Shown here: in pieces, positions 1-64,000 of the stretch | How positions within the stretch are numbered: the first letter of the stretch is position 1 | Layout: every line of letters begins with the position of its first letter | Source of the DNA: Microbacterium sulfonylureivorans | Lineage (GTDB): Bacteria; Actinomycetota; Actinomycetes; Actinomycetales; Microbacteriaceae | Direction of reading: 5' to 3' | DNA: 64,000 nucleotides | NCBI RefSeq assembly: GCF_003999995.1 | Contig: NZ_RJAD01000001.1 | Location: 1 to 64,000 of the forward strand | Notes under the pieces: model-generated | The model's input: the letters and a program-made list of their open reading frames with translations, nothing else | What the model was told of the DNA's origin: nothing | Database searches by the model: none | Program-made: the position numbers and the translations under genes

Positions 1-165
1 CCCTGTGGGGCAACAACAAGAACATTACCCGGCACCCGCCCGCTCGTCGAATCCGCGCCGCCGCCCGGGCGTGTCGCACCCACGCGCACCCCCAAGCCGA
101 CGCCGAGAACACCTGATCGACCGAGAATTCGAGGGCGAGGTCACGCAGATGACCCGCGTCGGCCT
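1..165. other. Left-edge intergenic stretch, possible outward promoter
   Basis: No gene can be supported here. On the minus strand a TAATGT hexamer lies at 27..22 and is followed by a T-rich run toward the left edge, which looks like a -10 element of a transcript leaving the window; no convincing -35 was found. The open frames crossing this stretch have no recognisable protein character. Confidence 0.25.
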
Positions 166-1005
166 TCAGCCGTCGCCGCGTGGACGGGTCACGCGTCGTG
201 CGCGCACCACCTGGACGACGACGCAGAGCACGAGGGTCGCCGCACCCCACACCGCGCAGGCCGGCGGCAGCACGCGGTACGCCAGGTGAGCGACGGTGAA
301 CTCCGCGTCGAGCGGACCGAGCGCCACCAGGCCTCCGACCCAGGCGGTCGCGAGCACCACCGGCAGAGAGATCCACCACGCCCAGCGCACGGCGCGCGGC
401 AGGACGCGGTCGACGGAGGCCGCGGCATCCCTCCCCGCCAGCCAGACGATCGCCCACACGCCGATGATCACCAGCCCCAGTGCGCTCGATCCGTGCTGCA
501 GCCACTTGACCCCCAGCAGGGGCCCCCACTCCTCGCCGAGCGCCGGGATCGCGGCGACCCCCCACCTGCCCTCGTGCGTGAAGAGGTCCCAGACGATGTG
601 ACTCGCCACTCCGAGGGTCAGCGAGACGAGGAGGAGGAGCATTCCACCCCATGACACCCGCCGAGGCGCTCCTCGCCGGGGGCGCGCGGAGATCGCCAGC
701 GTCTCGCGTGCTGCGGCGAGCGCATCCCGGTCCCACTCCCCCGGCAGCCGGCCGGCCAGCCAGGTCGGCGACAGCTCGCGCGTCGCCGGGCGCAGCACCG
801 AGCGCCACACCAGCAGGAGCAGGAGGGCGAGCACGACCGTCACCGGGATCCAGGCGAAGTCGTGCGTCCGCCCGTAGTGCAGCGGAAGGCCCCGCACGAA
901 CAGCGGCAGATCGGGGGCCATCGCACCGACCGCGATCGCCGCCGGCACGAGCGGCGTCCGGATGAACGGCAGCGCGACGACCGCGTGGCTCGGCGTGAAC
1001 GGCAT
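166..1005 (-). CDS. DUF4184 family membrane protein
   Basis: A 279-residue multi-pass membrane protein. The N-terminus MPFTPSHAVVALPF followed by an MAPDLP motif near residue 30 is typical of DUF4184 proteins, whose function is unknown. Hydrophobic segments lie at roughly residues 16-35, 52-69, 116-138, 170-192 and 240-268. The ATG start has a good ribosome-binding site (GGAGGG, five bases upstream). It follows tyrS on the same strand with a 48-base gap and may be co-transcribed. Family assignment is by sequence feel, and the role cannot be inferred from the neighbours. Confidence 0.75.
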   Translation of the reverse strand: MPFTPSHAVVALPFIRTPLVPAAIAVGAMAPDLPLFVRGLPLHYGRTHDFAWIPVTVVLALLLLLVWRSVLRPATRELSPTWLAGRLPGEWDRDALAAARETLAISARPRRGAPRRVSWGGMLLLLVSLTLGVASHIVWDLFTHEGRWGVAAIPALGEEWGPLLGVKWLQHGSSALGLVIIGVWAIVWLAGRDAAASVDRVLPRAVRWAWWISLPVVLATAWVGGLVALGPLDAEFTVAHLAYRVLPPACAVWGAATLVLCVVVQVVRARRVTRPRGDG

Positions 1006-1053
1006 GCTCGCCCTCCGTCGGGATCGGCGACCGGCGGCTGCGGTCCGGATCGA

Positions 1054-2361
1054 TCAGGCGGTCACGAACACGCCGGCGAGCGTCTTCTTGCCTCGCCGGA
1101 GCACGGACACGCCGCCCGGCAGGGACCCCGAGACGATCGCCGACTCGTCGTCGACCTTGAGGCCGTCGAGGGAGACGCCGCCCTGGGCCACCGCGCGGCG
1201 GCCCTCGGACAGGCTCGCGACGAGCCCGGTCTCGACGAGCGCCTGCAGCACGCCGGTGCCGGCCGGCACGGTTGCGTGCGGCAGCTCGTCGAGGGCGTGC
1301 CGCAGCGTCGTCGCGTCGAGCGCCGTCAGGTCGCCCTGGCCGAAGAGGGCCTCGGATGCCGCGATCACCGCGGCCGTGGCATCCGTTCCGTGCACGAACG
1401 CGGTGACCTCGCGGGCGAGCCGGCGCTGCGCCTCGCGGCGGAACGGCTCGGCGGCGACCAGCCGCTCGTACTCCTCGATCTCGTCTCGCGTGAGGAACGT
1501 GAACACCTTCAGGCGGGTCACGACATCGGCATCGTCGGTGTTGAGCCAGAACTGGTACATCCGGTACGGGCTGCACATCTCCGGGTCGAGCCAGATCGCG
1601 TTGCCCGCGCTCTTGCCGAACTTCGTGCCGTCGCTGTTGGTGATCAGCGGCGTGCCGATCGCGTGGACCGAGGCGCCCTCGACGCGGTGGATCAGGTCGG
1701 TGCCGCTGGTGAGGTTGCCCCACTGGTCGCTGCCGCCCGTCTGCAGCACGCAGCCGTAGCGCCGGTGCAGCTCGAGGTAGTCCAGGCCCTGCAGGATCTG
1801 GTAGCTGAACTCGGTGTACGAGATGCCGGCCTCGGAGTTCAGCCGCGCGGCGACGGCGTCCTTCTTGATCATCGTGCCGACGCGGAAGTGCTTGCCGATC
1901 CCGCGCAGGAAGTCGATCGCGCTCAGCGGAGCTGTCCAGTCGAGATTGTTGACGATCCTCGCGGCGTTGTCGCCCTCGAAGCTCAGGAAGCGCTCGACCT
2001 GCGCGCGGAGGTAGCCGACCCACTCCTCGACGGTCTCGACGGGGTTGAGCACGCGCTCGGAGTCGCGGCCGCCCGGATCACCGACGAGTCCGGTCGATCC
2101 GCCCACCAGGCCCAGCGGCTTGTGGCCGGCGAGCTGGAGCCGGCGCATGGTGAGCAGCTGCACGAGGTTGCCCAGATGCAGGCTCGGAGCGGTCGGGTCG
2201 AAGCCGCAGTAGTACGTGATCGGGTCGCCGGCGAGCAGCGCGCGCAGCGCCTCCTGATCGGTGGACACATGCACGAGTCCGCGCCACACGATCTCGTCCC
2301 AGACGTTCTCGAACGTCGGATCGTTGGCGGGCGCGGTCGCACTCACGGGGCTGTTCGACAC
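1054..2361 (-). CDS. tyrS: Tyrosyl-tRNA synthetase
   Basis: 435-residue class I aminoacyl-tRNA synthetase that charges tRNA-Tyr. The HIGH-type motif is HLGN near residues 62-65, the KMSKS-type motif is KFGKS near residue 247, and an S4-like RNA-binding domain forms the C-terminal 70 residues. Length matches bacterial TyrRS of the eubacterial type. The start is GTG with no Shine-Dalgarno sequence; a TAACCT hexamer (2374..2369) sits seven bases upstream, so the mRNA is probably leaderless. Confidence 0.95.
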   Translation of the reverse strand: MSNSPVSATAPANDPTFENVWDEIVWRGLVHVSTDQEALRALLAGDPITYYCGFDPTAPSLHLGNLVQLLTMRRLQLAGHKPLGLVGGSTGLVGDPGGRDSERVLNPVETVEEWVGYLRAQVERFLSFEGDNAARIVNNLDWTAPLSAIDFLRGIGKHFRVGTMIKKDAVAARLNSEAGISYTEFSYQILQGLDYLELHRRYGCVLQTGGSDQWGNLTSGTDLIHRVEGASVHAIGTPLITNSDGTKFGKSAGNAIWLDPEMCSPYRMYQFWLNTDDADVVTRLKVFTFLTRDEIEEYERLVAAEPFRREAQRRLAREVTAFVHGTDATAAVIAASEALFGQGDLTALDATTLRHALDELPHATVPAGTGVLQALVETGLVASLSEGRRAVAQGGVSLDGLKVDDESAIVSGSLPGGVSVLRRGKKTLAGVFVTA

Positions 2362-2368
2362 GCGTGCC

Positions 2369-2374
2369 AGGTTA
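2369..2374 (-). promoter_or_regulatory. Candidate -10 element of leaderless tyrS
   Basis: TAACCT, 7 nt before the tyrS GTG. This spacing places the transcript start at the start codon. One of about 20 such cases in the window. Confidence 0.5.
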
Positions 2375-2385
2375 TCAGCGGGATT

Positions 2386-2429
2386 CGGATGCCCCGGTCC
2401 ACGCGGACCGGGCGGGCCGGGGCATCCGC
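2386..2429 (-). terminator. Nested hairpin terminator after the aldo/keto reductase
   Basis: Perfect 12-base inverted repeat CGGATGCCCCGG (2386-2397) and CCGGGGCATCCG (2418-2429) enclosing an inner GGTCC-ACGC-GGACC stem. It lies 4 bases after the reductase stop codon on the minus strand. There is no T-run, as is common in high-GC actinobacterial terminators. The outer arms contain the GGATGCC word that is over-represented across the window. Confidence 0.65.
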
Positions 2430-2433
2430 TCCC

Positions 2434-3381
2434 TCATGCGGGCTCGTCGAGACGGCGGCGCTGGTCTGCCGTCAGCGGGAGGCGCACGGCGTCGAGCGCG
2501 GCGTCGAGCTGGTCGAGCTTGCTGCCGCCGAGCATCGGGCGGATGCCGCGGGCGACGTGCCAGGCGAGCACGGTCTGACCGCGCGTGGCCCCGAGCTCGG
2601 CGGCGACCTCGTCGAGCACGGCCAGCCGGCCGGCGTTCCCGGGGTGGTCGTAGATGTCGGGGATGGGCTTGGCCGGGTTGTCGTACGCGCCCGACAGCAG
2701 CGGGGTGTACGCCCACACCTCGAGTCCGTGGGCTTCGGCGTAGTCGCCCTGCTCGTCGCTCAGCACGCCGAACGCGTGGTTCGTCGGATTCGTGCCCGGG
2801 CGCGGGCGGAGGTAGGTGCTGTTGTGCTGGAGCGCGTCGATCGGGGTCGCGCCGAGGCGGCGGGCGTGAGCGCGCGCCCGCTCGACCCGCCAGGCCGGGT
2901 GATTGGATGCCCCGACCCGCGCGGTGAGCCCGGCCGCGGTGAGCTCGGCGAGCGCCTCGACGGTCTCCTCGATCGGCGTCGTGCGGTCCTCCATGTGCAG
3001 CCACAGGAGGTCGACGGACTCGAGGCCGAGCCGTTCGAGACTGCCGGCGAAGGCCTGACGCACGGCGCGGCCCGACAGGCCGGCGCGCTTGTGGGGGAAC
3101 GACTCCGCCCACAGCGGCTCGGCGCCGAGCTTCGTGGCGATCCTCACCCGATCGCGCACGCCGGGCCGCTCCGCGAGCCAGCGGCCGAGCAGGCGCTCGC
3201 TGGCACCGCCCTGGCCGTCGTCGGACGCCCAGAAGCTGTAGCAGTCGGCGGTGTCGATCCAGACGCCGCCGCGCTCGACGAACCGGTCGAGCAGGGCGAA
3301 CGAGGTGGTCTCGTCGACGGCGGTGCCGAACATCATCGCGCCGAGGACGAGCGGGGACGTGGGGGGTGTCGCAGTGGTCAT
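2434..3381 (-). CDS. Aldo/keto reductase
   Basis: 315-residue NADPH-dependent aldo/keto reductase. Seen: an N-terminal LVLGAMMFGT strand, the active-site region DTADCYSF near residue 48 holding the conserved Asp and Tyr, a downstream Lys region, and the C-terminal cofactor-binding part (GGSKLDQL). I chose ATG 3381 rather than an in-frame TTG at 3396, because the TTG lies inside the promoter/operator. The substrate is unknown. The divergent MerR regulator, with a shared palindromic operator, suggests it is induced by a small molecule or stress signal. Confidence 0.9.
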   Translation of the reverse strand: MTTATPPTSPLVLGAMMFGTAVDETTSFALLDRFVERGGVWIDTADCYSFWASDDGQGGASERLLGRWLAERPGVRDRVRIATKLGAEPLWAESFPHKRAGLSGRAVRQAFAGSLERLGLESVDLLWLHMEDRTTPIEETVEALAELTAAGLTARVGASNHPAWRVERARAHARRLGATPIDALQHNSTYLRPRPGTNPTNHAFGVLSDEQGDYAEAHGLEVWAYTPLLSGAYDNPAKPIPDIYDHPGNAGRLAVLDEVAAELGATRGQTVLAWHVARGIRPMLGGSKLDQLDAALDAVRLPLTADQRRRLDEPA

Positions 3382-3388
3382 GGATCCA

Positions 3389-3428
3389 CTGTGCAACCTG
3401 GAGTTCGCTCCAGGTCAAGCTCTATCCT
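3389..3428. promoter_or_regulatory. Shared MerR-type operator/promoter
   Basis: A perfect dyad CCTGGAG-TTCG-CTCCAGG (3397-3414) lies between the divergent reductase and MerR genes. On the minus strand it fills the 19-base spacer between TTGACC (3418..3413) and CACAGT (3394..3389), the elongated spacing typical of MerR-activated promoters. On the plus strand TATCCT (3423-3428) lies six bases before the MerR start codon. Both transcripts would begin at or next to their start codons. Confidence 0.75.
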
Positions 3429-3434
3429 CGGATC

Positions 3435-3821
3435 ATGGCGACGTACACTCCGGCTGAGGCCGCAGAACTGTCCGGCTTCTCCCTCGACACCCTCCGCTAC
3501 TACGAGCGGGAGGGCATCCTCCCCCCGGTCGCGCGCACCGCCGGGGGGCACCGGTCGTTCACCGAGGCCGATCTCGGCACCCTGGGCTTCCTCAAGTGCC
3601 TCCGCGAGACCGGGATGCCGATCGAGAAGCTGCGTCGTTACGGCGAGCTCTGTCGCGACGATGGCACGCTCCCCGACCGCGTCGCGCTGCTCGAGGAGCA
3701 CGCGACCGCTGTCCGGGCCGAGCTCGAGGCGCTCCTCGCGCAGCAGGCGAAGCTCGACGACAAGCTCGCGTGGTACCGCGGAGAGCTCGCAGCGCGTCAG
3801 GCCGCGGCGATCTCGTCGTAG
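3435..3821 (+). CDS. MerR family transcriptional regulator
   Basis: 128-residue MerR-type regulator: N-terminal winged helix-turn-helix (YTPAEAAELSGFSLDTLRYY, residues 3-22) with the usual YYEREGILPP continuation, then an effector/dimerisation helix of coiled-coil character. No cluster of metal-binding cysteines is present, so a metal sensor is unlikely; small-molecule or redox sensing is more plausible. The ATG at 3435 was preferred over an upstream in-frame codon because it begins exactly at the family N-terminus and fits a leaderless promoter. Its 3' end overlaps the convergent VOC gene by 25 bases. Confidence 0.9.
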   Translation: MATYTPAEAAELSGFSLDTLRYYEREGILPPVARTAGGHRSFTEADLGTLGFLKCLRETGMPIEKLRRYGELCRDDGTLPDRVALLEEHATAVRAELEALLAQQAKLDDKLAWYRGELAARQAAAISS

Positions 3822-4147
3822 AGCCCGATGATGTTGCCCTCCGAGTCCTTGAGGTAGACGTAGCGCGCGGTCTCCCCCATGGGCTCGATCTCGCCGAGCT
3901 GCTCTCCGCCGTTCGCGACGGCGACCGCCACCGTGTCCTCGATCTTGTCGACGGTGAACACCATCGTCGGGTGGGGTGTCGGGCCGCGCATATGGAGGTC
4001 GCCGTTGACGCCCTCGCCCTGCGGCTGCCGGAGCATCCCCATCTCATCGCCCCAGGGCTCGTACTCGTACCCCAGGACGTTGCTGTAGAACGACTGCGCC
4101 CGGCCGATGTCGTCGACCGGGATCTCGAAGTGCTCCATCTTTGCCAT
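3797..4147 (-). CDS. VOC (glyoxalase/bleomycin resistance) family protein
   Basis: 116-residue single VOC-fold protein with paired beta-alpha-beta-beta-beta modules: EHFEIPVDDIGRAQSFYSNV at residues 5-24 and a second module ending YVYLKDSEGNIIGLYDEI. Such proteins bind metal or small hydrophobic ligands; many are uncharacterised. The 3' end overlaps the convergent MerR gene. No clear Shine-Dalgarno sequence precedes the ATG. Confidence 0.88.
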   Translation of the reverse strand: MAKMEHFEIPVDDIGRAQSFYSNVLGYEYEPWGDEMGMLRQPQGEGVNGDLHMRGPTPHPTMVFTVDKIEDTVAVAVANGGEQLGEIEPMGETARYVYLKDSEGNIIGLYDEIAAA

Positions 4148-4214
4148 GGACCCACGCTTCCATGCACGCGTGGGCAGGGGAAGACCGACCTAGATCGAGC
4201 CTCAAAGCTAAATC

Positions 4215-4294
4215 TTGGCATCTTCAGCTCTGACGCTTATATCATTCAAGCTTCTGAACTAAACTGCAAGAGCTTGATTCTCTAGACCAAAGGA
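4215..4294 (+). promoter_or_regulatory. Promoter and RBS of the SatD-like gene in an AT-rich island
   Basis: TTGGCA (4215-4220), a 17-base spacer and TATATC (4238-4243) form a near-consensus housekeeping promoter, followed by an AAAGGA ribosome-binding site (4289-4294). The region 4195-4290 is strikingly AT-rich against its surroundings and holds several AAGCT/AGCTT half-sites (near 4204, 4249 and 4270), which could be operator repeats for the downstream regulator. Confidence 0.65.
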
Positions 4295-4300
4295 CCTGGC

Positions 4301-4915
4301 ATGTTCGTGGTGACCGCCGACCAGCGAGACAGCCGCATCAACGACGACCTCGTCCCCGCAGGGCTCGACGCCGTCTCGGCGCTCGCGGGGTCCCGGCTCG
4401 CACTCGCGCCCGAGCGCACGGCCGGTGACGAGATCCAGGTCGCGCTCCCCGACGCGGGCGCAACGCTCGAGATCGTGCTGCACCTGACCCGCCTGCGAAC
4501 ATGGAGCGTGGGCATCGGCGTCGGATCCGTCGAAGAGCCGCTGCCTGCGAACGTCCGCGCCGCGCGAGGAGCCGCATTCCTCCACGCGCGCGACGCGGTC
4601 GAGCGCGCCAAGCGGGCACCGACTCGAGTCGCGATGGCGGGCGGCCAGGAGGGATCGGATGCCGAGGCGCTCCTGCGGCTGCTCATCGAGCTGCGCGACC
4701 GGCGCACGCCCGAGGGCTGGGAGATCCACGACCTGCTCGCCGAGGGGCTCAGCCAGCGGGCAGCCGCCGCACGGCTGGGGATCACCGAGGGTGCCGTCAG
4801 CCTCCGGGCACGCAACGCCGGGCTCCGCGCCGAAGAGGCCGCCCTCCCCGCATTGGAACGCGTGCTGGCAAGGGCCGACGACGTCCTCAGCCCGCCGCCC
4901 CGCGCACGAGGATGA
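4301..4915 (+). CDS. SatD-like protein with C-terminal helix-turn-helix
   Basis: 204-residue protein. The N-terminus FVVTADQRDSR and the central AERTAGDEIQ and GIGVG segments resemble the SatD family, of unknown function. Residues about 148-175 (GLSQRAAAARLGITEGAVSL) look like a helix-turn-helix, suggesting DNA binding or autoregulation. It has its own strong promoter and RBS and is followed by a membrane protein whose C-terminal half resembles DUF3307-type partners of SatD, which supports the call. The 3' end overlaps an antisense gene remnant. Confidence 0.6.
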   Translation: MFVVTADQRDSRINDDLVPAGLDAVSALAGSRLALAPERTAGDEIQVALPDAGATLEIVLHLTRLRTWSVGIGVGSVEEPLPANVRAARGAAFLHARDAVERAKRAPTRVAMAGGQEGSDAEALLRLLIELRDRRTPEGWEIHDLLAEGLSQRAAAARLGITEGAVSLRARNAGLRAEEAALPALERVLARADDVLSPPPRARG

Positions 4916-5027
4916 AGGCCCGCCGGCACCGCGCGAAGCTCCGCATCTCGGCGGTCTGAGCGGAGGTCGCCACCGGCTCGAGCTCGGAGAACACGCCCGA
5001 GAGCGCCTGCAGGATCTCGAGACTCCC
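4887..5027 (-). pseudogene. 5'-truncated gene remnant, family unknown
   Basis: On the minus strand a frame running from about 5027 down to a TGA at 4889..4887 encodes roughly 45 residues (SLEILQALSGVFSELEPVAT, then ending AFILVRGAAG) with almost every codon ending in G or C, the signature of real genes here. Upstream the frame loses coding character and no start codon or ribosome-binding site is seen before the membrane-protein gene begins at 5117. It looks like the C-terminal tail of a decayed gene, perhaps an enzyme. I do not recognise the family. Confidence 0.4.
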
Positions 5028-5116
5028 CCGCGGACGCGCATGCCGGCGTCGCCCGGATCGCCAGAGAGGTTCCGCGCGCCCACGGCGCGTCGGGGGCGCA
5101 TGTCAGACTGATCGCC

Positions 5117-5716
5117 ATGGTCATCCCCCCCGATGTGCTGCTGGCCGCCGCCTTCTCCCTGTTCCTGTTCCTCACCCTGGGTGCGGCCCTCGTCCTGGTC
5201 GTCGTGAGCAGCCGCCGCCCGCGCGAGATCCCCCTGCTGATCGCCGCCGGCCTCGTGCTGGTGGCGCTCCTCGTGGTGGTGGTTCTCCCCGTCGGCGTCC
5301 CCGCGGTAGTGGCCGTCGTCATCGCGCTGCTCGGCACCGCGCTGGCCGCGATGGGGGGCAGCCCCGTCACCAGGCGGGTGCTGGAAGTCGCGACGCACGG
5401 CCGCGTGCCCGAGGGCGACAACGGGGGAATCATGCTGCGGCCGGCCGCCGTCCCGGGGCTCGTGGCCGACGACGCCCCCGCGCGCGAGGTCCTGCGCGGG
5501 GGAACCACGATCGGCTATCTCGAGCGACTCGGCGTCGTGATCGCGATCATCGTCGGGTTCCCCGAGGCGATCGCCGTCGTGGTGGCGGTGAAGGGCATCG
5601 GCCGGTTCTCCGAGCTCGCTGCCGCCGAGGCCCGCGAGCGGTTCATCATCGGCACCCTGGCGAGTCTGCTCTGGGCATGCGTCGTGGGCGGCGTCGTGAG
5701 GCTCGCGATCTGGTGA
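5117..5716 (+). CDS. Membrane protein, SatD-associated (DUF3307-like C-terminus)
   Basis: 199-residue membrane protein with hydrophobic segments at about residues 8-30, 39-62, 65-82, 134-155 and 178-198. The stretch GTTIGYLERLGVVIAIIVGF followed by VAVKGIGRFSEL and FIIGTLASLLWA matches the pattern at the C-terminal end of DUF3307 proteins, which commonly follow satD. The N-terminal half is divergent. It probably works with the SatD-like protein 200 bases upstream. Function unknown. Confidence 0.55.
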   Translation: MVIPPDVLLAAAFSLFLFLTLGAALVLVVVSSRRPREIPLLIAAGLVLVALLVVVVLPVGVPAVVAVVIALLGTALAAMGGSPVTRRVLEVATHGRVPEGDNGGIMLRPAAVPGLVADDAPAREVLRGGTTIGYLERLGVVIAIIVGFPEAIAVVVAVKGIGRFSELAAAEARERFIIGTLASLLWACVVGGVVRLAIW

Positions 5717-5721
5717 CCGAG

Positions 5722-5752
5722 GGCGGCCGACCGCCGCGGCGGGCAGACGCCC
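5722..5752. terminator. Possible bidirectional terminator
   Basis: Two short stems, GGCGG-CCGA-CCGCC (5722-5735) and GGGC-AGAC-GCCC (5741-5752), fill the gap between the convergent membrane protein and argH. They are small and lack a T-run. Confidence 0.3.
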
Positions 5753-5755
5753 GGG

Positions 5756-7195
<1,440 letters not shown>

Positions 7196-7241
7196 CTACC
7201 GAGGGCCCGGGTGCCCGACCGGCCGTGCGACGCGAAGAGGC

Positions 7242-8402
7242 TCAGTCGACCGGTCCTGGCGAGGCCGGCCTCGCACGCCCGGCGGTCACGAGCTTCGACG
7301 ACGTGTCGACCACCCACTCCAGCGGCCCCCGACCGACGAGGAGCGCCCACGCGGTGCACACCGCGATCGTCACGAGGGCGAGCGGCCAGAACGGCTCGAG
7401 GTCGCGGAAGGCGGCGAGGTCGCCCGGGGCGCCCAGCACCTCCGTCGCGATCAGCGCCCACACCACGATCTGCCCCACGTACGCGGTGAGCGGCATCGCG
7501 CCCACAGCGCGCAGCGGCAGGACTGGCCAGACGACGACGGTCCGGCACACCAGCAGGCATGCGGCGATCACGGCGAGCGCGAACCCGCCGGAGCCGATGA
7601 CCTCGAGCAGACCCGTCGAGTGGGGACGCGCCGTCCACAGGGCGCCGACGTAGGACGCGCGCTCGTTCTCCTCCGCGACGCCGGTCGCGGCCTCCAGTCC
7701 GTACCCGACCAGCGCGAGCGCAGTGCCCGCTGCGAGCATCGACAGCTGCACGCGCAGCCTCAGGATGCCGGCGCGGGCGACACCCAGCCCGGCGACGACG
7801 AACACGATCCACGTCGTGAACGGGTAGTGGTAGCCGATCGCGAGCGAGAGGGCGTTGCCCGACGCGGTGCGCCACATCGGCAGATCGTCCAGCGCCACCT
7901 GGATCACGGGCAGGACCACGGCGAGTACGCCGGCGAGCGGGAGGAGGATGCGGGCGCCGAGCGGGACGAGCGGGACGGCGAGGAAGAACAGCAGCGCGTA
8001 GGCCGGAAGGATCACGTACACCGGCACGCCCGTGAGGATCAGGAGGACGCCGATCACCCACAGCAGGATGGCGCGCACGAGCAGGCGCAGCCGGGCTGTC
8101 GTGAGCGCATCGCCGACGGGCGGGGTCCGTCCGCCCGTCGCCAGCCCGATCGACACGCCGGCCAGGGTGGCGAACAGGATCGAGGAGCGTCCCTCGACCA
8201 CCGCGACCCAGGTCGAGGCATCCCCCCAGTCGAAGGGTTCGTCGATCCACAGCAGGTGCGCGGCGAACATGCCGATCACGGCGAGCCCGCGCGCGAGGTC
8301 GACCCCCGCGATGCGCCGCGGCCCGTTGAGGCGCGTCCAGCGGGATCGGATCCAGCCCTCCGGTGCGGAGGCGGGCTGCCTCGTCCCGTCGCGTTCGCTC
8401 AC
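7242..8402 (-). CDS. DUF418/DUF1624 family membrane protein (acyltransferase-like)
   Basis: About 386 residues with many transmembrane segments. It begins with GVDLARGLAVIGMFAAHLLW, typical of DUF1624/heparan N-acetyltransferase-like proteins, and ends in a DUF418 C-terminus (RGPLEWVVDTSSKLV). Members are thought to transfer acyl groups across the membrane or be transporter-like; the substrate is unknown. The start is uncertain: GTG 8402 was chosen, while GTG 8426 is also possible, and a longer frame would run into argF. It lies between argF and argH, where argR and argG often sit. Confidence 0.75.
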   Translation of the reverse strand: MSERDGTRQPASAPEGWIRSRWTRLNGPRRIAGVDLARGLAVIGMFAAHLLWIDEPFDWGDASTWVAVVEGRSSILFATLAGVSIGLATGGRTPPVGDALTTARLRLLVRAILLWVIGVLLILTGVPVYVILPAYALLFFLAVPLVPLGARILLPLAGVLAVVLPVIQVALDDLPMWRTASGNALSLAIGYHYPFTTWIVFVVAGLGVARAGILRLRVQLSMLAAGTALALVGYGLEAATGVAEENERASYVGALWTARPHSTGLLEVIGSGGFALAVIAACLLVCRTVVVWPVLPLRAVGAMPLTAYVGQIVVWALIATEVLGAPGDLAAFRDLEPFWPLALVTIAVCTAWALLVGRGPLEWVVDTSSKLVTAGRARPASPGPVD

Positions 8403-8449
8403 CGCCCGGGCCACGTTCGCATGCACTCTCGACGGCCCGATGCGCCCGG

Positions 8450-9373
8450 TCAGCCCTGCCGGAGGAGCCAGACGAGGAGCGCCTTCTGGGCGTGGAGCCG
8501 GTTCTCGGCCTCGTCCCACACCACGCTCTGCGGACCGTCGATCACCTCGGCGTCCACCTCGTAGCCGCGGTCGGCGGGCAGGCAGTGGATGAAGATCGCG
8601 TCGTCCTTCGCGAGGGCCATGAGCTCCTGCGTCACCTTGTAGGCGCCGAGGTCGCGCAGGCGCGCGAGCTTCTCCTCCTCCTTGCCCATCGACACCCAGG
8701 TGTCGGTGACGACGACGTCGGCACCGGCCGCGGCCTCATTGGCGTCGGTGTAGAGCGTGACCGACCCGCCGGTCTCGGCGGCGCGGCGATCGGCGTCGGC
8801 GATCACGTCGTCCCGCGGAGCGTACGCCTCGGGCGATGCGACGCGCACGTGCATGCCCGCGGTGACGCCGGCGAGCACGTAGGAGTGCGCCATGTTCGAC
8901 ATGCCGTCGCCGAAGAAGGCCAGGGTCAGACCCTTCAGGTCGCCCTTGTGCTCCTTGATCGTGAGCAGGTCGGCCAGCAGCTGGCAGGGGTGGAAGTCGT
9001 CGCTGAGTGCATTGATCACCGGAACGCGTGTGCCCTCGGCCATCTGCTCGAGTCCGGCCTGCGCGTAGGTGCGCCAGACGATCGCGGCGACCTGACGCTC
9101 GAGCACGCGCGCGGTGTCGGCCGGCGTCTCCTTGCCTCCGAGCTGACTGTTCGCCGTCGAGATGATGAGCGGAGAGCCGCCGAGGTCGGCGATGCCGACC
9201 GCGAACGACACGCGCGTGCGCGTGGAGGACTTGTCGAAGATCACCGCGACGGTCTGCGGACCCTCGAGCGTCTTGAGCTTCCAGCGGTCCTTCTTCAGCG
9301 CGACCGCGAGGTCGAGGATCTCGTCCTGCTCGGCCTGGGTCAGGTCGTCGTCGCGCAGCAGGTGGCGGGTCAT
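8450..9373 (-). CDS. argF: Ornithine carbamoyltransferase
   Basis: 307-residue enzyme joining ornithine and carbamoyl phosphate into citrulline. The carbamoyl-phosphate loop STRTR is near residue 53, HCLPADRG lies in the C-terminal ornithine-binding domain, and the DTWVSMGKEEE segment is also typical. The start ATG 9373 overlaps the argD stop by four bases (ATGA), implying translational coupling; a longer upstream open frame is an artefact of overlap with argD. Confidence 0.97.
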   Translation of the reverse strand: MTRHLLRDDDLTQAEQDEILDLAVALKKDRWKLKTLEGPQTVAVIFDKSSTRTRVSFAVGIADLGGSPLIISTANSQLGGKETPADTARVLERQVAAIVWRTYAQAGLEQMAEGTRVPVINALSDDFHPCQLLADLLTIKEHKGDLKGLTLAFFGDGMSNMAHSYVLAGVTAGMHVRVASPEAYAPRDDVIADADRRAAETGGSVTLYTDANEAAAGADVVVTDTWVSMGKEEEKLARLRDLGAYKVTQELMALAKDDAIFIHCLPADRGYEVDAEVIDGPQSVVWDEAENRLHAQKALLVWLLRQG

Positions 9374-10584
9374 GCGGGGACCTCCGTCGGAGTCTCGAGA
9401 AGCAGGGCGTCCTCCACGGTGCGCAGCGACGCCGTGAACAGGTCGACGAACGCGTCGACCTCCACGTCGCCGATCGTGAGGGCGGGCACGAGCCGGATGG
9501 TGTCGTCGTTGGGTGCGTTGATCACGAGACCGTGCTCCTGAGCGGCGGCGACGACGGCCTTGGCCACCGGATGCGTCAGCCCGACGCCCAGCAGCAGGCC
9601 GCGCCCGCGCACGGCGCCGACGAGCTCGGAGTCGATGCCGAGGATCGCTGCGCGGAGCTGCTCGCCGCGCTCGGCCGCGTTCTCGACGAGCGACGCCCGC
9701 TCGATCTCGCCGAGCACGGCACCGGCGACGGCCGTGCCCAGCGCGTTCCCGCCGAAGGTCGAGCCGTGGGTGCCGGGGTAGAACAGCTCGCTCGCGGCAC
9801 CGAAGGTGATCATCGCTCCGATCGGGAACCCGCCGCCGATGCCCTTGGCGACCGTGATCGCATCGGGCGTGATGCCGGCGTGCTGGAAGGCGAACCACTC
9901 GCCGGTGCGCCCGGCGCCGGTCTGGATCTCGTCGATGATCAGCAGCGCGCCATGGCGACGGGTGAGTTCGCGCGCCGCCTCGAGGTAGCCCTCGGGCAGG
10001 TCGATGACCCCCGCCTCGCCCTTGACCGGCTCGACGAAGAGCGCGGCGACCCGGTCGTCGATCGCGGCCTCGAGCGCCTCGGCGGTGGAGTCGAGGAATT
10101 CGACACCCGGCGTCATCGGCAGGAACGGCTCCTGCATCCAGGGCTTGCCGGTGAGCGCCAGCGTGCCCATCGTGCGGCCGTGGAACGCATCCTTCAGCGC
10201 GAGGATCCGCGGCCTGTCCGCGCCGCCGTGGAGGCGGGCGAGCTTGAACGCGGCCTCGTTGGCCTCGGCCCCCGAGTTTCCGAAGTACACGCGGCCCTGG
10301 TCACCCGCGCCCGCGAGGCGCTTCAGGCGCGCCGCGAGCGCGAGCTGCGGCGGGGTCGCGAAGTAGTTCGAGACGTGGGCGAGCGTCGCGGCCTGCGACG
10401 CGATCGCCTCGACGAACACGGGGTGGGCGTGACCGAGCGAGTCGACCGCGATCCCCGCGAGGAAGTCGAGGTGCCGCTTGCCGTCGGCATCCCACAGGTA
10501 CGAGCCTTCGCCGCGGACGAACATCGCCATCCGCTCTCCGAAGCTCCGGACGAGATCGCGCCCCGCGTCATCCTGCCACGTCAT
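9370..10584 (-). CDS. argD: Acetylornithine aminotransferase
   Basis: 404-residue class III PLP aminotransferase converting N-acetylglutamate semialdehyde to N-acetylornithine. PLP-binding features are the [16 protein letters not shown] motif near residue 95, [15 protein letters not shown] near 205 and the Schiff-base Lys in [14 protein letters not shown]. The ATG start overlaps the argB stop by four bases. Confidence 0.96.
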
Positions 10585-11480
10585 CCGAGCACCACCTCTG
10601 TTCCGATTCCCTTGCTGGTGAAGATCTCCACGAGCACCGAGTGCGGCACCCGCCCGTCGATGATGGCGGCGGTCTCGACGCCGCCCTGGACGGCCTCCAG
10701 GCACGCCTGCATCTTCGGGATCATGCCCGACTCGAGCGAGGGCAGCATCGCCTTCAGCTCGGTCGAGGTCAGGTGGGACACGAGCGAGTCGCGGTTGGGC
10801 CAGTCGGCGTACAGGCCGGGCACGTCGGTCAGGACGACGAGCTTGGCGGCGCCCAGGGCGACGGCGAGCGCGGATGCCGCGGCATCCGCGTTCACGTTCA
10901 GCGAGTGTCCGGGGCGGTCGAGGTCGGGCGCGATGCTCGACACCACCGGGATGCGCCCCGCGGCGAGCTGGTCGAGCACGGGCTGCGGATCGACCTCGAC
11001 GACATCGCCGACGCGGCCGAGGTCGTGCTCGACGCCTTCGATGACGACTCCGCGGCGGCGGCCGCCGAAGAGGCCGGCGTCCTCACCGCTCAGGCCCGCC
11101 GCGTGGGGGCCGTGTGCGTTGATCTTCGCGACGAGCTGGGGATTGATCTGGCCGGTGAGCACCATGCGCACGACCGAGATCGCCTCGGTCGAGGTGACGC
11201 GGTATCCGCCCTTGAACTCGCTCGGGATCGCGAGCCGGTCGAGCATCGATGAGATCTGCGGCCCTCCGCCGTGCACCACGACGGGCTTGACCCCGACGTA
11301 GCGGAGGTAGGCGATGTCGGCGGCGAAGGCATCCTGCAGCTCGTCGGACACCATTGCGTTGCCGCCGTACTTGATGACGACGATCTGGTCGCTGAAGCGC
11401 TGCAGCCACGGCAGCGACTCGATGAGGGTGGCCGCCTTGACGCTGGCTTCGCCGGGATCGGTGTCCTGGATCTGGGTCAT
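10581..11480 (-). CDS. argB: Acetylglutamate kinase
   Basis: 299-residue amino-acid kinase that phosphorylates N-acetylglutamate, usually the feedback-controlled step of arginine synthesis. Seen: [10 protein letters not shown] phosphate loop near residue 35, [10 protein letters not shown] near 72, and the C-terminal [20 protein letters not shown]. It starts at ATG 11480, overlapping argJ by four bases. Confidence 0.97.
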
Positions 11481-12634
11481 GAGGAGTACGCGCTGTTCTC
11501 GTGGACGTAGTCGTGCGTGAGGTCGTTCGTGAGGATCGTCGCCGTCGCGCCGCCGACCTTGAGGTCGATCACGAGGTCGGTGGCGCGGGGGGTGAGGTCG
11601 ACGTCCTCGCGCGGGGCGTCGGGGCCTCCGGCGGTGCACACGCGGATGCCGTTCATCCAGACGTCGACGTCGTACGGGTCGAACGCCGCGCCGGTCGTGC
11701 CGATCGCCGCGAGCACGCGCCCCCAGTTGGGGTCGTTTCCGAAGATCGCGGCCTTGAAGAGGTTGTTGCGGGCCACCGAGCGCCCGACCTCGACGGCGTC
11801 CGCCTCGGACTGCGCGTTTCGCACCTCGATGGTGATGTCGTGGCTCGCGCCCTCGGCGTCGCCCTGCAGCTGCTTCGCGAGATCCTGGCTCACCTCGGCG
11901 AGCGCGGCGGCGAACTCCTCGGGGTCGGGCGCGATGCCGCTCGCGCCGCTGACCATGAGGGTGACCTGGTCGTTGGTCGACATGCAGCCGTCCGAGTCGA
12001 GCCGGTCGAACGTGCGCGCGGTCGCGGCCCGGAGCGCCGCATCGGCCTGGGCTGCGTCGAGGACCGCGTCGGTGGTGATCACGACGAGCATCGTGGCGAG
12101 GCCGGGGGCCAGCATCCCGGCGCCCTTCGCCATGCCCCCGATCGACCAGCCGTCGCGCGAGGCGATGGAGCGCTTGGGCATCGAGTCGGTCGTCATGATC
12201 GCGAGGGATGCCGCCTCCCCGCCGTCGGCGGACAGGCCGGCGATGCCCTGCTCGGTGCCGGCGAGCACCTTCGCGCGGAACACCTCGTCGCCGGTGCCGA
12301 TCAGGCCGGTCGAGCAGACGAGGACGTCGCCGGCGCCGATGCCGAGGAGCTCGGCCGCCTTCTCGGCGGTCTGGTGCGTGGTCTGGAAGCCGAACGACCC
12401 GGTGAAGCAGTTGGCGCCGCCGGAGTTGAGCACGATCGCCTCGACGACGCCGTCCTGGACGACCTGCTGCGACCAGATGATGGGGTTGGCCTTGGCACGG
12501 TTCGAGGTGAAGACCGCGGCACCGACCTTGAGCGGACCGCGGTTCACGACCACGGCGACATCGGGCTTGCCGGTCGATTTGAGTCCGACGGCGACGCCGG
12601 CCGCCTCGAATCCCTGGGGCGCGGTGACGCTCAC
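11477..12634 (-). CDS. argJ: Glutamate N-acetyltransferase / amino-acid acetyltransferase
   Basis: 385-residue ArgJ, which recycles the acetyl group from N-acetylornithine to glutamate. The self-cleavage site that makes alpha and beta chains is visible as [16 protein letters not shown], cut before the Thr of [14 protein letters not shown] and the C-terminal [16 protein letters not shown] are typical. The start is GTG 12634, overlapping the argC stop (GTGA). I see no separate argA, consistent with a cyclic acetyl pathway. Confidence 0.97.
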
Positions 12635-13707
12635 GGCGCGACTCCGTTCACGGTGAGCGCCGTGCCCTCTGCGAGGCCGAGCGCGATGTTCATGGACTGC
12701 ACGGCCGCGCCGGCGGTCCCCTTCACGAGGTTGTCGACCGCGGTCACGACGGTCACACGGTTCGCCGCCCGGTCGATCGCGAGTCCCATGAGCGCGGTGT
12801 TCGCGCCGAGCACGTCGGCCGTGCGGGGGAAGTCTCCTGCGGGGAGCAACTGCACGAACGTCTCGTCGCCGTACGCGGCCTCCCACGCCGCGCGGATCTC
12901 GGCATCCGTCGCGCCGTTCGCGATCGGCGCCGACGACGTCGCGAGGATCCCGCGTGCCATGGGCACGAGCACCGCCGTGAAGGAGATGCGGATGCCTTCG
13001 TCAGGCGTGGTCTGGGCAGGATCGGTCGCGTCGCGCCGCGCCGCGGCGAGCGCCTGCCGGATCTCGGGGATGTGCCGGTGCACGCCGCCGACGGAATAGG
13101 GATTGGCCGATCCGAGGATCTCGCTGCCGAGCAGATGCGGCTTGAGCGCCTTCCCGGCACCGGACGGGCCGGCGGCGAGCACGGTCACGATGTCGCCCGG
13201 ATCGATGACCCCCGCCGCCACGCCCGGGGCGAGGCTCAGGCTCACCGTCGACGCGTTGCAGCCCGGCGCGGCGATGCGGGACGCTCCGACCAGCCGCTCG
13301 CGCTGCGTGGAGCCGGCGACGGGCAGCTCGGGCACGCCGTACACCCACGGATCGTGGAAGTCGCCGCCGTAGAACCGATCCCAGTCGGCGACCGACTCGA
13401 GCCGGTGGTCTGCGCCGGCGTCGATCACGAGCGCCGTGTCGCCGAGGGCGTCGGTGTACTGGCCGGACTGGCCGTGCGGCAGCGCGAGGAACACGATGTC
13501 GTGGCCGGCGAGGAGCTCGGGGGTCGTCTCGGACAGGGTGAGGTGTGCGAGCGACCGCAGGTGCGGCTGGTGCTGGATGAGCGGCTGTCCCGCGTTGGAG
13601 TGCGCGGTCACGGTGCGGATCTCGACGTCGGGATGCGCGGCGAGGATCCGCAGGATCTCGCCGCCCGCATAGCCGGATGCGCCGGAGACGGCGACCGAAT
13701 ATGTCAT
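12631..13707 (-). CDS. argC: N-acetyl-gamma-glutamyl-phosphate reductase
   Basis: 358-residue NADPH-dependent reductase. The Rossmann motif [14 protein letters not shown] is at residues 9-22, the active-site Cys lies in APGCNAST, and the catalytic His is in GVHRHIPEI. It is first gene of argCJBDF. TAAGGT (13720..13715) lies seven bases before the ATG, so it may be leaderless, although GGTGG could also act as a weak ribosome-binding site. I found no obvious ARG box upstream. Confidence 0.96.
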
Positions 13708-13830
13708 GGATTCCACCTTAGAGTCTGGGTGCAGGGGCCGGAGACGGCGACGCCCGCAGCTGCCCTCCTCAGAAGGTGCGCAGGGTCGCCTAGAGTCGGC
13801 GGTCGCCCAGACGGCGTCGGCGCGCGGGAA

Positions 13831-13851
13831 CGACGCTCGGTACGAGCGTCG
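13831..13851. promoter_or_regulatory. Perfect dyad upstream of argC
   Basis: CGACGCTCG-GTA-CGAGCGTCG is a perfect 9-base inverted repeat with a 3-base centre, 124 bases before argC and 89 bases after the end of the upstream epimerase gene. It could be a terminator for the epimerase or a protein-binding site for the arg promoter. No T-run follows. Confidence 0.4.
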
Positions 13852-13939
13852 AGAGTCCCTGGGTCGCCGAAGGCATGCGCCGACGATAGCGGGCGGGCTG
13901 CGGCATCCGCAAATCGGCCCGTCATCTCGCGAGAGCGCG

Positions 13940-14911
13940 TCAGGAGGCGAGCAGGGCGAGCTCGTCGGGGCGGGACAGGCCCGATCGCCGTTCCCGCGTG
14001 AGACCCCGGTCGCGCTCGTCCTCGAGCGTGCGCCGCAGGGTCTCGCCCAGCGGGCGCAGCCGGCCGCCGAGGAGCCGGTACGCGGCGTTGGACCTCGTCC
14101 AGAACCCGGGCATGTCGGCCGGGAGCCACAGCGGCAGCGACCGCGGCCCAGCCCAGTACGCGACGTCGTGGGCTTCGAGCCAGTCGTCGGGCGCGGGAAC
14201 GAGCGCTCCGGTGTGACCGGCGACCAGGCGGGCCTCCGCCAGCAGCGTCCCGAAGTCGACGGGGTCGCCCACCGCATTCGCCACGCCCGTCCAGCGCTCA
14301 CGACCGACCGCCTGGACGAACCCGGCGAGATCGTCCACGTCGATCACCTGGGCACCGCGGTCCGCGATCTCCGGGACGAGGACGTCTCCCTGCGCGGCGA
14401 GGGCCAGCCGCCCGACCCAGTACCCGAACCGGTCCGTCGGGTCACCCGGCCCGACGATGAGTCCCGGTCGCACGACGGCCGCGCGGAACCCGAGCACCGA
14501 GCGGACGGATGCCTCGGCCCTCGCCTTCGCACGCCCGTAGTCGTCCTCCTCGTCCGGCCCCGCCGGGGCCAGGAGCTCCGCGGACTCGTCGGCGCCGGGG
14601 ACGTCGTTCGCCGCGTACACCGACACGGTCGAGACGTACGTCCAGTGCTTCGCGCGCTCGCCCAGCGCTTCCACGGCGGCGGCGACGTGGACGGGGTTCG
14701 ACGAGATGTCGACGACCTCGTCCCAGTCACGCCCCCCGACCTTCTCGTACGCACCGGCGTCGTCGCGGTCCGCGCTCACGAGCACCGTTCCATACGGAGC
14801 GGCGCGCCCGCCCCTGGCCAGACACGTCACGGATGCCCCGGCATCCGCCCACTTCTCCGCGATGCGCCCGCTCAGCCAGCCCGTTCCGCCCAGCACCAGT
14901 ACGTCGGTCAT
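13940..14911 (-). CDS. NAD-dependent epimerase/dehydratase family protein
   Basis: 323-residue extended short-chain dehydrogenase/reductase. The cofactor motif GGTGWLSG is at residues 8-15, and the catalytic YGRAK (YxxxK) follows a VSTVSVYA stretch. A C-terminal sugar- or substrate-binding region is present. Substrate unknown. No strong ribosome-binding site was seen before the ATG. Confidence 0.85.
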
Positions 14912-14994
14912 GCACCCATGACATCAGACACCGCCGGAGCGCGGCATCCCTCTCCGCCGTCAGCGGAACAGCGTCGCGCACCCGCGCCGGCGGA

Positions 14995-15558
14995 TCACGC
15001 CCTCGGGACGACCGCGTACCCGAGCGCCGACACCTCGTCTCCCGGCACCCACGAGCGCAGCTCGAGCTCACTCGCGCTCGGCAGCTCGCCGAACAGCCTC
15101 GTACCGCCCCCGAGGAGCACCGGCACGAGATGCAGGAGCAGCTCGTCGACGAGCCCGTCCCGGAGGAACTGACCGGCGACGTCCGGGCTGCCCATGATCA
15201 CCACGTCGCGGTCCCCCGCGGCTGCGCGGGCGAGCTCGAGCGCGTCGGCCGGCGCACCCGAGACGAAGGTGAACACCGTGCCGTTCTTGGCCTCGGGCGG
15301 ACGCTCCTCATGGGTCATGACGAACACAGGGCTGTCGAAGACGTCGTCGTCGCCCCAGGGCTCCTGTCCCGAATCCCACGTGCGTCGCCCGAAGACGATC
15401 GCGCCGGCGGAGCGGAAGCGGGCGGTCAGATCCACGGCGGCGTCATCGTCCGCGCGGGCGTCGGCGGACAGCCAGCGATGCAGCCGCGTGAGATCGCCGT
15501 GCGGACCGGTGGCGTAGCCGTCGACGGACACGGAGACGAAGATCACTGTCGATCCCAT
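14995..15558 (-). CDS. Dihydrofolate reductase family protein (RibD C-terminal-like)
   Basis: 187-residue protein of the RibD C-terminal/DHFR-like fold: FVSVSVDGYATGPHGDLTRL at residues 7-26, IVFGRRTWDSG, a cofactor-binding VIMGSPDVAGQFLRDGLVDE and a C-terminal LVPVLLGGGTRLF. Such stand-alone proteins reduce unknown substrates with NADPH. A weak AAGGGTGG site precedes the ATG. It is divergent from a MocR regulator that may control it. Confidence 0.85.
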   Translation of the reverse strand: MGSTVIFVSVSVDGYATGPHGDLTRLHRWLSADARADDDAAVDLTARFRSAGAIVFGRRTWDSGQEPWGDDDVFDSPVFVMTHEERPPEAKNGTVFTFVSGAPADALELARAAAGDRDVVIMGSPDVAGQFLRDGLVDELLLHLVPVLLGGGTRLFGELPSASELELRSWVPGDEVSALGYAVVPRA

Positions 15559-15615
15559 GGAAAACCACCCTTCGGAGATCGGGCCGGCCCATCCGGCCCA
15601 CTGTGAACGCTAGAT

Positions 15616-15672
15616 CGAAAGCGGTCCAGTGCTATGGTCCAGATCGATGGCGGAAACATGGACCACTTTCGA
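15616..15672. promoter_or_regulatory. MocR operator region
   Basis: CGAAAGCGGTCCA (15616-15628) and TGGACCACTTTCG (15660-15672) form a one-mismatch inverted repeat, with an extra direct copy TGGTCCA (15635-15641) between them. Repeats with direct and inverted half-sites are characteristic of MocR/PdxR regulators. TATGGT (15634-15639) lies seven bases before the MocR ATG. Confidence 0.65.
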
Positions 15673-17068
15673 CCTCTCGCTCGCGCTCGAACTGCCTCCG
15701 GGCGGCCGACCCGCCGCGCGGCTCCAAGGCGCCCTCCGCGACGCCGTGCGGACGGGTGTGCTGCCGCCCGGCGACGCCCTCCCCTCGACGAGGGCGCTCG
15801 CCGCGCAGCTCGGCCTTGCCCGCGGCACTGTCGTCGCCGTCTACGAGCAGCTCACCGCCGAGGGGTACCTCATCACGCAGCCGGGCGGCCGGACAAGGGT
15901 GTCGATGACTGCCGGCGGCACGGAGGCGCGCTCCGATCAGCACCGCCCTGAGCCGCGCCCGCGTTACGATCTGCGTCCGGGAATCCCGGATCTCCGGCGG
16001 TTCCCGGCTGCGGACTGGGCGTGGGCCCACGCGGAGGCCGCGCGCCGGGTCGGCCGCCCCGACCTCGACTACGGCGACGGCCGCGGCCACCCGCTCGTCC
16101 GCGAGGTGCTGGCCGGCCACCTTCGGCGCGTGCGAGCCGCCGCGACCTCGGCCGATCGCATCGTGATGGGCAACGGGTTCGCGCAGTGCGTGGCCCTCAC
16201 GATCGGAGTGCTCGCCGCGCGAGGCGTCCGGAGAATCGCCGTCGAGGACCCTGGCGACCGCTCCGTCGACGGACCCGCGCGCAACGCCGACGTGGAGCTC
16301 GTCCCCGTACCTGTCGACGAGAGCGGCATGCGCACCGACCTTCTCGCCGTGTCCGGCGCTCACGCGGCGATCGTGACACCTGCCCACCAGTCCCCCTCGG
16401 GGGTGGTGCTCTCGGCGACCCGTCGACGCGAGCTGGTCGAGTGGGCGGCGCGGACGGGCGGCTGGATCGTCGAGGACGACTACGACTCCGAATTCCGCTA
16501 CGACCGCCAGCCGATCGGAGCCGTCCAAGGGCTGGCACCCGACTGTGTCATCCTCATCGGATCGGCCAGCAAGACACACGCGCCGGCGGTGCGGCTCGCC
16601 TGGATGGCCGCACCCGCGAACCTCGTCGAGGAGCTCGCCGCGGCGAGGCGCGCGACGGACCGGGGCGGCGCGGTGCTCGACGAGCTCGCGCTCGCGGCTC
16701 TCGTGCAGTCAGGACGACACGATCGCCATGTGCGGACGATGCGCGCCGTGTACTCCGCACGGCGCGGCACTGCCGTCGCCGCCCTGGCGCGCGCAGGCGG
16801 CCCGTTGACGCTGACGGGGCTGTCCGCAGGCTTCCACGGCGTCCTGGCGCTTCCTCCGGGGAGCGATGAGGCGGCGGTCGTCGCGGCGGCGGCGGACCGC
16901 TCGCTGCTCGTCGAGGGGATGGGGTCGACGGTCCGCCGTCGCGACGATCTGCCCCCGGCGCTCGTGCTGGGCTTCGGGAACATCGACGACGACTCGCTCG
17001 TCGAGGCGATCGACCTCCTCTCGCAGATCATCGCCGAGCACGCCGGCGAGGCTGTCACCGCCCCCTGA
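15647..17068 (+). CDS. MocR-type GntR/aminotransferase regulator
   Basis: 473-residue fusion of an N-terminal GntR winged helix (residues about 10-80; ALPSTRALAAQLGLARGTVV) and a fold-type I aminotransferase-like domain. The PLP-lysine region is ILIGSASKTHAPAVRLAW, and DDYDSEFRYDRQPIGA is conserved in the family. MocR proteins sense PLP or amines and regulate adjacent genes. The ATG at 15647 was preferred over GTG 15629, because the latter lies in the operator. The divergent DHFR-like gene is the likely target besides itself. Confidence 0.9.
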   Translation: MAETWTTFDLSLALELPPGGRPAARLQGALRDAVRTGVLPPGDALPSTRALAAQLGLARGTVVAVYEQLTAEGYLITQPGGRTRVSMTAGGTEARSDQHRPEPRPRYDLRPGIPDLRRFPAADWAWAHAEAARRVGRPDLDYGDGRGHPLVREVLAGHLRRVRAAATSADRIVMGNGFAQCVALTIGVLAARGVRRIAVEDPGDRSVDGPARNADVELVPVPVDESGMRTDLLAVSGAHAAIVTPAHQSPSGVVLSATRRRELVEWAARTGGWIVEDDYDSEFRYDRQPIGAVQGLAPDCVILIGSASKTHAPAVRLAWMAAPANLVEELAAARRATDRGGAVLDELALAALVQSGRHDRHVRTMRAVYSARRGTAVAALARAGGPLTLTGLSAGFHGVLALPPGSDEAAVVAAAADRSLLVEGMGSTVRRRDDLPPALVLGFGNIDDDSLVEAIDLLSQIIAEHAGEAVTAP

Positions 17069-17080
17069 CAGGATGGGCGG

Positions 17081-18211
17081 ATGCTCACCACCGTCGCCGT
17101 CTCGGGCTACCGTTCGCTCCGCGATGTCGTGCTGCCGCTCGGCGCATTGACGGTCGTCACCGGGCCGAACGGATCGGGCAAGTCCAATGTGTATCGCGCA
17201 CTCCGGCTGCTCGCGGCCTCGGCGACGGGGTCGCTCGTGTCCTCCGTCGCGCGCGAGGGCGGGCTCCCGTCGCTCCTGTGGGCGGGCCCGGAGTTCGGCG
17301 GCGAGCAGGGCACGGTGCGCAAGGGGCCGGTGGCGGTGCGCCTCGGGTTCGCCTCCGACGAGCTGGGCTACCTGGTCGATCTCGGCATCCCTCAGGTCGA
17401 TCAGCGGAGCCTGTTCGCCCGCGATCCCGAGCTCAAGCGCGAGCAGGTGTTCGCCGGGCCCATCGCGAAGCCCGCGACACTGCTCATCGACCGCCTCCGA
17501 GGCGTGACACGAGTACGCGACGGAGCGTGGACGACGCTCGGCCAGCAGCTCGCGACATTCGAGAGCATCGTCACCGATCTGGCCGACGGAGACACGGCGC
17601 CGGAGCTGCTCGCGCTGCGTCGCACGCTCGGCGGCTGGCGCTTCTACGACCACTTCCGTGTCGACGCCGATGCTCCCGCGCGTCAGCCTCAGGTGGGCAC
17701 GCGCTCCCCCACGCTCGCCCACGGCGGCGAGAACCTCGCGGCGGTGTGGGCGACGATCCAGGATGCCGGGCACGGCGCCGCGCTCGAGGGCGCGGTCGGC
17801 GGCGCCTTTCCCGGCGCCGAAGTGCGGGTCGAGGCGGCCGACGGACGGTTCCGCCTCGTGATGGGCCAGCCCGGACTGCTCCGGGCGCTCGAGACCGCGG
17901 AGCTGTCGGACGGCACACTGCGCTATCTGCTGCTGTGCGCAGCCCTTCTCCCGGCACGACCGGCGCCGTTGATCGTGCTCAACGAGCCCGAGGCGAGCCT
18001 GCACCCCGATCTGCTCGAGCCCCTCGCGGCGCTCGTCGTCGAGGCGTCCGCCCGCTCGCAGGTCGTCGTGGTGACCCATGCCGAGCGGCTGTCGCGACCG
18101 CTCGCCCAGGCGGGAGCACTGACCCACCGGCTGGAGGCTCATGCGGACGGCACGGTGATCGCGGGCCAGGGAATGCTCGATCGCCCGGCGTGGAACTGGG
18201 GCAATCGCTGA
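17081..18211 (+). CDS. RecF/SMC-like AAA ATPase (COG4637-type)
   Basis: 376-residue ATPase with Walker A GPNGSGKS at residues 28-35, an ABC-like region and Walker B LIVLNEPEASLHPDLLEP near 300, followed by the VVVTHAERLSRPLA switch. There is no TOPRIM or other nuclease domain, and no nuclease partner beside it. It resembles predicted ATPases of unknown function. It starts 12 bases after the MocR stop, with CAGGAT (17069-17074) six bases before the ATG. Confidence 0.8.
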   Translation: MLTTVAVSGYRSLRDVVLPLGALTVVTGPNGSGKSNVYRALRLLAASATGSLVSSVAREGGLPSLLWAGPEFGGEQGTVRKGPVAVRLGFASDELGYLVDLGIPQVDQRSLFARDPELKREQVFAGPIAKPATLLIDRLRGVTRVRDGAWTTLGQQLATFESIVTDLADGDTAPELLALRRTLGGWRFYDHFRVDADAPARQPQVGTRSPTLAHGGENLAAVWATIQDAGHGAALEGAVGGAFPGAEVRVEAADGRFRLVMGQPGLLRALETAELSDGTLRYLLLCAALLPARPAPLIVLNEPEASLHPDLLEPLAALVVEASARSQVVVVTHAERLSRPLAQAGALTHRLEAHADGTVIAGQGMLDRPAWNWGNR

Positions 18212-18246
18212 CCGTCGTTCCCACAGTCCGGCGCGTCATGGGAAGG

Positions 18247-18296
18247 GGCAGCCCCGCCCGGGGGAAAGAGTTGGGGACTCTACGGGTGGGGCTGCC
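18247..18296. terminator. Large nested hairpin between convergent genes
   Basis: GGCAGCCCCGCCC (18247-18259) pairs with GGGTGGGGCTGCC (18284-18296), one G-T wobble, enclosing a perfect inner stem AGAGT-TGGGG-ACTCT (18267-18281). It can fold on either strand, so it is probably a bidirectional terminator for the ATPase gene and pheT. Confidence 0.6.
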
Positions 18297-18324
18297 GGCC
18301 GCCAGAATCCCCCCGGACCGGCGG

Positions 18325-18355
18325 TCCGTCGCGCTGCACTGAGCGGCGCGACGGA
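18325..18355. terminator. Second hairpin in the same gap
   Basis: TCCGTCGCGC (18325-18334) and GCGCGACGGA (18346-18355) form a perfect 10-base stem with an 11-base loop, 29 bases after the nested hairpin. Likely a tandem terminator. Confidence 0.55.
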
Positions 18356-18445
18356 AGGGAGTCGATTCCCTCAACCGATGAGAGGACGATCGGACCGATC
18401 CGTTACGCGGAATCGCGGAATCGATCTTGGTCGCTTCTCGAGCGG

Positions 18446-20977
18446 CTACTCGCGCAGCGTCGCGCCGAACCGCTGCGCGGCCACCGCGACCCCGGCGAGC
18501 TTGGCGTCGGTCGCCTCGGCGGCGGTCAGCGTGCGGTCGGGCGCGCGGAAGCGCAGGGCGAATGTGAGGCTCTTCGACCGCTCGGGCACGCCCGGACCGC
18601 GATAGTCGTCGACCAGGCGAAGCGATTCGAGGAGGTCACCCGCACCCTCGATGAGCGCTGAGCGCACGTCGGCTGCCGGAACGTCCGCGCCGACGACCAG
18701 CGACACGTCCTGCGTCGCCGCGGGGAAGCCCGACAGGGACGCTGCGACGACCTTCTCTCCGGCCAGCGACAGCACGAGGTCGAGATCGAGCTCGGCCACG
18801 ATCACGCGCCCGGGGAGATCGGATGCCTCCGCCACCGCGGGCAGCACCTCGCCGACGTAGCCGACCTCGATGTCGCCGACCCACAGCACGCCGGTGCGTC
18901 CGGGGTGCAGCGCGGCGCGCTGCGCCTGGGCGACCTCGATGGTGACACCGGCGGCGGCACCGATGGAACGGACGGCGTCGAGGGCGTCGGTGAGGTCGGC
19001 GGGCACGGGCTGGACGCCGGGCTGCTTCGCGACGACGCTGCCCGAGAGCAGGACCGCGACATGACGGTGCTGCGGCGGGATCGATGCGTCGAGCTCGGCG
19101 AGGGTCGCGGCATCCGGTCGCACGGCCAGCGGCGGGACGTGCGACGTGCCATACGCGACACCCGGCTTCGGCAGGAAGACGACACCCGTCTCGAAGAGGG
19201 CGAGGTCGGTGAACCCACGCGCGACGTTGCGGTGCGCGACCTGGAGCAGTCCAGGCACGAGCGAGCGGCGCAGGAACGGCGCCTGCCCGTCGAGCGGGTT
19301 CGCGATCCGGATGCTCGGGAGCCGCTCGCCCGACGGCGAGCCGTGGAGGTCGTTGAGCTCGTCGGTCGTGAACGCGAACGACGGCGTCTCGACGTACCCG
19401 GCCGCCGCGAGGGCGTTGGAGACCCGACGCCTGCCCTGCTGCGCGACGGTCAGGCCGCGACCCGACGGCGGCGTGGGCAGGATCGACGGGATGCGGTGAT
19501 AGCCCTCGATGCGGGCGACCTCCTCGGCGAGCGTCCACTTGTCGGTCAGATCGGGACGCCACGACGGCGGATGCACCGACCAGTGATCACCGCTGTCGTA
19601 GACCTCGCACCCGATCATCTCGAGTGCGGCGACGATCTCGCCGGTCGTGTAGTCGACGCCGATGAGTCCCTCGACGAAGCCGCGGGGCAGGTCGATCCCG
19701 GCGATCTCGACGGTGGCGAACAGCGCGCCTCCCACCTCGGTGTCGAGGGTGCCGCCCGCGTACTCGACCATGAGGTCGGCGACGCGGCGGGCGGCGACGA
19801 AGGGGATCAGCGGGTCCACGCCGCGCTCGAAGCGACGGGAAGCCTCGGAGGGCAGCTTGTGCCGGCGCGCCGTGCGCGCGATCGTCACGGTGTCGAAGAT
19901 CGCCGCTTCGATGAGCACGTTGCGGGTGCTCCCCGACATCTCCGTGGTGCCGCCGCCCATGACGCCGGCGAGGCCGATCGGACCGGACTCGTCGGTGATG
20001 AGGAGATCCTCCGGATGGAGGGTGCGCACCTTGCCGTCGAGCGTCTCCAGCTGCTCCCCCGGCGTCGCACGGCGCACGGTGATGCCGCCCTGCAGCTTGT
20101 CGAGGTCGTAGCCGTGGATCGGCTGGCCGAGCTCCACCATCACGTAGTTGGTGATGTCGATCAGAATGCCGAGCGAGCGGATGCCGGCGAGCGCAAGCCG
20201 CGCGACCATCCATGCGGGCGTCGGCTTGGTCGGGTCGACGTCTCGCACGATGCGGACGGCGAACTCGGATGCCCCGACCCGTCCCCGGATGGGGCCGGCG
20301 TCCTCGACGGCCACGGCGAAGCCGGCCGCCGGGTGCTGAAGCTCGCCCCACTCCCGGTCGCCGGGATCGCGGAAGGCCGCGCCGGTGGCGTGCGAGTACT
20401 CACGGGCGACACCGCGCACCGACAGGGCGTAGCCGCGGTCAGGGGTGACGTTGATGTCGATCGCGACGTCGTCGAGACCCAGGAGGGCGATCGCGTCGGT
20501 GCCGACCGGTGCGTCGATGCCGAGCTCGACCAGGCGCAGGATGCCGTTGTGCTCGTCGCCGAGGCCGAGTTCCTTCGCCGAGGCGATCATGCCGTCCGAC
20601 ACGTGGCCGTAGGTCTTGCGTGCGGCGATGGGGAACGGACCGGGCAGCACGGCGCCGGGCAGCGTCACGACGACCTTGTCGCCGACGAAGAAGTTGCGCG
20701 CGCCGCACACCACCCCGTGGACGGCGTCGCCGCCGTCGGCCGCGACCTCGCCCTCGGGCGCGACGCGTACCTGGCACCACCGGATCGTCTTGCCGTTGGA
20801 CTGCGGCTCCTCGACGAACTCGAGCACCTCGCCGACGACGATCGGGCCCTGCAGCTCGAAGCGGTGCACGTCCTCCTCTTCGAACCCGACGCGCACGAGC
20901 GCCTCGAGGATGTCCTCGGGCGAGGCATCCGCCGGGACATCGACGAACTCACGCAACCAGGAGAGCGGGACGCGCAT
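18446..20977 (-). CDS. pheT: Phenylalanyl-tRNA synthetase beta subunit
   Basis: 843-residue PheT, the RNA-binding and editing subunit of the alpha2-beta2 synthetase. The N-terminal EMAP-like tRNA-binding domain is at about residues 40-155, B3/B4 editing and B5 domains lie centrally, and the anticodon-binding FDX-ACB domain ends the protein (FDX-like FPAATQDVSLVVGADVP near 765). The ATG shares one base with the pheS stop (TGATG), so translation is coupled. Longer upstream frame is overlap with pheS. Confidence 0.97.
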   Translation of the reverse strand: MRVPLSWLREFVDVPADASPEDILEALVRVGFEEEDVHRFELQGPIVVGEVLEFVEEPQSNGKTIRWCQVRVAPEGEVAADGGDAVHGVVCGARNFFVGDKVVVTLPGAVLPGPFPIAARKTYGHVSDGMIASAKELGLGDEHNGILRLVELGIDAPVGTDAIALLGLDDVAIDINVTPDRGYALSVRGVAREYSHATGAAFRDPGDREWGELQHPAAGFAVAVEDAGPIRGRVGASEFAVRIVRDVDPTKPTPAWMVARLALAGIRSLGILIDITNYVMVELGQPIHGYDLDKLQGGITVRRATPGEQLETLDGKVRTLHPEDLLITDESGPIGLAGVMGGGTTEMSGSTRNVLIEAAIFDTVTIARTARRHKLPSEASRRFERGVDPLIPFVAARRVADLMVEYAGGTLDTEVGGALFATVEIAGIDLPRGFVEGLIGVDYTTGEIVAALEMIGCEVYDSGDHWSVHPPSWRPDLTDKWTLAEEVARIEGYHRIPSILPTPPSGRGLTVAQQGRRRVSNALAAAGYVETPSFAFTTDELNDLHGSPSGERLPSIRIANPLDGQAPFLRRSLVPGLLQVAHRNVARGFTDLALFETGVVFLPKPGVAYGTSHVPPLAVRPDAATLAELDASIPPQHRHVAVLLSGSVVAKQPGVQPVPADLTDALDAVRSIGAAAGVTIEVAQAQRAALHPGRTGVLWVGDIEVGYVGEVLPAVAEASDLPGRVIVAELDLDLVLSLAGEKVVAASLSGFPAATQDVSLVVGADVPAADVRSALIEGAGDLLESLRLVDDYRGPGVPERSKSLTFALRFRAPDRTLTAAEATDAKLAGVAVAAQRFGATLRE

Positions 20978-22017
20978 CAGACCACCATTCCGAACTGTTC
21001 GCTGAAGCGGACATCGCCCTCTGCCATGTCGCGCATGTCCTGGACGTCGCTGCGGAACATGAGCGTCCGCTCGATGCCCATGCCGAAGGCGAAGCCCGAG
21101 TACTCCTCGGGGTCGATCCCGGCCGCGCGCAGCACGTTCGGGTTGACCATGCCGCAGCCGCCCCACTCGATCCAGCGAGCACCGCCCTTGAAGGTCGGGT
21201 GCCACAGGTCGAGCTCGGCGGAGGGCTCGGTGAAGGGGAAGAAGTTGGCGCGGAAGCGCGTCTTCGCCTCCGGCCCGAACAGCACCTTCGCGGCGTGGTC
21301 CAGCGTGCCCTTGAGGTGGGCCATCGTGATGCCCTTGTCGATCACGAGACCTTCGAACTGCGTGAACACAGGGAGGTGCGTCGCGTCGAACTCGTCGGTG
21401 CGGTACACCCGGCCGGGGCAGAGCACGTAGATCGGGAGGTCGCGCTCGAGCATCGACCGCACCTGCACGGGGCTCGTGTGCGTGCGCATGACGAGATGGC
21501 GATCGACCGGGTCTACGAAGAACGTGTCCTGCATCTGACGCGCCGGGTGGTCGACGTCGAAGTTCAGGGCGTCGAAGTTGTACCACTCGTGTTCGAGCTC
21601 GGGCCCCTCGGCGATCTCCCACCCCATGCCGACGAAGATGTCGGCCACCTGCTCCTGCAGGAGCGAGATCGGATGCCGCGCCCCGACGCGTGCGCGCTGC
21701 GCGAGCGCTGTGATGTCGACGCGTTCGGCCTCGAGCCGCGCGGCGGTCTCCGCCTCGGCGAGCTCCGCCTCGCGGGCGGCGAACGCCTGGTTCACGCGCG
21801 CGCGGGCCTGGCCCACGAGCTTGCCGAACTCGGCCTTGCGCTCGGGCGCAACCTCGCGGAGGCGGGCGTTCAGCTTCGCGAGGGGCGCGCCCTCGGCGCT
21901 GTGAGCGGAGCGCGCGGCCTTCAGAGCGGCCGTGTCGCCGGCCGCGGCGACGGCTTCGAGCGCGGCCTCGACCGCGGCATCCACCGCCTCGGGCGTGATT
22001 TCAGGAACGTCAGACAC
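20977..22017 (-). CDS. pheS: Phenylalanyl-tRNA synthetase alpha subunit
   Basis: 346-residue catalytic subunit: N-terminal coiled-coil tRNA-binding arm (residues 1-90), then class II motifs including [39 protein letters not shown] and the C-terminal motif 3 [11 protein letters not shown]. The start is GTG 22017, with TAGACT (22031..22026) eight bases upstream and no ribosome-binding site, so probably leaderless. No T-box was recognised. Confidence 0.97.
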
Positions 22018-22098
22018 GAGACCCGAGTCTACCGAGGGCGGATGCCCCGCCTCGCCGCTGCGGTCACCGGATGCCGCCGACGCGCTCCCGCCCTGGTC

Positions 22099-23001
22099 CT
22101 ACGTGCGAGCCGAGTCCGTTCCGCGCTGCGTCACGATGAGCTCGGTGTCGGTGATCTCCTGGGTCGGCTGCTCCGCCTGCGCGATCCGCACGCCGCTCGA
22201 CGACCGTCGCAGCCGCTTCTCGACGGTGTTCGCGATGAACGACAGGATCAGGCAGAGGCTGATGTAGATCGCCCCGACGACGATCGTGGCGGGCACGATC
22301 GGCGAGTCCAGGGCCGACTGAGACCCGATGTAGCGGGCGTAGAACAGCAGCTCCGGGTACGTGATGATGAAGCCGAGCGCGGTGTCCTTCAGTGTGACAA
22401 CCAGCTGTGCGATGATCACAGGCATCATCGCCCGGATGGCCTGCGGCAGCAGGACGAGCTGCATCACTCCGTACTTGCGGAGCCCTATCGCGTAGCCCGC
22501 TTCCTGCTGGCCACGCGGCAGCGACTCGACGCCCGCTCGGATGACTTCGGCGAGCACCGAGCCGTTGTAGGCGATGAGTGCGATCACGACTGCCCAGTAC
22601 GGCGCCATCCGCACGCCGATGACGGGGAGCCCGTAGTAGAGCAGGAACATGAAGACGAGCACGGGCACGGCGCGCAGGAACTCTACGATCGCGCCGACGG
22701 GCACGCGGATCCACGAGTGATCGGACATCCGGCCGATCGCGAGCGCGAAGCCCAGGATGAGTGCACCGATCGCGGCGACGGCGAACGCGGCGAGCGTGCG
22801 GAGCGTGGCCAGGCCGATCTGCACCCACACGTTCGTATAGGTGAAGGCCTGCCACTTCTCAGCCGTGAACTGGCCGGTGTCGATCAGCCGCCAGAGGAAG
22901 AAGCCCAGGATCGCGGCGACCACGACGACCGTGAGGACGCCGAGAATGCGGTTGCGGACGATCGCGCGGGGCCCGGGGACGTCGTACAGGACGGAAGTCA
23001 T
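22099..23001 (-). CDS. gluD: Glutamate-type ABC transporter permease (second subunit)
   Basis: 300-residue inner-membrane permease of the polar amino-acid (HisM) family, with about five transmembrane helices and the EAA loop ESLPRGQQEAGYAIGLRKYG near residues 160-180. It starts at ATG 23001, overlapping the preceding permease stop by four bases. Last gene of the gluABCD-type operon. Amino-acid specificity (glutamate) is inferred from similarity in order to corynebacterial gluABCD. Confidence 0.88.
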   Translation of the reverse strand: MTSVLYDVPGPRAIVRNRILGVLTVVVVAAILGFFLWRLIDTGQFTAEKWQAFTYTNVWVQIGLATLRTLAAFAVAAIGALILGFALAIGRMSDHSWIRVPVGAIVEFLRAVPVLVFMFLLYYGLPVIGVRMAPYWAVVIALIAYNGSVLAEVIRAGVESLPRGQQEAGYAIGLRKYGVMQLVLLPQAIRAMMPVIIAQLVVTLKDTALGFIITYPELLFYARYIGSQSALDSPIVPATIVVGAIYISLCLILSFIANTVEKRLRRSSSGVRIAQAEQPTQEITDTELIVTQRGTDSART

Positions 23002-23654
23002 CGGGCGACCCTCCACTTGTTCTCGAGCGCGCGCTGGGCCCAAGAGAGCAGCAGGACGAGCGCGACGAAGATGATCATGACCCAGATGATCACGAGCATC
23101 TGGTTCGCGCCGCGCTCACTCAGGTAGTTGCGCGCGGCACCGAGGTTCACCACACCGAAGCCTGCCGCCACGGTGGTGTTCTTCAGAAGGGCTATGAAGA
23201 CGCTCATCATCGGCGGGATGACCGATCGGAAGGCCTGCGGCATGACGACCAGGGTCATCACCTGCCCGAAGGTGAGCCCGACCGCCCGTGCCGCCTCGGC
23301 TTGACCGACGGGGACGGTGTTTATGCCAGAGCGGATCGTCTCGGCGACATACGTCGCCGTGTAGATGCCGAGCGCGCACACCGCCAGCGTGAGGGACACG
23401 TCGGCGGTGAGCCGGAGCCCGAGCAGCGGCGGAAGTGCGAACGCGAACGCGAAGAACACCAGTGTGAGCGGGGTGTTGCGGATCGTGTTCACGTACAGCG
23501 TCCCCATCGTTCTCGCGACGGGGATCGGCGAGACGCGCATCGCGCCCACGATGATGCCGAGGATGAGCGCCAGCAGTCCGCCCCCGAAGAACAGGATCAG
23601 CGTTCCGATCAGCCCCTCGGCCCAGACATCCCAGTTGTCGGTGATGACGTTCAG
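22998..23654 (-). CDS. gluC: Glutamate-type ABC transporter permease (first subunit), CTG start
   Basis: 218-residue polar amino-acid permease; the EAA loop is NTVPVGQAEAARAVGLTFGQ near residues 117-136. The family N-terminus is (M)NVITDNWDVWAEGLIG, and the codon in the Met position here is CTG (23654..23652), with a strong AAGGAGG six bases upstream (23667..23661). No ATG, GTG or TTG lies at that point. The alternative is GTG 23729, overlapping the gluB stop (GTGA), which would add 25 low-complexity residues before the usual N-terminus. I favour the CTG. Confidence 0.82.
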   Translation of the reverse strand: MNVITDNWDVWAEGLIGTLILFFGGGLLALILGIIVGAMRVSPIPVARTMGTLYVNTIRNTPLTLVFFAFAFALPPLLGLRLTADVSLTLAVCALGIYTATYVAETIRSGINTVPVGQAEAARAVGLTFGQVMTLVVMPQAFRSVIPPMMSVFIALLKNTTVAAGFGVVNLGAARNYLSERGANQMLVIIWVMIIFVALVLLLSWAQRALENKWRVAR

Positions 23655-23725
23655 CGGTCTCCTCCTTCGTGCTGCGGTGAGCGGCAGCGGTGGTGGGGCC
23701 GCTCGGCGCCCACCACCGCCACAGG

Positions 23726-24637
23726 TCACATGACCGGGTCGACCTCGGGCTGCGTGCCCGTGATGCCCGCCGGCGCGAGGTGCTCGTCGAAGAGCGCGGT
23801 CCAGACGTCGCCGCCATCGGTGAACAGCGTGTTGATGTGCTCAACCATGACGGTGTCGCCCTTGGCGACGCCCACGCCGTAGCGCTCCTCGCTGAACGGC
23901 TCGCCCGCGATCTTGAGAGCGTCGGGCTCCTGCGCGACGTAGCCGGCCAGGATCGCCTCGTCCGTGGTGATCGCGTCGACCGAACCGGCCTTGAGCTGCT
24001 CCACGCACTGCGAGTAGGTGTCGTACTCGACGGTGTCACCCGGGTTGTACTCGTCGCGGATGCGCTGCAGCGGCGTCGAACCCGTCACGGAGCACACGAT
24101 CTTGCCCTCAAGATCGTCCGGACCATTGATGTCTGTGTTGTCGGCGGCGACCATCAGGCCCTGACCCGTGAGGAAGTACGGACCGGCGAAGTCGATCAGC
24201 TCCTTGCGGGTGTCGGTGATCGAGTACGTGCCGACGTAGTAGTCGATGTCGCCGTTCACGAGAGCCTGCTCACGGTTGGCCGACGGAATGGTGACGTACT
24301 CGATCTGGTCTTCGTCGTAGCCGAGCGAAGCGGCGATCCAGCGGGCGATGTCGACATCGAACCCGGTCCGCTCACCGGTCGCGGCGTCCTCGTAACCGAG
24401 GCCGGGCTGATCGTTCTTGACGCCGACGACGACGCCGTCGCGCGCGGTCATCGCTTCGAACGTGGGGCTGCCCTCGAGCGAGACGTCGCTCGCGACCTCC
24501 CAAAGCGCGGTGGTCTCTTCGCCGCCGTCTCCGCCTTCGCTCGGGTCGGCGCCGGGCGTGCCGCTGTTGCACGCGGTGAGCGCGAGCAGGGCGATGGCGG
24601 AGATGCCGATCCCCGTAATGATCCGTGACTTTCGCAT
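23726..24637 (-). CDS. gluB: Glutamate-type ABC transporter substrate-binding lipoprotein
   Basis: 303-residue periplasmic-binding-protein homologue anchored as a lipoprotein: signal RKSRIITGIGISAIALLALT followed by the lipobox cysteine at residue 22 (LTAC). The mature part has the SBP_bac_3 pattern GVKNDQPGLGYEDAATGERT and FDVDIARWIAASLGYD. It captures glutamate or a related amino acid for gluC/gluD. Preceded by CAGGAGG. Confidence 0.9.
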   Translation of the reverse strand: MRKSRIITGIGISAIALLALTACNSGTPGADPSEGGDGGEETTALWEVASDVSLEGSPTFEAMTARDGVVVGVKNDQPGLGYEDAATGERTGFDVDIARWIAASLGYDEDQIEYVTIPSANREQALVNGDIDYYVGTYSITDTRKELIDFAGPYFLTGQGLMVAADNTDINGPDDLEGKIVCSVTGSTPLQRIRDEYNPGDTVEYDTYSQCVEQLKAGSVDAITTDEAILAGYVAQEPDALKIAGEPFSEERYGVGVAKGDTVMVEHINTLFTDGGDVWTALFDEHLAPAGITGTQPEVDPVM

Positions 24638-24726
24638 GGTTTCCTCCTGGTTGCTGTGTGTGTGCTGGTTCCGTATGTCCGACGTTCGGGTCGTGCGGAG
24701 TAGTCGTGCGGTGGTGGTGCTCGTTT

Positions 24727-24746
24727 CCCTCCCGGGGGTGCGAGGG
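24727..24746 (-). terminator. Hairpin between gluA and gluB
   Basis: CCCTC and GAGGG arms separated by 10 bases, between the end of gluA and the start of gluB. It may act as a partial terminator or an mRNA stabiliser setting the ratio of ATPase to binding protein. Confidence 0.35.
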
Positions 24747-24756
24747 TCGGTCAGGG

Positions 24757-25548
24757 TCAGTGGGTGAGGAGCTTCGAGAGGAAGTCCTTCGCGCGATCGC
24801 TCTGCGGGTTCGTGAAGAACTCCTCGGGAGTCGCCTCCTCCACGATCTGCCCGTCGGCCATGAACACCACGCGGTCGGCCGCCTTGCGGGCGAACCCCAT
24901 CTCGTGGGTCACGACGATCATCGTCATGCCGTCCTGCGCGAGGCCGACCATGACGTCGAGCACCTCGTTGATCATCTCGGGGTCGAGCGCGCTCGTCGGC
25001 TCATCGAAGAGCATGACCTTGGGCTGCATGGCGAGCGCGCGGGCGATCGCGACGCGCTGCTGCTGGCCGCCCGACAGCTGGGCGGGCAGTTTCGCGGCCT
25101 GGTGGCCGACGCCGACGCGTTCGAGAAGCTGCGTGCCGAGCTTCTCGGCCTCCGCCTTCTTCATGCCTTTGACCTTGATCGGCCCGAGCGTCACGTTGTC
25201 GAGGATCGTGAGGTGCGAGAAGAGGTTGAACGACTGGAAGACCATGCCGACGTCTGCGCGCAGCGCGGCCAGGTCCTTCCCCTCCTTGGGGAGCTCCTTG
25301 CCGTCGATCGAGATGGTGCCGCTCGTGATCGTCTCGAGCCGATTGATCGTGCGGCACAGGGTCGACTTTCCGGAGCCGGATGGACCGATCACCACGACCA
25401 CCTCGCCGCGGTTCACGGTCAGATCGATGTCCTTCAGCGCCTGGAACTCGCCATAGTGCTTCTGGACATCGGTGATCTCGACCAGGGGGTCGCCGCGGCG
25501 GACGTTGATGTTCGACGTCTTCGGAGCGCTGTCATCGGCGGTCGTCAT
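24757..25548 (-). CDS. gluA: Glutamate-type ABC transporter ATP-binding protein
   Basis: 263-residue ABC ATPase of the polar amino-acid type: Walker [10 protein letters not shown] near residue 55, signature [16 protein letters not shown], Walker [17 protein letters not shown] and the H-loop [11 protein letters not shown]. First gene of the importer operon. TAGGGT (25560..25555) lies six bases before the ATG, so it is probably leaderless. Confidence 0.93.
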
Positions 25549-25567
25549 AGCGCCACCCTATGGCGGC

Positions 25568-25583
25568 GGCAGACCCCTCTGCC
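25568..25583. promoter_or_regulatory. Palindromic site in the gluA promoter
   Basis: GGCAGA-CCCC-TCTGCC, a perfect 6-base inverted repeat covering the expected -35 and spacer of the gluA promoter. A second near-palindrome, TGTTGTAACA, lies at 25607-25616. Either could be an operator controlling amino-acid uptake. Confidence 0.45.
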
Positions 25584-25635
25584 ACTGCAACGCCGCGTCT
25601 TTACCGTGTTGTAACAGCCCCGGAATGCGCTGTGT

Positions 25636-26436
25636 TCAGCCCGCCGCGCGCTGCGCGAACGCCGTCTCGTACAGGCACACGCTCGCCGCGGTGGCGAGGT
25701 TGAGCGACTCGGCGGCACCGTAGATCGGCAGGCGCAGGGACAGGTCGGCGAGGGCGAGCGCGTCGTCGTCGAGCCCGCGCGCCTCGTTCCCGAACAGCCA
25801 CGCGGTCGGCTCGGCGAGGAGTCCGCGCGCCGCGAGGAAGTCGCCGCCGCCGACGTCGGCGGCGATCACGCGCACCCCGGCGGCATGTGCCCGCTCCACC
25901 GCCGTCGCGAGGTCGACCCCCACCGCGACAGGCAGGTGGAACAGCGAACCCGTCGTGGCGCGTACGACCTTCGGGTTGTACGGATCGACCGTTCGGCCGG
26001 TGAGGATGACGGCGTCGGCGCCCGCGGCATCCGCTGCCCGGATGATCGTGCCGAGGTTGCCGGGGTCGCGCACCTCCTCGCAGATCGCGACGAGACGCGG
26101 CGACGACGCGAACACGTCGCGCAGCGAGGTCGGCGACTGTCGCGCGACAGCCACGATGCCCTGCGGCGTCACGGTGTCGGCCATGGCGTCGAGCACGGCC
26201 TCGGTCGTGAAGACGACCTCGAGGCCGGCATCCCGAGCTGCATCGCGCACGTCCGTGTGCCGCTCCATGGCGGTCGGCGTCGCGTACACCTCGACCAGGG
26301 TGTCGGGGCGGTACGCGAGTGCCTCGCGGGCCGCCTGAGGGCCTTCGAGGAGGAACAGTCCGGTCTCCTGACGAGCGCTCCGCTTCGTCAGTTTCGCCAC
26401 GGCGCGAACGCGCGGAGAGCGAGGGTTCTCGAGCAC
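25636..26436 (-). CDS. TrmH/SpoU family RNA methyltransferase
   Basis: 266-residue 2'-O-ribose methyltransferase (SPOUT knot). Residues 1-100 form the substrate-binding part ([13 protein letters not shown]); the three SpoU motifs are [22 protein letters not shown] and [20 protein letters not shown]. Probably methylates 23S rRNA. The start is GTG 26436 with TAGACT (26448..26443) six bases upstream, giving a leaderless transcript. Lies directly downstream of the ribosomal-protein operon terminator. Confidence 0.9.
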
Positions 26437-26488
26437 ACCATCAGTCTAGGGTCGGGGCCGCTCCTTCATGCGACGCGCAGGAATGGGA

Positions 26489-26522
26489 AAAGGGACGCCC
26501 TCCGTGAGGAGGGCGTCCCTTT
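26489..26522 (-). terminator. Strong intrinsic terminator of infC-rpmI-rplT
   Basis: A perfect 15-base stem, AAAGGGACGCCCTCC and GGAGGGCGTCCCTTT, with a four-base loop GTGA; on the minus strand the stem ends in a T-run (TTTT). It starts 20 bases after the rplT stop codon. This is the clearest rho-independent terminator in the window. Confidence 0.93.
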
Positions 26523-26541
26523 CGAGAACCGGATGCCGGCG

Positions 26542-26925
26542 TCAGACGCTCTTGGGGGCGTTGACGTTCTCGGGCAGCGCCTTCTTGGCCGTCTCGACGA
26601 GCGAGGCGAACGTGGCGGGCTCGTTCACCGCGAGCTCGGCGAGCATGCGGCGGTCGACCTGCACACCCGCGAGGCCGAGGCCCTGGATGAAGCGGTTGTA
26701 CGTGATGCCGTTCTGGCGGCTCGCGGCGTTGATGCGCTGGATCCACAGACGACGGAAGTCGCCCTTGCGCTTGCGACGGTCGCGGTACGCGTAGACGAGC
26801 GAGTGGGTGACCTGCTCCTTCGCCTTGCGGTAGAGGCGCGAACGCTGTCCGCGGTAACCGGACGCGCGCTCGAGGATGACGCGACGCTTCTTGTGGGCGT
26901 TGACTGCCCGCTTGACTCTAGCCAT
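26542..26925 (-). CDS. rplT: 50S ribosomal protein L20
   Basis: 127 residues, typical L20: [20 protein letters not shown] at the N-terminus, rich in Lys/Arg. It binds 23S rRNA early in large-subunit assembly and in several bacteria represses its own operon. It lies 29 bases after rpmI in the conserved infC-rpmI-rplT order, with GGAAACAGAAGAA before the ATG. Confidence 0.98.
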
Positions 26926-26954
26926 TTCTTCTGTTTCCTATCGTGCGTCGGCGC

Positions 26955-27149
26955 TCAGAGGCCGAGGAGCTTCTTGGCGACCTTGGCGTCACCCGGGGCC
27001 AGGACCTGCTCCTGGTTGAGGCGGCGCGTGCGGCGCGACGACTTGCCCTCGAGGTTGTGGCGCATGTTGGCCTGCTGCTTCATCAGCTTTCCGCTACCGG
27101 TGAGCTTGAAGCGCTTCTTGGCACCCGAGTGGGTCTTCTGCTTCGGCAT
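26955..27149 (-). CDS. rpmI: 50S ribosomal protein L35
   Basis: 64 residues, with [20 protein letters not shown] at the N-terminus and the usual basic composition. Middle gene of infC-rpmI-rplT, preceded by GAAGGAAGAAG as a ribosome-binding site. Confidence 0.98.
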
Positions 27150-27220
27150 CTCTTCTTCCTTCGTTTCACTTCCCGCCCAGGCGGGAGTCGGTGTCCCGCG
27201 GAGCGGGAGTCTGTGGGGTC

Positions 27221-27853
<633 letters not shown>

Positions 27854-27858
27854 GCGGA

Positions 27859-28085
27859 ACTCCTCTTTCATGCGGATGTCGGCCACCGCGACACATGGGG
27901 CGTGACGCGGGCTGAAAGAGGAGTCATTCCACCCGCTCGGCGCTCGAGCGCCGGCTTCTGCACCCTGTCGTCGTTCGCGGTTCCCCGCTCGCGATCGCCT
28001 ACCCCGATCGCAGTGCGGTCGGGGCGGAGTGCGTGACCCGGTAGCCTGGAACGGCAAGCGCGGGTGGGATGTGATCCTCTTTCGG
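27859..28085 (-). promoter_or_regulatory. infC mRNA leader with SD / anti-SD / anti-anti-SD arms
   Basis: On the minus strand, arm 3 TGAAAGAGGAGT (27870..27859) contains the infC ribosome-binding site and is perfectly complementary over 12 bases to arm 2 ACTCCTCTTTCA (27924..27913). Arm 1 GAAAGAGGATCA (28083..28072), a near copy of arm 3, can pair with the same arm 2 over 9 plus 3 bases with one bulged C. The two pairings exclude each other, so the leader can either hide or expose the ribosome-binding site. Further hairpins occur between them: a 10-base stem at 28002-28024 and a 14-base palindrome at 27939-27952. Confidence 0.75.
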
Positions 28086-28115
28086 TCCGGTGCAGAACGC
28101 ACCGAAGCCCGCACA

Positions 28116-28121
28116 AGTCTA
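28116..28121 (-). promoter_or_regulatory. Candidate -10 element of the infC operon
   Basis: TAGACT, about 263 bases before the infC start, would begin transcription near 28109 and include the entire leader with all three arms. No clear -35 was found. Confidence 0.45.
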
Positions 28122-28135
28122 GCAGAGAGAAGCGC

Positions 28136-28522
28136 GTGACCACGATTCCGGCCTCCGACGACGACCGCCACGCACGCTGGGAGGAGCAGGAGCGCGCCGC
28201 CTCGGCCGCGACCCGCGACATCGCCGATGTTCCCGCCGTCGAAGTGATCACCACCGCAGCGGTGCACCTCATGAGCGCCGCGGCCGTCAAGGTGGGCCTC
28301 GCCGACGACCCTGCGGCCCAGACCGACCTCGACGAGGCGCGCAAGCTCATCAACGCCCTCGCCGGTCTCATCACGGCGGGTGCGCCGGAGATCAGCGACA
28401 TGCACGCGCGCTCGCTGCGCGACGGCCTCCGGTCGCTTCAGCTCGCGTTCCGCGAGGCGTCGGTGATCCCCGATCCGATCGGCAAGGGCCCGGGCGAGAA
28501 GTGGACCGGTCCGGTCAACTGA
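28136..28522 (+). CDS. DUF1844 domain protein
   Basis: 128 residues. The core [20 protein letters not shown] (residues about 31-50) and the following VKVGLADDP and [13 protein letters not shown] are typical of DUF1844, a small helical family of unknown function often found next to infC in actinobacteria. The start is GTG 28136, preceded by AGAGAGAA. It is divergent from infC and overlaps the convergent decarboxylase by eight bases. Confidence 0.85.
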
Positions 28523-29915
28523 CCGGTCGACCCCCGATGCCGATCGCGGCCGCGCCGCGGGCGACCGCGTCGACCGTGCGGCGGACCGCCTCGGCATCGG
28601 TCGCGTGATTGCTCACGGCGAACCGCACCACGGTGCGGCCGCGCCAGGATGACGACGACGCCCATACCGTGCCCTCGCTGCGCAGCCACTCCCCCAGCGC
28701 GGCCGTGTCGGCGTCCTCCTCGGCGGCGAGGCAGACCTGGGTGAAAACGACCTCGTTCAGCACCTCCAGGCCGGGAACAGTCCGGAATCCCGCGGCGAGG
28801 GCGGTCGCGGCATCCACCAGCCCGTCGACCAGATCGACGACGCCGCGGCGTCCGAGCGACCGCAGGGCAGCCCACACCGGCACCCCGCGCGCACGCCGGG
28901 ACAGCTCGGCCACGCGGTCGTAGGGATCGGAGACGCTCGCGACGGCGGGCAGGTACGCCGCGTGGGCGCCGAGGGACGCCGTCATCGCCGCTTCGTCGCG
29001 CACGATGGCGACCCCGCAGTCGTAGGGCACGTTGAGCGTCTTGTGCGCATCGGTCGCCCACGAGTCGGCGTCGGCGAGCCCCGCCGTGAGATGGTCCAGG
29101 CGTGGACTGGCGGCCGCCCACAGCCCGAAGGCGCCGTCCACGTGGATCCACGCACCGGCGGCGCGGGCCACCGCGATCGCCGACGTGAAGTCGTCGAAGG
29201 CGCCCGAATGGACGTCGCCGGCCTGCAGCGCCACCACCGTGGGCGCGTCCGAGGCGCCCAGCGCGCGTTCGAGTCCGGCGACGTCGATGCGGCCCTCCGC
29301 GTCGGCGCCGACGGCCGTCGGAGCCCCGAGCCCCGCAATGCGGCCGGCCAGCACCACCGACGTGTGCACGGCACCGCCCGCGAGGAACCGGACGCGCGGG
29401 GCCTGCGCGACGTCGGCGACCGGGTCGAACCCGCGGGCCCGCAGCGCGGCATCGCGCCCGACGACGAGGCACGACAGGTTCGCGCTCGTGGCGCCCGTCG
29501 CGAACCCGACGCCGCTGCGGGGCGGCAGTCCGAGGAGTTCGACGAGCCAGGCAGCCGCGACCTCCTCCACCGCCGCGGTGGCGGGCGTGGGCTGGCGGGA
29601 CCCGGTGTTCTGGTCCCACGCGGAGACGAGCCAGTCCGCCGCGAGAGCGGCCGGGTACGTGCCGCCGATGACGAAGCCGTAGAAGCGCGGAGATCCCATC
29701 GCCATCAGTCCCGGTGCGGATGCCTCCGCCAGCTCCTCCACGACGGCCGCCGCGTCGGCGCCGTCCTCGGGCAGCGTGCGCTCGAGCCTCGCCAGGATCC
29801 CGTCCACGTCGAGCTCGGGCCGGATCGGTCGCTCAGCCACGGACTCGAGCCACTCCAGCGCATGGCGATGTGCCGCGTCGAGCGCCTGCCGGTACTGCCT
29901 CATGCCGTCGTCCAT
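28515..29915 (-). CDS. Pyridoxal-dependent decarboxylase family protein
   Basis: 466-residue group II PLP decarboxylase/aminotransferase fold. Seen: [34 protein letters not shown], the HVDGAFG motif and the PLP-lysine in [18 protein letters not shown]. The substrate may be an aromatic or acidic amino acid; not resolved. The start ATG 29915 has GGAGG eight bases upstream. A longer open frame through 30770 is an artefact overlapping sseB. Confidence 0.87.
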
Positions 29916-30046
29916 GGTGGCCACCTCCGCGGAGCCGATCATCCGCCGCCGGGACGTCGGTCGCAAGGCCCCTTCCGGGCGGCCGACGGCGGCGGCGTGG
30001 TCTTGCCACCCAAGAGGCGCGCATCCCGCGGCCGATACGCGCGAGG

Positions 30047-30832
30047 TCAGGCGCGGACGAGCTTCACCGTCAGCGAGTCGACCAGGACGGCGATGCGATG
30101 ATCGGCCGCCCACCGCGATGCGAGCCGTGAGAGCACCGCGTCGAGCTCGCCCTGCTCGAGACCGTGGATGAGCTCGAGCCGGACGACCAGTTCGGGCCCG
30201 CGCAGCCGCGCATCGGGATCGCCCGGCAGGGCTGCGAGGTCGATGACGGCGAGCTCGCCGCCTATGCTCTGCTGAAGCCCGGCGAACACCTCGGGCGACG
30301 TGAAGCTCGGCTCCCACGGGTGGCCCTGCGCGATCGCCCACACCGCGGGCCGCCGGATCACGAACTCGGTCGGCGATCCGGGGTCGATCACGATGAGGTC
30401 GGTGTCGTCGGCGGACGCCGCGACCGCCGTGCGCACGCCGTCGGCCGGCACCGGACGGGCCGAGGCATCCCATCGCCCCATCGTCTCCACGGAGGTGAAC
30501 ACCGGGAGCACGCGCCGGCCGTCGGGCGCGGCCACCGTGACGATGGAGAGCTCCTGAGTCTTGTCGACTGCGAGACCGTGGGCGCCGATCCCCTCGTCGC
30601 CCTTCTCGGCGACGAGCGGGATCAGCAGGCGCGCGGACCGGTACGCGTCGACGACCGCCGTCTGACCGCCGCTGCCGTCGCGGAATGAGAGGAGCGCGGC
30701 GAGGAGCGCCGGATCGGCGGAGCCGTCGTCCGCCGAGTGGGGGTTCGCGTGGAAGCTGCGGCCCTCCCACGGCACCCCCGCCGAGTCGGCCTGATGACCG
30801 CCGTGGTCGTGCGGGTCAGTGTCCGGCGACAT
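30047..30832 (-). CDS. SseB family protein
   Basis: 261 residues. Central SseB-like domain: [12 protein letters not shown] followed by [20 protein letters not shown] and the C-terminal part. SseB-type proteins are of unclear function in actinobacteria and often follow the his genes. The start overlaps the 3' end of priA by 17 bases, so it is the last gene of the his transcript. Confidence 0.8.
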
Positions 30833-31562
30833 CCAGCGCCTCGGCGAGCGTGAAGGCGCCCGCGTACAGCGCCTTGCCGACGATCGCGCCTTCGACGCCG
30901 AGTGGAACGAGGTCGCGCAGCGCGGCGATGTCGTCGAGGCTCGAGACTCCGCCCGAGGCGACGATCGGCTTGGGGGTGCGCGACGTCATCTCGCGCAGCA
31001 GTTCGACGTTGGGGCCCTGGAGGGTGCCGTCCTTGGTGACGTCGGTGACGACGTACCGGCTGCAGCCGGCCGACTCGAGACGATCGAGGACGGTCCACAG
31101 ATCGCCGCCCTCGCGGGTCCATCCGCGTGCGGCGAGGGTCGTGCCCCGCACGTCGAGGCCGACCGCGATGACGTCGCCGTAGCGGCCGATCACGTCTGCG
31201 GCCCATTCGGGGTTCTCGAGCGCCGCGGTGCCGAGGTTGATGCGCGCCGCGCCGCTGTCGAGAGCGGCCTCGAGCGTGCGGTCGTCGCGGATTCCGCCCG
31301 ACAGCTCGACCTGCACGCCCTTGACCTGCTTGATCACCTTGCGCAGGATGCCCGCGTTGCTGCCCCGGCCGAAGGCCGCGTCGAGGTCGACCAGGTGGAT
31401 CCACTGCGCGCCCTGACGAGCGAAGTCCAGGGCCGCGTCGACGGGGTCGCCGTAGCTGGTCTCGGTGCCGGCCTCGCCCTGGGTGAGGCGCACGGCCTTG
31501 CCGTCGGCGACGTCGACGGCGGGCAGCAGGATCAGTTCGGGCATTGAGGCGAAATCGTTCAT
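30816..31562 (-). CDS. priA: Bifunctional HisA/TrpF phosphoribosyl isomerase
   Basis: 248-residue TIM barrel isomerising ProFAR in histidine synthesis and, in actinobacteria, usually also PRA in tryptophan synthesis. Catalytic Asp residues lie in [15 protein letters not shown] (near 17) and [15 protein letters not shown] (near 172). Phosphate-binding [11 protein letters not shown] is present. Bifunctionality is inferred from lineage, not shown by the sequence. GAGGAG lies just upstream of ATG 31562; ATG 31544 is a possible later start. Confidence 0.93.
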
Positions 31563-31617
31563 GGCTCCTCGTGCGGGAAGGTCTCGGGAGGGATGCGCTC
31601 CCGCAGACGGCACGAAT

Positions 31618-32268
31618 TCAGAGGGTAGCCCCGCCGAGGCCGTCGATCCAATTCGTGAGAAGCCGGATGCCGGCGTCGCCCGACTTCTCGGGGTGGAACT
31701 GGGTCGCCGACAGGGGGCCGTTCTCGACCGCCGCGAGGAAGGGCTGCCCGTAGTCGCACCACGTGAGCGTCGGCTCGGGGAAGGGCGGCTGCACGTCGAG
31801 GAGCCACTTCTGCGCCCCGAAGGAGTGGACGAAGTAGAACCGCTCGTCCTCGATGCCCGCGAACAGCTTCGACCCCTCGCCGGGCTCGACCGTGTTCCAG
31901 CCCATGTGGGGCAGCACAGGCGCATCGAGCTCGGTGACCACGCCGGGCCACTCGCCCATGCCTTCGGTGTCGACGCCGCGCTCCACGCCGCGTTCGAAGA
32001 GCACCTGCATACCGACGCAGATGCCCAGCACCGGTCGTCCGCCCGCGAGGCGACGGCCGATGAGCTCGTCGCCGCGGCTCGCCCGGAGCGCCTCCATCAC
32101 CGCGCGGAACGCGCCGACACCGGGGACCACGAGCCCGTCGGCTTCGAGAACGAGCGCCCGGTCGGACGTCAGGCGGGCGTCCGCCCCCGCGGCGTCGAGC
32201 GCCTTCACCGCCGAGTGGACGTTGCCCGATCCGTAGTCCAGGACCGCGACGACGGGTCTGGAGCTCAC
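31618..32268 (-). CDS. hisH: Imidazole glycerol phosphate synthase, glutaminase subunit
   Basis: 216-residue class I glutamine amidotransferase supplying ammonia to His[11 protein letters not shown] at the N-terminus, nucleophile Cys in [11 protein letters not shown], and His-Glu in [12 protein letters not shown] complete the triad. The start GTG 32268 overlaps the hisB stop by four bases. hisF is not in the window. Confidence 0.96.
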
Positions 32269-32873
32269 AGAGCGCCCTTCGTGCTGGGGATGCCTTCGAC
32301 CAGGGGGTCGAGTGACTTCGCCTGGCGGAACGCACGGGCGAACGCCTTGTACTCCGCCTCGGCGATGTGGTGAGGGTCGCGGCCCGAGATCACGCGCACG
32401 TGGACGGTGAGTGCGGCGTTGAAGGAGATCGCCTCGAACGTGTGCCGCACGAGCGACCCCGTGAAGTGCCCGCCGATGAGGTGGTGCTCGAAGCCGGCAG
32501 GCTCGCCCTCGTGCACGAGGTAGGGCCGGCCGCTGATGTCGACCACGGCCTGCGCGAGAGCCTCGTCGAGGGGCACCAGCGCGTCGCCGTACCGCGAGAT
32601 GCCCGACTTGTCTCCCAGCGCCTCGCGGATCGCCTGCCCCAGCACGATGGAGATGTCTTCGACCGTGTGGTGCGCGTCGATGTCGGTGTCGCCCGACGCG
32701 CGCACGGTGAGATCGGTCAGCGAGTGCTTCGCGAAGGCCGTGAGCATGTGGTCGAAGAAGGGGACCGTCGTGTCGATGCGGCTGCGTCCGGTGCCGTCGA
32801 GGTCGAGCTCGAGCTCGACGGTGGACTCGCTCGTGGAGCGTCGGAGGGAGGCGGTACGCGATGCGGCGCTCAT
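32265..32873 (-). CDS. hisB: Imidazoleglycerol-phosphate dehydratase
   Basis: 202-residue monofunctional HisB. Metal-binding motifs [14 protein letters not shown] and the second repeat [15 protein letters not shown] are clear; [12 protein letters not shown] is also conserved. The ATG overlaps the hisC stop by four bases. Confidence 0.97.
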
Positions 32874-33964
32874 GAGGCCGATTCTATCGACGCGAGGGCG
32901 TCGAGGAACGCGGTGGTCTCCTCCTCGGTGCCCGCGGTCACGCGGAGGTGATGCGGGATCCCGACATCGCGGATCAGCACACCGCGGTCGTAGAGCCCGC
33001 GCCAGGTGGCCGCCGGATCGTCGACGCCGCCGAAGAGCACGAAGTTGGTCCACGACTCGTGGGGCGTGAAGCCGAGCGCCTCGACCGTCGCCGAGATGCG
33101 GTCGCGCTGCGCGACGATCTCGTCGACCATGCGCAGCATCGTCGGAGCGTGACGAAGGGCAGCGGATGCCGCGGCCTGCGTCAGGGCACTCAGGTGGTAC
33201 GGCAGTCGTACCAGCCGGAGGGCGTCGACGAGGGCGGGGTCGGCCGCGAGATAGCCGACGCGCGCGCCCGCGAACGCGAACGCCTTGCTCATCGTCCGCG
33301 ACACCACGAGGCGCTCGCGCCCGGGGAGCAGCGTGAGGGCGGAGCGCTCGTCGCGCGGAGCGAACTCGAAGTACGCCTCGTCGACGACGACGATCCCGTC
33401 GGTCGCGTCATAGGCGGCCTCGATCACGTCGAGGCCGAGCGGCGTGCCCGTCGGGTTGTTGGGCGCGCACAGGAAGACGACGTCGGGTGAGGCATCCGCG
33501 ATCTGGGATGCCGCGTCCGCCGCATCGACGGTGTAGTCGGCCGCGCGCGAGCCGGCCACCCACCCGGCCCCGGTCGCCCGGGTGAGCAGCGGGTACATCG
33601 AATAGGTCGGCCCGAAGCCGAACGCGGTGCGCCCCGGCCCGGCGAACGCCTGCAGGACGTGCTGGAGCACTTCGTTCGAGCCGTTCGCGGCCCAGATCTG
33701 GTCGCGCGTCAGCCCGTGACCGAGGTACTCGGCGAAGCCCTCGCGAAGGGCCGTGAACTCGCGGTCGGGATACCGGTTGACGTCGCGGAGCGCGAGCGCG
33801 ATCGAGTCCATGATGTCGTCGGCGACGACTTGCGGCACCGGATGCGTGTTCTCGTTGACGTTGAGCGCGACGGGGAGCGGAGCCTGCGGAGCGCCGTACG
33901 GCGTCATTCCGCGGAGGTCGTCGCGCAGGGGGAGGTCTTCGAGGCGTGGACTCACCTCTCCCAT
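32870..33964 (-). CDS. hisC: Histidinol-phosphate aminotransferase
   Basis: 364-residue class I/II PLP aminotransferase. [10 protein letters not shown] near residue 35, [12 protein letters not shown] near 165 and PLP-lysine in [18 protein letters not shown] near 230. First gene of the hisC-hisB-hisH-priA-sseB run here; hisD, usually next to it, is missing upstream. Its neighbour upstream is the LysM gene. Confidence 0.95.
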
Positions 33965-34021
33965 GGTAGAGGCGCAGCACGGGCGGATCGGCGGTGTGTC
34001 GACGCGCGGCGCGAGGCCGAC

Positions 34022-34411
34022 TCAGGGAGCGGTGTGGTACTCCGCCGGGATCGCCAGGCTCTGTCCGGCCTGCAGGGAGACGCTGTCGAGTGCGTTGAGA
34101 CGCACGAGCGCATCGACCACGTCGCGGGGATCGGCTGCGGGCGCGACCGCCTCCGCGATCGACCACAGCGTGTCGCCCGACGAGACCGTGATCGTCGTGA
34201 AGGACTCGATCGGGGCTCCGGCGTCGCGCGACGCGAGTGCGGAGCCGCCCGAGATCATCGCGAAGCAGACGGCCAGCGCGGCGGGCAGCGCGGCGAGGAC
34301 CGCCAGCACGCGGCGACCGCGCACCGTCAGCCGCAGTCGCGTCGCCGGACGCGCGGCGCTCCGGAAGGATGCGCCCGTCAGTGCGGGTGTCGTGATGCCG
34401 ATCGCGGTCAT
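34022..34411 (-). CDS. LysM protein divergent from lexA; candidate SOS division inhibitor
   Basis: 129 residues: basic cytoplasmic N-terminus, one transmembrane helix ([20 protein letters not shown], near residues 35-54) and a C-terminal LysM domain ([17 protein letters not shown] to [10 protein letters not shown]). The same layout, divergent from lexA, is seen in B. subtilis YneA and mycobacterial ChiZ, SOS-induced proteins that slow division. The ATG at 34411 has AGGAGGAG upstream and was preferred over an in-frame start at 34444. A TTGACA-N17-TAACTT promoter overlaps a LexA-box-like dyad. Function is inferred from context. Confidence 0.75.
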
Positions 34412-34432
34412 GATCTGCTCCTCCTGCTGGGG

Positions 34433-34480
34433 AGAGATTCGCACCCGCCGCTCGGCCGGGAGTGGGGGATGCGAATCTCT
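34433..34480 (-). promoter_or_regulatory. Stem-loop in the LysM mRNA leader
   Basis: AGAGATTCGCA (34433-34443) and TGCGAATCTCT (34470-34480) form a perfect 11-base inverted repeat with a 26-base loop. If transcription starts near 34480, the stem would cap the very 5' end of the mRNA, close to the ribosome-binding site. Confidence 0.55.
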
Positions 34481-34483
34481 GTA

Positions 34484-34515
34484 CCGAAGTTATCTTCGAA
34501 CTATGGCGATGTCAA
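34484..34515. promoter_or_regulatory. LysM promoter with LexA-box-like dyad
   Basis: On the minus strand TTGACA (34515..34510), a 17-base spacer and TAACTT (34492..34487) make a near-perfect promoter for the LysM gene. CCGAAG-TTAT-CTTCGA (34484-34499), a dyad resembling the TCGAAC-N4-GTTCGA LexA box, covers its -10. The right half ATCTTCGA is identical to the recA box at 52181-52196. Confidence 0.7.
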
Positions 34516-34681
34516 GGGACGTTTCGGGAGACGATCTCTCGAACGCGACACGCGGTCGCGGTGTTCCCCGAGAGCACCGAATCCGGATACGGTTTCGATA
34601 CGAGAACCCCACCACGGGCCTCCGACATTCGAAGACCGCTGCACTCTCGAGAGCCCGAGCGCAGCGAGACAGGAGCCGGAC

Positions 34682-35362
34682 ATGAGCGACGCCACCGGGC
34701 GCGACAGGCCGCAGACGCGGCGGCGCAAGAGCCTGAGCGACAAGCAGCTGGCGATCCTCGAGGTCATCCAGCGGTCGATCGCCCGCCATGGCTATCCGCC
34801 GAGCATGCGTGAGATCGGCGACGCCGTCGGGCTCAAGTCCCTGTCGAGCGTGACGCACCAGCTCAACCAGCTGGAGCTGAGCGGCTACCTCCGGCGTGAC
34901 GCCGGCAAGACCCGCGCGATGGAGGTCCTCATCGACCTGCCGGGCACCGCGACCGAGAACCCCGCCGACACGGCGCCCTCCGTCGGCGACGCGGCTCTGG
35001 TCCCACTCGTCGGGCGCATCGCCGCCGGCGTTCCGATCACCGCCGAGCAGCAGGTCGAAGAGATCTTCCCGCTCCCCCGTCAGCTCGTCGGCAAGGGCGA
35101 CCTGTTCATGCTGAAGGTGTCGGGCGAGTCCATGATCGACGCCGCGATCTGCGACGGCGACTGGGTCGTCGTCCGCTCGCAGGCGACCGCCGACAACGGC
35201 GAGATCGTGGCCGCGATGCTGGACGGCGAGGCGACGGTGAAGACATTCCGCCAGCGCGACGGCCACACCTGGCTCCTCCCCCGCAACTCCGCGTTCGAGC
35301 CGATCCTCGGCGACGAGGCCGTCGTGCTCGGCAAGGTCGTCGCCGTCCTCCGCGCCGTCTGA
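34682..35362 (+). CDS. lexA: LexA SOS repressor
   Basis: 226 residues: winged-helix DNA-binding domain ([20 protein letters not shown] near 19-38, then [20 protein letters not shown]), cleavage site Ala-Gly in GRIAAGVPI near residue 118, nucleophile Ser in [10 protein letters not shown] and Lys in GEATVKTF. RecA-stimulated self-cleavage derepresses SOS genes. The ATG has AGGAG six bases upstream; the 5' leader is long (about 170 bases if transcription starts near the dyad). Confidence 0.97.
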
Positions 35363-35420
35363 TCACCCCTCGCGGGTGAAACTTCCCGCAACGTCGTCGC
35401 CGTCCGCCAGAATGGGCGGC

Positions 35421-36887
35421 ATGAGCGACATCGACACGGCGGACGCCCAGGCGCTCGCAGACCGCGTCCGCGAGCTGGAGTCCGAGAACGCCCGTCTCGC
35501 CGCGGAGGCTGCACCCGCACCGCGCTCCCGCCCCGCCGGAGGCCGATGGCGCACGGCCGTGTCCGCCATCTGCATCGTGGTCGCCGCCATCCTCGTGCCG
35601 GTCTCCATCGTCAGCGCGTGGGCGCGCGTCCAGCTGGTCGAGGAGGACGCGTTCGTCGCCACCCTCGCACCGCTGGTCGACGACCCCGCCGTCCAGGCGC
35701 TCGTCATCGACGAGACGATGGACGCCGTCACCGCGCAGGTCGACTTCCACGAGCTCACGTCTTCCCTGTTCGGGGGGCTGGCCGACATCGACGGCATGCC
35801 GCCGCGCGCCGCGCAGGTGCTCCAGATGCTGGAGGCGCCCGCCGCGGACGGCCTCGAGAACCTGGTCCACCAGGCGGTGACGCGCGTCGTCGAGTCGGAT
35901 GCCTTCTCCGATGTCTGGGCGACCGCCACGCGCGCCGCGCACCGGGCGCTCACGACCGCGGCCACCTCCGACGGCGGCGGCCTCGTCGTCCGCACCGACG
36001 ACGGTGTCGGCATCCAGCTCGGCGCCATCGTCGAGACCGTCAAGCAGCGCCTCACGGACCGAGGGGTCAGCGCGGCGCAGCTCATCCCCGCGATCGACCA
36101 CGTCGTCATCATCGGCACGGGAGAGAACCTCGCGCTCATCCGCACCGGATACGCCCTGGCCACGACGCTCGGATGGTGGCTGCCCGTCATCACCCTCGTG
36201 CTGTTCGGGCTCGGCATCGCCATCGCACGTCGCCGCAGCGTCGCCGTGCTCGGCACAGGTCTCGGCATCGCGATCGGGGCCGGAGCCCTCGCCGCGACGC
36301 TGTCCATCGGCAACACCGCGATGCAGATCGTCGCGACCGACCTCGCGCTCTCGCCGTCCGCGATCGAGGTCATCTACGGTCAGCTGGTCGCCGCCATGGC
36401 GCAGACGGCCATCGTCCTCTCGCTGCTCGGCGTCTTCGTCGCCGTGCTCGGCTGGGCGATGGGCGGCTCGTCGCCCGCCCAGGGCGCGCGTGGCGCCGTC
36501 CACGGCATGAACTCCGCCGCTCGACGGCAGCTCGCGTCGCGCGGGTTCGACACCGGAGGCTTCGGCGGATGGCTTGCCCGCCACAAGGTGCTCGTGCGCA
36601 CGATCATCGCCGTGCTCGCCGTCCTGTGGCTGTTCGCGCTGCGCCCGTTGTCCATCGGCGACGTGGTGCTCGTGATCGTGGTCGCGTTCGGCGTCGCCTG
36701 GATCCTCGAGCTGCTCCAGCGCCGTGCCGAAGAGCACGTCGTCGTCGAAGCTGTCGTGGACGACGCCGCCGCACCCGTCGAGGTCGTCGAGGAGTCCGAG
36801 GTCATCGAGATCGAGCCTGTCAAGGCGACGGATGCCGCGACCGTGGGGGCCGCGGCATCCGACTCGAAGAAGTCCCCGAAGGGCTAG
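35421..36887 (+). CDS. Multi-pass membrane protein with N-terminal coiled coil
   Basis: 488 residues, family not recognised. Residues 8-30 look like a short coiled coil (LADRVRELESENARLAAEA). Hydrophobic segments follow at about residues 42-65, 252-272, 278-300, 325-348, 392-410 and 415-435, with a large extracytoplasmic domain (66-250) between the first two. The tail is acidic and Val-rich. CAGAAT lies seven bases before ATG 35421, with no ribosome-binding site. Its stop overlaps that of the convergent metE by four bases. Confidence 0.8.
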   Translation: MSDIDTADAQALADRVRELESENARLAAEAAPAPRSRPAGGRWRTAVSAICIVVAAILVPVSIVSAWARVQLVEEDAFVATLAPLVDDPAVQALVIDETMDAVTAQVDFHELTSSLFGGLADIDGMPPRAAQVLQMLEAPAADGLENLVHQAVTRVVESDAFSDVWATATRAAHRALTTAATSDGGGLVVRTDDGVGIQLGAIVETVKQRLTDRGVSAAQLIPAIDHVVIIGTGENLALIRTGYALATTLGWWLPVITLVLFGLGIAIARRRSVAVLGTGLGIAIGAGALAATLSIGNTAMQIVATDLALSPSAIEVIYGQLVAAMAQTAIVLSLLGVFVAVLGWAMGGSSPAQGARGAVHGMNSAARRQLASRGFDTGGFGGWLARHKVLVRTIIAVLAVLWLFALRPLSIGDVVLVIVVAFGVAWILELLQRRAEEHVVVEAVVDDAAAPVEVVEESEVIEIEPVKATDAATVGAAASDSKKSPKG

Positions 36888-39220
36888 ACCGCCGCGCCCA
36901 CCTTGTCGCGGATCGAACGCGTGGCCTCGATGATGTTGCGGAGGGACTCCACCGTCTCGTCGTAGCCGCGCGTCTTGAGCCCGCAGTCGGGGTTGACCCA
37001 GACCTGACGCAGCGGCAGCTCGGTGGCGGCGCGGTCGAGGAGGTCGGCGACCTCGGCGACCGACGGCACGCGCGGCGAGTGGATGTCGTAGACGCCCGGG
37101 CCGATGCCGTGGGTGAAGCCCGACGCGGCGATGTCGCCGATGACCTCCCCACGGCTGCGGGCGGCCTCGATCGAGGTGACATCCGCGTCGAGAGCGGCGA
37201 TCGCATCGATCACGACGTCGAACTCCGAGTAGCAGAGGTGGGTGTGCACCTGTGTCTGCTCGGCGGCGCCGGCCGTCGACAGCCGGAACGAGCCGACCGA
37301 CCACTCGAGGTACGCCGGCTGGTCCGCCTTCTTCAGCGGCAGGAGCTCTCGCAGAGCGGGCTCGTCCACCTGGATCACGCCGATGCCGGCGGCCTCGAGG
37401 TCGGCGATCTCGTCGCGCAGCGCCAGGGCGACCTGGTTCGCTGTGTCGGCGAGGGGCTGGTCGTCGCGCACGAACGACCAGGCGAGGATCGTCACCGGTC
37501 CCGTGAGCATGCCCTTCATGGGCTTCTCGGTGAGAGACTGCGCGAACGTCGACCAGGCGACCGTGATCGGCGCCGGGCGCGACACGTCGCCCCACAGGAT
37601 CGACGGGCGCGTCGCGCGCGAGCCGTAGGACTGCACCCATCCGTTCTGCGTCACGTCGAATCCGTCGAGGTTCTCGGCGAAGTACTGCACCATGTCGTTG
37701 CGCTCGGCCTCGCCGTGCACCAGGACGTCGAGTCCGAGGTCCTCCTGCAGCGTCACGACGCGCGCGATCTCGTCGCGGAGGAACTGCTCGTACTCCTCGG
37801 TCGTGATCTCGCCCTTGCCGTGGCGGGCGCGCGCACGGCGGATGTCGCCCGTCTGCGGGAACGACCCGATCGTCGTGGTCGGCAGCACCGGGAGCCCGAG
37901 GGCGAGCTCCTGCGCAGCGACGCGGGCTTCGTAGTCCCCGCGGTCGAAGTCGTCCGAGGTCAGCGCCGCCGCGCGCTCGCGCACAGCGCCGTCGCGGACA
38001 CCGGGCGCGCTCTGGCGGTCGGCGAGAGCAGCGGATGCCGCGGCCACCTCCGTCTCGATGGCCGATGCGCCGGCCTCCAGGCCGCGGGCGAGCGTGACGA
38101 CCTGGGCGGTCTTCTGGTCGGCGAACGCCAGCCACGAGGCCAGGCGGGGGTCGAGCTCGCTCTCGTCGGCGACGTCGTGCGGCACGTGCTGCAGCGACGT
38201 CGACGTGCCGGCGGAGATGCTCGCCGCACCGAGCTCCTCGAGCGCCTCGAGCTTCGCCCACGCGCCGGCGAGGTCGCCGCGCCAGATGTTGCGTCCGTCG
38301 ATCACGCCGCCGACGAGCGTCTTGGTCGCGAGGCCCTCAGCGGCCGCAGGCACCGAACCGCGCGTGAGGTCGATCGCGAGCGCCTCGACCGGAGCGGCGG
38401 CGAGCGCCGCCCAGGCCTCGGCCGACAGCTGTGCATAGCCGGCCGTCACGAGGATCGAGGGGCGGTCGGCCGCTCCGCCGAGCGCGGCGTAGGCGCGCGA
38501 AGCAGCCTCCGCCAGCGACGCAGCCGTCGCGGGGAGGCTCTCGCTCACGAGGGCGGGCTCGTCGAGCTGCACCCACTCGGCACCGGCGGCGCGCAGCGAG
38601 GCGAGGAGCTCGGCGTACACGGGCAGCAGGTCGTCCAGACGGCTGAGCGGGTCGAACCCTTCCGGTGCGGCATCCGTCGCCTTCGCGAGGGCGAGGAGCG
38701 TGACCGGGCCCACGACGACCGGGCGGACCGTGAAGCCGTCGGCCTTCGCCTCGGCGACCTGGCGGGCGAAGCGGTCGCTCGACAGCGCGAAGGACGTCTC
38801 GGGGCCGATCTCGGGCACGAGGTAGTGGTAGTTCGTGTCGAACCACTTCGTCATCTCGAGCGGGGCGTTCTCGCCCGCGCCGCGTGCAGCGGTGAAGGAG
38901 GCGCCGAGTCCGACGGTGCCGTCCTCGTCACGGAGATCGGCGAACCGCTCGGGCAGCGCGCCGACGGCGACGGCCGCGTCGAGCACCTGGTCGTAGTACG
39001 AGAACGACTCGGGGATCGACGAGTCCGTGCGACCGAGGCCGAGCTCGGCCAGGCGCTCACGCGTCGCACGGCGGAGGTCGGCCGCGGTCGCCTCGAGGGT
39101 GGCTTCGTCGGAACGTCCTGCCCAGTGCGACTCGACGGCGCGCTTGAGCTCGCGGCGACGTCCGATGCGGGGGTAGCCGAGGATCGTTCCGCGGGGGAAG
39201 TCGGGGGTGTTTTCGGTCAT
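36884..39220 (-). CDS. metE: Cobalamin-independent methionine synthase
   Basis: 778-residue MetE transferring the methyl group of methyltetrahydrofolate (triglutamate) to homocysteine. N-terminal GTILGYPRIGRRRELK; C-terminal zinc-site residues in QTQVHTHLCYSEF and VWVNPDCGLKTRGYDE. GSFPQTGDIR and VHGEAERNDMVQYF are also typical. It overlaps metF by four bases (ATGA), so methyl-donor and acceptor steps are made together. Confidence 0.98.
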   Translation of the reverse strand: MTENTPDFPRGTILGYPRIGRRRELKRAVESHWAGRSDEATLEATAADLRRATRERLAELGLGRTDSSIPESFSYYDQVLDAAVAVGALPERFADLRDEDGTVGLGASFTAARGAGENAPLEMTKWFDTNYHYLVPEIGPETSFALSSDRFARQVAEAKADGFTVRPVVVGPVTLLALAKATDAAPEGFDPLSRLDDLLPVYAELLASLRAAGAEWVQLDEPALVSESLPATAASLAEAASRAYAALGGAADRPSILVTAGYAQLSAEAWAALAAAPVEALAIDLTRGSVPAAAEGLATKTLVGGVIDGRNIWRGDLAGAWAKLEALEELGAASISAGTSTSLQHVPHDVADESELDPRLASWLAFADQKTAQVVTLARGLEAGASAIETEVAAASAALADRQSAPGVRDGAVRERAAALTSDDFDRGDYEARVAAQELALGLPVLPTTTIGSFPQTGDIRRARARHGKGEITTEEYEQFLRDEIARVVTLQEDLGLDVLVHGEAERNDMVQYFAENLDGFDVTQNGWVQSYGSRATRPSILWGDVSRPAPITVAWSTFAQSLTEKPMKGMLTGPVTILAWSFVRDDQPLADTANQVALALRDEIADLEAAGIGVIQVDEPALRELLPLKKADQPAYLEWSVGSFRLSTAGAAEQTQVHTHLCYSEFDVVIDAIAALDADVTSIEAARSRGEVIGDIAASGFTHGIGPGVYDIHSPRVPSVAEVADLLDRAATELPLRQVWVNPDCGLKTRGYDETVESLRNIIEATRSIRDKVGAAV

Positions 39221-40176
39221 CGTGCGGCTTCCTTCTCGAGGGGGTGGGTGAGGATTCCGGCGTCGCGGAGGACCGCGAGCACCGTCTCATGGCTGTTGAA
39301 CGCGTACAGATGGACCCCCGGTGCACCGCCGGCGACGACGTCGCGGGCCAATTCGGCCGCGTACTCGATGCCGAGCGCACGCTGGCCCTCCGGGGTGGGC
39401 TCGACCTCGAGTGCGATGGCGAGCTCGGCGGGCAGCTCCTCGCCGCTGAGCTCGAGCACGCGACGAAGACGCGAGGGCGAGGTGATCGGCATGATGCCGG
39501 GGAGGATCGGGATGCTCACGCCTGCCTCGCGCGAGCGCTGCACGAAGGCGAGATAGTCGTCGGCGTGGAAGAACAGCTGCGTGATCGCGAGGGTCGCGCC
39601 GGCGGCCTGCTTCGCCAGCAGCGCGTCGATGTGCTCGCGCGGATGCCGCGATCGGGGATGCCCGTTGGGGAACGCCGCCACCGCGATGTCGACCTTCGGG
39701 CGCGGTTCCACCTGCACAGCGCCCGGGACACCGGGGATCGTGCGTTCGCTGTAGGGCGCGCGCTCCGCCTGCACCCGGTCGATCAGCTGGACGAGCTGGG
39801 CCGAGCTCTCGAGGTCGCCGAGGAACTGCTCGCCCTCGGACGCTCCCGCCGGCGGGTCGCCACGGAGGGCGAGGAAGCTCGTGATCCCGGCATCCAGGAA
39901 CTCTCGGATCAGCGCGTTCGCACCGGCGTACGTGCTCCCGACGCATGTGAGGTGGGCCAGCGGCGCCACATCGGTCTCACGGAGGATGTGGCGCAGAAGG
40001 TCGAGCGAGCGCCCGCCGGTCGATCCGCCGGCCCCGTAGGTGACCGAGATGAAGCGCGGCCGGGCCGCGGCGAGCTGCCGGATCGTCTCGTGGAGGGCGA
40101 GGTCCCCCGCTTCGGACTTGGGCGGGTAGACCTCGAACGAGAACGGCACCGGAGGGGTACTGAGGTCGATCGACAT
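39217..40176 (-). CDS. metF: 5,10-Methylenetetrahydrofolate reductase
   Basis: 319-residue flavin TIM-barrel enzyme producing 5-methyl-THF for MetE. FSFEVYPPKSEAGD at residues 11-24 holds the catalytic Glu, then FISVTYGAGGSTGGRSL, LALRGDPPAG and ITQLFFHADDYLAF. The start ATG 40176 is chosen over an in-frame codon 20 residues upstream because the family N-terminus begins here. Confidence 0.96.
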   Translation of the reverse strand: MSIDLSTPPVPFSFEVYPPKSEAGDLALHETIRQLAAARPRFISVTYGAGGSTGGRSLDLLRHILRETDVAPLAHLTCVGSTYAGANALIREFLDAGITSFLALRGDPPAGASEGEQFLGDLESSAQLVQLIDRVQAERAPYSERTIPGVPGAVQVEPRPKVDIAVAAFPNGHPRSRHPREHIDALLAKQAAGATLAITQLFFHADDYLAFVQRSREAGVSIPILPGIMPITSPSRLRRVLELSGEELPAELAIALEVEPTPEGQRALGIEYAAELARDVVAGGAPGVHLYAFNSHETVLAVLRDAGILTHPLEKEAAR

Positions 40177-40410
40177 GTCGTGATTCTCGGATCGGGTACG
40201 GACGAATGGCCGGGCGGCCGCGGACGGCGCGCGCACGGGGTAACCGGCGGCGCGGTGTCATCGCGGGCGGGTGCCGGGCTCGGCTGTCGCTCCCTGCCCG
40301 GCCCCGGGATTGCTCTCGAGGACCGTCCGCGTGGGACAACCGGGCGACGATGGGTCCAAGCTAGCGGAGGCCCGTCCGCAACCCCCTCCCTGTGACCTTG
40401 TGTTTCGCCG
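40177..40410 (-). promoter_or_regulatory. metF upstream region with leader hairpin
   Basis: The 234 bases before metF hold a TAGCTT hexamer (40363..40358) that could be a -10, and a perfect 7-base stem GCCGGGC/GCCCGGC (40273-40302) with a 16-base loop. I checked for cobalamin and SAM riboswitch landmarks and saw none. The function of the leader is unknown. Confidence 0.35.
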
Positions 40411-40422
40411 TACCTTGGTGTC

Positions 40423-42345
40423 GTGACGACCTCGCTCCCGTACGGAACCTGGCCCTCCCCGCTCTCCGCCGAGGCGGTGTCGGCGGCATCGCTGCGACTC
40501 GAGGGGGCGCGATTCGTCGGCGACGAGGTGTGGTGGGGCGAGTCGGTGCCCGAGGAGGGCGGCCGCACCACGGTGCGCCGGAGAACGTCATCCGGCGAAG
40601 TCGTCGATGTCATTCCGGCGCCGTGGAGCGCACGGTCCCGGGTGCACGAGTACGGCGGCGGCGCGTGGACGACGGTCGCGGGCGACGCCCTCGTCTTCGT
40701 CGAGAAGGCCGACCAGCGCGTGTGGCGGGTGGAGCCGGGTGAGAAGCCGCGACCGCTGACCCCGATGGCGGGCGACATGCGCTTCGGCGGTCTGACGTGG
40801 CAGGGCGGACGCCTCCTCGCTGTCCGCGAGACGCATCGCGACGACGCGCCCCCGCACCGGGACATCGTCGAGATCCCCATCGACGGGGCGGGCGCGTGGG
40901 ATGCCGCGACCCTCCCGTCGCTCGTCGAGGACAGCGACTTCTTCGCCCACCTCGCGCTGTCGCCTGACGGCTCTCACCTCGCCTGGATCTCGTGGAACCA
41001 TCCCGACATGCCGTGGGACCGCTCAGAGCTGCGGGTCGGCCGGCTGGAGGGCGGGCTCGTCGCCGAGTGGACCACCGTCGCAGGCGGCACCACCGCCCCG
41101 CTGCAGCCCGTCTGGATCGACGACGTCGACATCCTCTACAGCGACGATCCGACAGGACGGTGGAACCTGACGCGACTCCGTCTCACCGCAGACCTGCGCC
41201 ACGACGCGGTCGCGCCCGCCGACGCCGACACCGGCGGACCGCTGTGGGTGCTCGGCGATCGCTGGTTCGCGCGGCTCGACGACGGCCGGACCGCCGCGGT
41301 GCGCACCAACGGAACGGACGAGCTCGTCGTGATCGACACCGACGGCTCGGTCACCCCGGTGCCCGTGGAGCCCTTCTGGGGGCTGTCGATCCAGGATGTC
41401 CGCGGCACCCGCCTGCTGCTGAGCGGCGCCGGGGCCGACGGCACCGGCCTCTGGGCGGTCGACGTCGACGATCCGTCCGGGGCCGAGCCGGTGGTCGGCG
41501 GGATATCGCCCTGGGGTTCCGAGTGGATGCCCCGGGCACGCGCGGTGACCGTCGACGGACCGCGCGGAGCCGTTCACGCCTTCGACTATCCTCCGACGAA
41601 CCCCGACGCCACCGGGCCCGACGGGGAGCTTCCGCCGTACGTCGTGTTCGTGCACGGTGGCCCGACCACCCATGTCGGAGGCGCGGCATCCGCGAAGATC
41701 GCGTACTTCACCAGCCGAGGGATCGGCGTGCTCGACGTGAACTACGGCGGGTCGAGCGGCTACGGCCGCGCGTATCGCGAACGCCTGCTCGGCCAGTGGG
41801 GCGTGGTCGACGTCGACGACGTGATCGCCGCCGCGCAGGGGCACGCCGCCGCCGGCGCCGCAGACCCCGAACGGCTCGCGGTCGCGGGCGGGTCGGCCGG
41901 CGGCTGGACGGTGCTGTGCGCGCTGACGCTGTCGGATGCCTTCGCCGCCGGCATCAGCCGCTACGGCGTGGCCGACCTCCGGCGACTCGCCGAGGACACG
42001 CACGACTTCGAGGCACGCTACCTCGACAGCATGGTCGGGCCGCTGCCCGAGGCCGAGGCGCTCTACGTCGCGCGCTCTCCGCTGTCACGGCTGGATCGGC
42101 TGCGCACGCCGCTTCTCATCGAGCAGGGTCTCGACGACCTCGTGGTGCCGCCCTCGCAGGCCGAGGCGCTGCGCGACGCCCTGGCCGCGAACGGCATTCC
42201 CCACGCGTACCTCGCGTTCGAGGGCGAGGGGCACGGGTTCCGCCGTGCCGAGACCGTGGTGCGCCAGCTCGAAGCGGAAGTGGCCTTCCTCGGACGGGTG
42301 TTCGGGTTCGAGCCGCCGGGAATCCCGACGCTCGAGCTCGACTAG
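40423..42345 (+). CDS. S9 family peptidase (prolyl oligopeptidase type)
   Basis: 640 residues: N-terminal beta-propeller (to about 370) and C-terminal alpha/beta-hydrolase. Nucleophile Ser in AVAGGSAGGWTVL, Asp in EQGLDDLVVPPSQ and His in FEGEGHGF complete the triad. It probably cleaves small peptides or acyl-peptides in the cytoplasm, as no signal peptide is present. The start is GTG 40423 with TACCTT (40411-40416) six bases upstream, so leaderless. Divergent from metF. Confidence 0.92.
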   Translation: MTTSLPYGTWPSPLSAEAVSAASLRLEGARFVGDEVWWGESVPEEGGRTTVRRRTSSGEVVDVIPAPWSARSRVHEYGGGAWTTVAGDALVFVEKADQRVWRVEPGEKPRPLTPMAGDMRFGGLTWQGGRLLAVRETHRDDAPPHRDIVEIPIDGAGAWDAATLPSLVEDSDFFAHLALSPDGSHLAWISWNHPDMPWDRSELRVGRLEGGLVAEWTTVAGGTTAPLQPVWIDDVDILYSDDPTGRWNLTRLRLTADLRHDAVAPADADTGGPLWVLGDRWFARLDDGRTAAVRTNGTDELVVIDTDGSVTPVPVEPFWGLSIQDVRGTRLLLSGAGADGTGLWAVDVDDPSGAEPVVGGISPWGSEWMPRARAVTVDGPRGAVHAFDYPPTNPDATGPDGELPPYVVFVHGGPTTHVGGAASAKIAYFTSRGIGVLDVNYGGSSGYGRAYRERLLGQWGVVDVDDVIAAAQGHAAAGAADPERLAVAGGSAGGWTVLCALTLSDAFAAGISRYGVADLRRLAEDTHDFEARYLDSMVGPLPEAEALYVARSPLSRLDRLRTPLLIEQGLDDLVVPPSQAEALRDALAANGIPHAYLAFEGEGHGFRRAETVVRQLEAEVAFLGRVFGFEPPGIPTLELD

Positions 42346-42354
42346 GCCCCGCCG

Positions 42355-43881
42355 TCAGCGCGCGAACGGCGCGAGACGCGCGGCGAGGTGCTCGCCGACG
42401 CGGGCGTGCACCGCCGTGCCGCCCTCCTCGTGCGCCTGCGACAGGATCATGCCGTGCTCGTGGATGGCCGAGACGAGGTCGCCGCGGTCGTAGGGGACGA
42501 GAACGTCGACCTCGACGGCCGGAAGCGGCAGCGCCGCCTCGATCGCCGCGCGCAGCTCGTCGATGCCCTCGCCTGTGCGGGACGAGGCGAAGAGCGCCTT
42601 CGGCTCGAGACCGCGCAGCAGCAGGCGGGTGTCCTCGTCGACGAGGTCGGCCTTGTTGAAGACCACCAGCTCCGGGATGTCGCGTCCCCCGACGTCGCCG
42701 ATGACATCGCGAACCGTGGCCAGCTGGGCGGCGGGGTCGGGGTGCGAGCCGTCGACCACATGGACGATGACGTCGGAGCCGCCGACCTCCTCCAGAGTGG
42801 AGCGGAACGCCTCGACGAGCTGGTGCGGCAGGTTGCGGACGAAGCCGACCGTGTCGGTCAGGGTGTAGACCCGGCCGTCGGTCGTCTCGGACCGGCGGAC
42901 CGTGGCATCCAGCGTCGCGAACAGCGCGTTCTCGACCAGCACGCCCGCGCTCGTGAGGCGATTGAGCAGGCTCGACTTGCCGGCGTTCGTGTAGCCGGCG
43001 ATCGCGACGGACGGGATCGTGTTGCGCTTGCGCTCGGCGCGCTTGGCGTCGCGCGCGGGCGCGAAGTCGCGGATCTGACGGCGCAGCAGGGCCATCTTCG
43101 TGCGGATGCGACGGCGGTCCAGTTCGATCTTGGTCTCACCGGGTCCGCGCGAGCCCATGCCCGCGCCGCCGGCGCCCACCTGGCCGCCGGCCTGGCGGCT
43201 CATCGAGTCGCCCCAGCCGCGCAGGCGCGGGAGGAGGTATTCGAGCTGGGCGAGCTCGACCTGGGCTTTGCCCTCGCGGCTCTTGGCGTGCTGGCTGAAG
43301 ATGTCGAGGATCACGGTCGTGCGGTCGATCACCTTGACCTTCACGACGTCTTCGAGCGCACGGCGCTGACTGGGTGCGAGCTCGGTGTCGGCGATCACGG
43401 TGTCGGCGCCGACCGCCGCGACGATGTCCTTCAGCTCCTGCGCCTTGCCCCGGCCGACGTACGTCGCGGCATCGGGGTGGGGCCGTCGCTGCAGCACACC
43501 GTCGAGGACGACGGCGCCGGCGGTCTCGGCGAGGGCGGCGAGCTCGCGGAGCGAGTTCTCCGCGTCCTCCTGCGCACCCTGCGGGTGGACGCCGACGAGG
43601 ACGACGTTCTCGAGCCGCAGCTGCCGGTACTCGACCTCGGTGACGTCTTCGAGCTCGGTCGAGAGGCCGGGCACGCGACGCAGCGCGGCACGCTCCTCGC
43701 GGTCCCACTGGTCGCCGTCGGTCTCGGCGCGTCCGATCGTGGCGTCGTCCTGCAGCGCCTGAGCGGCGCCGAACACGCGCACCCCGGAGCGCGCTTCGGC
43801 GCGCGCCAGCACGCGATCCACCGGGTCGACCTGGTCGACCGGCGTCTCGTCCGTGCTCTGGGGTGTTGTCGTATCCGTCAT
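42355..43881 (-). CDS. hflX: Ribosome-associated GTPase HflX
   Basis: 508 residues. N-terminal HflX domain (residues 95-260; YVGRGKAQELKD, ADTELAPSQRRALED), a Gly-rich linker (QVGAGGAGMGSRGPGETKIE) and the G domain: G1 GYTNAGKSSLLNRL, G3 DTVGFV and G4 NKAD. It splits stalled ribosomes. The start ATG 43881 has AAAGGA upstream; TAGAAT (43946..43941) is a candidate -10 about 60 bases before it. Confidence 0.95.
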   Translation of the reverse strand: MTDTTTPQSTDETPVDQVDPVDRVLARAEARSGVRVFGAAQALQDDATIGRAETDGDQWDREERAALRRVPGLSTELEDVTEVEYRQLRLENVVLVGVHPQGAQEDAENSLRELAALAETAGAVVLDGVLQRRPHPDAATYVGRGKAQELKDIVAAVGADTVIADTELAPSQRRALEDVVKVKVIDRTTVILDIFSQHAKSREGKAQVELAQLEYLLPRLRGWGDSMSRQAGGQVGAGGAGMGSRGPGETKIELDRRRIRTKMALLRRQIRDFAPARDAKRAERKRNTIPSVAIAGYTNAGKSSLLNRLTSAGVLVENALFATLDATVRRSETTDGRVYTLTDTVGFVRNLPHQLVEAFRSTLEEVGGSDVIVHVVDGSHPDPAAQLATVRDVIGDVGGRDIPELVVFNKADLVDEDTRLLLRGLEPKALFASSRTGEGIDELRAAIEAALPLPAVEVDVLVPYDRGDLVSAIHEHGMILSQAHEEGGTAVHARVGEHLAARLAPFAR

Positions 43882-44031
43882 GTGTTCCTTTCGAGATCCT
43901 CGTTTCCGCGAGTGATCTGCGGCTTCCGAGGCATCCGTGAATTCTAGTCCTGCTCGATGCGCCCCTGCCCCGAACTCCGGCATGCCGACGTGCTCCCCAC
44001 ACGGGGAGGACCTCCGCTACGCTCGACAGCC

Positions 44032-44673
44032 ATGGGAAGCGACCACTACTTCAGCGCTTCCCCCGCAAGCGCCGAGAATCTGCGTCGCATCCGTGTCACC
44101 CTTGCGGGGCGTGACGTCGAGGTGACGACCGCAGGCGGGGTGTTCAGCCCCGATCATGTCGACACGGGCACCGCGGTGCTCTTCGCCAACACTCCCCCGC
44201 CGCCACCCGGCGGGAACCTGCTCGACCTCGGCTCTGGTTGGGGGCCGATCGCGCTCACACTCGCGATCGAATCGCCGCACGCGACCGTCTGGGCGGTGGA
44301 CGTCAACGAGCGTGCACTCGACCTCGTCCGCCGCAACGCGGCCGCGCTCGGGCTCGACAATGTCAACGCCGCCCTGCCCGACGATGTTCCCGACGACGTC
44401 GTGTTCCGCGGCATCCGCTCGAATCCGCCGATCCGCGTCGGCAAGAACGAGCTGCACGGTCTGCTCGAGCGCTGGATCCCGCGACTCGACGAACGCGCCG
44501 ACGCCTGGCTCGTCGTGCAGCGCAACCTCGGCTCGGACTCGCTGCAGCGATGGCTCGCGGCGACGTTCGAGCACGGCTACAGCGTCCATCGCGCCGCGAC
44601 CGGTCGAGGCTTCCGCGTGCTGAAGGTGCGACGCCACGGCTCTCCGCGCAGCGAGCCGATCGACCTGCCCTGA
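44032..44673 (+). CDS. Class I SAM methyltransferase (RsmC-like)
   Basis: 213 residues. SAM motif LLDLGSGWGPIALTLAI near residue 63; the substrate motif SNPPIRVGK (NPPY-type, here NPPI) near 136 is typical of RsmC/RlmG enzymes that methylate guanine N2 in rRNA. N-terminal DHYFSASPAS is common to actinobacterial members. TACGCT (44018-44023) lies eight bases before the ATG with no ribosome-binding site. Confidence 0.9.
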   Translation: MGSDHYFSASPASAENLRRIRVTLAGRDVEVTTAGGVFSPDHVDTGTAVLFANTPPPPPGGNLLDLGSGWGPIALTLAIESPHATVWAVDVNERALDLVRRNAAALGLDNVNAALPDDVPDDVVFRGIRSNPPIRVGKNELHGLLERWIPRLDERADAWLVVQRNLGSDSLQRWLAATFEHGYSVHRAATGRGFRVLKVRRHGSPRSEPIDLP

Positions 44674-44686
44674 TCGGCCGGGGGCG

Positions 44687-45559
44687 TCAGGCGAGAGTGA
44701 CCTCGCCCGAGTAGACCAGCGTCGCCGGGCCGGAGAGCAGCACGTGCCGCTCGCCGCCGACCTCCGGCATCCGCACCCCGAGGACCCCGCCGGGGACCTC
44801 GACGCTCCAATGATCGGGCGCGGCCGGACCGGCCCAGTGACGCACCGCGAGCGCGGCCGCCGCGACGCCGGTGCCGCAGCTGAGCGTCTCGCCGACGCCC
44901 CGTTCGAAGACCCGCATGCGGATCGATCCGACGCCCTCGTGCACCAGCGGATCGCTCGGCACGACGAACTCCACGTTCGCGCCGTTCACGGGCTCCGGAT
45001 GCAGCTGCGCCAGCACCGAGAGGTCGAGGCCCTCGAGCTCGCGGTGATCGGGCAGGGCGACGACGATGTGCGGATTGCCGACGTCGATGCCGAGCCCGGG
45101 CCGCGGAGCGCCGATGCCCCGTGCGCGCACGAGCACGTCGTCCTGTTCGACGCGCCAGGGGCCCAGGTCGACCTCGAAGCCGAGATCGCTGCGGGTGATC
45201 GTCTTCACACCGGCGCGCGTGCCGATCGCGAGCGGCTCGCCGTCGAGCGAGGCCCAGCCGACGTCCGCGAGGTAGCGGGCGAACACACGGATGCCGTTGC
45301 CGCACATCTCTGCGCGCGAGCCGTCGGCGTTGCGGTAGTCCATGAACCACTCGACACCGGATGCCGCGGCATCCGCTCCCTCGTCGATCGCGGTCGTGCG
45401 CACCACACGGAGGATCCCGTCGCCGCCGATTCCGAAGCGGCGATCGCACAGCACCGCGACCTGGTCGTTGGAGAGGTCGAGTTCGCCGTCGGGGTCGGGC
45501 ACGATCACGAAGTCGTTGCCCGTGCCGTGCCCTTTCGTGAAGGAGACGGTCTGCGGCAT
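44687..45559 (-). CDS. dapF: Diaminopimelate epimerase
   Basis: 290 residues converting LL- to meso-diaminopimelate for peptidoglycan and lysine. The two catalytic Cys lie in [16 protein letters not shown] and [26 protein letters not shown] begins the protein. I chose ATG 45559 over GTG 45565: TAGACT (45571..45566) is six bases before the ATG, giving a leaderless mRNA. Confidence 0.96.
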
Positions 45560-45632
45560 CCCCACAGTCTAGAGGCGTCCGATCCGTCCGGGATCAGGCG
45601 TGTACCCGTCTACGACGAGCTCGGAGCGGATC

Positions 45633-46565
45633 TCAGAGCACGTCCGGCAGTTCGGCCACGGGATGCCCCGGCGCCACCCAGGTGACATCGTCGTAGCGCT
45701 TGAACCACGAGACCTGACGACGGGCATAGCGCCGCGTGAGCGCCTGGGTCTCGGCGATCGCCTCGGCCTCGGTCTGCGCGCCCCGGAGCTGGGCGAGCGC
45801 CTGGGCGTACCCGATCGCCCGGCGCGCGGTGACGCCGTCCTCGATGCCCGCACTGCGAAGCGCCTCGACCTCGGCCAGCAGTCCGTCGCGCCACATCCCG
45901 GTCACGCGCTCGTCGAGGCGCGCGACGAGCTCCTCACGCGCGACGGCGACGCCGATCACCGTGGTCGGGTCGTGCCAGAGCACCGGCACCTCGGGCAGGA
46001 CGGCGCCGTGCGTCCGCTCCCCCAGCTCCAGCACCTCGAGCGCGCGCACGACGCGGCGCCCGTTGCGCGGGTCGACCCGTGCGGCGGTCACCGGATCACG
46101 GTCGCGCAGGCGCGCGAACAGGGTACCGGGACCGTGCTCGTCGAGTTCGGCCTCGAGTCGCGCGCGCACTTCGGCGTCGCGCGGCGGGAAGCGGAAGTCG
46201 AAGAGCACGCTCGACACGTACAGGCCCGAGCCGCCGACCAGTACGGCGTCGGCTCCGCGCGCGTGGATCTCGGCGATCGTGCGGCGCGCGGCATCCTGAT
46301 ACCACGCGACGGCGGCGTCGTCTGTGACGTCGAGCGCGTCGAAGAGATGGTGCGGGATGCCTCGCCTCTGGCCCTCCGGGAGCTTCGCCGTGCCGATGTC
46401 CATGCCGCGGTACAGCTGCATGGCGTCCGCGTTGACGATCTCGGCCGGTCGCCCGGCGGCGCCGAGCGCCTCGGCGAGATCGAGCGAGAGGGCGGTCTTG
46501 CCGGTCCCGGTCGCGCCGACGACCGCCCACAGCCGGGGCGGCCGGGACGGGACGGACGCGGTCAC
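45633..46565 (-). CDS. miaA: tRNA dimethylallyltransferase
   Basis: 310 residues. MiaA isopentenylates A37 of tRNAs reading UNN codons. P-loop [15 protein letters not shown] near residue 18, [19 protein letters not shown] near 48 and [10 protein letters not shown]. The C-terminus has [16 protein letters not shown]. The GTG start overlaps the miaB stop by four bases, so the two enzymes that build ms2i6A37 are co-translated. Confidence 0.96.
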
Positions 46566-48112
46566 ACCCCGATGCGCAGCGTCGGGAGGCCGAGCGAGAC
46601 AGCGCGAGGTGCGCCGGCCTTGCCGGCGGGCGAGGGAACGCCGCAGGACTCGGCCTGCGTGCGGTCCCAGGCATCGCCCGACCGCGTGCGGCGGATGCGG
46701 AGCGGTGCGCCGTCGACGCTGTCGGCGAGCAGATGGAAGGGCGCCGCGTGGGTGACGACGACCGACACGATGTCACCGGGACGCGGCAGGTCGGACCCCT
46801 CGGGAACTTCGAAGTGCACGAGGCGGTTGTCTTCGGCGCGACCCGTCAGCCGGTGGGTCTCGGCATCCTTCTTGCCCTCACCCGTGGAGACGAGCACCCG
46901 GACCTCACGGCCCAGCTGCTTCTGGTTCTCTTCGAGCGAGATGCGCTCTTGAAGGGCGACGAGCCTCTCATAGCGGGCCTGCACGACGGCCTTGGGAACC
47001 TGATCCGGCATCGTCGCTGCCGGAGTGCCCTCGCGGATCGAGTACTGGAAGGTGAACGCGCTGGCGAAACGGGCCTGCTCGACGACCCGCATCGTCTCTT
47101 CGAAGTCCTCTTCGGTCTCGCCGGGGAAGCCCACGATGATGTCGGTCGAGATCGCGGCGTTCGGGATCCTGTCGCGGACGCGATCGAGGATGCCGAGGAA
47201 CCGCTCGCTGCGGTACGACCGGCGCATGGCCTTGAGGATGCGGTCGCTGCCCGACTGGAGCGGCATGTGCAGCTGAGGCATGACGGCGGGGGTCTCCGCC
47301 ATGGCGTCGATGACGTCGTCGGTGAAGGCGGCGGGGTGGGGGCTCGTGAAGCGGATGCGCTCGAGGCCCGGGATCTCGCCGGCGGCGCGCAGCAGTTTGC
47401 CGAACGCCTGACGGTCGCCGAACTCGACACCGTAGGAGTTGACGTTCTGCCCGAGGAGGGTGACCTCCATCGCGCCGTCGTCGACGAGCAGGCGGATCTC
47501 GTTCAGGATGTCGCCGGGCCGGCGATCCTTCTCCTTGCCGCGCAGACTCGGAACGATGCAGAACGTGCACGTGTTGTTGCAGCCGACGGAGATCGACACC
47601 CAGCCGCTGTAGATGCTGTCGCGCTTGGTCGGCAGCGTCGAAGGGAAGACCTCGAGCGACTCGAGGATCTCGAGCTCCGCGTCGCCGTTGTGGCGCGCGC
47701 GCTCGAGAAGGCTCGGCAGCGAACCCATGTTGTGCGTGCCGAACACGACGTCGACCCAGGGCGCTTTGTCGAGGACCGCGTCCTTGTCCATCTGCGCGAG
47801 GCAGCCGCCGACGGCGATCTGCATGCCGTCGTGCTTGTCCTTGCGGGACTTCAGGTGGCCGAGCGTGCCGTAGAGCTTGCCCGCGGCGTTGTCGCGTACG
47901 GCGCAGGTGTTGATGACGACGACATCGGCTTCGGCGCCGGCTTCGACGCGGACGTAGCCTGCGCTCTCGAGCGATCCCGAGAGACGCTCGGAGTCGTGCA
48001 CGTTCATCTGGCAGCCGAAGGTGCGCACCTCGTAGGTGCGGGCCCGGCCGTCGGCGCCGACGGCGGCCTCGGACGGCGCAATGAGCGTCGGGATGTTGGA
48101 CGGGGTGGTCAT
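46562..48112 (-). CDS. miaB: tRNA-2-methylthio-N6-dimethylallyladenosine synthase
   Basis: 516 residues, radical-SAM methylthiotransferase acting after MiaA. N-terminal UPF0004 domain with Cys in [13 protein letters not shown] and [12 protein letters not shown], radical-SAM CxxxCxxC in [13 protein letters not shown], and a C-terminal TRAM domain. About 50 extra residues after the TRAM domain are low in family similarity. ATG 48112 was chosen; ATG 48124 is possible and overlaps a TAGAAT hexamer. Confidence 0.96.
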
Positions 48113-48168
48113 GATGAGTGTCATTCTACGAGCCGACGATGGGAGACCGGCCCGCGCCGTCCGCGGTC

Positions 48169-49047
48169 TCACCGGATGCGGCCGCGCATGCGTCCGGCGG
48201 ACAGTGCGGTGCACACGAGGGAGATGCCGACCAGCACGACGATCACGAACCACCCCGGGACACCCCAGTCGCCGATGGAGAGGTCCAGTCCGTACATGGC
48301 GCGCAGGGGTTCTTCGGCGCCTGGGGCATCGGCGGTGATCACGGCCATCGTCTGGTCCGAGAACTCTCGGCGCAGCAGCATCCCCGCCTGCGCGAACGGC
48401 AGCGCCGCGACCACGTTGGCGACGCCCTCGGGGAAGACGCCGATCGGGATGTACGCCGCCGCGACGAAGCCGAGCACCGTGCCGACGATCGTAGCCAGCC
48501 CCGAGAACGCGCCGTTGGTGCGGACGAAGGAGACGATCAGCGCCGAGATCGCCGTGAAAGCGACGCACGAGAGCACGACGATCGCAAGGCTGCGCACGAT
48601 CGCCGCTGGGCCGAGCCACGTTCCGCGCAGCACGCCGAGATAGAGGATGCTGACCGCCAGGACGAACACCGACAGCACGAGGGCGACGGCGACGGCGGAC
48701 AGCAGGTAGCCGAGCACGAGCTGACTGCGCCGGAGCGGCGAGACGAGGAAGTCGCGGAATCGCCCGGACTGGTCGTCGTCGACGAGCACGGCGAGCCCGC
48801 CGAGCCCCGTCGTCACGGTCGTGATGAGCACGATGCCCGCGAACATCCAGCTGTCGACGAAAGCCTGCACCTCGGCCGTCGACGCGCCGGGCAGCGAGTC
48901 GGCGAGGCCCGCGGTCTGGAGGTTGCCGAGGAACAGCGTGTAGAGGCCGAACAGGATGACCGCGCCCAGGAGGGAGAAGAAGACGTTGAGTCGATCGCGG
49001 AAGAAGAGCTGCAGATTGCGATGGACGATCGCCCAGACGACGCTCAT
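48169..49047 (-). CDS. ABC-2 type transporter permease
   Basis: 292 residues, six transmembrane segments of the ABC-2 exporter type ([20 protein letters not shown] at residues 8-27, then [20 protein letters not shown]). Start overlaps the ATPase gene by four bases, so both form one exporter. Drug or lipid export is plausible; substrate unknown. Confidence 0.88.
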
Positions 49048-49964
49048 GCCGCGTCCTCTGCCGCGGTCGACTTTCCCGTCAATGTCAGGAAGACATCGTC
49101 CATGCGACCGTGCCGGAACTCGAAGTCGCGGACTCGGTCACCGTGGGCGGCGAGCAGCGCGCGAGCCACATCGGCATCGGGGACGCCGATCACCACGACG
49201 TCGCGGTGGCGCACAGGGTCGGCGCCGACCGCATGGGCCGATGCGGCGAGCGTCTCGGGATCGTTCGTGGTGATGCTCAGGATGCTGCGGCTGTGACGAG
49301 CCCGCAGTCGTGCGGGGGTGTCATCGGCGACGATGCGGCCCTCGTCGATGATGCAGACGCGGGCAGCCTCCTCGGTCTCTTCGAGATAGTGCGTGGTCAG
49401 GAAGATCGTGAGATCGCCCCGGGCACTCAGCTCGTGGAGCGTCCGCCAGACGAGCGCACGGCTGCCGGGGTCGAGCCCCGCGGTGGGCTCGTCGAGGAAC
49501 AGCACGGCGGGCTCGTGGAGGAGTGCGCGTGCGATGTCGACGCGCCGGCGCTGACCACCGGACAGCCGCCCGTACCGTTGGTCGAGGAGTCCGTCGAGCC
49601 CGATGAGCGCGGACACGCTGCCGATCCGGGTGTCGAGCGGCTCGCGCGCGATGCGCGACAGGCGGCCGCGCAACCGCAGATTCTCGCGCGCGGTCAGCAG
49701 CGGATCGAGCAGTGACTCCTGGAACACGACGCCGATCGACTCGCGCACGCGGTCGCCATCATGGCGGACGTCGTGGCCGTTCACGACGACGGTCCCCGCG
49801 TCGAAGGGCAGCACGGTCGTGAGGCATCCGATCGTCGTCGACTTGCCCGCGCCGTTGGTTCCGACGAATGCGAAGACACCTCCGTCCGCCACCGAGAACG
49901 AGATGTCGTCGACGGCGACCTTCTCGCGGTAGCGCTTGGTCAGACCCTGGACCTCGATCGCCAT
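49044..49964 (-). CDS. ABC exporter ATP-binding protein
   Basis: 306 residues. Walker [10 protein letters not shown] near residue 35, signature [15 protein letters not shown], Walker [14 protein letters not shown] and the H-loop [11 protein letters not shown]; the C-terminal 80 residues match the DrrA-like regulatory part. ATG 49964 has GGAGGGAG upstream. Partner of the ABC-2 permease. Confidence 0.92.
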
Positions 49965-50076
49965 GCCGGCTCCCTCCGCTCCCGATCCGACCATATCGTC
50001 AGCCTGCCCCGGCGCCATACCGGGACGCCTGTGGCGCCCGCACCGCGGGGCGATTCCCTGCGCCGCGGCGGTCCGC

Positions 50077-50928
50077 TCAGCGGAATCTGACCCCGCTCGA
50101 TCCGCCGGGGCTCTCGTCGAGCGCCGCGCGCGCGGCCGACGATGCGATCGATCCGCCGTACCCGCGACGCGCGAGCTGTCCGCTCAGGCGCCGCAGCGCC
50201 GTGTCGCGGTCGAGGCTCCGAAGCGAACGCGCCTTGCCGCGTGCGAACTCGAGGGCGCGCTCGAAGTCGTCGTCGGGCAGCGAGGCCAATGCCGCGTCGG
50301 CGATGTCTCGCGGGATGCCGCGCTTCGCCAGGGTCTGTGCGATCACCTGGCGGCCCTGACCTTTGCGGTCGACGCCGGCGTGGATGAGCTGATCGGCCAG
50401 CGCCGCGTCGTCGAGGTAGCCGTACTCGTCCATCGACGCGATCACGTGCTCGGTCGCGCCGGCATCGAGGTCGAACTCGCGCAGGACGCCGCGCGCTTCG
50501 GACACCGACAGCGATCGGGTGCGCAGCTTCTTGAGGAGCGCCTTCTCCGCGAGCTCGACGTTCGGAGCTTCAGCGACAGCGTCGTCTGTGATTCCCCGTC
50601 GATCCGTGGCCCAGGTCGGATGCCACCGCTCGTCCGCTGACCGGTCGGCGGACAGGTGATCGGACGCGAGCGCCGTGACCTCGCCGCCTGTGCGCGACGC
50701 TCTGTCGGGCGCGGCGGATCGACGCTCGCGCGCCCGATCGATGGCCGCGGTGATCTCGGCGACGGCTGCCTCGACAACGGGATCGTCGTCCCGGACGGAC
50801 TCCGGGGGCCTGGAGTAGGGCGTCTCCAGCGCCCGCGCCGCGGTCTCCGGCCGCTCGGGCACCGGTCCGCCGAACAGCGGGATGACGGGGGCGAGGCGAT
50901 CCCGCTCGCCCCCGTTCTCCGTGCTCAT
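50077..50928 (-). CDS. recX: RecA regulatory protein RecX
   Basis: 283 residues, longer than typical RecX because of about 120 poorly conserved N-terminal residues. The RecX three-helix repeats start near 140 (KALLKKLRTRSLSVSEARGV) with VIASMDEYGYLDDAALADQL and GIPRDIADAAL. It limits RecA filament growth. Only one base separates it from the recA stop (TGA-C-ATG), so the two are co-expressed. Confidence 0.9.
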   Translation of the reverse strand: MSTENGGERDRLAPVIPLFGGPVPERPETAARALETPYSRPPESVRDDDPVVEAAVAEITAAIDRARERRSAAPDRASRTGGEVTALASDHLSADRSADERWHPTWATDRRGITDDAVAEAPNVELAEKALLKKLRTRSLSVSEARGVLREFDLDAGATEHVIASMDEYGYLDDAALADQLIHAGVDRKGQGRQVIAQTLAKRGIPRDIADAALASLPDDDFERALEFARGKARSLRSLDRDTALRRLSGQLARRGYGGSIASSAARAALDESPGGSSGVRFR

Positions 50929-50929
50929 G

Positions 50930-51982
<1,053 letters not shown>

Positions 51983-52166
51983 GACGTGCTCCTAATGCTC
52001 GCGTTCCGTCGCCTGTAGGCTGTCGCGCTCCGACCCCGGTGGGACGGATGCTGCGACAAGGCGTGAGGTGTCGTTCGACGTGGATCACGCTAGGGGCGGG
52101 CTCCGACATCCGTCTTCGCTCCGCTCCCGTCGTGGAGAGACACGCTCTCGACACCTGCTGTGCAGG

Positions 52167-52196
52167 AGCCTACGCGGTAGTCGAACAGATCTTCGA
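52167..52196 (-). promoter_or_regulatory. recA promoter with LexA-box-like dyad
   Basis: TCGAAC-AGAT-CTTCGA (52181-52196) differs at one position from the actinobacterial LexA consensus TCGAAC-N4-GTTCGA and covers the -35 region of a promoter with -10 TAGGCT (52172..52167). Directly downstream, CCTGC-TGT-GCAGG (52154-52166) forms a hairpin at the predicted 5' end of the mRNA. Confidence 0.7.
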
Positions 52197-52219
52197 CGAC
52201 ACGCCGGACCGAAAAGGCG

Positions 52220-52444
52220 TCAGCCGCGCTTGGGCTCGAGGCGTCCTGCGCCGTAGCGACGCTCGGCCGGGACATCCATCTCCTCGCACAGCGCGAGCCA
52301 GACATCGCGCGGCGGAACCCCGCCGTCCAGCGCCTGAGCGGCCGTTCGCGAACCGAGACTCGCCAGCACGAGGTCTACGATGAGGCCTCCCGCGCCGGCT
52401 CCGAACTCATCGCGCACGGCGCGATCGAACTCACTGCGCCTCAT
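52220..52444 (-). CDS. DUF3046 family small protein
   Basis: 74 residues: MRRSEFDRAVRDEFG at the N-terminus and ALDGGVPPRDVWLALCEEMD in the middle. This matches DUF3046, a small actinobacterial family usually beside recA. Function unknown. No good ribosome-binding site was seen; the gene follows clgR by 25 bases. Confidence 0.85.
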   Translation of the reverse strand: MRRSEFDRAVRDEFGAGAGGLIVDLVLASLGSRTAAQALDGGVPPRDVWLALCEEMDVPAERRYGAGRLEPKRG

Positions 52445-52469
52445 AGCGATGGGAAGTCGGAACCGCGTG

Positions 52470-52778
52470 TCAGCGCAGCGACAGCTCGGCGTCGACGGAG
52501 GCCACGAGGTCGTCGGGGACGACATCGGGGAAGGTCTGCAGCCCCTCGAGCACCGAGATGCGGTCGCCGACCTCACGCATGATGATCGAGATCGGCACAT
52601 CGAGCGCCTCTGCGACTGACGCGAGGATCTCGCTGGACGCTTCCTTCTGGCCGCGCTCCACCTCGCTCAGATAGCCGAGGGCGACACTCGCGCGGCTCGC
52701 GACCTGACGGAGGGTGCGACCCTTCTGCTGGCGGAAATCACGAAGCACTTCGCCGATTTCTTGACGTACCAGGATCAT
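52470..52778 (-). CDS. clgR: ClgR-type XRE transcriptional regulator
   Basis: 102 residues. The helix-turn-helix LRQVASRASVALGYLSEVER (residues about 22-41) and the following GQKEASSEILASVAEALDVP match ClgR, activator of clp protease and other proteolysis/stress genes in actinobacteria. Its position between cinA and recA is the usual one. ATG 52778 was taken as the start because the domain begins here; GGAGG lies about 11 bases upstream. Confidence 0.85.
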   Translation of the reverse strand: MILVRQEIGEVLRDFRQQKGRTLRQVASRASVALGYLSEVERGQKEASSEILASVAEALDVPISIIMREVGDRISVLEGLQTFPDVVPDDLVASVDAELSLR

Positions 52779-52811
52779 TGTGGGCCCCCTCCTCACTTCT
52801 GATTCCGCCGC

Positions 52812-52825
52812 TGTCCGGGTGGACA
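52812..52825. promoter_or_regulatory. Dyad upstream of clgR
   Basis: TGTCC-GGGT-GGACA, a perfect 5-base inverted repeat 34-47 bases before clgR. It could be an autoregulatory or other operator. Confidence 0.35.
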
Positions 52826-52924
52826 ACAGTACAGCACCGGTTGATGCCAATCTAATCCCGAGAACTGGGGAATGGGTGGGAATCACCGAATGTAACCGAG
52901 AAGAAACACGGTCTGTTCCCGCCG

Positions 52925-53401
52925 TCACACGGCCGCGGCTCGGAGTTCGCCCAGAACCAGTTCAAGCGCGCTGTCGACCGTCGATGCGCGGATCGCGCCG
53001 CGAGAGCCGGCCAGTCGCAGCGCCCGGACGGCACCACCCGACGGCGTGGACACCGCGATGAAGACCGTGCCGACCGGCAGCCCGTCCTGCGGGTCCGGGC
53101 CCGCCACGCCGGTCGTCGAGACGCCGACGTCGGCGCCCAGCACCCGCCGCGCACCCTCCGCCATCTGCTGGGCCACGGTGGCGTCGACGGATCCGGCTCG
53201 GTCGAGGAGGTCCTGATCGACGCCGAGCGCGGCCGCCTTCAGATCGGTCGCGTACGCGACCACTCCTCCCCGGACGTGGGCCGATGCCCCGGGAACGTCG
53301 ACGAGCGTCGCGATCACCAGGCCCCCGGTGAGGGATTCCGCTGTGCCGATCGTCCAGCCACGGCTTCCGAGGGCCTCGAGGACATCGGCGGCGAGGGTCA
53401 C
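52925..53401 (-). CDS. CinA-family nicotinamide-nucleotide amidohydrolase
   Basis: 158 residues, equivalent to the stand-alone CinA C-terminal (PncC) domain: GTAESLTGGLVIATLVDVPG near residue 20, GVVAYATDLKAAALGV, and TTGVAGPDPQDGLPVGTV. PncC deamidates NMN. The GTG start overlaps the pgsA stop by four bases. Longer frame upstream is an overlap artefact. Confidence 0.92.
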   Translation of the reverse strand: MTLAADVLEALGSRGWTIGTAESLTGGLVIATLVDVPGASAHVRGGVVAYATDLKAAALGVDQDLLDRAGSVDATVAQQMAEGARRVLGADVGVSTTGVAGPDPQDGLPVGTVFIAVSTPSGGAVRALRLAGSRGAIRASTVDSALELVLGELRAAAV

Positions 53402-53970
53402 ACCGGTCCCTTGGCCTTGCGCGCGGCGCGGACCGCGGTGACGACGTAGTCGATGCCGCTCGCGATCGTCAGCACGACGGCGATCGTCATCGTGACGCCG
53501 TTCACCCAGAAGATCCAGTCGCCGACGATCGTCCAGAGCGGAAGCAGCGCGAGCGAGAGCGCGACGCCCTGCGCCAGGGTCTTGAGCTTCCCCATCCAGG
53601 CCGCCGCGACCACGTGGTCGCTCGCGACGACGAAACGGTGGACGGTGATGCCGACCTCGCGGACGAGCACGATGATCGTGATCCACCAGTCCAGCTCGCC
53701 GAGGATCGACAGCCCGATGAACGCGAAGCCGGTCAGGATCTTGTCGGCCAGCGGGTCGAGCAGCTTGCCGAGGTCGGTGACGATCTCGTAGCGCCGGGCC
53801 AGCCAGCCGTCGATCCCGTCGGTCGCGATCGCGACGATGAACAGCACCGCCGCCCACCATCGCAGCGGTCCGTCGGCTCCGCCGTCGGCGAGCAGCATCC
53901 ACAGGAACACCGGCGCGCAGAGGATGCGCACGACGGTGATGATGTTGGGGAGCTGCCGCGGGATCGCCAT
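53398..53970 (-). CDS. pgsA: CDP-diacylglycerol-glycerol-3-phosphate phosphatidyltransferase
   Basis: 190-residue integral membrane enzyme making phosphatidylglycerol phosphate. The CDP-alcohol signature DGIDGWLARRYEIVTDLGKL (D-G-x2-A-R-x8-G-x3-D-x3-D pattern) is at about residues 49-68. Four to five transmembrane helices. TAGGCT (53983..53978) seven bases before the ATG suggests leaderless translation. Confidence 0.93.
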   Translation of the reverse strand: MAIPRQLPNIITVVRILCAPVFLWMLLADGGADGPLRWWAAVLFIVAIATDGIDGWLARRYEIVTDLGKLLDPLADKILTGFAFIGLSILGELDWWITIIVLVREVGITVHRFVVASDHVVAAAWMGKLKTLAQGVALSLALLPLWTIVGDWIFWVNGVTMTIAVVLTIASGIDYVVTAVRAARKAKGPV

Positions 53971-53997
53971 GCGCCCGAGCCTATCGCTGGGCTGCGG

Positions 53998-56676
53998 TCA
54001 GTCGCGGCCCGTCAAGCCCCAGGCGTCCTCGTCTCCCTCGCTCTCGACCACGGGGTAGCCGTCGAACTGGGAGTCGACCGCGTCGGCGCCGTACGGGTCG
54101 CCGCCCGTCGACGCGTCGCCGGGCACGTCCTCGCCGCGCAGGCGGGCCAGGATCGCGGGAAGCTGCTCGACCGTCACCAGGACGTCGCGGGCCTTCGAGC
54201 CCTCGGAGGGGCCGACGATCTCGCGCGACTCGAGGAGATCCATGAGGCGTCCGGCCTTCGCGAAGCCCACGCGCAGCTTGCGCTGCAGCATCGAGGTGGA
54301 GCCGAACTGCGTCGACACGACGAGTTCGGTCGCGGCGAGGAGCAGCTCCAGGTCGTCGCCGATGTCGGCGTCGATCTCCTTCTTCTCGGCGGCGACGGCC
54401 ACGTCTGGCCGGTACTCCGGCCGGGCTTGGGCGGTGACGTGCTTGACGACCTTCTCGATCTCCTGCTCGCTCACCCACGCGCCCTGGACACGCAGCGCCT
54501 TGGAGGCGCCCATGGGCAGGAAGAGGGCGTCGCCCTGGCCGATGAGCCGATCGGCGCCCGGCTGGTCGAGGATGACTCGGGAGTCGGTGACGCTCGTCAC
54601 CGCGAAGGCGAGGCGCGACGGGACGTTCGCCTTGATGAGGCCCGTCACGACGTCGACCGACGGTCGCTGGGTGGCGAGGACCAGATGGATGCCGCTCGCT
54701 CGGGCCAGCTGGGTGATGCGCACGATCGAGTCCTCGACATCGCGCGGAGCGACCATCATGAGGTCGGCGAGCTCGTCGACGACGACGAGCAGGTAGGGGT
54801 AGGGCTTGAGGACCCGCTCGCTGCCGACCGGCAGCTTGACCTCTCCGGCGACGACCGCGCGGTTGAAGTCGTCGATGTGCCGGAAGCCGAAGGACGCGAG
54901 GTCGTCGTACCTCATGTCCATCTCCTTCACGACCCACTGGAGCGCCTCAGCGGCCTTCTTCGGGTTCGTGATGATGGGCGTGATCAGATGGGGCACGCCG
55001 GCGTACGACGTGAGCTCGACGCGCTTGGGGTCGATGAGCACCATGCGCACGTCGGCCGGCTTCGCGCGCATCAGGAGGCTCGTGATCATCGAGTTGACGA
55101 AGCTCGACTTGCCCGATCCGGTGGATCCGGCGACGAGCAGGTGAGGCATCTTCGCGAGGTTCGCAACCACGTAGCCGCCGCCGACGTCCTTGCCGACCCC
55201 GATCGTCATCGGATGTGTCGACTGCTGGGCGTTCTGCGAGCGCAGGACGTCGCCGAGCGTGACGATCTCGCGGTCGGTGTTCGGGATCTCGACGCCGATG
55301 GCGCTCTTGCCCGGGATCGGCGCGAGGATGCGCACCTCGTTCGAGGCGACCGCGTACGCGATGTTGTTCGTGAGCGCCGTGATGCGCTCGACCTTGACAC
55401 CGGGGCCCAGCGAGATCTCGTACTGGGTGACGGTCGGACCGCGCGAGAAGCCGGTGACGCGGGCGTCGACCGAGAACTGGTCGAGCACGCTGGTGATGGC
55501 CTTGACGGTGTCGTCGTTCGCCTGTGACCGCGCGACATGCGGCGTGCCCTGGGCGAGCGCGGTCACCGAGGGCAGTCGGTACGGGGCCGTCGGCGCCGAG
55601 TGCGCGGCATCCGATCCGATGCCGGACAGTCCGGGCAGCAGCCCGTCTTCCAGCGGATCCTCGCTGTCGTCGCGCAGCGAGGTGCCCGACGACGTCGCCG
55701 CCTTCGCAGCCGTCAGGACGGTCGGGTCGATGATCTCGGTCAGCGCGTCCGTCGCGACCGGCGCCGGGGGCGTCGGCGGCTCGAGCACCTGGTCGAACCC
55801 GCCCACGACGGAGCCCGGGGGCAGCAGCGACGTGAGGTCGTCGGAGGCGAGGCCGCCGTCGGGATCCTCCTCCCGGCCCGTCCTGTTGCGACGCCACCAC
55901 GGCAGCGCGGGGTCGCCGTCGTCGGCCGCAGCCGGAGTCGCGGCATCCGCCGGCGTCTGCTCGGGGCGCGGTTCGGCGCCGAACATCCACGCGTAGAGCT
56001 CGCCGAGGCGGCGGCCGATGCGATTGGGGGGCGTCTTGGTGATGATCAGGATGCTGAGGACGGCCAGGAGCGACAGCACGATGTACGCGCCGACGTCGGT
56101 GAGGACGATCGCCAGCGGCTCGGCGAGCATCCAGCCGAACAGGCCGCCCGCTTCGCTCAGCGCAGGCAGACCCTCGCTGGGCTGCGGACGGCCGCCGGCG
56201 ACGTGGCAGAAGCCCGCGATCGTGAGGACGAGCAGACCGAATCCGATGCCGATGCGCCCGTTGTCGTGCACGGACGACGGGTGGCGGAACATCCACCCTG
56301 CGAGGAACAGCAGCAGGACCGGCAGGATGAACGCCTCGCGGCCGATGAGACCGCCGACGGTGTACGCGCTGATGGTCGCGGCGACCTCGTTGCCGATGAA
56401 GAACCACTCGTTGACGGCGCCCGCGATCGCGAGCAGGACGAGCAGGAACGGGAAGCCGTCGCGGCGCTGGTCCTTCTCGAGCGTCTCGGGGCCGAAGGCG
56501 CGGAAGAGCCCTCCCGTCGCATGGGCGAGGCCGAGCCAGGCGCGCACGATCACGGGCGGCCGGTCGGAGTCGCCGACGTACTTCTTGGGTGCCGGTTCCG
56601 GCTTCTTGGCGCGCGACGACGACGATGCGCGCGACGGCGTGCGACCGCTCTTGGTCGGGCTGGTGCTCCTGGCCAT
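53998..56676 (-). CDS. ftsK: DNA translocase FtsK
   Basis: 892 residues: N-terminal membrane part with four helices (residues about 70-215), a short acidic/Pro linker, the RecA-like motor with Walker [15 protein letters not shown] near 530 and [11 protein letters not shown], and the C-terminal gamma winged helix ([20 protein letters not shown]) that reads chromosome polarity sequences. It pumps DNA at the septum. TACCGT lies six bases before the ATG, but the intervening GGAGGA could also serve as ribosome-binding site. Confidence 0.96.
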
Positions 56677-56750
56677 TCCTCCACGGTAAGCCGCGCCTCC
56701 GACTTTTCCGCGGAACCACGCGGCACAACGGCGCGCTGGAACGCCTCCCG

Positions 56751-57245
56751 TCAGCGCAGGCGCTTGACCATGGTGTCGCGCCCGTGGCCGGCCTCGACCA
56801 CGGCGAAGCCCTCGCTGCGGTACAGCGTCGAGGCGAAGTTGCCGCGTTCGACGCTCAGGCTGATGCGTGCGAAGCCCTGCGTGCGCGCGTTATCGCACAG
56901 GCGCTGGAGCAGGGCCCGGCCGACGCCGTGGGCGCGCCAGATGGGGCGCACGCCGATGATGAGCTCCGGCACGCCGGTGCCGATGTAGCCGAAACCGGGG
57001 TCGGTGCGCGACAGCATCCGGTACCAGGCGGCCCCGATCGGGGCGCCGTTGGCGTCCTCCGCGATGAAGCCCGCGTCGCTGGGCTGCATCCACCCCGAGA
57101 CGTACCGGCTGTGGTCCGAGCCGGTGATCAGCTCGTGCTTGGGACGAGCGGCGCCGGGGCGCCAGTTCGCCGCTTCCACGACCATGTCGCCCAGGAACGC
57201 GCCGTCGGCCTGCGTGGCGGGGCGGACGCTGAACGAGGCGGGCAT
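56751..57245 (-). CDS. GNAT family acetyltransferase
   Basis: 164 residues with the GNAT fold: acetyl-CoA loop [20 protein letters not shown] (R/Q-x2-G-x-G/A type) near residue 105 and the C-terminal [15 protein letters not shown]. Substrate unknown. TAAACT (57257..57252) lies six bases before ATG 57245, with no ribosome-binding site. Confidence 0.88.
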
Positions 57246-57265
57246 GCCGCGAGTTTAGCGACGGC

Positions 57266-57308
57266 GAGCGGATGCTTCGTCCCGTGTGTCGGGGCGAGGC
57301 ATCCGCTC
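57266..57308 (-). terminator. Terminator after RNase J
   Basis: GAGCGGATGC (57266-57275) pairs perfectly with GCATCCGCTC (57299-57308), and the interior continues as CGTCCCG/CGGGGCG with one G-T pair. It begins six bases after the RNase J stop. Like the hairpin at 2386-2429 its arms are built on the GGATGC word. Confidence 0.65.
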
Positions 57309-57313
57309 TCCCG

Positions 57314-58990
57314 CTACGCCTCGATGACGAGCGGCACGATCATCGGGCGACGCCGGAGCGACTGGTTCACCCAGCGCCCGATGGTGCGACGGACGATCTG
57401 CGACAGCGCGTGCTGGTCGCGCACACCGCTCTTCGCCGCCTCGGTCAGCGCCGCGGCGATCTTCGGCTTGACCGCGTCGAACACCGCGTCGTCCTCGGCG
57501 AAGCCGCGCGCGTGGATCTCGGGGCCGGAGATGATCTTGCCCGTCGAGGCGTCGACCACGACGATCACGGAGATGAAGCCCTCCTCGCCGAGGACGCGGC
57601 GGTCCTTCAGGTCGGCGTCGGTGAGTTCGCCCACGGTCGAGCCGTCGACGTAGACGAAGCCGAGATCGAGCTGGCCGACCACGCGCGCATCGCCGTCCTT
57701 GAGGTCGATGACGGTCCCGTTCTCAGCGAGGATCGTCCGCTCAGGGTCGATCCCGGTGTCCTGCGCGAGACGCGCGTTCGCCATCAGGTGCCGGTACTCG
57801 CCGTGGATCGGCAGAACGTTCCTCGGCTTGAGGATGTTGTAGCAGTACAGCAGCTCGCCGGCGGCGGCGTGGCCCGAGACGTGCACCTTCGCGTTGCCCT
57901 TGTGGACCACGTTCGCACCGAGCTTCGTCAGTCCGTCGATGACGCGGTAGACGGCGTTCTCGTTTCCCGGGATGAGGCTCGACGCCAGGATCACGGTGTC
58001 GCCCTCACCGGGCTCGATCGCGTGGTCGAGGTTCGCCATGCGACTGAGCACGGCCATCGGCTCGCCCTGGGATCCGGTCGACATGTAGACGATCCGGTCG
58101 TCGGGCAGGTCGCGCGCCTTCTTGTAGTCGATGAGCACGCCCTCGGGGACATTGAGGTAGCCGAGGTCCTCTGCGATCGTCATGTTGCGGAGCATGCTGC
58201 GCCCGAGGAGCGCCACCCGGCGCCCGTGGGCGGCCGCGGCATCCAGCACCTGCTGCACGCGGTGGACGTGGCTGGAGAAGCTCGCGACGATGACGCGGCG
58301 CGGGGCCTTGGCGATCACCTGGTCGAGCACCGGACCGATCGAGCGCTCGAGGGGCGTGAAGCCGGGAACGTCGGCGTTCGTGGAGTCGACGAGGAACATG
58401 TCGACGCCCTCCTCGCCGAGCCGGGCGAACGCGCGCAGGTCGGTCAGGCGGCCGTCGAGCGGCAGCTGGTCCATCTTGAAGTCGCCGGTCGCCAGCACGA
58501 GGCCGGCGGGCGTGCGGATCGCGACGGCGAGCGCGTCGGGGATGGAGTGGTTCACCGCGATGAACTCGAGCTCGAACGGCCCGAGGTTCTCGCGCTGCCC
58601 CTCGGTCACCGTCAGGCTGTACGGCTTGATGCGGTGCTCCTTGAGCTTCGCCTCCGTCAGGGCGAGCGTGAGCCCCGAGCCGACGATCGGGATGTCGGCC
58701 TTCAGCTTGAGCAGGTACGGCACCGCGCCGATGTGGTCCTCGTGACCGTGCGTGAGCATCACGCCGACGATGTCGTCGAGGCGGCCCTTGATCGGCTCGA
58801 AGTCGGGCAGGATCAGGTCGACGCCGGGCTGGTGCTCCTCGGGGAAGAGCACGCCGCAGTCGACGATGAGCAGCTTGCCGCCGTACTCGAACACGGTCAT
58901 GTTGCGGCCGACTTCGCCGAGACCGCCGAGCGGGGTGACCCGCAGCGTCCCCGGCTCGAGGGCGGGCGGATCGAACGGGGTGGTGGGCAT
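57314..58990 (-). CDS. rnj: Ribonuclease J
   Basis: 558-residue metallo-beta-lactamase/beta-CASP RNase. Metal motif MLTHGHEDHIGAVPYLL near residue 80, DCGVLFPEE, and HVSGHAAAGEL. RNase J is a main 5'-exo/endoribonuclease of RNA decay in actinobacteria. GGAGG precedes the ATG. It lies downstream of dapA, with a hairpin between. Confidence 0.95.
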   Translation of the reverse strand: MPTTPFDPPALEPGTLRVTPLGGLGEVGRNMTVFEYGGKLLIVDCGVLFPEEHQPGVDLILPDFEPIKGRLDDIVGVMLTHGHEDHIGAVPYLLKLKADIPIVGSGLTLALTEAKLKEHRIKPYSLTVTEGQRENLGPFELEFIAVNHSIPDALAVAIRTPAGLVLATGDFKMDQLPLDGRLTDLRAFARLGEEGVDMFLVDSTNADVPGFTPLERSIGPVLDQVIAKAPRRVIVASFSSHVHRVQQVLDAAAAHGRRVALLGRSMLRNMTIAEDLGYLNVPEGVLIDYKKARDLPDDRIVYMSTGSQGEPMAVLSRMANLDHAIEPGEGDTVILASSLIPGNENAVYRVIDGLTKLGANVVHKGNAKVHVSGHAAAGELLYCYNILKPRNVLPIHGEYRHLMANARLAQDTGIDPERTILAENGTVIDLKDGDARVVGQLDLGFVYVDGSTVGELTDADLKDRRVLGEEGFISVIVVVDASTGKIISGPEIHARGFAEDDAVFDAVKPKIAAALTEAAKSGVRDQHALSQIVRRTIGRWVNQSLRRRPMIVPLVIEA

Positions 58991-59003
58991 GGTCAGCCTC
59001 CTC

Positions 59004-59021
59004 GGGATGCCGCGGCATCCC
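59004..59021. repeat. Perfect GGGATGCCGCGGCATCCC palindrome
   Basis: An 18-base perfect palindrome, made of back-to-back GGATGCC and GGCATCC, just before the RNase J ribosome-binding site. The core GGATGCCGCGGCATCC recurs at 10868-10885 (in argB) and 45359-45374 (in dapF). Confidence 0.6.
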
Positions 59022-59030
59022 CTCGCTTGT

Positions 59031-59063
59031 CACACCGCCGCCCGTTCACGGCGCGGCGGCGTG
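59031..59063 (-). terminator. Hairpin after dapA
   Basis: CACACCGCCGCCC (59031-59043) and GGCGCGGCGGCGTG (59050-59063) pair with one mismatch and one bulge around a GTTCAC loop, beginning seven bases after the dapA stop. It may terminate or attenuate transcription into RNase J. Confidence 0.5.
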
Positions 59064-59069
59064 CGTTTG

Positions 59070-60047
59070 TCATCTCGTGGTGCCGGACACCTTCGGCAGG
59101 GCGCCGCCGGCAGCGGCGTTGCGGTCGGGACGGAAGTTGGAGAAGTCGGCGCCGGGCACGTCGGTGACGAGCGCGAGCTCGTCCTCGATCTTCGCGGCCT
59201 CCCACTCCTCGGGGCCGACCAGGGGCAGGCGCACGCGCGGGCTCCCGATGCGGCCGAGGCCGTGCAGGATGTACTTCGCCGAGACGGTGCCGGGGACGTG
59301 GGTCATGACCGCGCGCACGAGCGGCTCGAGCTGCATGTGCGCGGCGGTCGCCGCCGCGAGGTCGCCGCGATTCACGGCGTCCACGATCACCCGGTACGGC
59401 TGAGCGGCGATGTTCGCCGTCACGCCGATGAGACCGGTCGCGCCGATCGCGAGGTGCGGAAGGACGTTGGCGTCGTCGCCGGAGAAGTACATCAGGTCGG
59501 TCTGGTTCAGCACCCGGCTGACCTCGCTGAAGTCGCCCTTCGCGTCTTTGATCGCGAGGATGTTCGGGTGCTTCGCGAGGCGCAGGATCGTCTCGTAGCG
59601 GATGGGCACGCCCGTGCGCCCCGGGATGTCGTAGAGGATCACCGGCAGGTCGGTGGCGTCCGCGACGAGCCGGAAGTGCGTGAGGATGCCCGCCTGCGTC
59701 GGCTTGTTGTAGTACGGCGTGACGATCATGATGCCGTCGGCGCCGGCCTGCTCGCTGGCCTTGTAGAGCTCGATCGCGTGCGCGGTCTCGTTGGAGCCGC
59801 CGCCGGTGATGATCCGTGCGCGGCCGGCCGCGACATCCTTGCCGACCTCGACGAGTCGGATCTTCTCGGCATCGGTGAGGGTCGACGTCTCGCCCGTGGT
59901 GCCCGTGACGACGATGCCGTCGGCTCCCGCGGTGATGACGTCGTCGATGTGCTTCTCGACCGCGGGCCAATCGACCTCGCCGTCGGCCGTCATCGGAGTG
60001 ACGAGCGCGACGAGCACCTGTCCGAAAGGATTGCCCGTATGCGTCAT
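59070..60047 (-). CDS. dapA: 4-Hydroxy-tetrahydrodipicolinate synthase
   Basis: 325-residue TIM-barrel aldolase, the first committed step to lysine and diaminopimelate. GTTGETSTLTDAEK near residue 44, catalytic Tyr in TPYYNKPTQAGIL and Schiff-base Lys in LAIKDAKGDFSEV near 168. TAACCT (60059..60054) is six bases before the ATG: leaderless. A C-terminal extension after about 295 (PGADFSNFRPDRNAAAGGAL) is somewhat longer than usual. Confidence 0.95.
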   Translation of the reverse strand: MTHTGNPFGQVLVALVTPMTADGEVDWPAVEKHIDDVITAGADGIVVTGTTGETSTLTDAEKIRLVEVGKDVAAGRARIITGGGSNETAHAIELYKASEQAGADGIMIVTPYYNKPTQAGILTHFRLVADATDLPVILYDIPGRTGVPIRYETILRLAKHPNILAIKDAKGDFSEVSRVLNQTDLMYFSGDDANVLPHLAIGATGLIGVTANIAAQPYRVIVDAVNRGDLAAATAAHMQLEPLVRAVMTHVPGTVSAKYILHGLGRIGSPRVRLPLVGPEEWEAAKIEDELALVTDVPGADFSNFRPDRNAAAGGALPKVSGTTR

Positions 60048-60100
60048 GCCTTCAGGTTATCGGGATGCCGCGTCCCGCGCCGCCGCCGGCCGCGCGGCGA

Positions 60101-60865
60101 TCAGCGACCGCTCTCACCGATCCGCGCCGCGAGCGAAGGCGGCGCGAAGCGGGCGATCGTGGTCAGCGCCTTGTAGCGCCAGGACGGCACCGACACCGCC
60201 TTGCGGCGTCCTGCGTCGCGCAGGGACTCGGCCACGACGACCCGGGCATCGAGCCACATGAGGTCGGCCACGCCCTCCTTGCCCGGCGCGAGACCCATCC
60301 GCTCATGGAAGTTCGTGTGCGTATAGCCCGGGCAGACCGCCGTCACCGTGACTCCGCGCGGCGCATAGCGGAGGTTCGCCCACCGGCTGAAGCTCACGAG
60401 CCAGCCCTTGCACGCACCGTACGTCGACCGCGGGATGAACGCCGCGACGGACGCGACGTTGAGGATCCGCCCGTGGCCGCGCGCCAGCATCGGAGCGAGC
60501 GCCGCATGGGTGAGGCGCATCGGCACCTCGACGTGGAGATCGAGGTGCCGCACCTCGTCGTCGATGTCGTTGCGCTCGAACGCCAGCGGCAGGCCGAACC
60601 CGGCGTTGTTGATGAGGATCTCGATCGGTCGCGACTCGTCGGCGAGACGCTGCTCGACCTTGCCCCGCTGGCGTGGCTTGAGCAGGTCGACGGCCATGAT
60701 CTCGACCGCTACGCGGTGCGTGGCGCGCAGCTGCCGCGCCAGTTCGTCGAGCGCGTCGCGGTCGCGTGCGACCAGCACGAGGTCGGCGCCCTTCGCCGCG
60801 AGCTGCCGTGCGTACTCCGCCCCGAGGCCCGAGCTCGCGCCCGTGATCAAAGCCGTCTTCGCCAT
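60101..60865 (-). CDS. Short-chain dehydrogenase/reductase
   Basis: 254-residue classical SDR. Cofactor motif ITGASSGLGAEYARQLA at residues 6-22, NNAG at about 88, Ser in NVASVAAFIPRS and catalytic YGACK (YxxxK) near 151. It resembles fatty-acyl or steroid-type reductases (DltE-like), but the substrate is unknown. TAGGCT (60878..60873) seven bases upstream overlaps the folA stop codon and implies a leaderless start. Confidence 0.9.
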   Translation of the reverse strand: MAKTALITGASSGLGAEYARQLAAKGADLVLVARDRDALDELARQLRATHRVAVEIMAVDLLKPRQRGKVEQRLADESRPIEILINNAGFGLPLAFERNDIDDEVRHLDLHVEVPMRLTHAALAPMLARGHGRILNVASVAAFIPRSTYGACKGWLVSFSRWANLRYAPRGVTVTAVCPGYTHTNFHERMGLAPGKEGVADLMWLDARVVVAESLRDAGRRKAVSVPSWRYKALTTIARFAPPSLAARIGESGR

Positions 60866-60875
60866 GCGCGACAGC

Positions 60876-61388
60876 CTAGGACGCGCGGGCGAGGGTGAGG
60901 AACCGATAGCGGATGCCGCTGCTCGACGTGTGCCATCCGTCGATGGGCTCGATCTCGGCGACACGCCACCCCGAGCGATCGGGGGCGAACGTGTCGCCGT
61001 CGACCGCGAGGTCGAGCTCGGTCACCTCGAGCCGGTCTGCGGCCGCGATGCCCTCGCGGAACAGCTCGCCGCCGCCGATGATCCAGACCCACTCCGGGGG
61101 CTCGGCATCCGTCGCCGCCGTCAGCGCCGCGCCGAGCGACGCCGCTCGCTCAGCGCCGTCGGCGGACCAGTCCTCGCCGCGCGTCACGACGATGTTGCGC
61201 CGGCCGGGCAGCGGACGGAATCGCTCGGGGAGCGATTCCCACGTCTTTCGGCCCATGACGACGGGCGAACCCGACGTGACAGCCTTGAAGTGCGCGAGGT
61301 CTTCGGGGACGTGCCACGGCATGCCGCCGCCCGCGCCGATCACGCCGCCCTTCGCCTCGGCCCAGACCAGGCCGATGCGTGCGGTCAT
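60876..61388 (-). CDS. folA: Dihydrofolate reductase
   Basis: 170 residues. [20 protein letters not shown] at 5-24, [25 protein letters not shown] and [12 protein letters not shown]. It regenerates tetrahydrofolate consumed by ThyA. The ATG overlaps the thyA stop by four bases. The much longer upstream frame is thyA read out of phase. Confidence 0.96.
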
Positions 61389-62194
61389 ACCGCGACCGCC
61401 CCGCGGATCGCCGGGTGGTGCTGGTAGTCCTCGATCACGAAGTCCTCGTACGTGTAGTCGAAGAGCGAATCCGGCTTCCTCGCGAATCGGAAGGTCGGGT
61501 ACGGGTACGGCGTGCGGGTGAGCTGCTCGCGGACCTGCTCGACGTGGTTGTCGTAGATGTGGCAGTCGCCGCCCGTCCAGACGAAGTCGCCCGGCTCGAG
61601 GCCGGCCTGCTGGGCCACCATGAGCGTGAGCAGCGCGTAGGACGCGATGTTGAAAGGGACGCCGAGGAACAGGTCGGCGCTGCGCTGGTAGAGCTGGCAC
61701 GACAGCTTTCCGTCGGCGACGTAGAACTGGAACAGCGCGTGGCACGGTGCGAGCGCCATGTCGGGGATGTCGGCGGGATTCCATGCCGACACCAGCAGGC
61801 GCCGCGAGTCGGGGTTCGCGCGGATCTGGTCGAGCACGAGCGAGATCTGATCGATGTGCGCGCCGCCGGGCGTCGGCCACGAGCGCCACTGAACACCGTA
61901 GACGGGCCCGAGCTCGCCCTCGGCGTCTGCCCATTCGTCCCAGATCGTCACGCCGTTCTCCTGCAGCCAGCGCACGTTCGACTCGCCGCGGAGGAACCAC
62001 AGCAGCTCGTAGGCGATCGACTTGAAGTGCACCCGCTTCGTCGTGATGAGCGGGAAGCCTTCTGAAAGGTCGAAGCGGATCTGGCGCCCGAACGAGCTGG
62101 TCGTGCCGGTGCCCGTGCGATCGTCCTTGTGGGTGCCGTGCTCGAGCACGTCTCGCAGGAGGTCCTCGTAGGGGGTGGGGATCGCCGTCGTCAC
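61385..62194 (-). CDS. thyA: Thymidylate synthase
   Basis: 269 residues, folate-dependent dUMP methylation. Catalytic Cys in [20 protein letters not shown] near 150; [18 protein letters not shown] near residue 28, [20 protein letters not shown]. The start is GTG 62194 with TATCGT (62207..62202) seven bases upstream, probably leaderless; GTG 62203 is an alternative. Operon with folA. Confidence 0.96.
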
Positions 62195-62212
62195 GGCTGC
62201 CACGATACCTTC

Positions 62213-62227
62213 TGGGGCTCCGCCCCA
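62213..62227. repeat. TGGGGC-TCC-GCCCCA hairpin
   Basis: A perfect 6-base stem with three-base loop in the gap between thyA and the divergent thioredoxin gene. The word GGGGCTCCGCCCC is a common dispersed hairpin in GC-rich genomes. Only one copy was noticed here. Confidence 0.35.
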
Positions 62228-62346
62228 GACCCCCGGCTCGCGGACGCGCGCCACCGCGCCCTCGCCCACTCGGCTCTGTTACGCCCGGAACGTCATATTC
62301 GGGCATCCGGGCTCTATTCAGGTGAACAGAGATAGCCTGATCAGTT

Positions 62347-62784
62347 GTGAACCTGGTCACCGCCCTCATCGCCATCACCGCGCTCCTCGCGGTCACGGTG
62401 GCCGTCGGCGTGTGGTTGCGCTGGAGCCAGTCGCGGCCCCAGCGGCACATCCCGCACGAGGTCGTCGAACCGCAGCGTCTGGGCGCCGACGGACTCGGCG
62501 AAGTCGCCACGCTCCTGCAGTTCAGCACCGAGATGTGCGCCCGCTGCCCCGGCGTTCATCGCACCCTGTCCTCGATCGCGGACGGGCGCGACGGCGTGCG
62601 TCACCTCGACGTCGACCTGACCCACCGGCCCGACATCGCGAAGCACTTCCACATCCTGCAGACCCCGACCACGCTCGTGCTCGATCGTGACGGCGTCGTG
62701 CAGACCCGCTTCGGCGGAACCCCGAGCCGCGACGTGCTCGAGCTCGAATTGAACCGGCTCCTGGCGGAGGACGCGAATGTCTGA
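62347..62784 (+). CDS. Membrane-anchored thioredoxin-like protein
   Basis: 145 residues: one N-terminal transmembrane helix (LVTALIAITALLAVTVAVGV, residues 3-22) and a thioredoxin fold with active-site CARC (in STEMCARCPGVHRTL near 62) and the cis-Pro in ILQTPTTLVLDRDG. CARC is an unusual dithiol; the general form in this type is CxxC. TAGCCT (62333-62338) lies eight bases before the GTG. It overlaps the DUF4395 gene by eight bases, a commonly seen pair. Confidence 0.88.
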   Translation: MNLVTALIAITALLAVTVAVGVWLRWSQSRPQRHIPHEVVEPQRLGADGLGEVATLLQFSTEMCARCPGVHRTLSSIADGRDGVRHLDVDLTHRPDIAKHFHILQTPTTLVLDRDGVVQTRFGGTPSRDVLELELNRLLAEDANV

Positions 62785-63319
62785 ACGAGCGGATGCCCCG
62801 GCACCCCGTGGAATCGACCCCCGGGGTCCTCGCTTCGCGGCCGGCATCACGTCGGCGCTGCTGCTCGTCGCGGTGTTCCTCAGCCTGACAGGGCTGTCGG
62901 CGGCGCCCGGCTCCGCAGGATGGGCGATCTCGCAGGCGACCGTGGCGCAGCGCATCCTCGACCCCGCGTTCCTCCTGCTCCTCGTCATCGCTCTGCTGTT
63001 CCTGTGGGGCGTGCTGTCGCCCCGCACGGCCCCCTGGGGAGTGCTGTACCGCAAGGTCGTCACCCCGCGCCTCGCTCCCCCGAAGGAGCTCGAAGACCCG
63101 CGCCCGCCCCGGTTCGCGCAGGGTGTCGGCCTCCTCGTCGTCGGGATCGGGCTGATCCTGCACCTGTTCGGCGTGCCGTGGGCGCTCACGATCGCCGCGG
63201 CGATGGCGTTCGTCGCGGCCTTCCTCAACGCCGCGTTCGGCGTATGCCTCGGCTGCATGCTCTACCTCGTGCTGCAGCGGATCGGCCTCATCGGCCGCGC
63301 CCGTCCGGCCGCCGCCTGA
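62777..63319 (+). CDS. DUF4395 membrane protein
   Basis: 180 residues with four hydrophobic segments (about 24-45, 64-82, 113-132, 134-165). RGIDPRGPRFAAGITSALLL near residue 11 and the C-terminal AAFLNAAFGVCLGCMLYLVL are typical of DUF4395. The paired Cys in GVCLGC may be redox-active and exchange electrons with the thioredoxin-like partner; this is an inference. Confidence 0.85.
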   Translation: MSERADAPAPRGIDPRGPRFAAGITSALLLVAVFLSLTGLSAAPGSAGWAISQATVAQRILDPAFLLLLVIALLFLWGVLSPRTAPWGVLYRKVVTPRLAPPKELEDPRPPRFAQGVGLLVVGIGLILHLFGVPWALTIAAAMAFVAAFLNAAFGVCLGCMLYLVLQRIGLIGRARPAAA

Positions 63320-63441
63320 CCCCCGCCTGACCCCCGCCGGACGACCTCTCCGGCCCGCCGACCCATCGCGCCGCGGCATCCCGCGCCGTTAGGCTGACGG
63401 CGAGGCGCCCGGCGTGCGGGCGCGCCGAAAGGGAGGCCCCC

Positions 63442-63867
63442 ATGACCGTCACGAGCGAAGCCACCACCGCCTGGCACGGCGGGCTCTTCGACGGGTCCGG
63501 CGAGGTGACATTCGTCTCGTCCGGTCTCGGCACGTTCGACGTGAACTGGAAGGCGCGCAGCGAGGGGTCCACATCGGTGACGACGCCGGAGGAGCTCATC
63601 GCCGCCGCCCACTCGTCGTGCTTCAGCATGGCGTTCTCCCTCGCCCTCGCCGAGAACGGCACCCCGCCCGAGTCGATCGACACGACGGCCTCGGTCACCT
63701 TCAAGCCCGGCACGGGCATCACCGGCAGCCACCTGAACGTCAACGCGGTCGTGCCGGGGCTCGACCCCGAGGAGTTCGAACGCCTCGCCCAGTCCGCCAA
63801 GGCCGGATGCCCCGTCTCGCAGGCCCTCGCGGGCGTCGAGATCACCATCGAGGCGACGCTTGCCTGA
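63442..63867 (+). CDS. OsmC family peroxiredoxin
   Basis: 141 residues. Peroxidatic Cys in AAAHSSCFSMAFSLAL near 56 and resolving Cys in SAKAGCPVSQALAGVE near 126; TPEELIAAAH is also conserved. It reduces organic hydroperoxides. RBS GGGAGG precedes the ATG; TAGGCT (63391-63396) is a candidate -10. It follows the thioredoxin/DUF4395 pair. Confidence 0.94.
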   Translation: MTVTSEATTAWHGGLFDGSGEVTFVSSGLGTFDVNWKARSEGSTSVTTPEELIAAAHSSCFSMAFSLALAENGTPPESIDTTASVTFKPGTGITGSHLNVNAVVPGLDPEEFERLAQSAKAGCPVSQALAGVEITIEATLA

Positions 63868-64000
63868 ACCCGCGACACGGCGACCCGGCGCCCGCCGGGT
63901 CGTGGTCGCAGGGGCATCGGGTCTGATCGGCTCGGCCCTGGTCGACAGCCTGCGCGCCGACGGCGTGGCGGTCACGACGCTGGTGCGACGACCCCCCGAG
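63860..64000 (+). CDS. NAD-dependent epimerase (TIGR01777/DUF1731-type), partial
   Basis: The first 47 codons of a gene continuing past the right edge. A Rossmann motif VVVAGASGLIGSALVDSLRA begins near residue 14 and ends LVRRPPE, as in TIGR01777 sugar-nucleotide epimerase-like proteins. TTG 63860, overlapping osmC by eight bases, is a plausible start; GTG 63902-63904 is a shorter alternative. Too short for certainty. Confidence 0.65.
   Translation, partial: MPEPATRRPGARRVVVAGASGLIGSALVDSLRADGVAVTTLVRRPPE

Follow-up and report, generated by a model that had tools for sequence, protein, structure and literature searches.

What controls the infC operon of Microbacterium sulfonylureivorans, and which molecule does its leader respond to? 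The window, i.e., the whole 64,000-nt stretch of DNA analysed here, carries on its minus strand infC for initiation factor IF3 (27853..27221; Pfam IF3_N and IF3_C), followed by rpmI for ribosomal protein L35 (27149..26955; PF01632) and rplT for L20 (26925..26542; PF00453), the proposed source of the ligand, and its closest infC relatives carry Microbacterium labels. As of 2021, almost no information on r-protein control in Actinobacteria was available, according to an excerpt of PMC8470358, and this leader offers a defined class-wide candidate for such control, with a core, a partner and a ligand that can be tested. An earlier note had described three arms in the leader, and each of them was read exactly where it had been placed: arm 1, GAAAGAGGATCA, at 28083..28072, arm 2, the anti-Shine-Dalgarno (anti-SD) arm ACTCCTCTTTCA, at 27924..27913, and the infC Shine-Dalgarno (SD) arm TGAAAGAGGAGT at 27870..27859, all on the minus strand. 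AGGAG in the SD arm is invariant across 42 aligned Microbacterium leaders. The perfect complementarity of arm 2 to the SD arm over 12 nt also held; the 240-nt leader contains no longer perfect match to the complement of the 20-nt SD region, and this length is well above chance, with 300 mononucleotide shuffles reaching at most 9 nt (mean 5.4). We conclude that the observation is real, wider than first reported and in part to be reinterpreted, and that the leader is probably L20-responsive.

The main reinterpretation concerns arm 1, which had been taken for a near-copy of the SD and is mainly the 5' strand of a structured element found throughout the class. This conserved, aptamer-like core of about 50 nt (28084-28034, minus strand) is supported by a covariance model and by class-wide covariation, which define helix A (28079 and 28077-28074 with 28070-28066) and helix B (28065-28061 with 28040-28036), and it encloses a variable inner hairpin. 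The pattern AAG-N-GGAG...CUCCCACC-YG...CGGGU is recognisable across many genera, in 103 of the 110 loci, and of the seven loci without it the covariance model matches six at E<=0.01 and the last, L070, at 0.056. Among aligned Microbacterium leaders GAAAGAGGATCACATCCCACCCG...CCGGGT is nearly invariant; the 5' strand of the core reads GAAAGAGG in most Microbacterium as well as in Curtobacterium and Agrococcus, and GCAAGCGGAG or GAAAGTGGAG in many other genera. The collecting patterns require CGGGT and leave AAG-GG and TCCCACC hardly any freedom, thus invariance at these places is partly by construction, and an alignment of 97 cores gathered by the model is fairer in this respect than the 66-core alignment collected by pattern. 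The first covariance model (R1) was built from 66 distinct cores out of the 68 that were parsed (all except L035 and L103) and detected the core in the genome of the window with 63.2 bits and an E of 1.4e-12. No second core, e.g., at infA, was found in this genome with R1, whose next match had an E of 7.6, whereas homology between the infA and infC UTRs is reported for M. tuberculosis in the extract of PMC3207917.

In the class Actinomycetes, infC was present in 113 of 118 genomes, and 109 leaders were examined after the exclusion of four partial infC genes. The core occurs in 101 of these 109, i.e., 72 of 79 and 27 of 28 leaders at E<=0.01, the window, and L107 by pattern. The class leaders for the model search were chosen regardless of the motif, all 72 best matches among the 79 leaders lie on the infC strand when checked by hand, and the only miss in the 28-leader set sits at a contig end. 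A second model, built from the class matches, finds weaker copies in most of the remaining class leaders (L220, L237, L238, L241, L253, L255, L259, L257 and L263; E values from 6e-5 up to 0.04) and gives no match in L256. Outside the class, the core was detected at E<=0.1 in seven of 28 leaders with intact operons, two of which (G113 and G156, both among the seven) had been chosen with a match already known. A scan of 149 genomes of the phylum with the core model returned 27 matches at E<=0.1, where about 15 are expected by chance; 10 of the 27 precede infC.

Comparison across the class shows both the core and its pairing. Across the 97 model-aligned cores from the whole class, 99.7% of the cells are paired in both helices compared with 36-64% in slid controls, the alignment being fitted to the structure and therefore biased toward pairing. 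It represents 97 of 100 sources, with seven weak members of the 79 leaders excluded (L220, L237, L238, L241, L253, L255 and L259). Two-sided changes affect three pairs in 11 cells (G-C to A-U; G-C to C-G or U-A; C-G to G-C or U-A), and none of 500 shuffles reached the observed covariation on any of five measures, a statistic that ignores kinship. The inner loop is predicted to be nearly always a hairpin with changing sequence, as the 148 distinct loops fold with a mean of -7.3 kcal/mol against -4.1 kcal/mol when shuffled, and 140 of them fold better than the median of their own shuffles.

A -10-like box TAGACT at 28121..28116 marks the putative infC promoter with a transcription start expected near 28109 (minus strand), and in Microbacterium every leader looked at (43 of 43) has a TARRCT box that begins 35-42 nt ahead of the AAAG in arm 1; therefore the infC transcript probably includes arm 1. 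Just past the expected start, a hairpin TTCGGTGC...GCACCGGA (28106..28086, minus strand) appears in both the minimum free energy (MFE) and the centroid fold, and by eye similar hairpins are present in leaders of Microbacteriaceae. Another hairpin, GCCCGCG...CGCGG (27912..27886, minus strand), occupies the interval between the anti-SD and SD arms in MFE folds of Microbacterium leaders.

The pairing of arm 1 with arm 2, described earlier as 9 + 3 bases, was confirmed, and its extent had been understated: the strands 28084-28061 and 27936-27913, 24 nt each, form a 19-pair duplex of -29.4 kcal/mol. The second of these strands is the anti-core GCGGGTGGAATGACTCCTCTTTCA (27936-27913, minus strand), which encloses arm 2 and could pair either with the 5' strand of the core or, via its 3' half, with the SD. 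In 42 Microbacterium leaders, the core pairs with its own anti-core at -26.7 kcal/mol, with that of other species at -25.7 (0 of 3000 permutations reached the own value) and with shuffled arms at -14.3 +/- 0.48, and a control region further upstream yields -11.4. The anti-core lies about 79 nt before the start codon, within -100..-55 in 41 of the 42. The competition between arm 1, arm 2 and the SD that had been proposed thus finds support, with arm 1:arm 2 kept across the 42 Microbacterium leaders and arm 2:SD conserved in relatives only in part. With an arm 1 of 14 nt, pairing had not been specific to the species (4916 of 5000 permutations equalled or surpassed the own value), but that test was too narrow, and the predicted pairing is clear with the full 24-nt core strand. 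The signal is weaker in the other Microbacteriaceae (n=31), with -16.2 against -13.1 +/- 0.55 for shuffled arms and the anti-core at its expected place in 18 of 31; the -150..-100 region is not a valid control here because some leaders are too short.

Beyond this family, the equivalent of arm 2 belongs to a different candidate OFF element. Out of 98 parsed leaders from outside Microbacteriaceae, 60 carry an intrinsic terminator of -14 kcal/mol or better, and in these 60 the 5' arm of the terminator corresponds to arm 2 and is largely complementary to the 5' strand of the core. The pairing averages -15.1 kcal/mol with the own arm and -13.5 with the arms of other species (0 of 2000 permutations reaching the own value), while shuffled arms gave -8.7 +/- 0.33 and the 3' arm -6.7 kcal/mol. 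In 44 of the 60 the terminator 5' arm is also the best complementary window of the downstream leader, where 6.8 would be expected. Therefore, the core and the terminator can coexist, and the antiterminator, in which the terminator arm is taken up by the 5' strand of the core, excludes both. Terminator-like hairpins occur in 27 of 35 other named Micrococcales and Actinomycetales (8, 10 and 9 in shuffles) and in 41 of 69 class leaders (17, 13 and 13). Terminators are not evident in Microbacterium, where such hairpins were found in 8 of 43 leaders (shuffles 2, 2 and 4), none of the eight with four T in a row, nor in other Microbacteriaceae (6 of 32; shuffles 7, 1 and 5).

These observations lead us to propose, as the likely explanation, a class-wide leader switch in which a core stabilised by L20 frees the anti-core to form an OFF element. 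The 5' part of the transcript would fold into the compact two-helix core. With no ligand, the anti-core would pair with the 5' strand of the core and destroy it, leaving expression ON; L20 present in excess over rRNA would stabilise the core, presumably by direct binding, and leave the anti-core free. The free anti-core would then enter the OFF element, which in many genera of the class would be the intrinsic terminator and, in M. sulfonylureivorans and some of its relatives, a helix hiding the infC SD. Of this scheme, the core with its helices, the anti-core pairing and the terminators are backed by comparison between genomes. The form of the leader in the window appears from its sequence to act on translation through SD hiding and not on termination; many relatives seem to stop transcription, and M. 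sulfonylureivorans seems to hide the ribosome-binding site instead. This could represent a case of one RNA sensor whose output has changed between related families.

The signal had been left between L20, IF3 and the state of the ribosome, and genomes with a split operon narrow this choice. Six of the 149 phylum genomes, picked by eye, have infC and rplT apart, and the regions upstream of both were examined. The core pattern is located upstream of rpmI-rplT in three of them (L265, L267 and L271), whereas none of the six has it upstream of infC; of 400 shuffle sets, 0 contained as many as three; therefore L20 (or L35) is favoured over IF3, and the element appears to go with rpmI-rplT. Scores of the core model at split operons are weak (E 0.03, 0.036 and 0.17), and three of the genomes (G172, G183 and G194) belong to one family, so that the independent split events are few. 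The infC leader of G172 has a doubtful match on each strand (E 0.34), and no core was found in L269 (G183) and L275 (G111). By eye, the core in L273 is divergent (CCGCC) and is followed by a hairpin with a U tail, the 5' arm of which is the best anti-core window, the best anti-core window is likewise the 5' arm of a downstream hairpin in L267 and L271, and no downstream hairpin with an anti-core arm was identified in L265.

The same switch driven by IF3 or by the state of initiation would fit the position of infC as the first gene of the operon and its start codon, which is ATC in 87 and ATT in 23 loci, i.e., in 110 of 110 together; the window has ATC (27853..27851), one of the two codons, AUU and AUC, associated with IF3 autocontrol. 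Autocontrol through such a codon is described for E. coli and an ATC start for Streptomyces in the extract of PMC5472188. This signal is nevertheless unlikely given the split genomes, and control at the start codon would not need a structured leader; the AUC start leaves room for a separate autocontrol of infC by IF3. An assignment of the ligand to L35, the rpmI product, draws on the same segregation data, which cannot separate the two proteins since rpmI precedes rplT in all six split regions. We know of no L35 repressor. The extract of the review PMC10931766 names just IF3 and L20 as regulators of these genes, and we regard L35 as quite an improbable ligand.

We infer that L20 is the ligand also from its known role. 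According to extracts of PMC10931766 and PMC6097659, L20 is the repressor of infC-rpmI-rplT in B. subtilis; in E. coli it represses rpmI-rplT, and its control does not act on infC (PMC10931766). The element described here is located in the leader of an operon encoding L20 and, judged by sequence, offers alternative structures with an OFF element. According to an extract of PMC7247131, two consecutive G-C pairs and an AA dimer are retained in L20 r-leaders; the aligned cores have an invariant AA and invariant G-C pairs. In an L20-responsive leader such features would mimic the L20 site of 23S rRNA. The E. coli rpmI-rplT operator and the Deltaproteobacteria L20 motif, both among the closest known systems, have scaffolds other than that of the core. 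The resemblance of the window core to its own 23S rRNA was not above that of shuffles, 175 of 200 of which scored as high (79 for an Arthrobacter core and 16 for a consensus made by eye).

How far SD hiding extends bears on the original proposal of a stand-alone three-arm translational attenuator. A perfect SD complement of 12 nt in the window and in L099, and of 11 nt in L082, speaks for it, and so do L088 and six relatives, in which SD exposure is 0.00 with the core forced and 0.40-0.47 with GGGUGG:CCACCC forced. Translational attenuation is not general, however: an SD:arm 2 pairing of at least 7 contiguous pairs is present in 17 of 42 Microbacterium leaders (raw count) and absent from 25, and the 60 leaders outside Microbacteriaceae have a terminator arm in its place. 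Moreover, arm 1 is part of a core found across the class that in many genera has the arm of a terminator as its partner, and this makes a stand-alone device very unlikely. The arm 2:SD pairing exceeds that of shuffled arms (-10.9 vs -9.0 +/- 0.43) but hardly beats the partners of other species (227 of 5000 permutations), and the best SD partner window is also the best core partner window in 12 of the 42. A long anti-SD is missing in the 12 Microbacterium leaders with the SD GTCTAAGGAG (L009-L011, L015, L101-L105, L107, L108 and L110), in five of which arm 2 pairs with the bases immediately upstream of the SD.

The direction of control was approached by folding. At equilibrium the SD of the window leader is hidden in both states, therefore control in the window would have to be kinetic. 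Forced-state folding agrees with the OFF model in L088 and its six relatives; over 42 Microbacterium leaders (L087 excluded; L096 repeats L005) it gave no single sign, as forcing the core reduced SD exposure by more than 0.1 in 17 leaders and raised it in 10. Of the two states, GGGUGG:CCACCC costs less than the core in 32 of the 42 (mean cost 1.3 kcal/mol against 3.9), which is what a core dependent on a ligand would lead one to expect. A kinetic switch operating during transcription would reconcile these folding results with the OFF model, and we infer its sign from this model.

Among the closest known systems is the B. subtilis L20 leader (RF00558), which follows the same logic and shares the operon, the position upstream of infC and a terminator expected in the ligand-bound, repressed state; the extract of PMC6097659 states that L20 binding stabilises the terminator. 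The window differs from it in that its output appears to be SD hiding rather than termination and in that the RF00558 model has no match at E<=10 in the window genome (of 14 control genomes, 2 scored over its cut-off). A scan of the window against Rfam gave no match at the gathering score and unrelated weak ones at E<=10. RF02830 (Scr1601) matches four of 20 class infC leaders scanned with 153-184 bits (E 1e-32 to 1e-39), and one more at 22.5 bits. The four (L205, L207, L211 and L213) belong to one large-genome genus, which is identified as Streptomyces because of this match. The RF02830 model includes the core and ends on the U-run of the terminator; the window core is homologous to part of the model, and the window itself is not matched (gathering score 100 bits). 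The element would work like an L20 attenuator; it is outside RF00558, and the window is outside RF02830 as curated.

Scr1601 is filed as a Streptomyces sRNA gene. A trans-acting sRNA whose position before infC is incidental, as suggested by the sRNA typing of RF02830 in Rfam and by an extract of PMC8388888, in which scr1601 is one of 11 ncRNAs whose expression in S. coelicolor was confirmed, is hardly credible considering that the position before infC is kept across the class and the element precedes rpmI-rplT in three split genomes, that the core:terminator-arm pairing is what an attenuator requires, and that in S. ambofaciens the homologue lies within a UTR according to the same extract. An attenuator would be expected to yield a discrete RNA with its end at the Scr1601 terminator, which suggests that what is filed as a Streptomyces sRNA is the attenuated leader of an mRNA. 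RF02830, whose place is that of the infC leader with its terminator, is a candidate for reclassification as cis-regulatory. We lean towards the broader hypothesis that one previously unrecognised family of L20 leaders governs infC-rpmI-rplT, or rpmI-rplT alone, throughout Actinomycetes, that Scr1601 is its terminated product, and that Microbacteriaceae swapped the terminator for an SD-sequestering arm with the anti-core kept, which would have moved the output from transcription to translation. No description of the structure of an actinobacterial infC leader was found among the titles and abstract openings that literature searches returned. The M. tuberculosis infC 5' UTR is long (326 nt) and abundant, with UTR/CDS signal ratios of 2.6 and 4.9 (PMC3207917, Arnvig 2011), and the extract of that paper gives no structure or ligand for it.

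Several minor observations concern single loci and neighbouring genes. Reading the ATC that follows arm 1 as belonging to a leader peptide was rejected, since leaders of the L009 type do not preserve this codon, as judged by eye. The locus L007 (JACEFY010000097.1), titled Stenotrophomonas maltophilia, has an infC and a leader of the Microbacterium type with 91% IF3 identity and is probably a contaminant contig. The label of L049 (NZ_KL537414.1), Curtobacterium sp. S6, looks doubtful; its IF3 identity is 73%, and its leader is of the terminator type and resembles that of the Rothia locus L050. In the window, a DUF1844 gene (28136-28522, plus strand; Pfam on the ORF 28064-28519) is divergent from infC and probably begins with the GTG at 28136, some 15 nt away from the -10 box of infC, and by eye a DUF1844-like reading frame also lies before rpmI-rplT in the split-operon regions L265, L267, L269 and L273.
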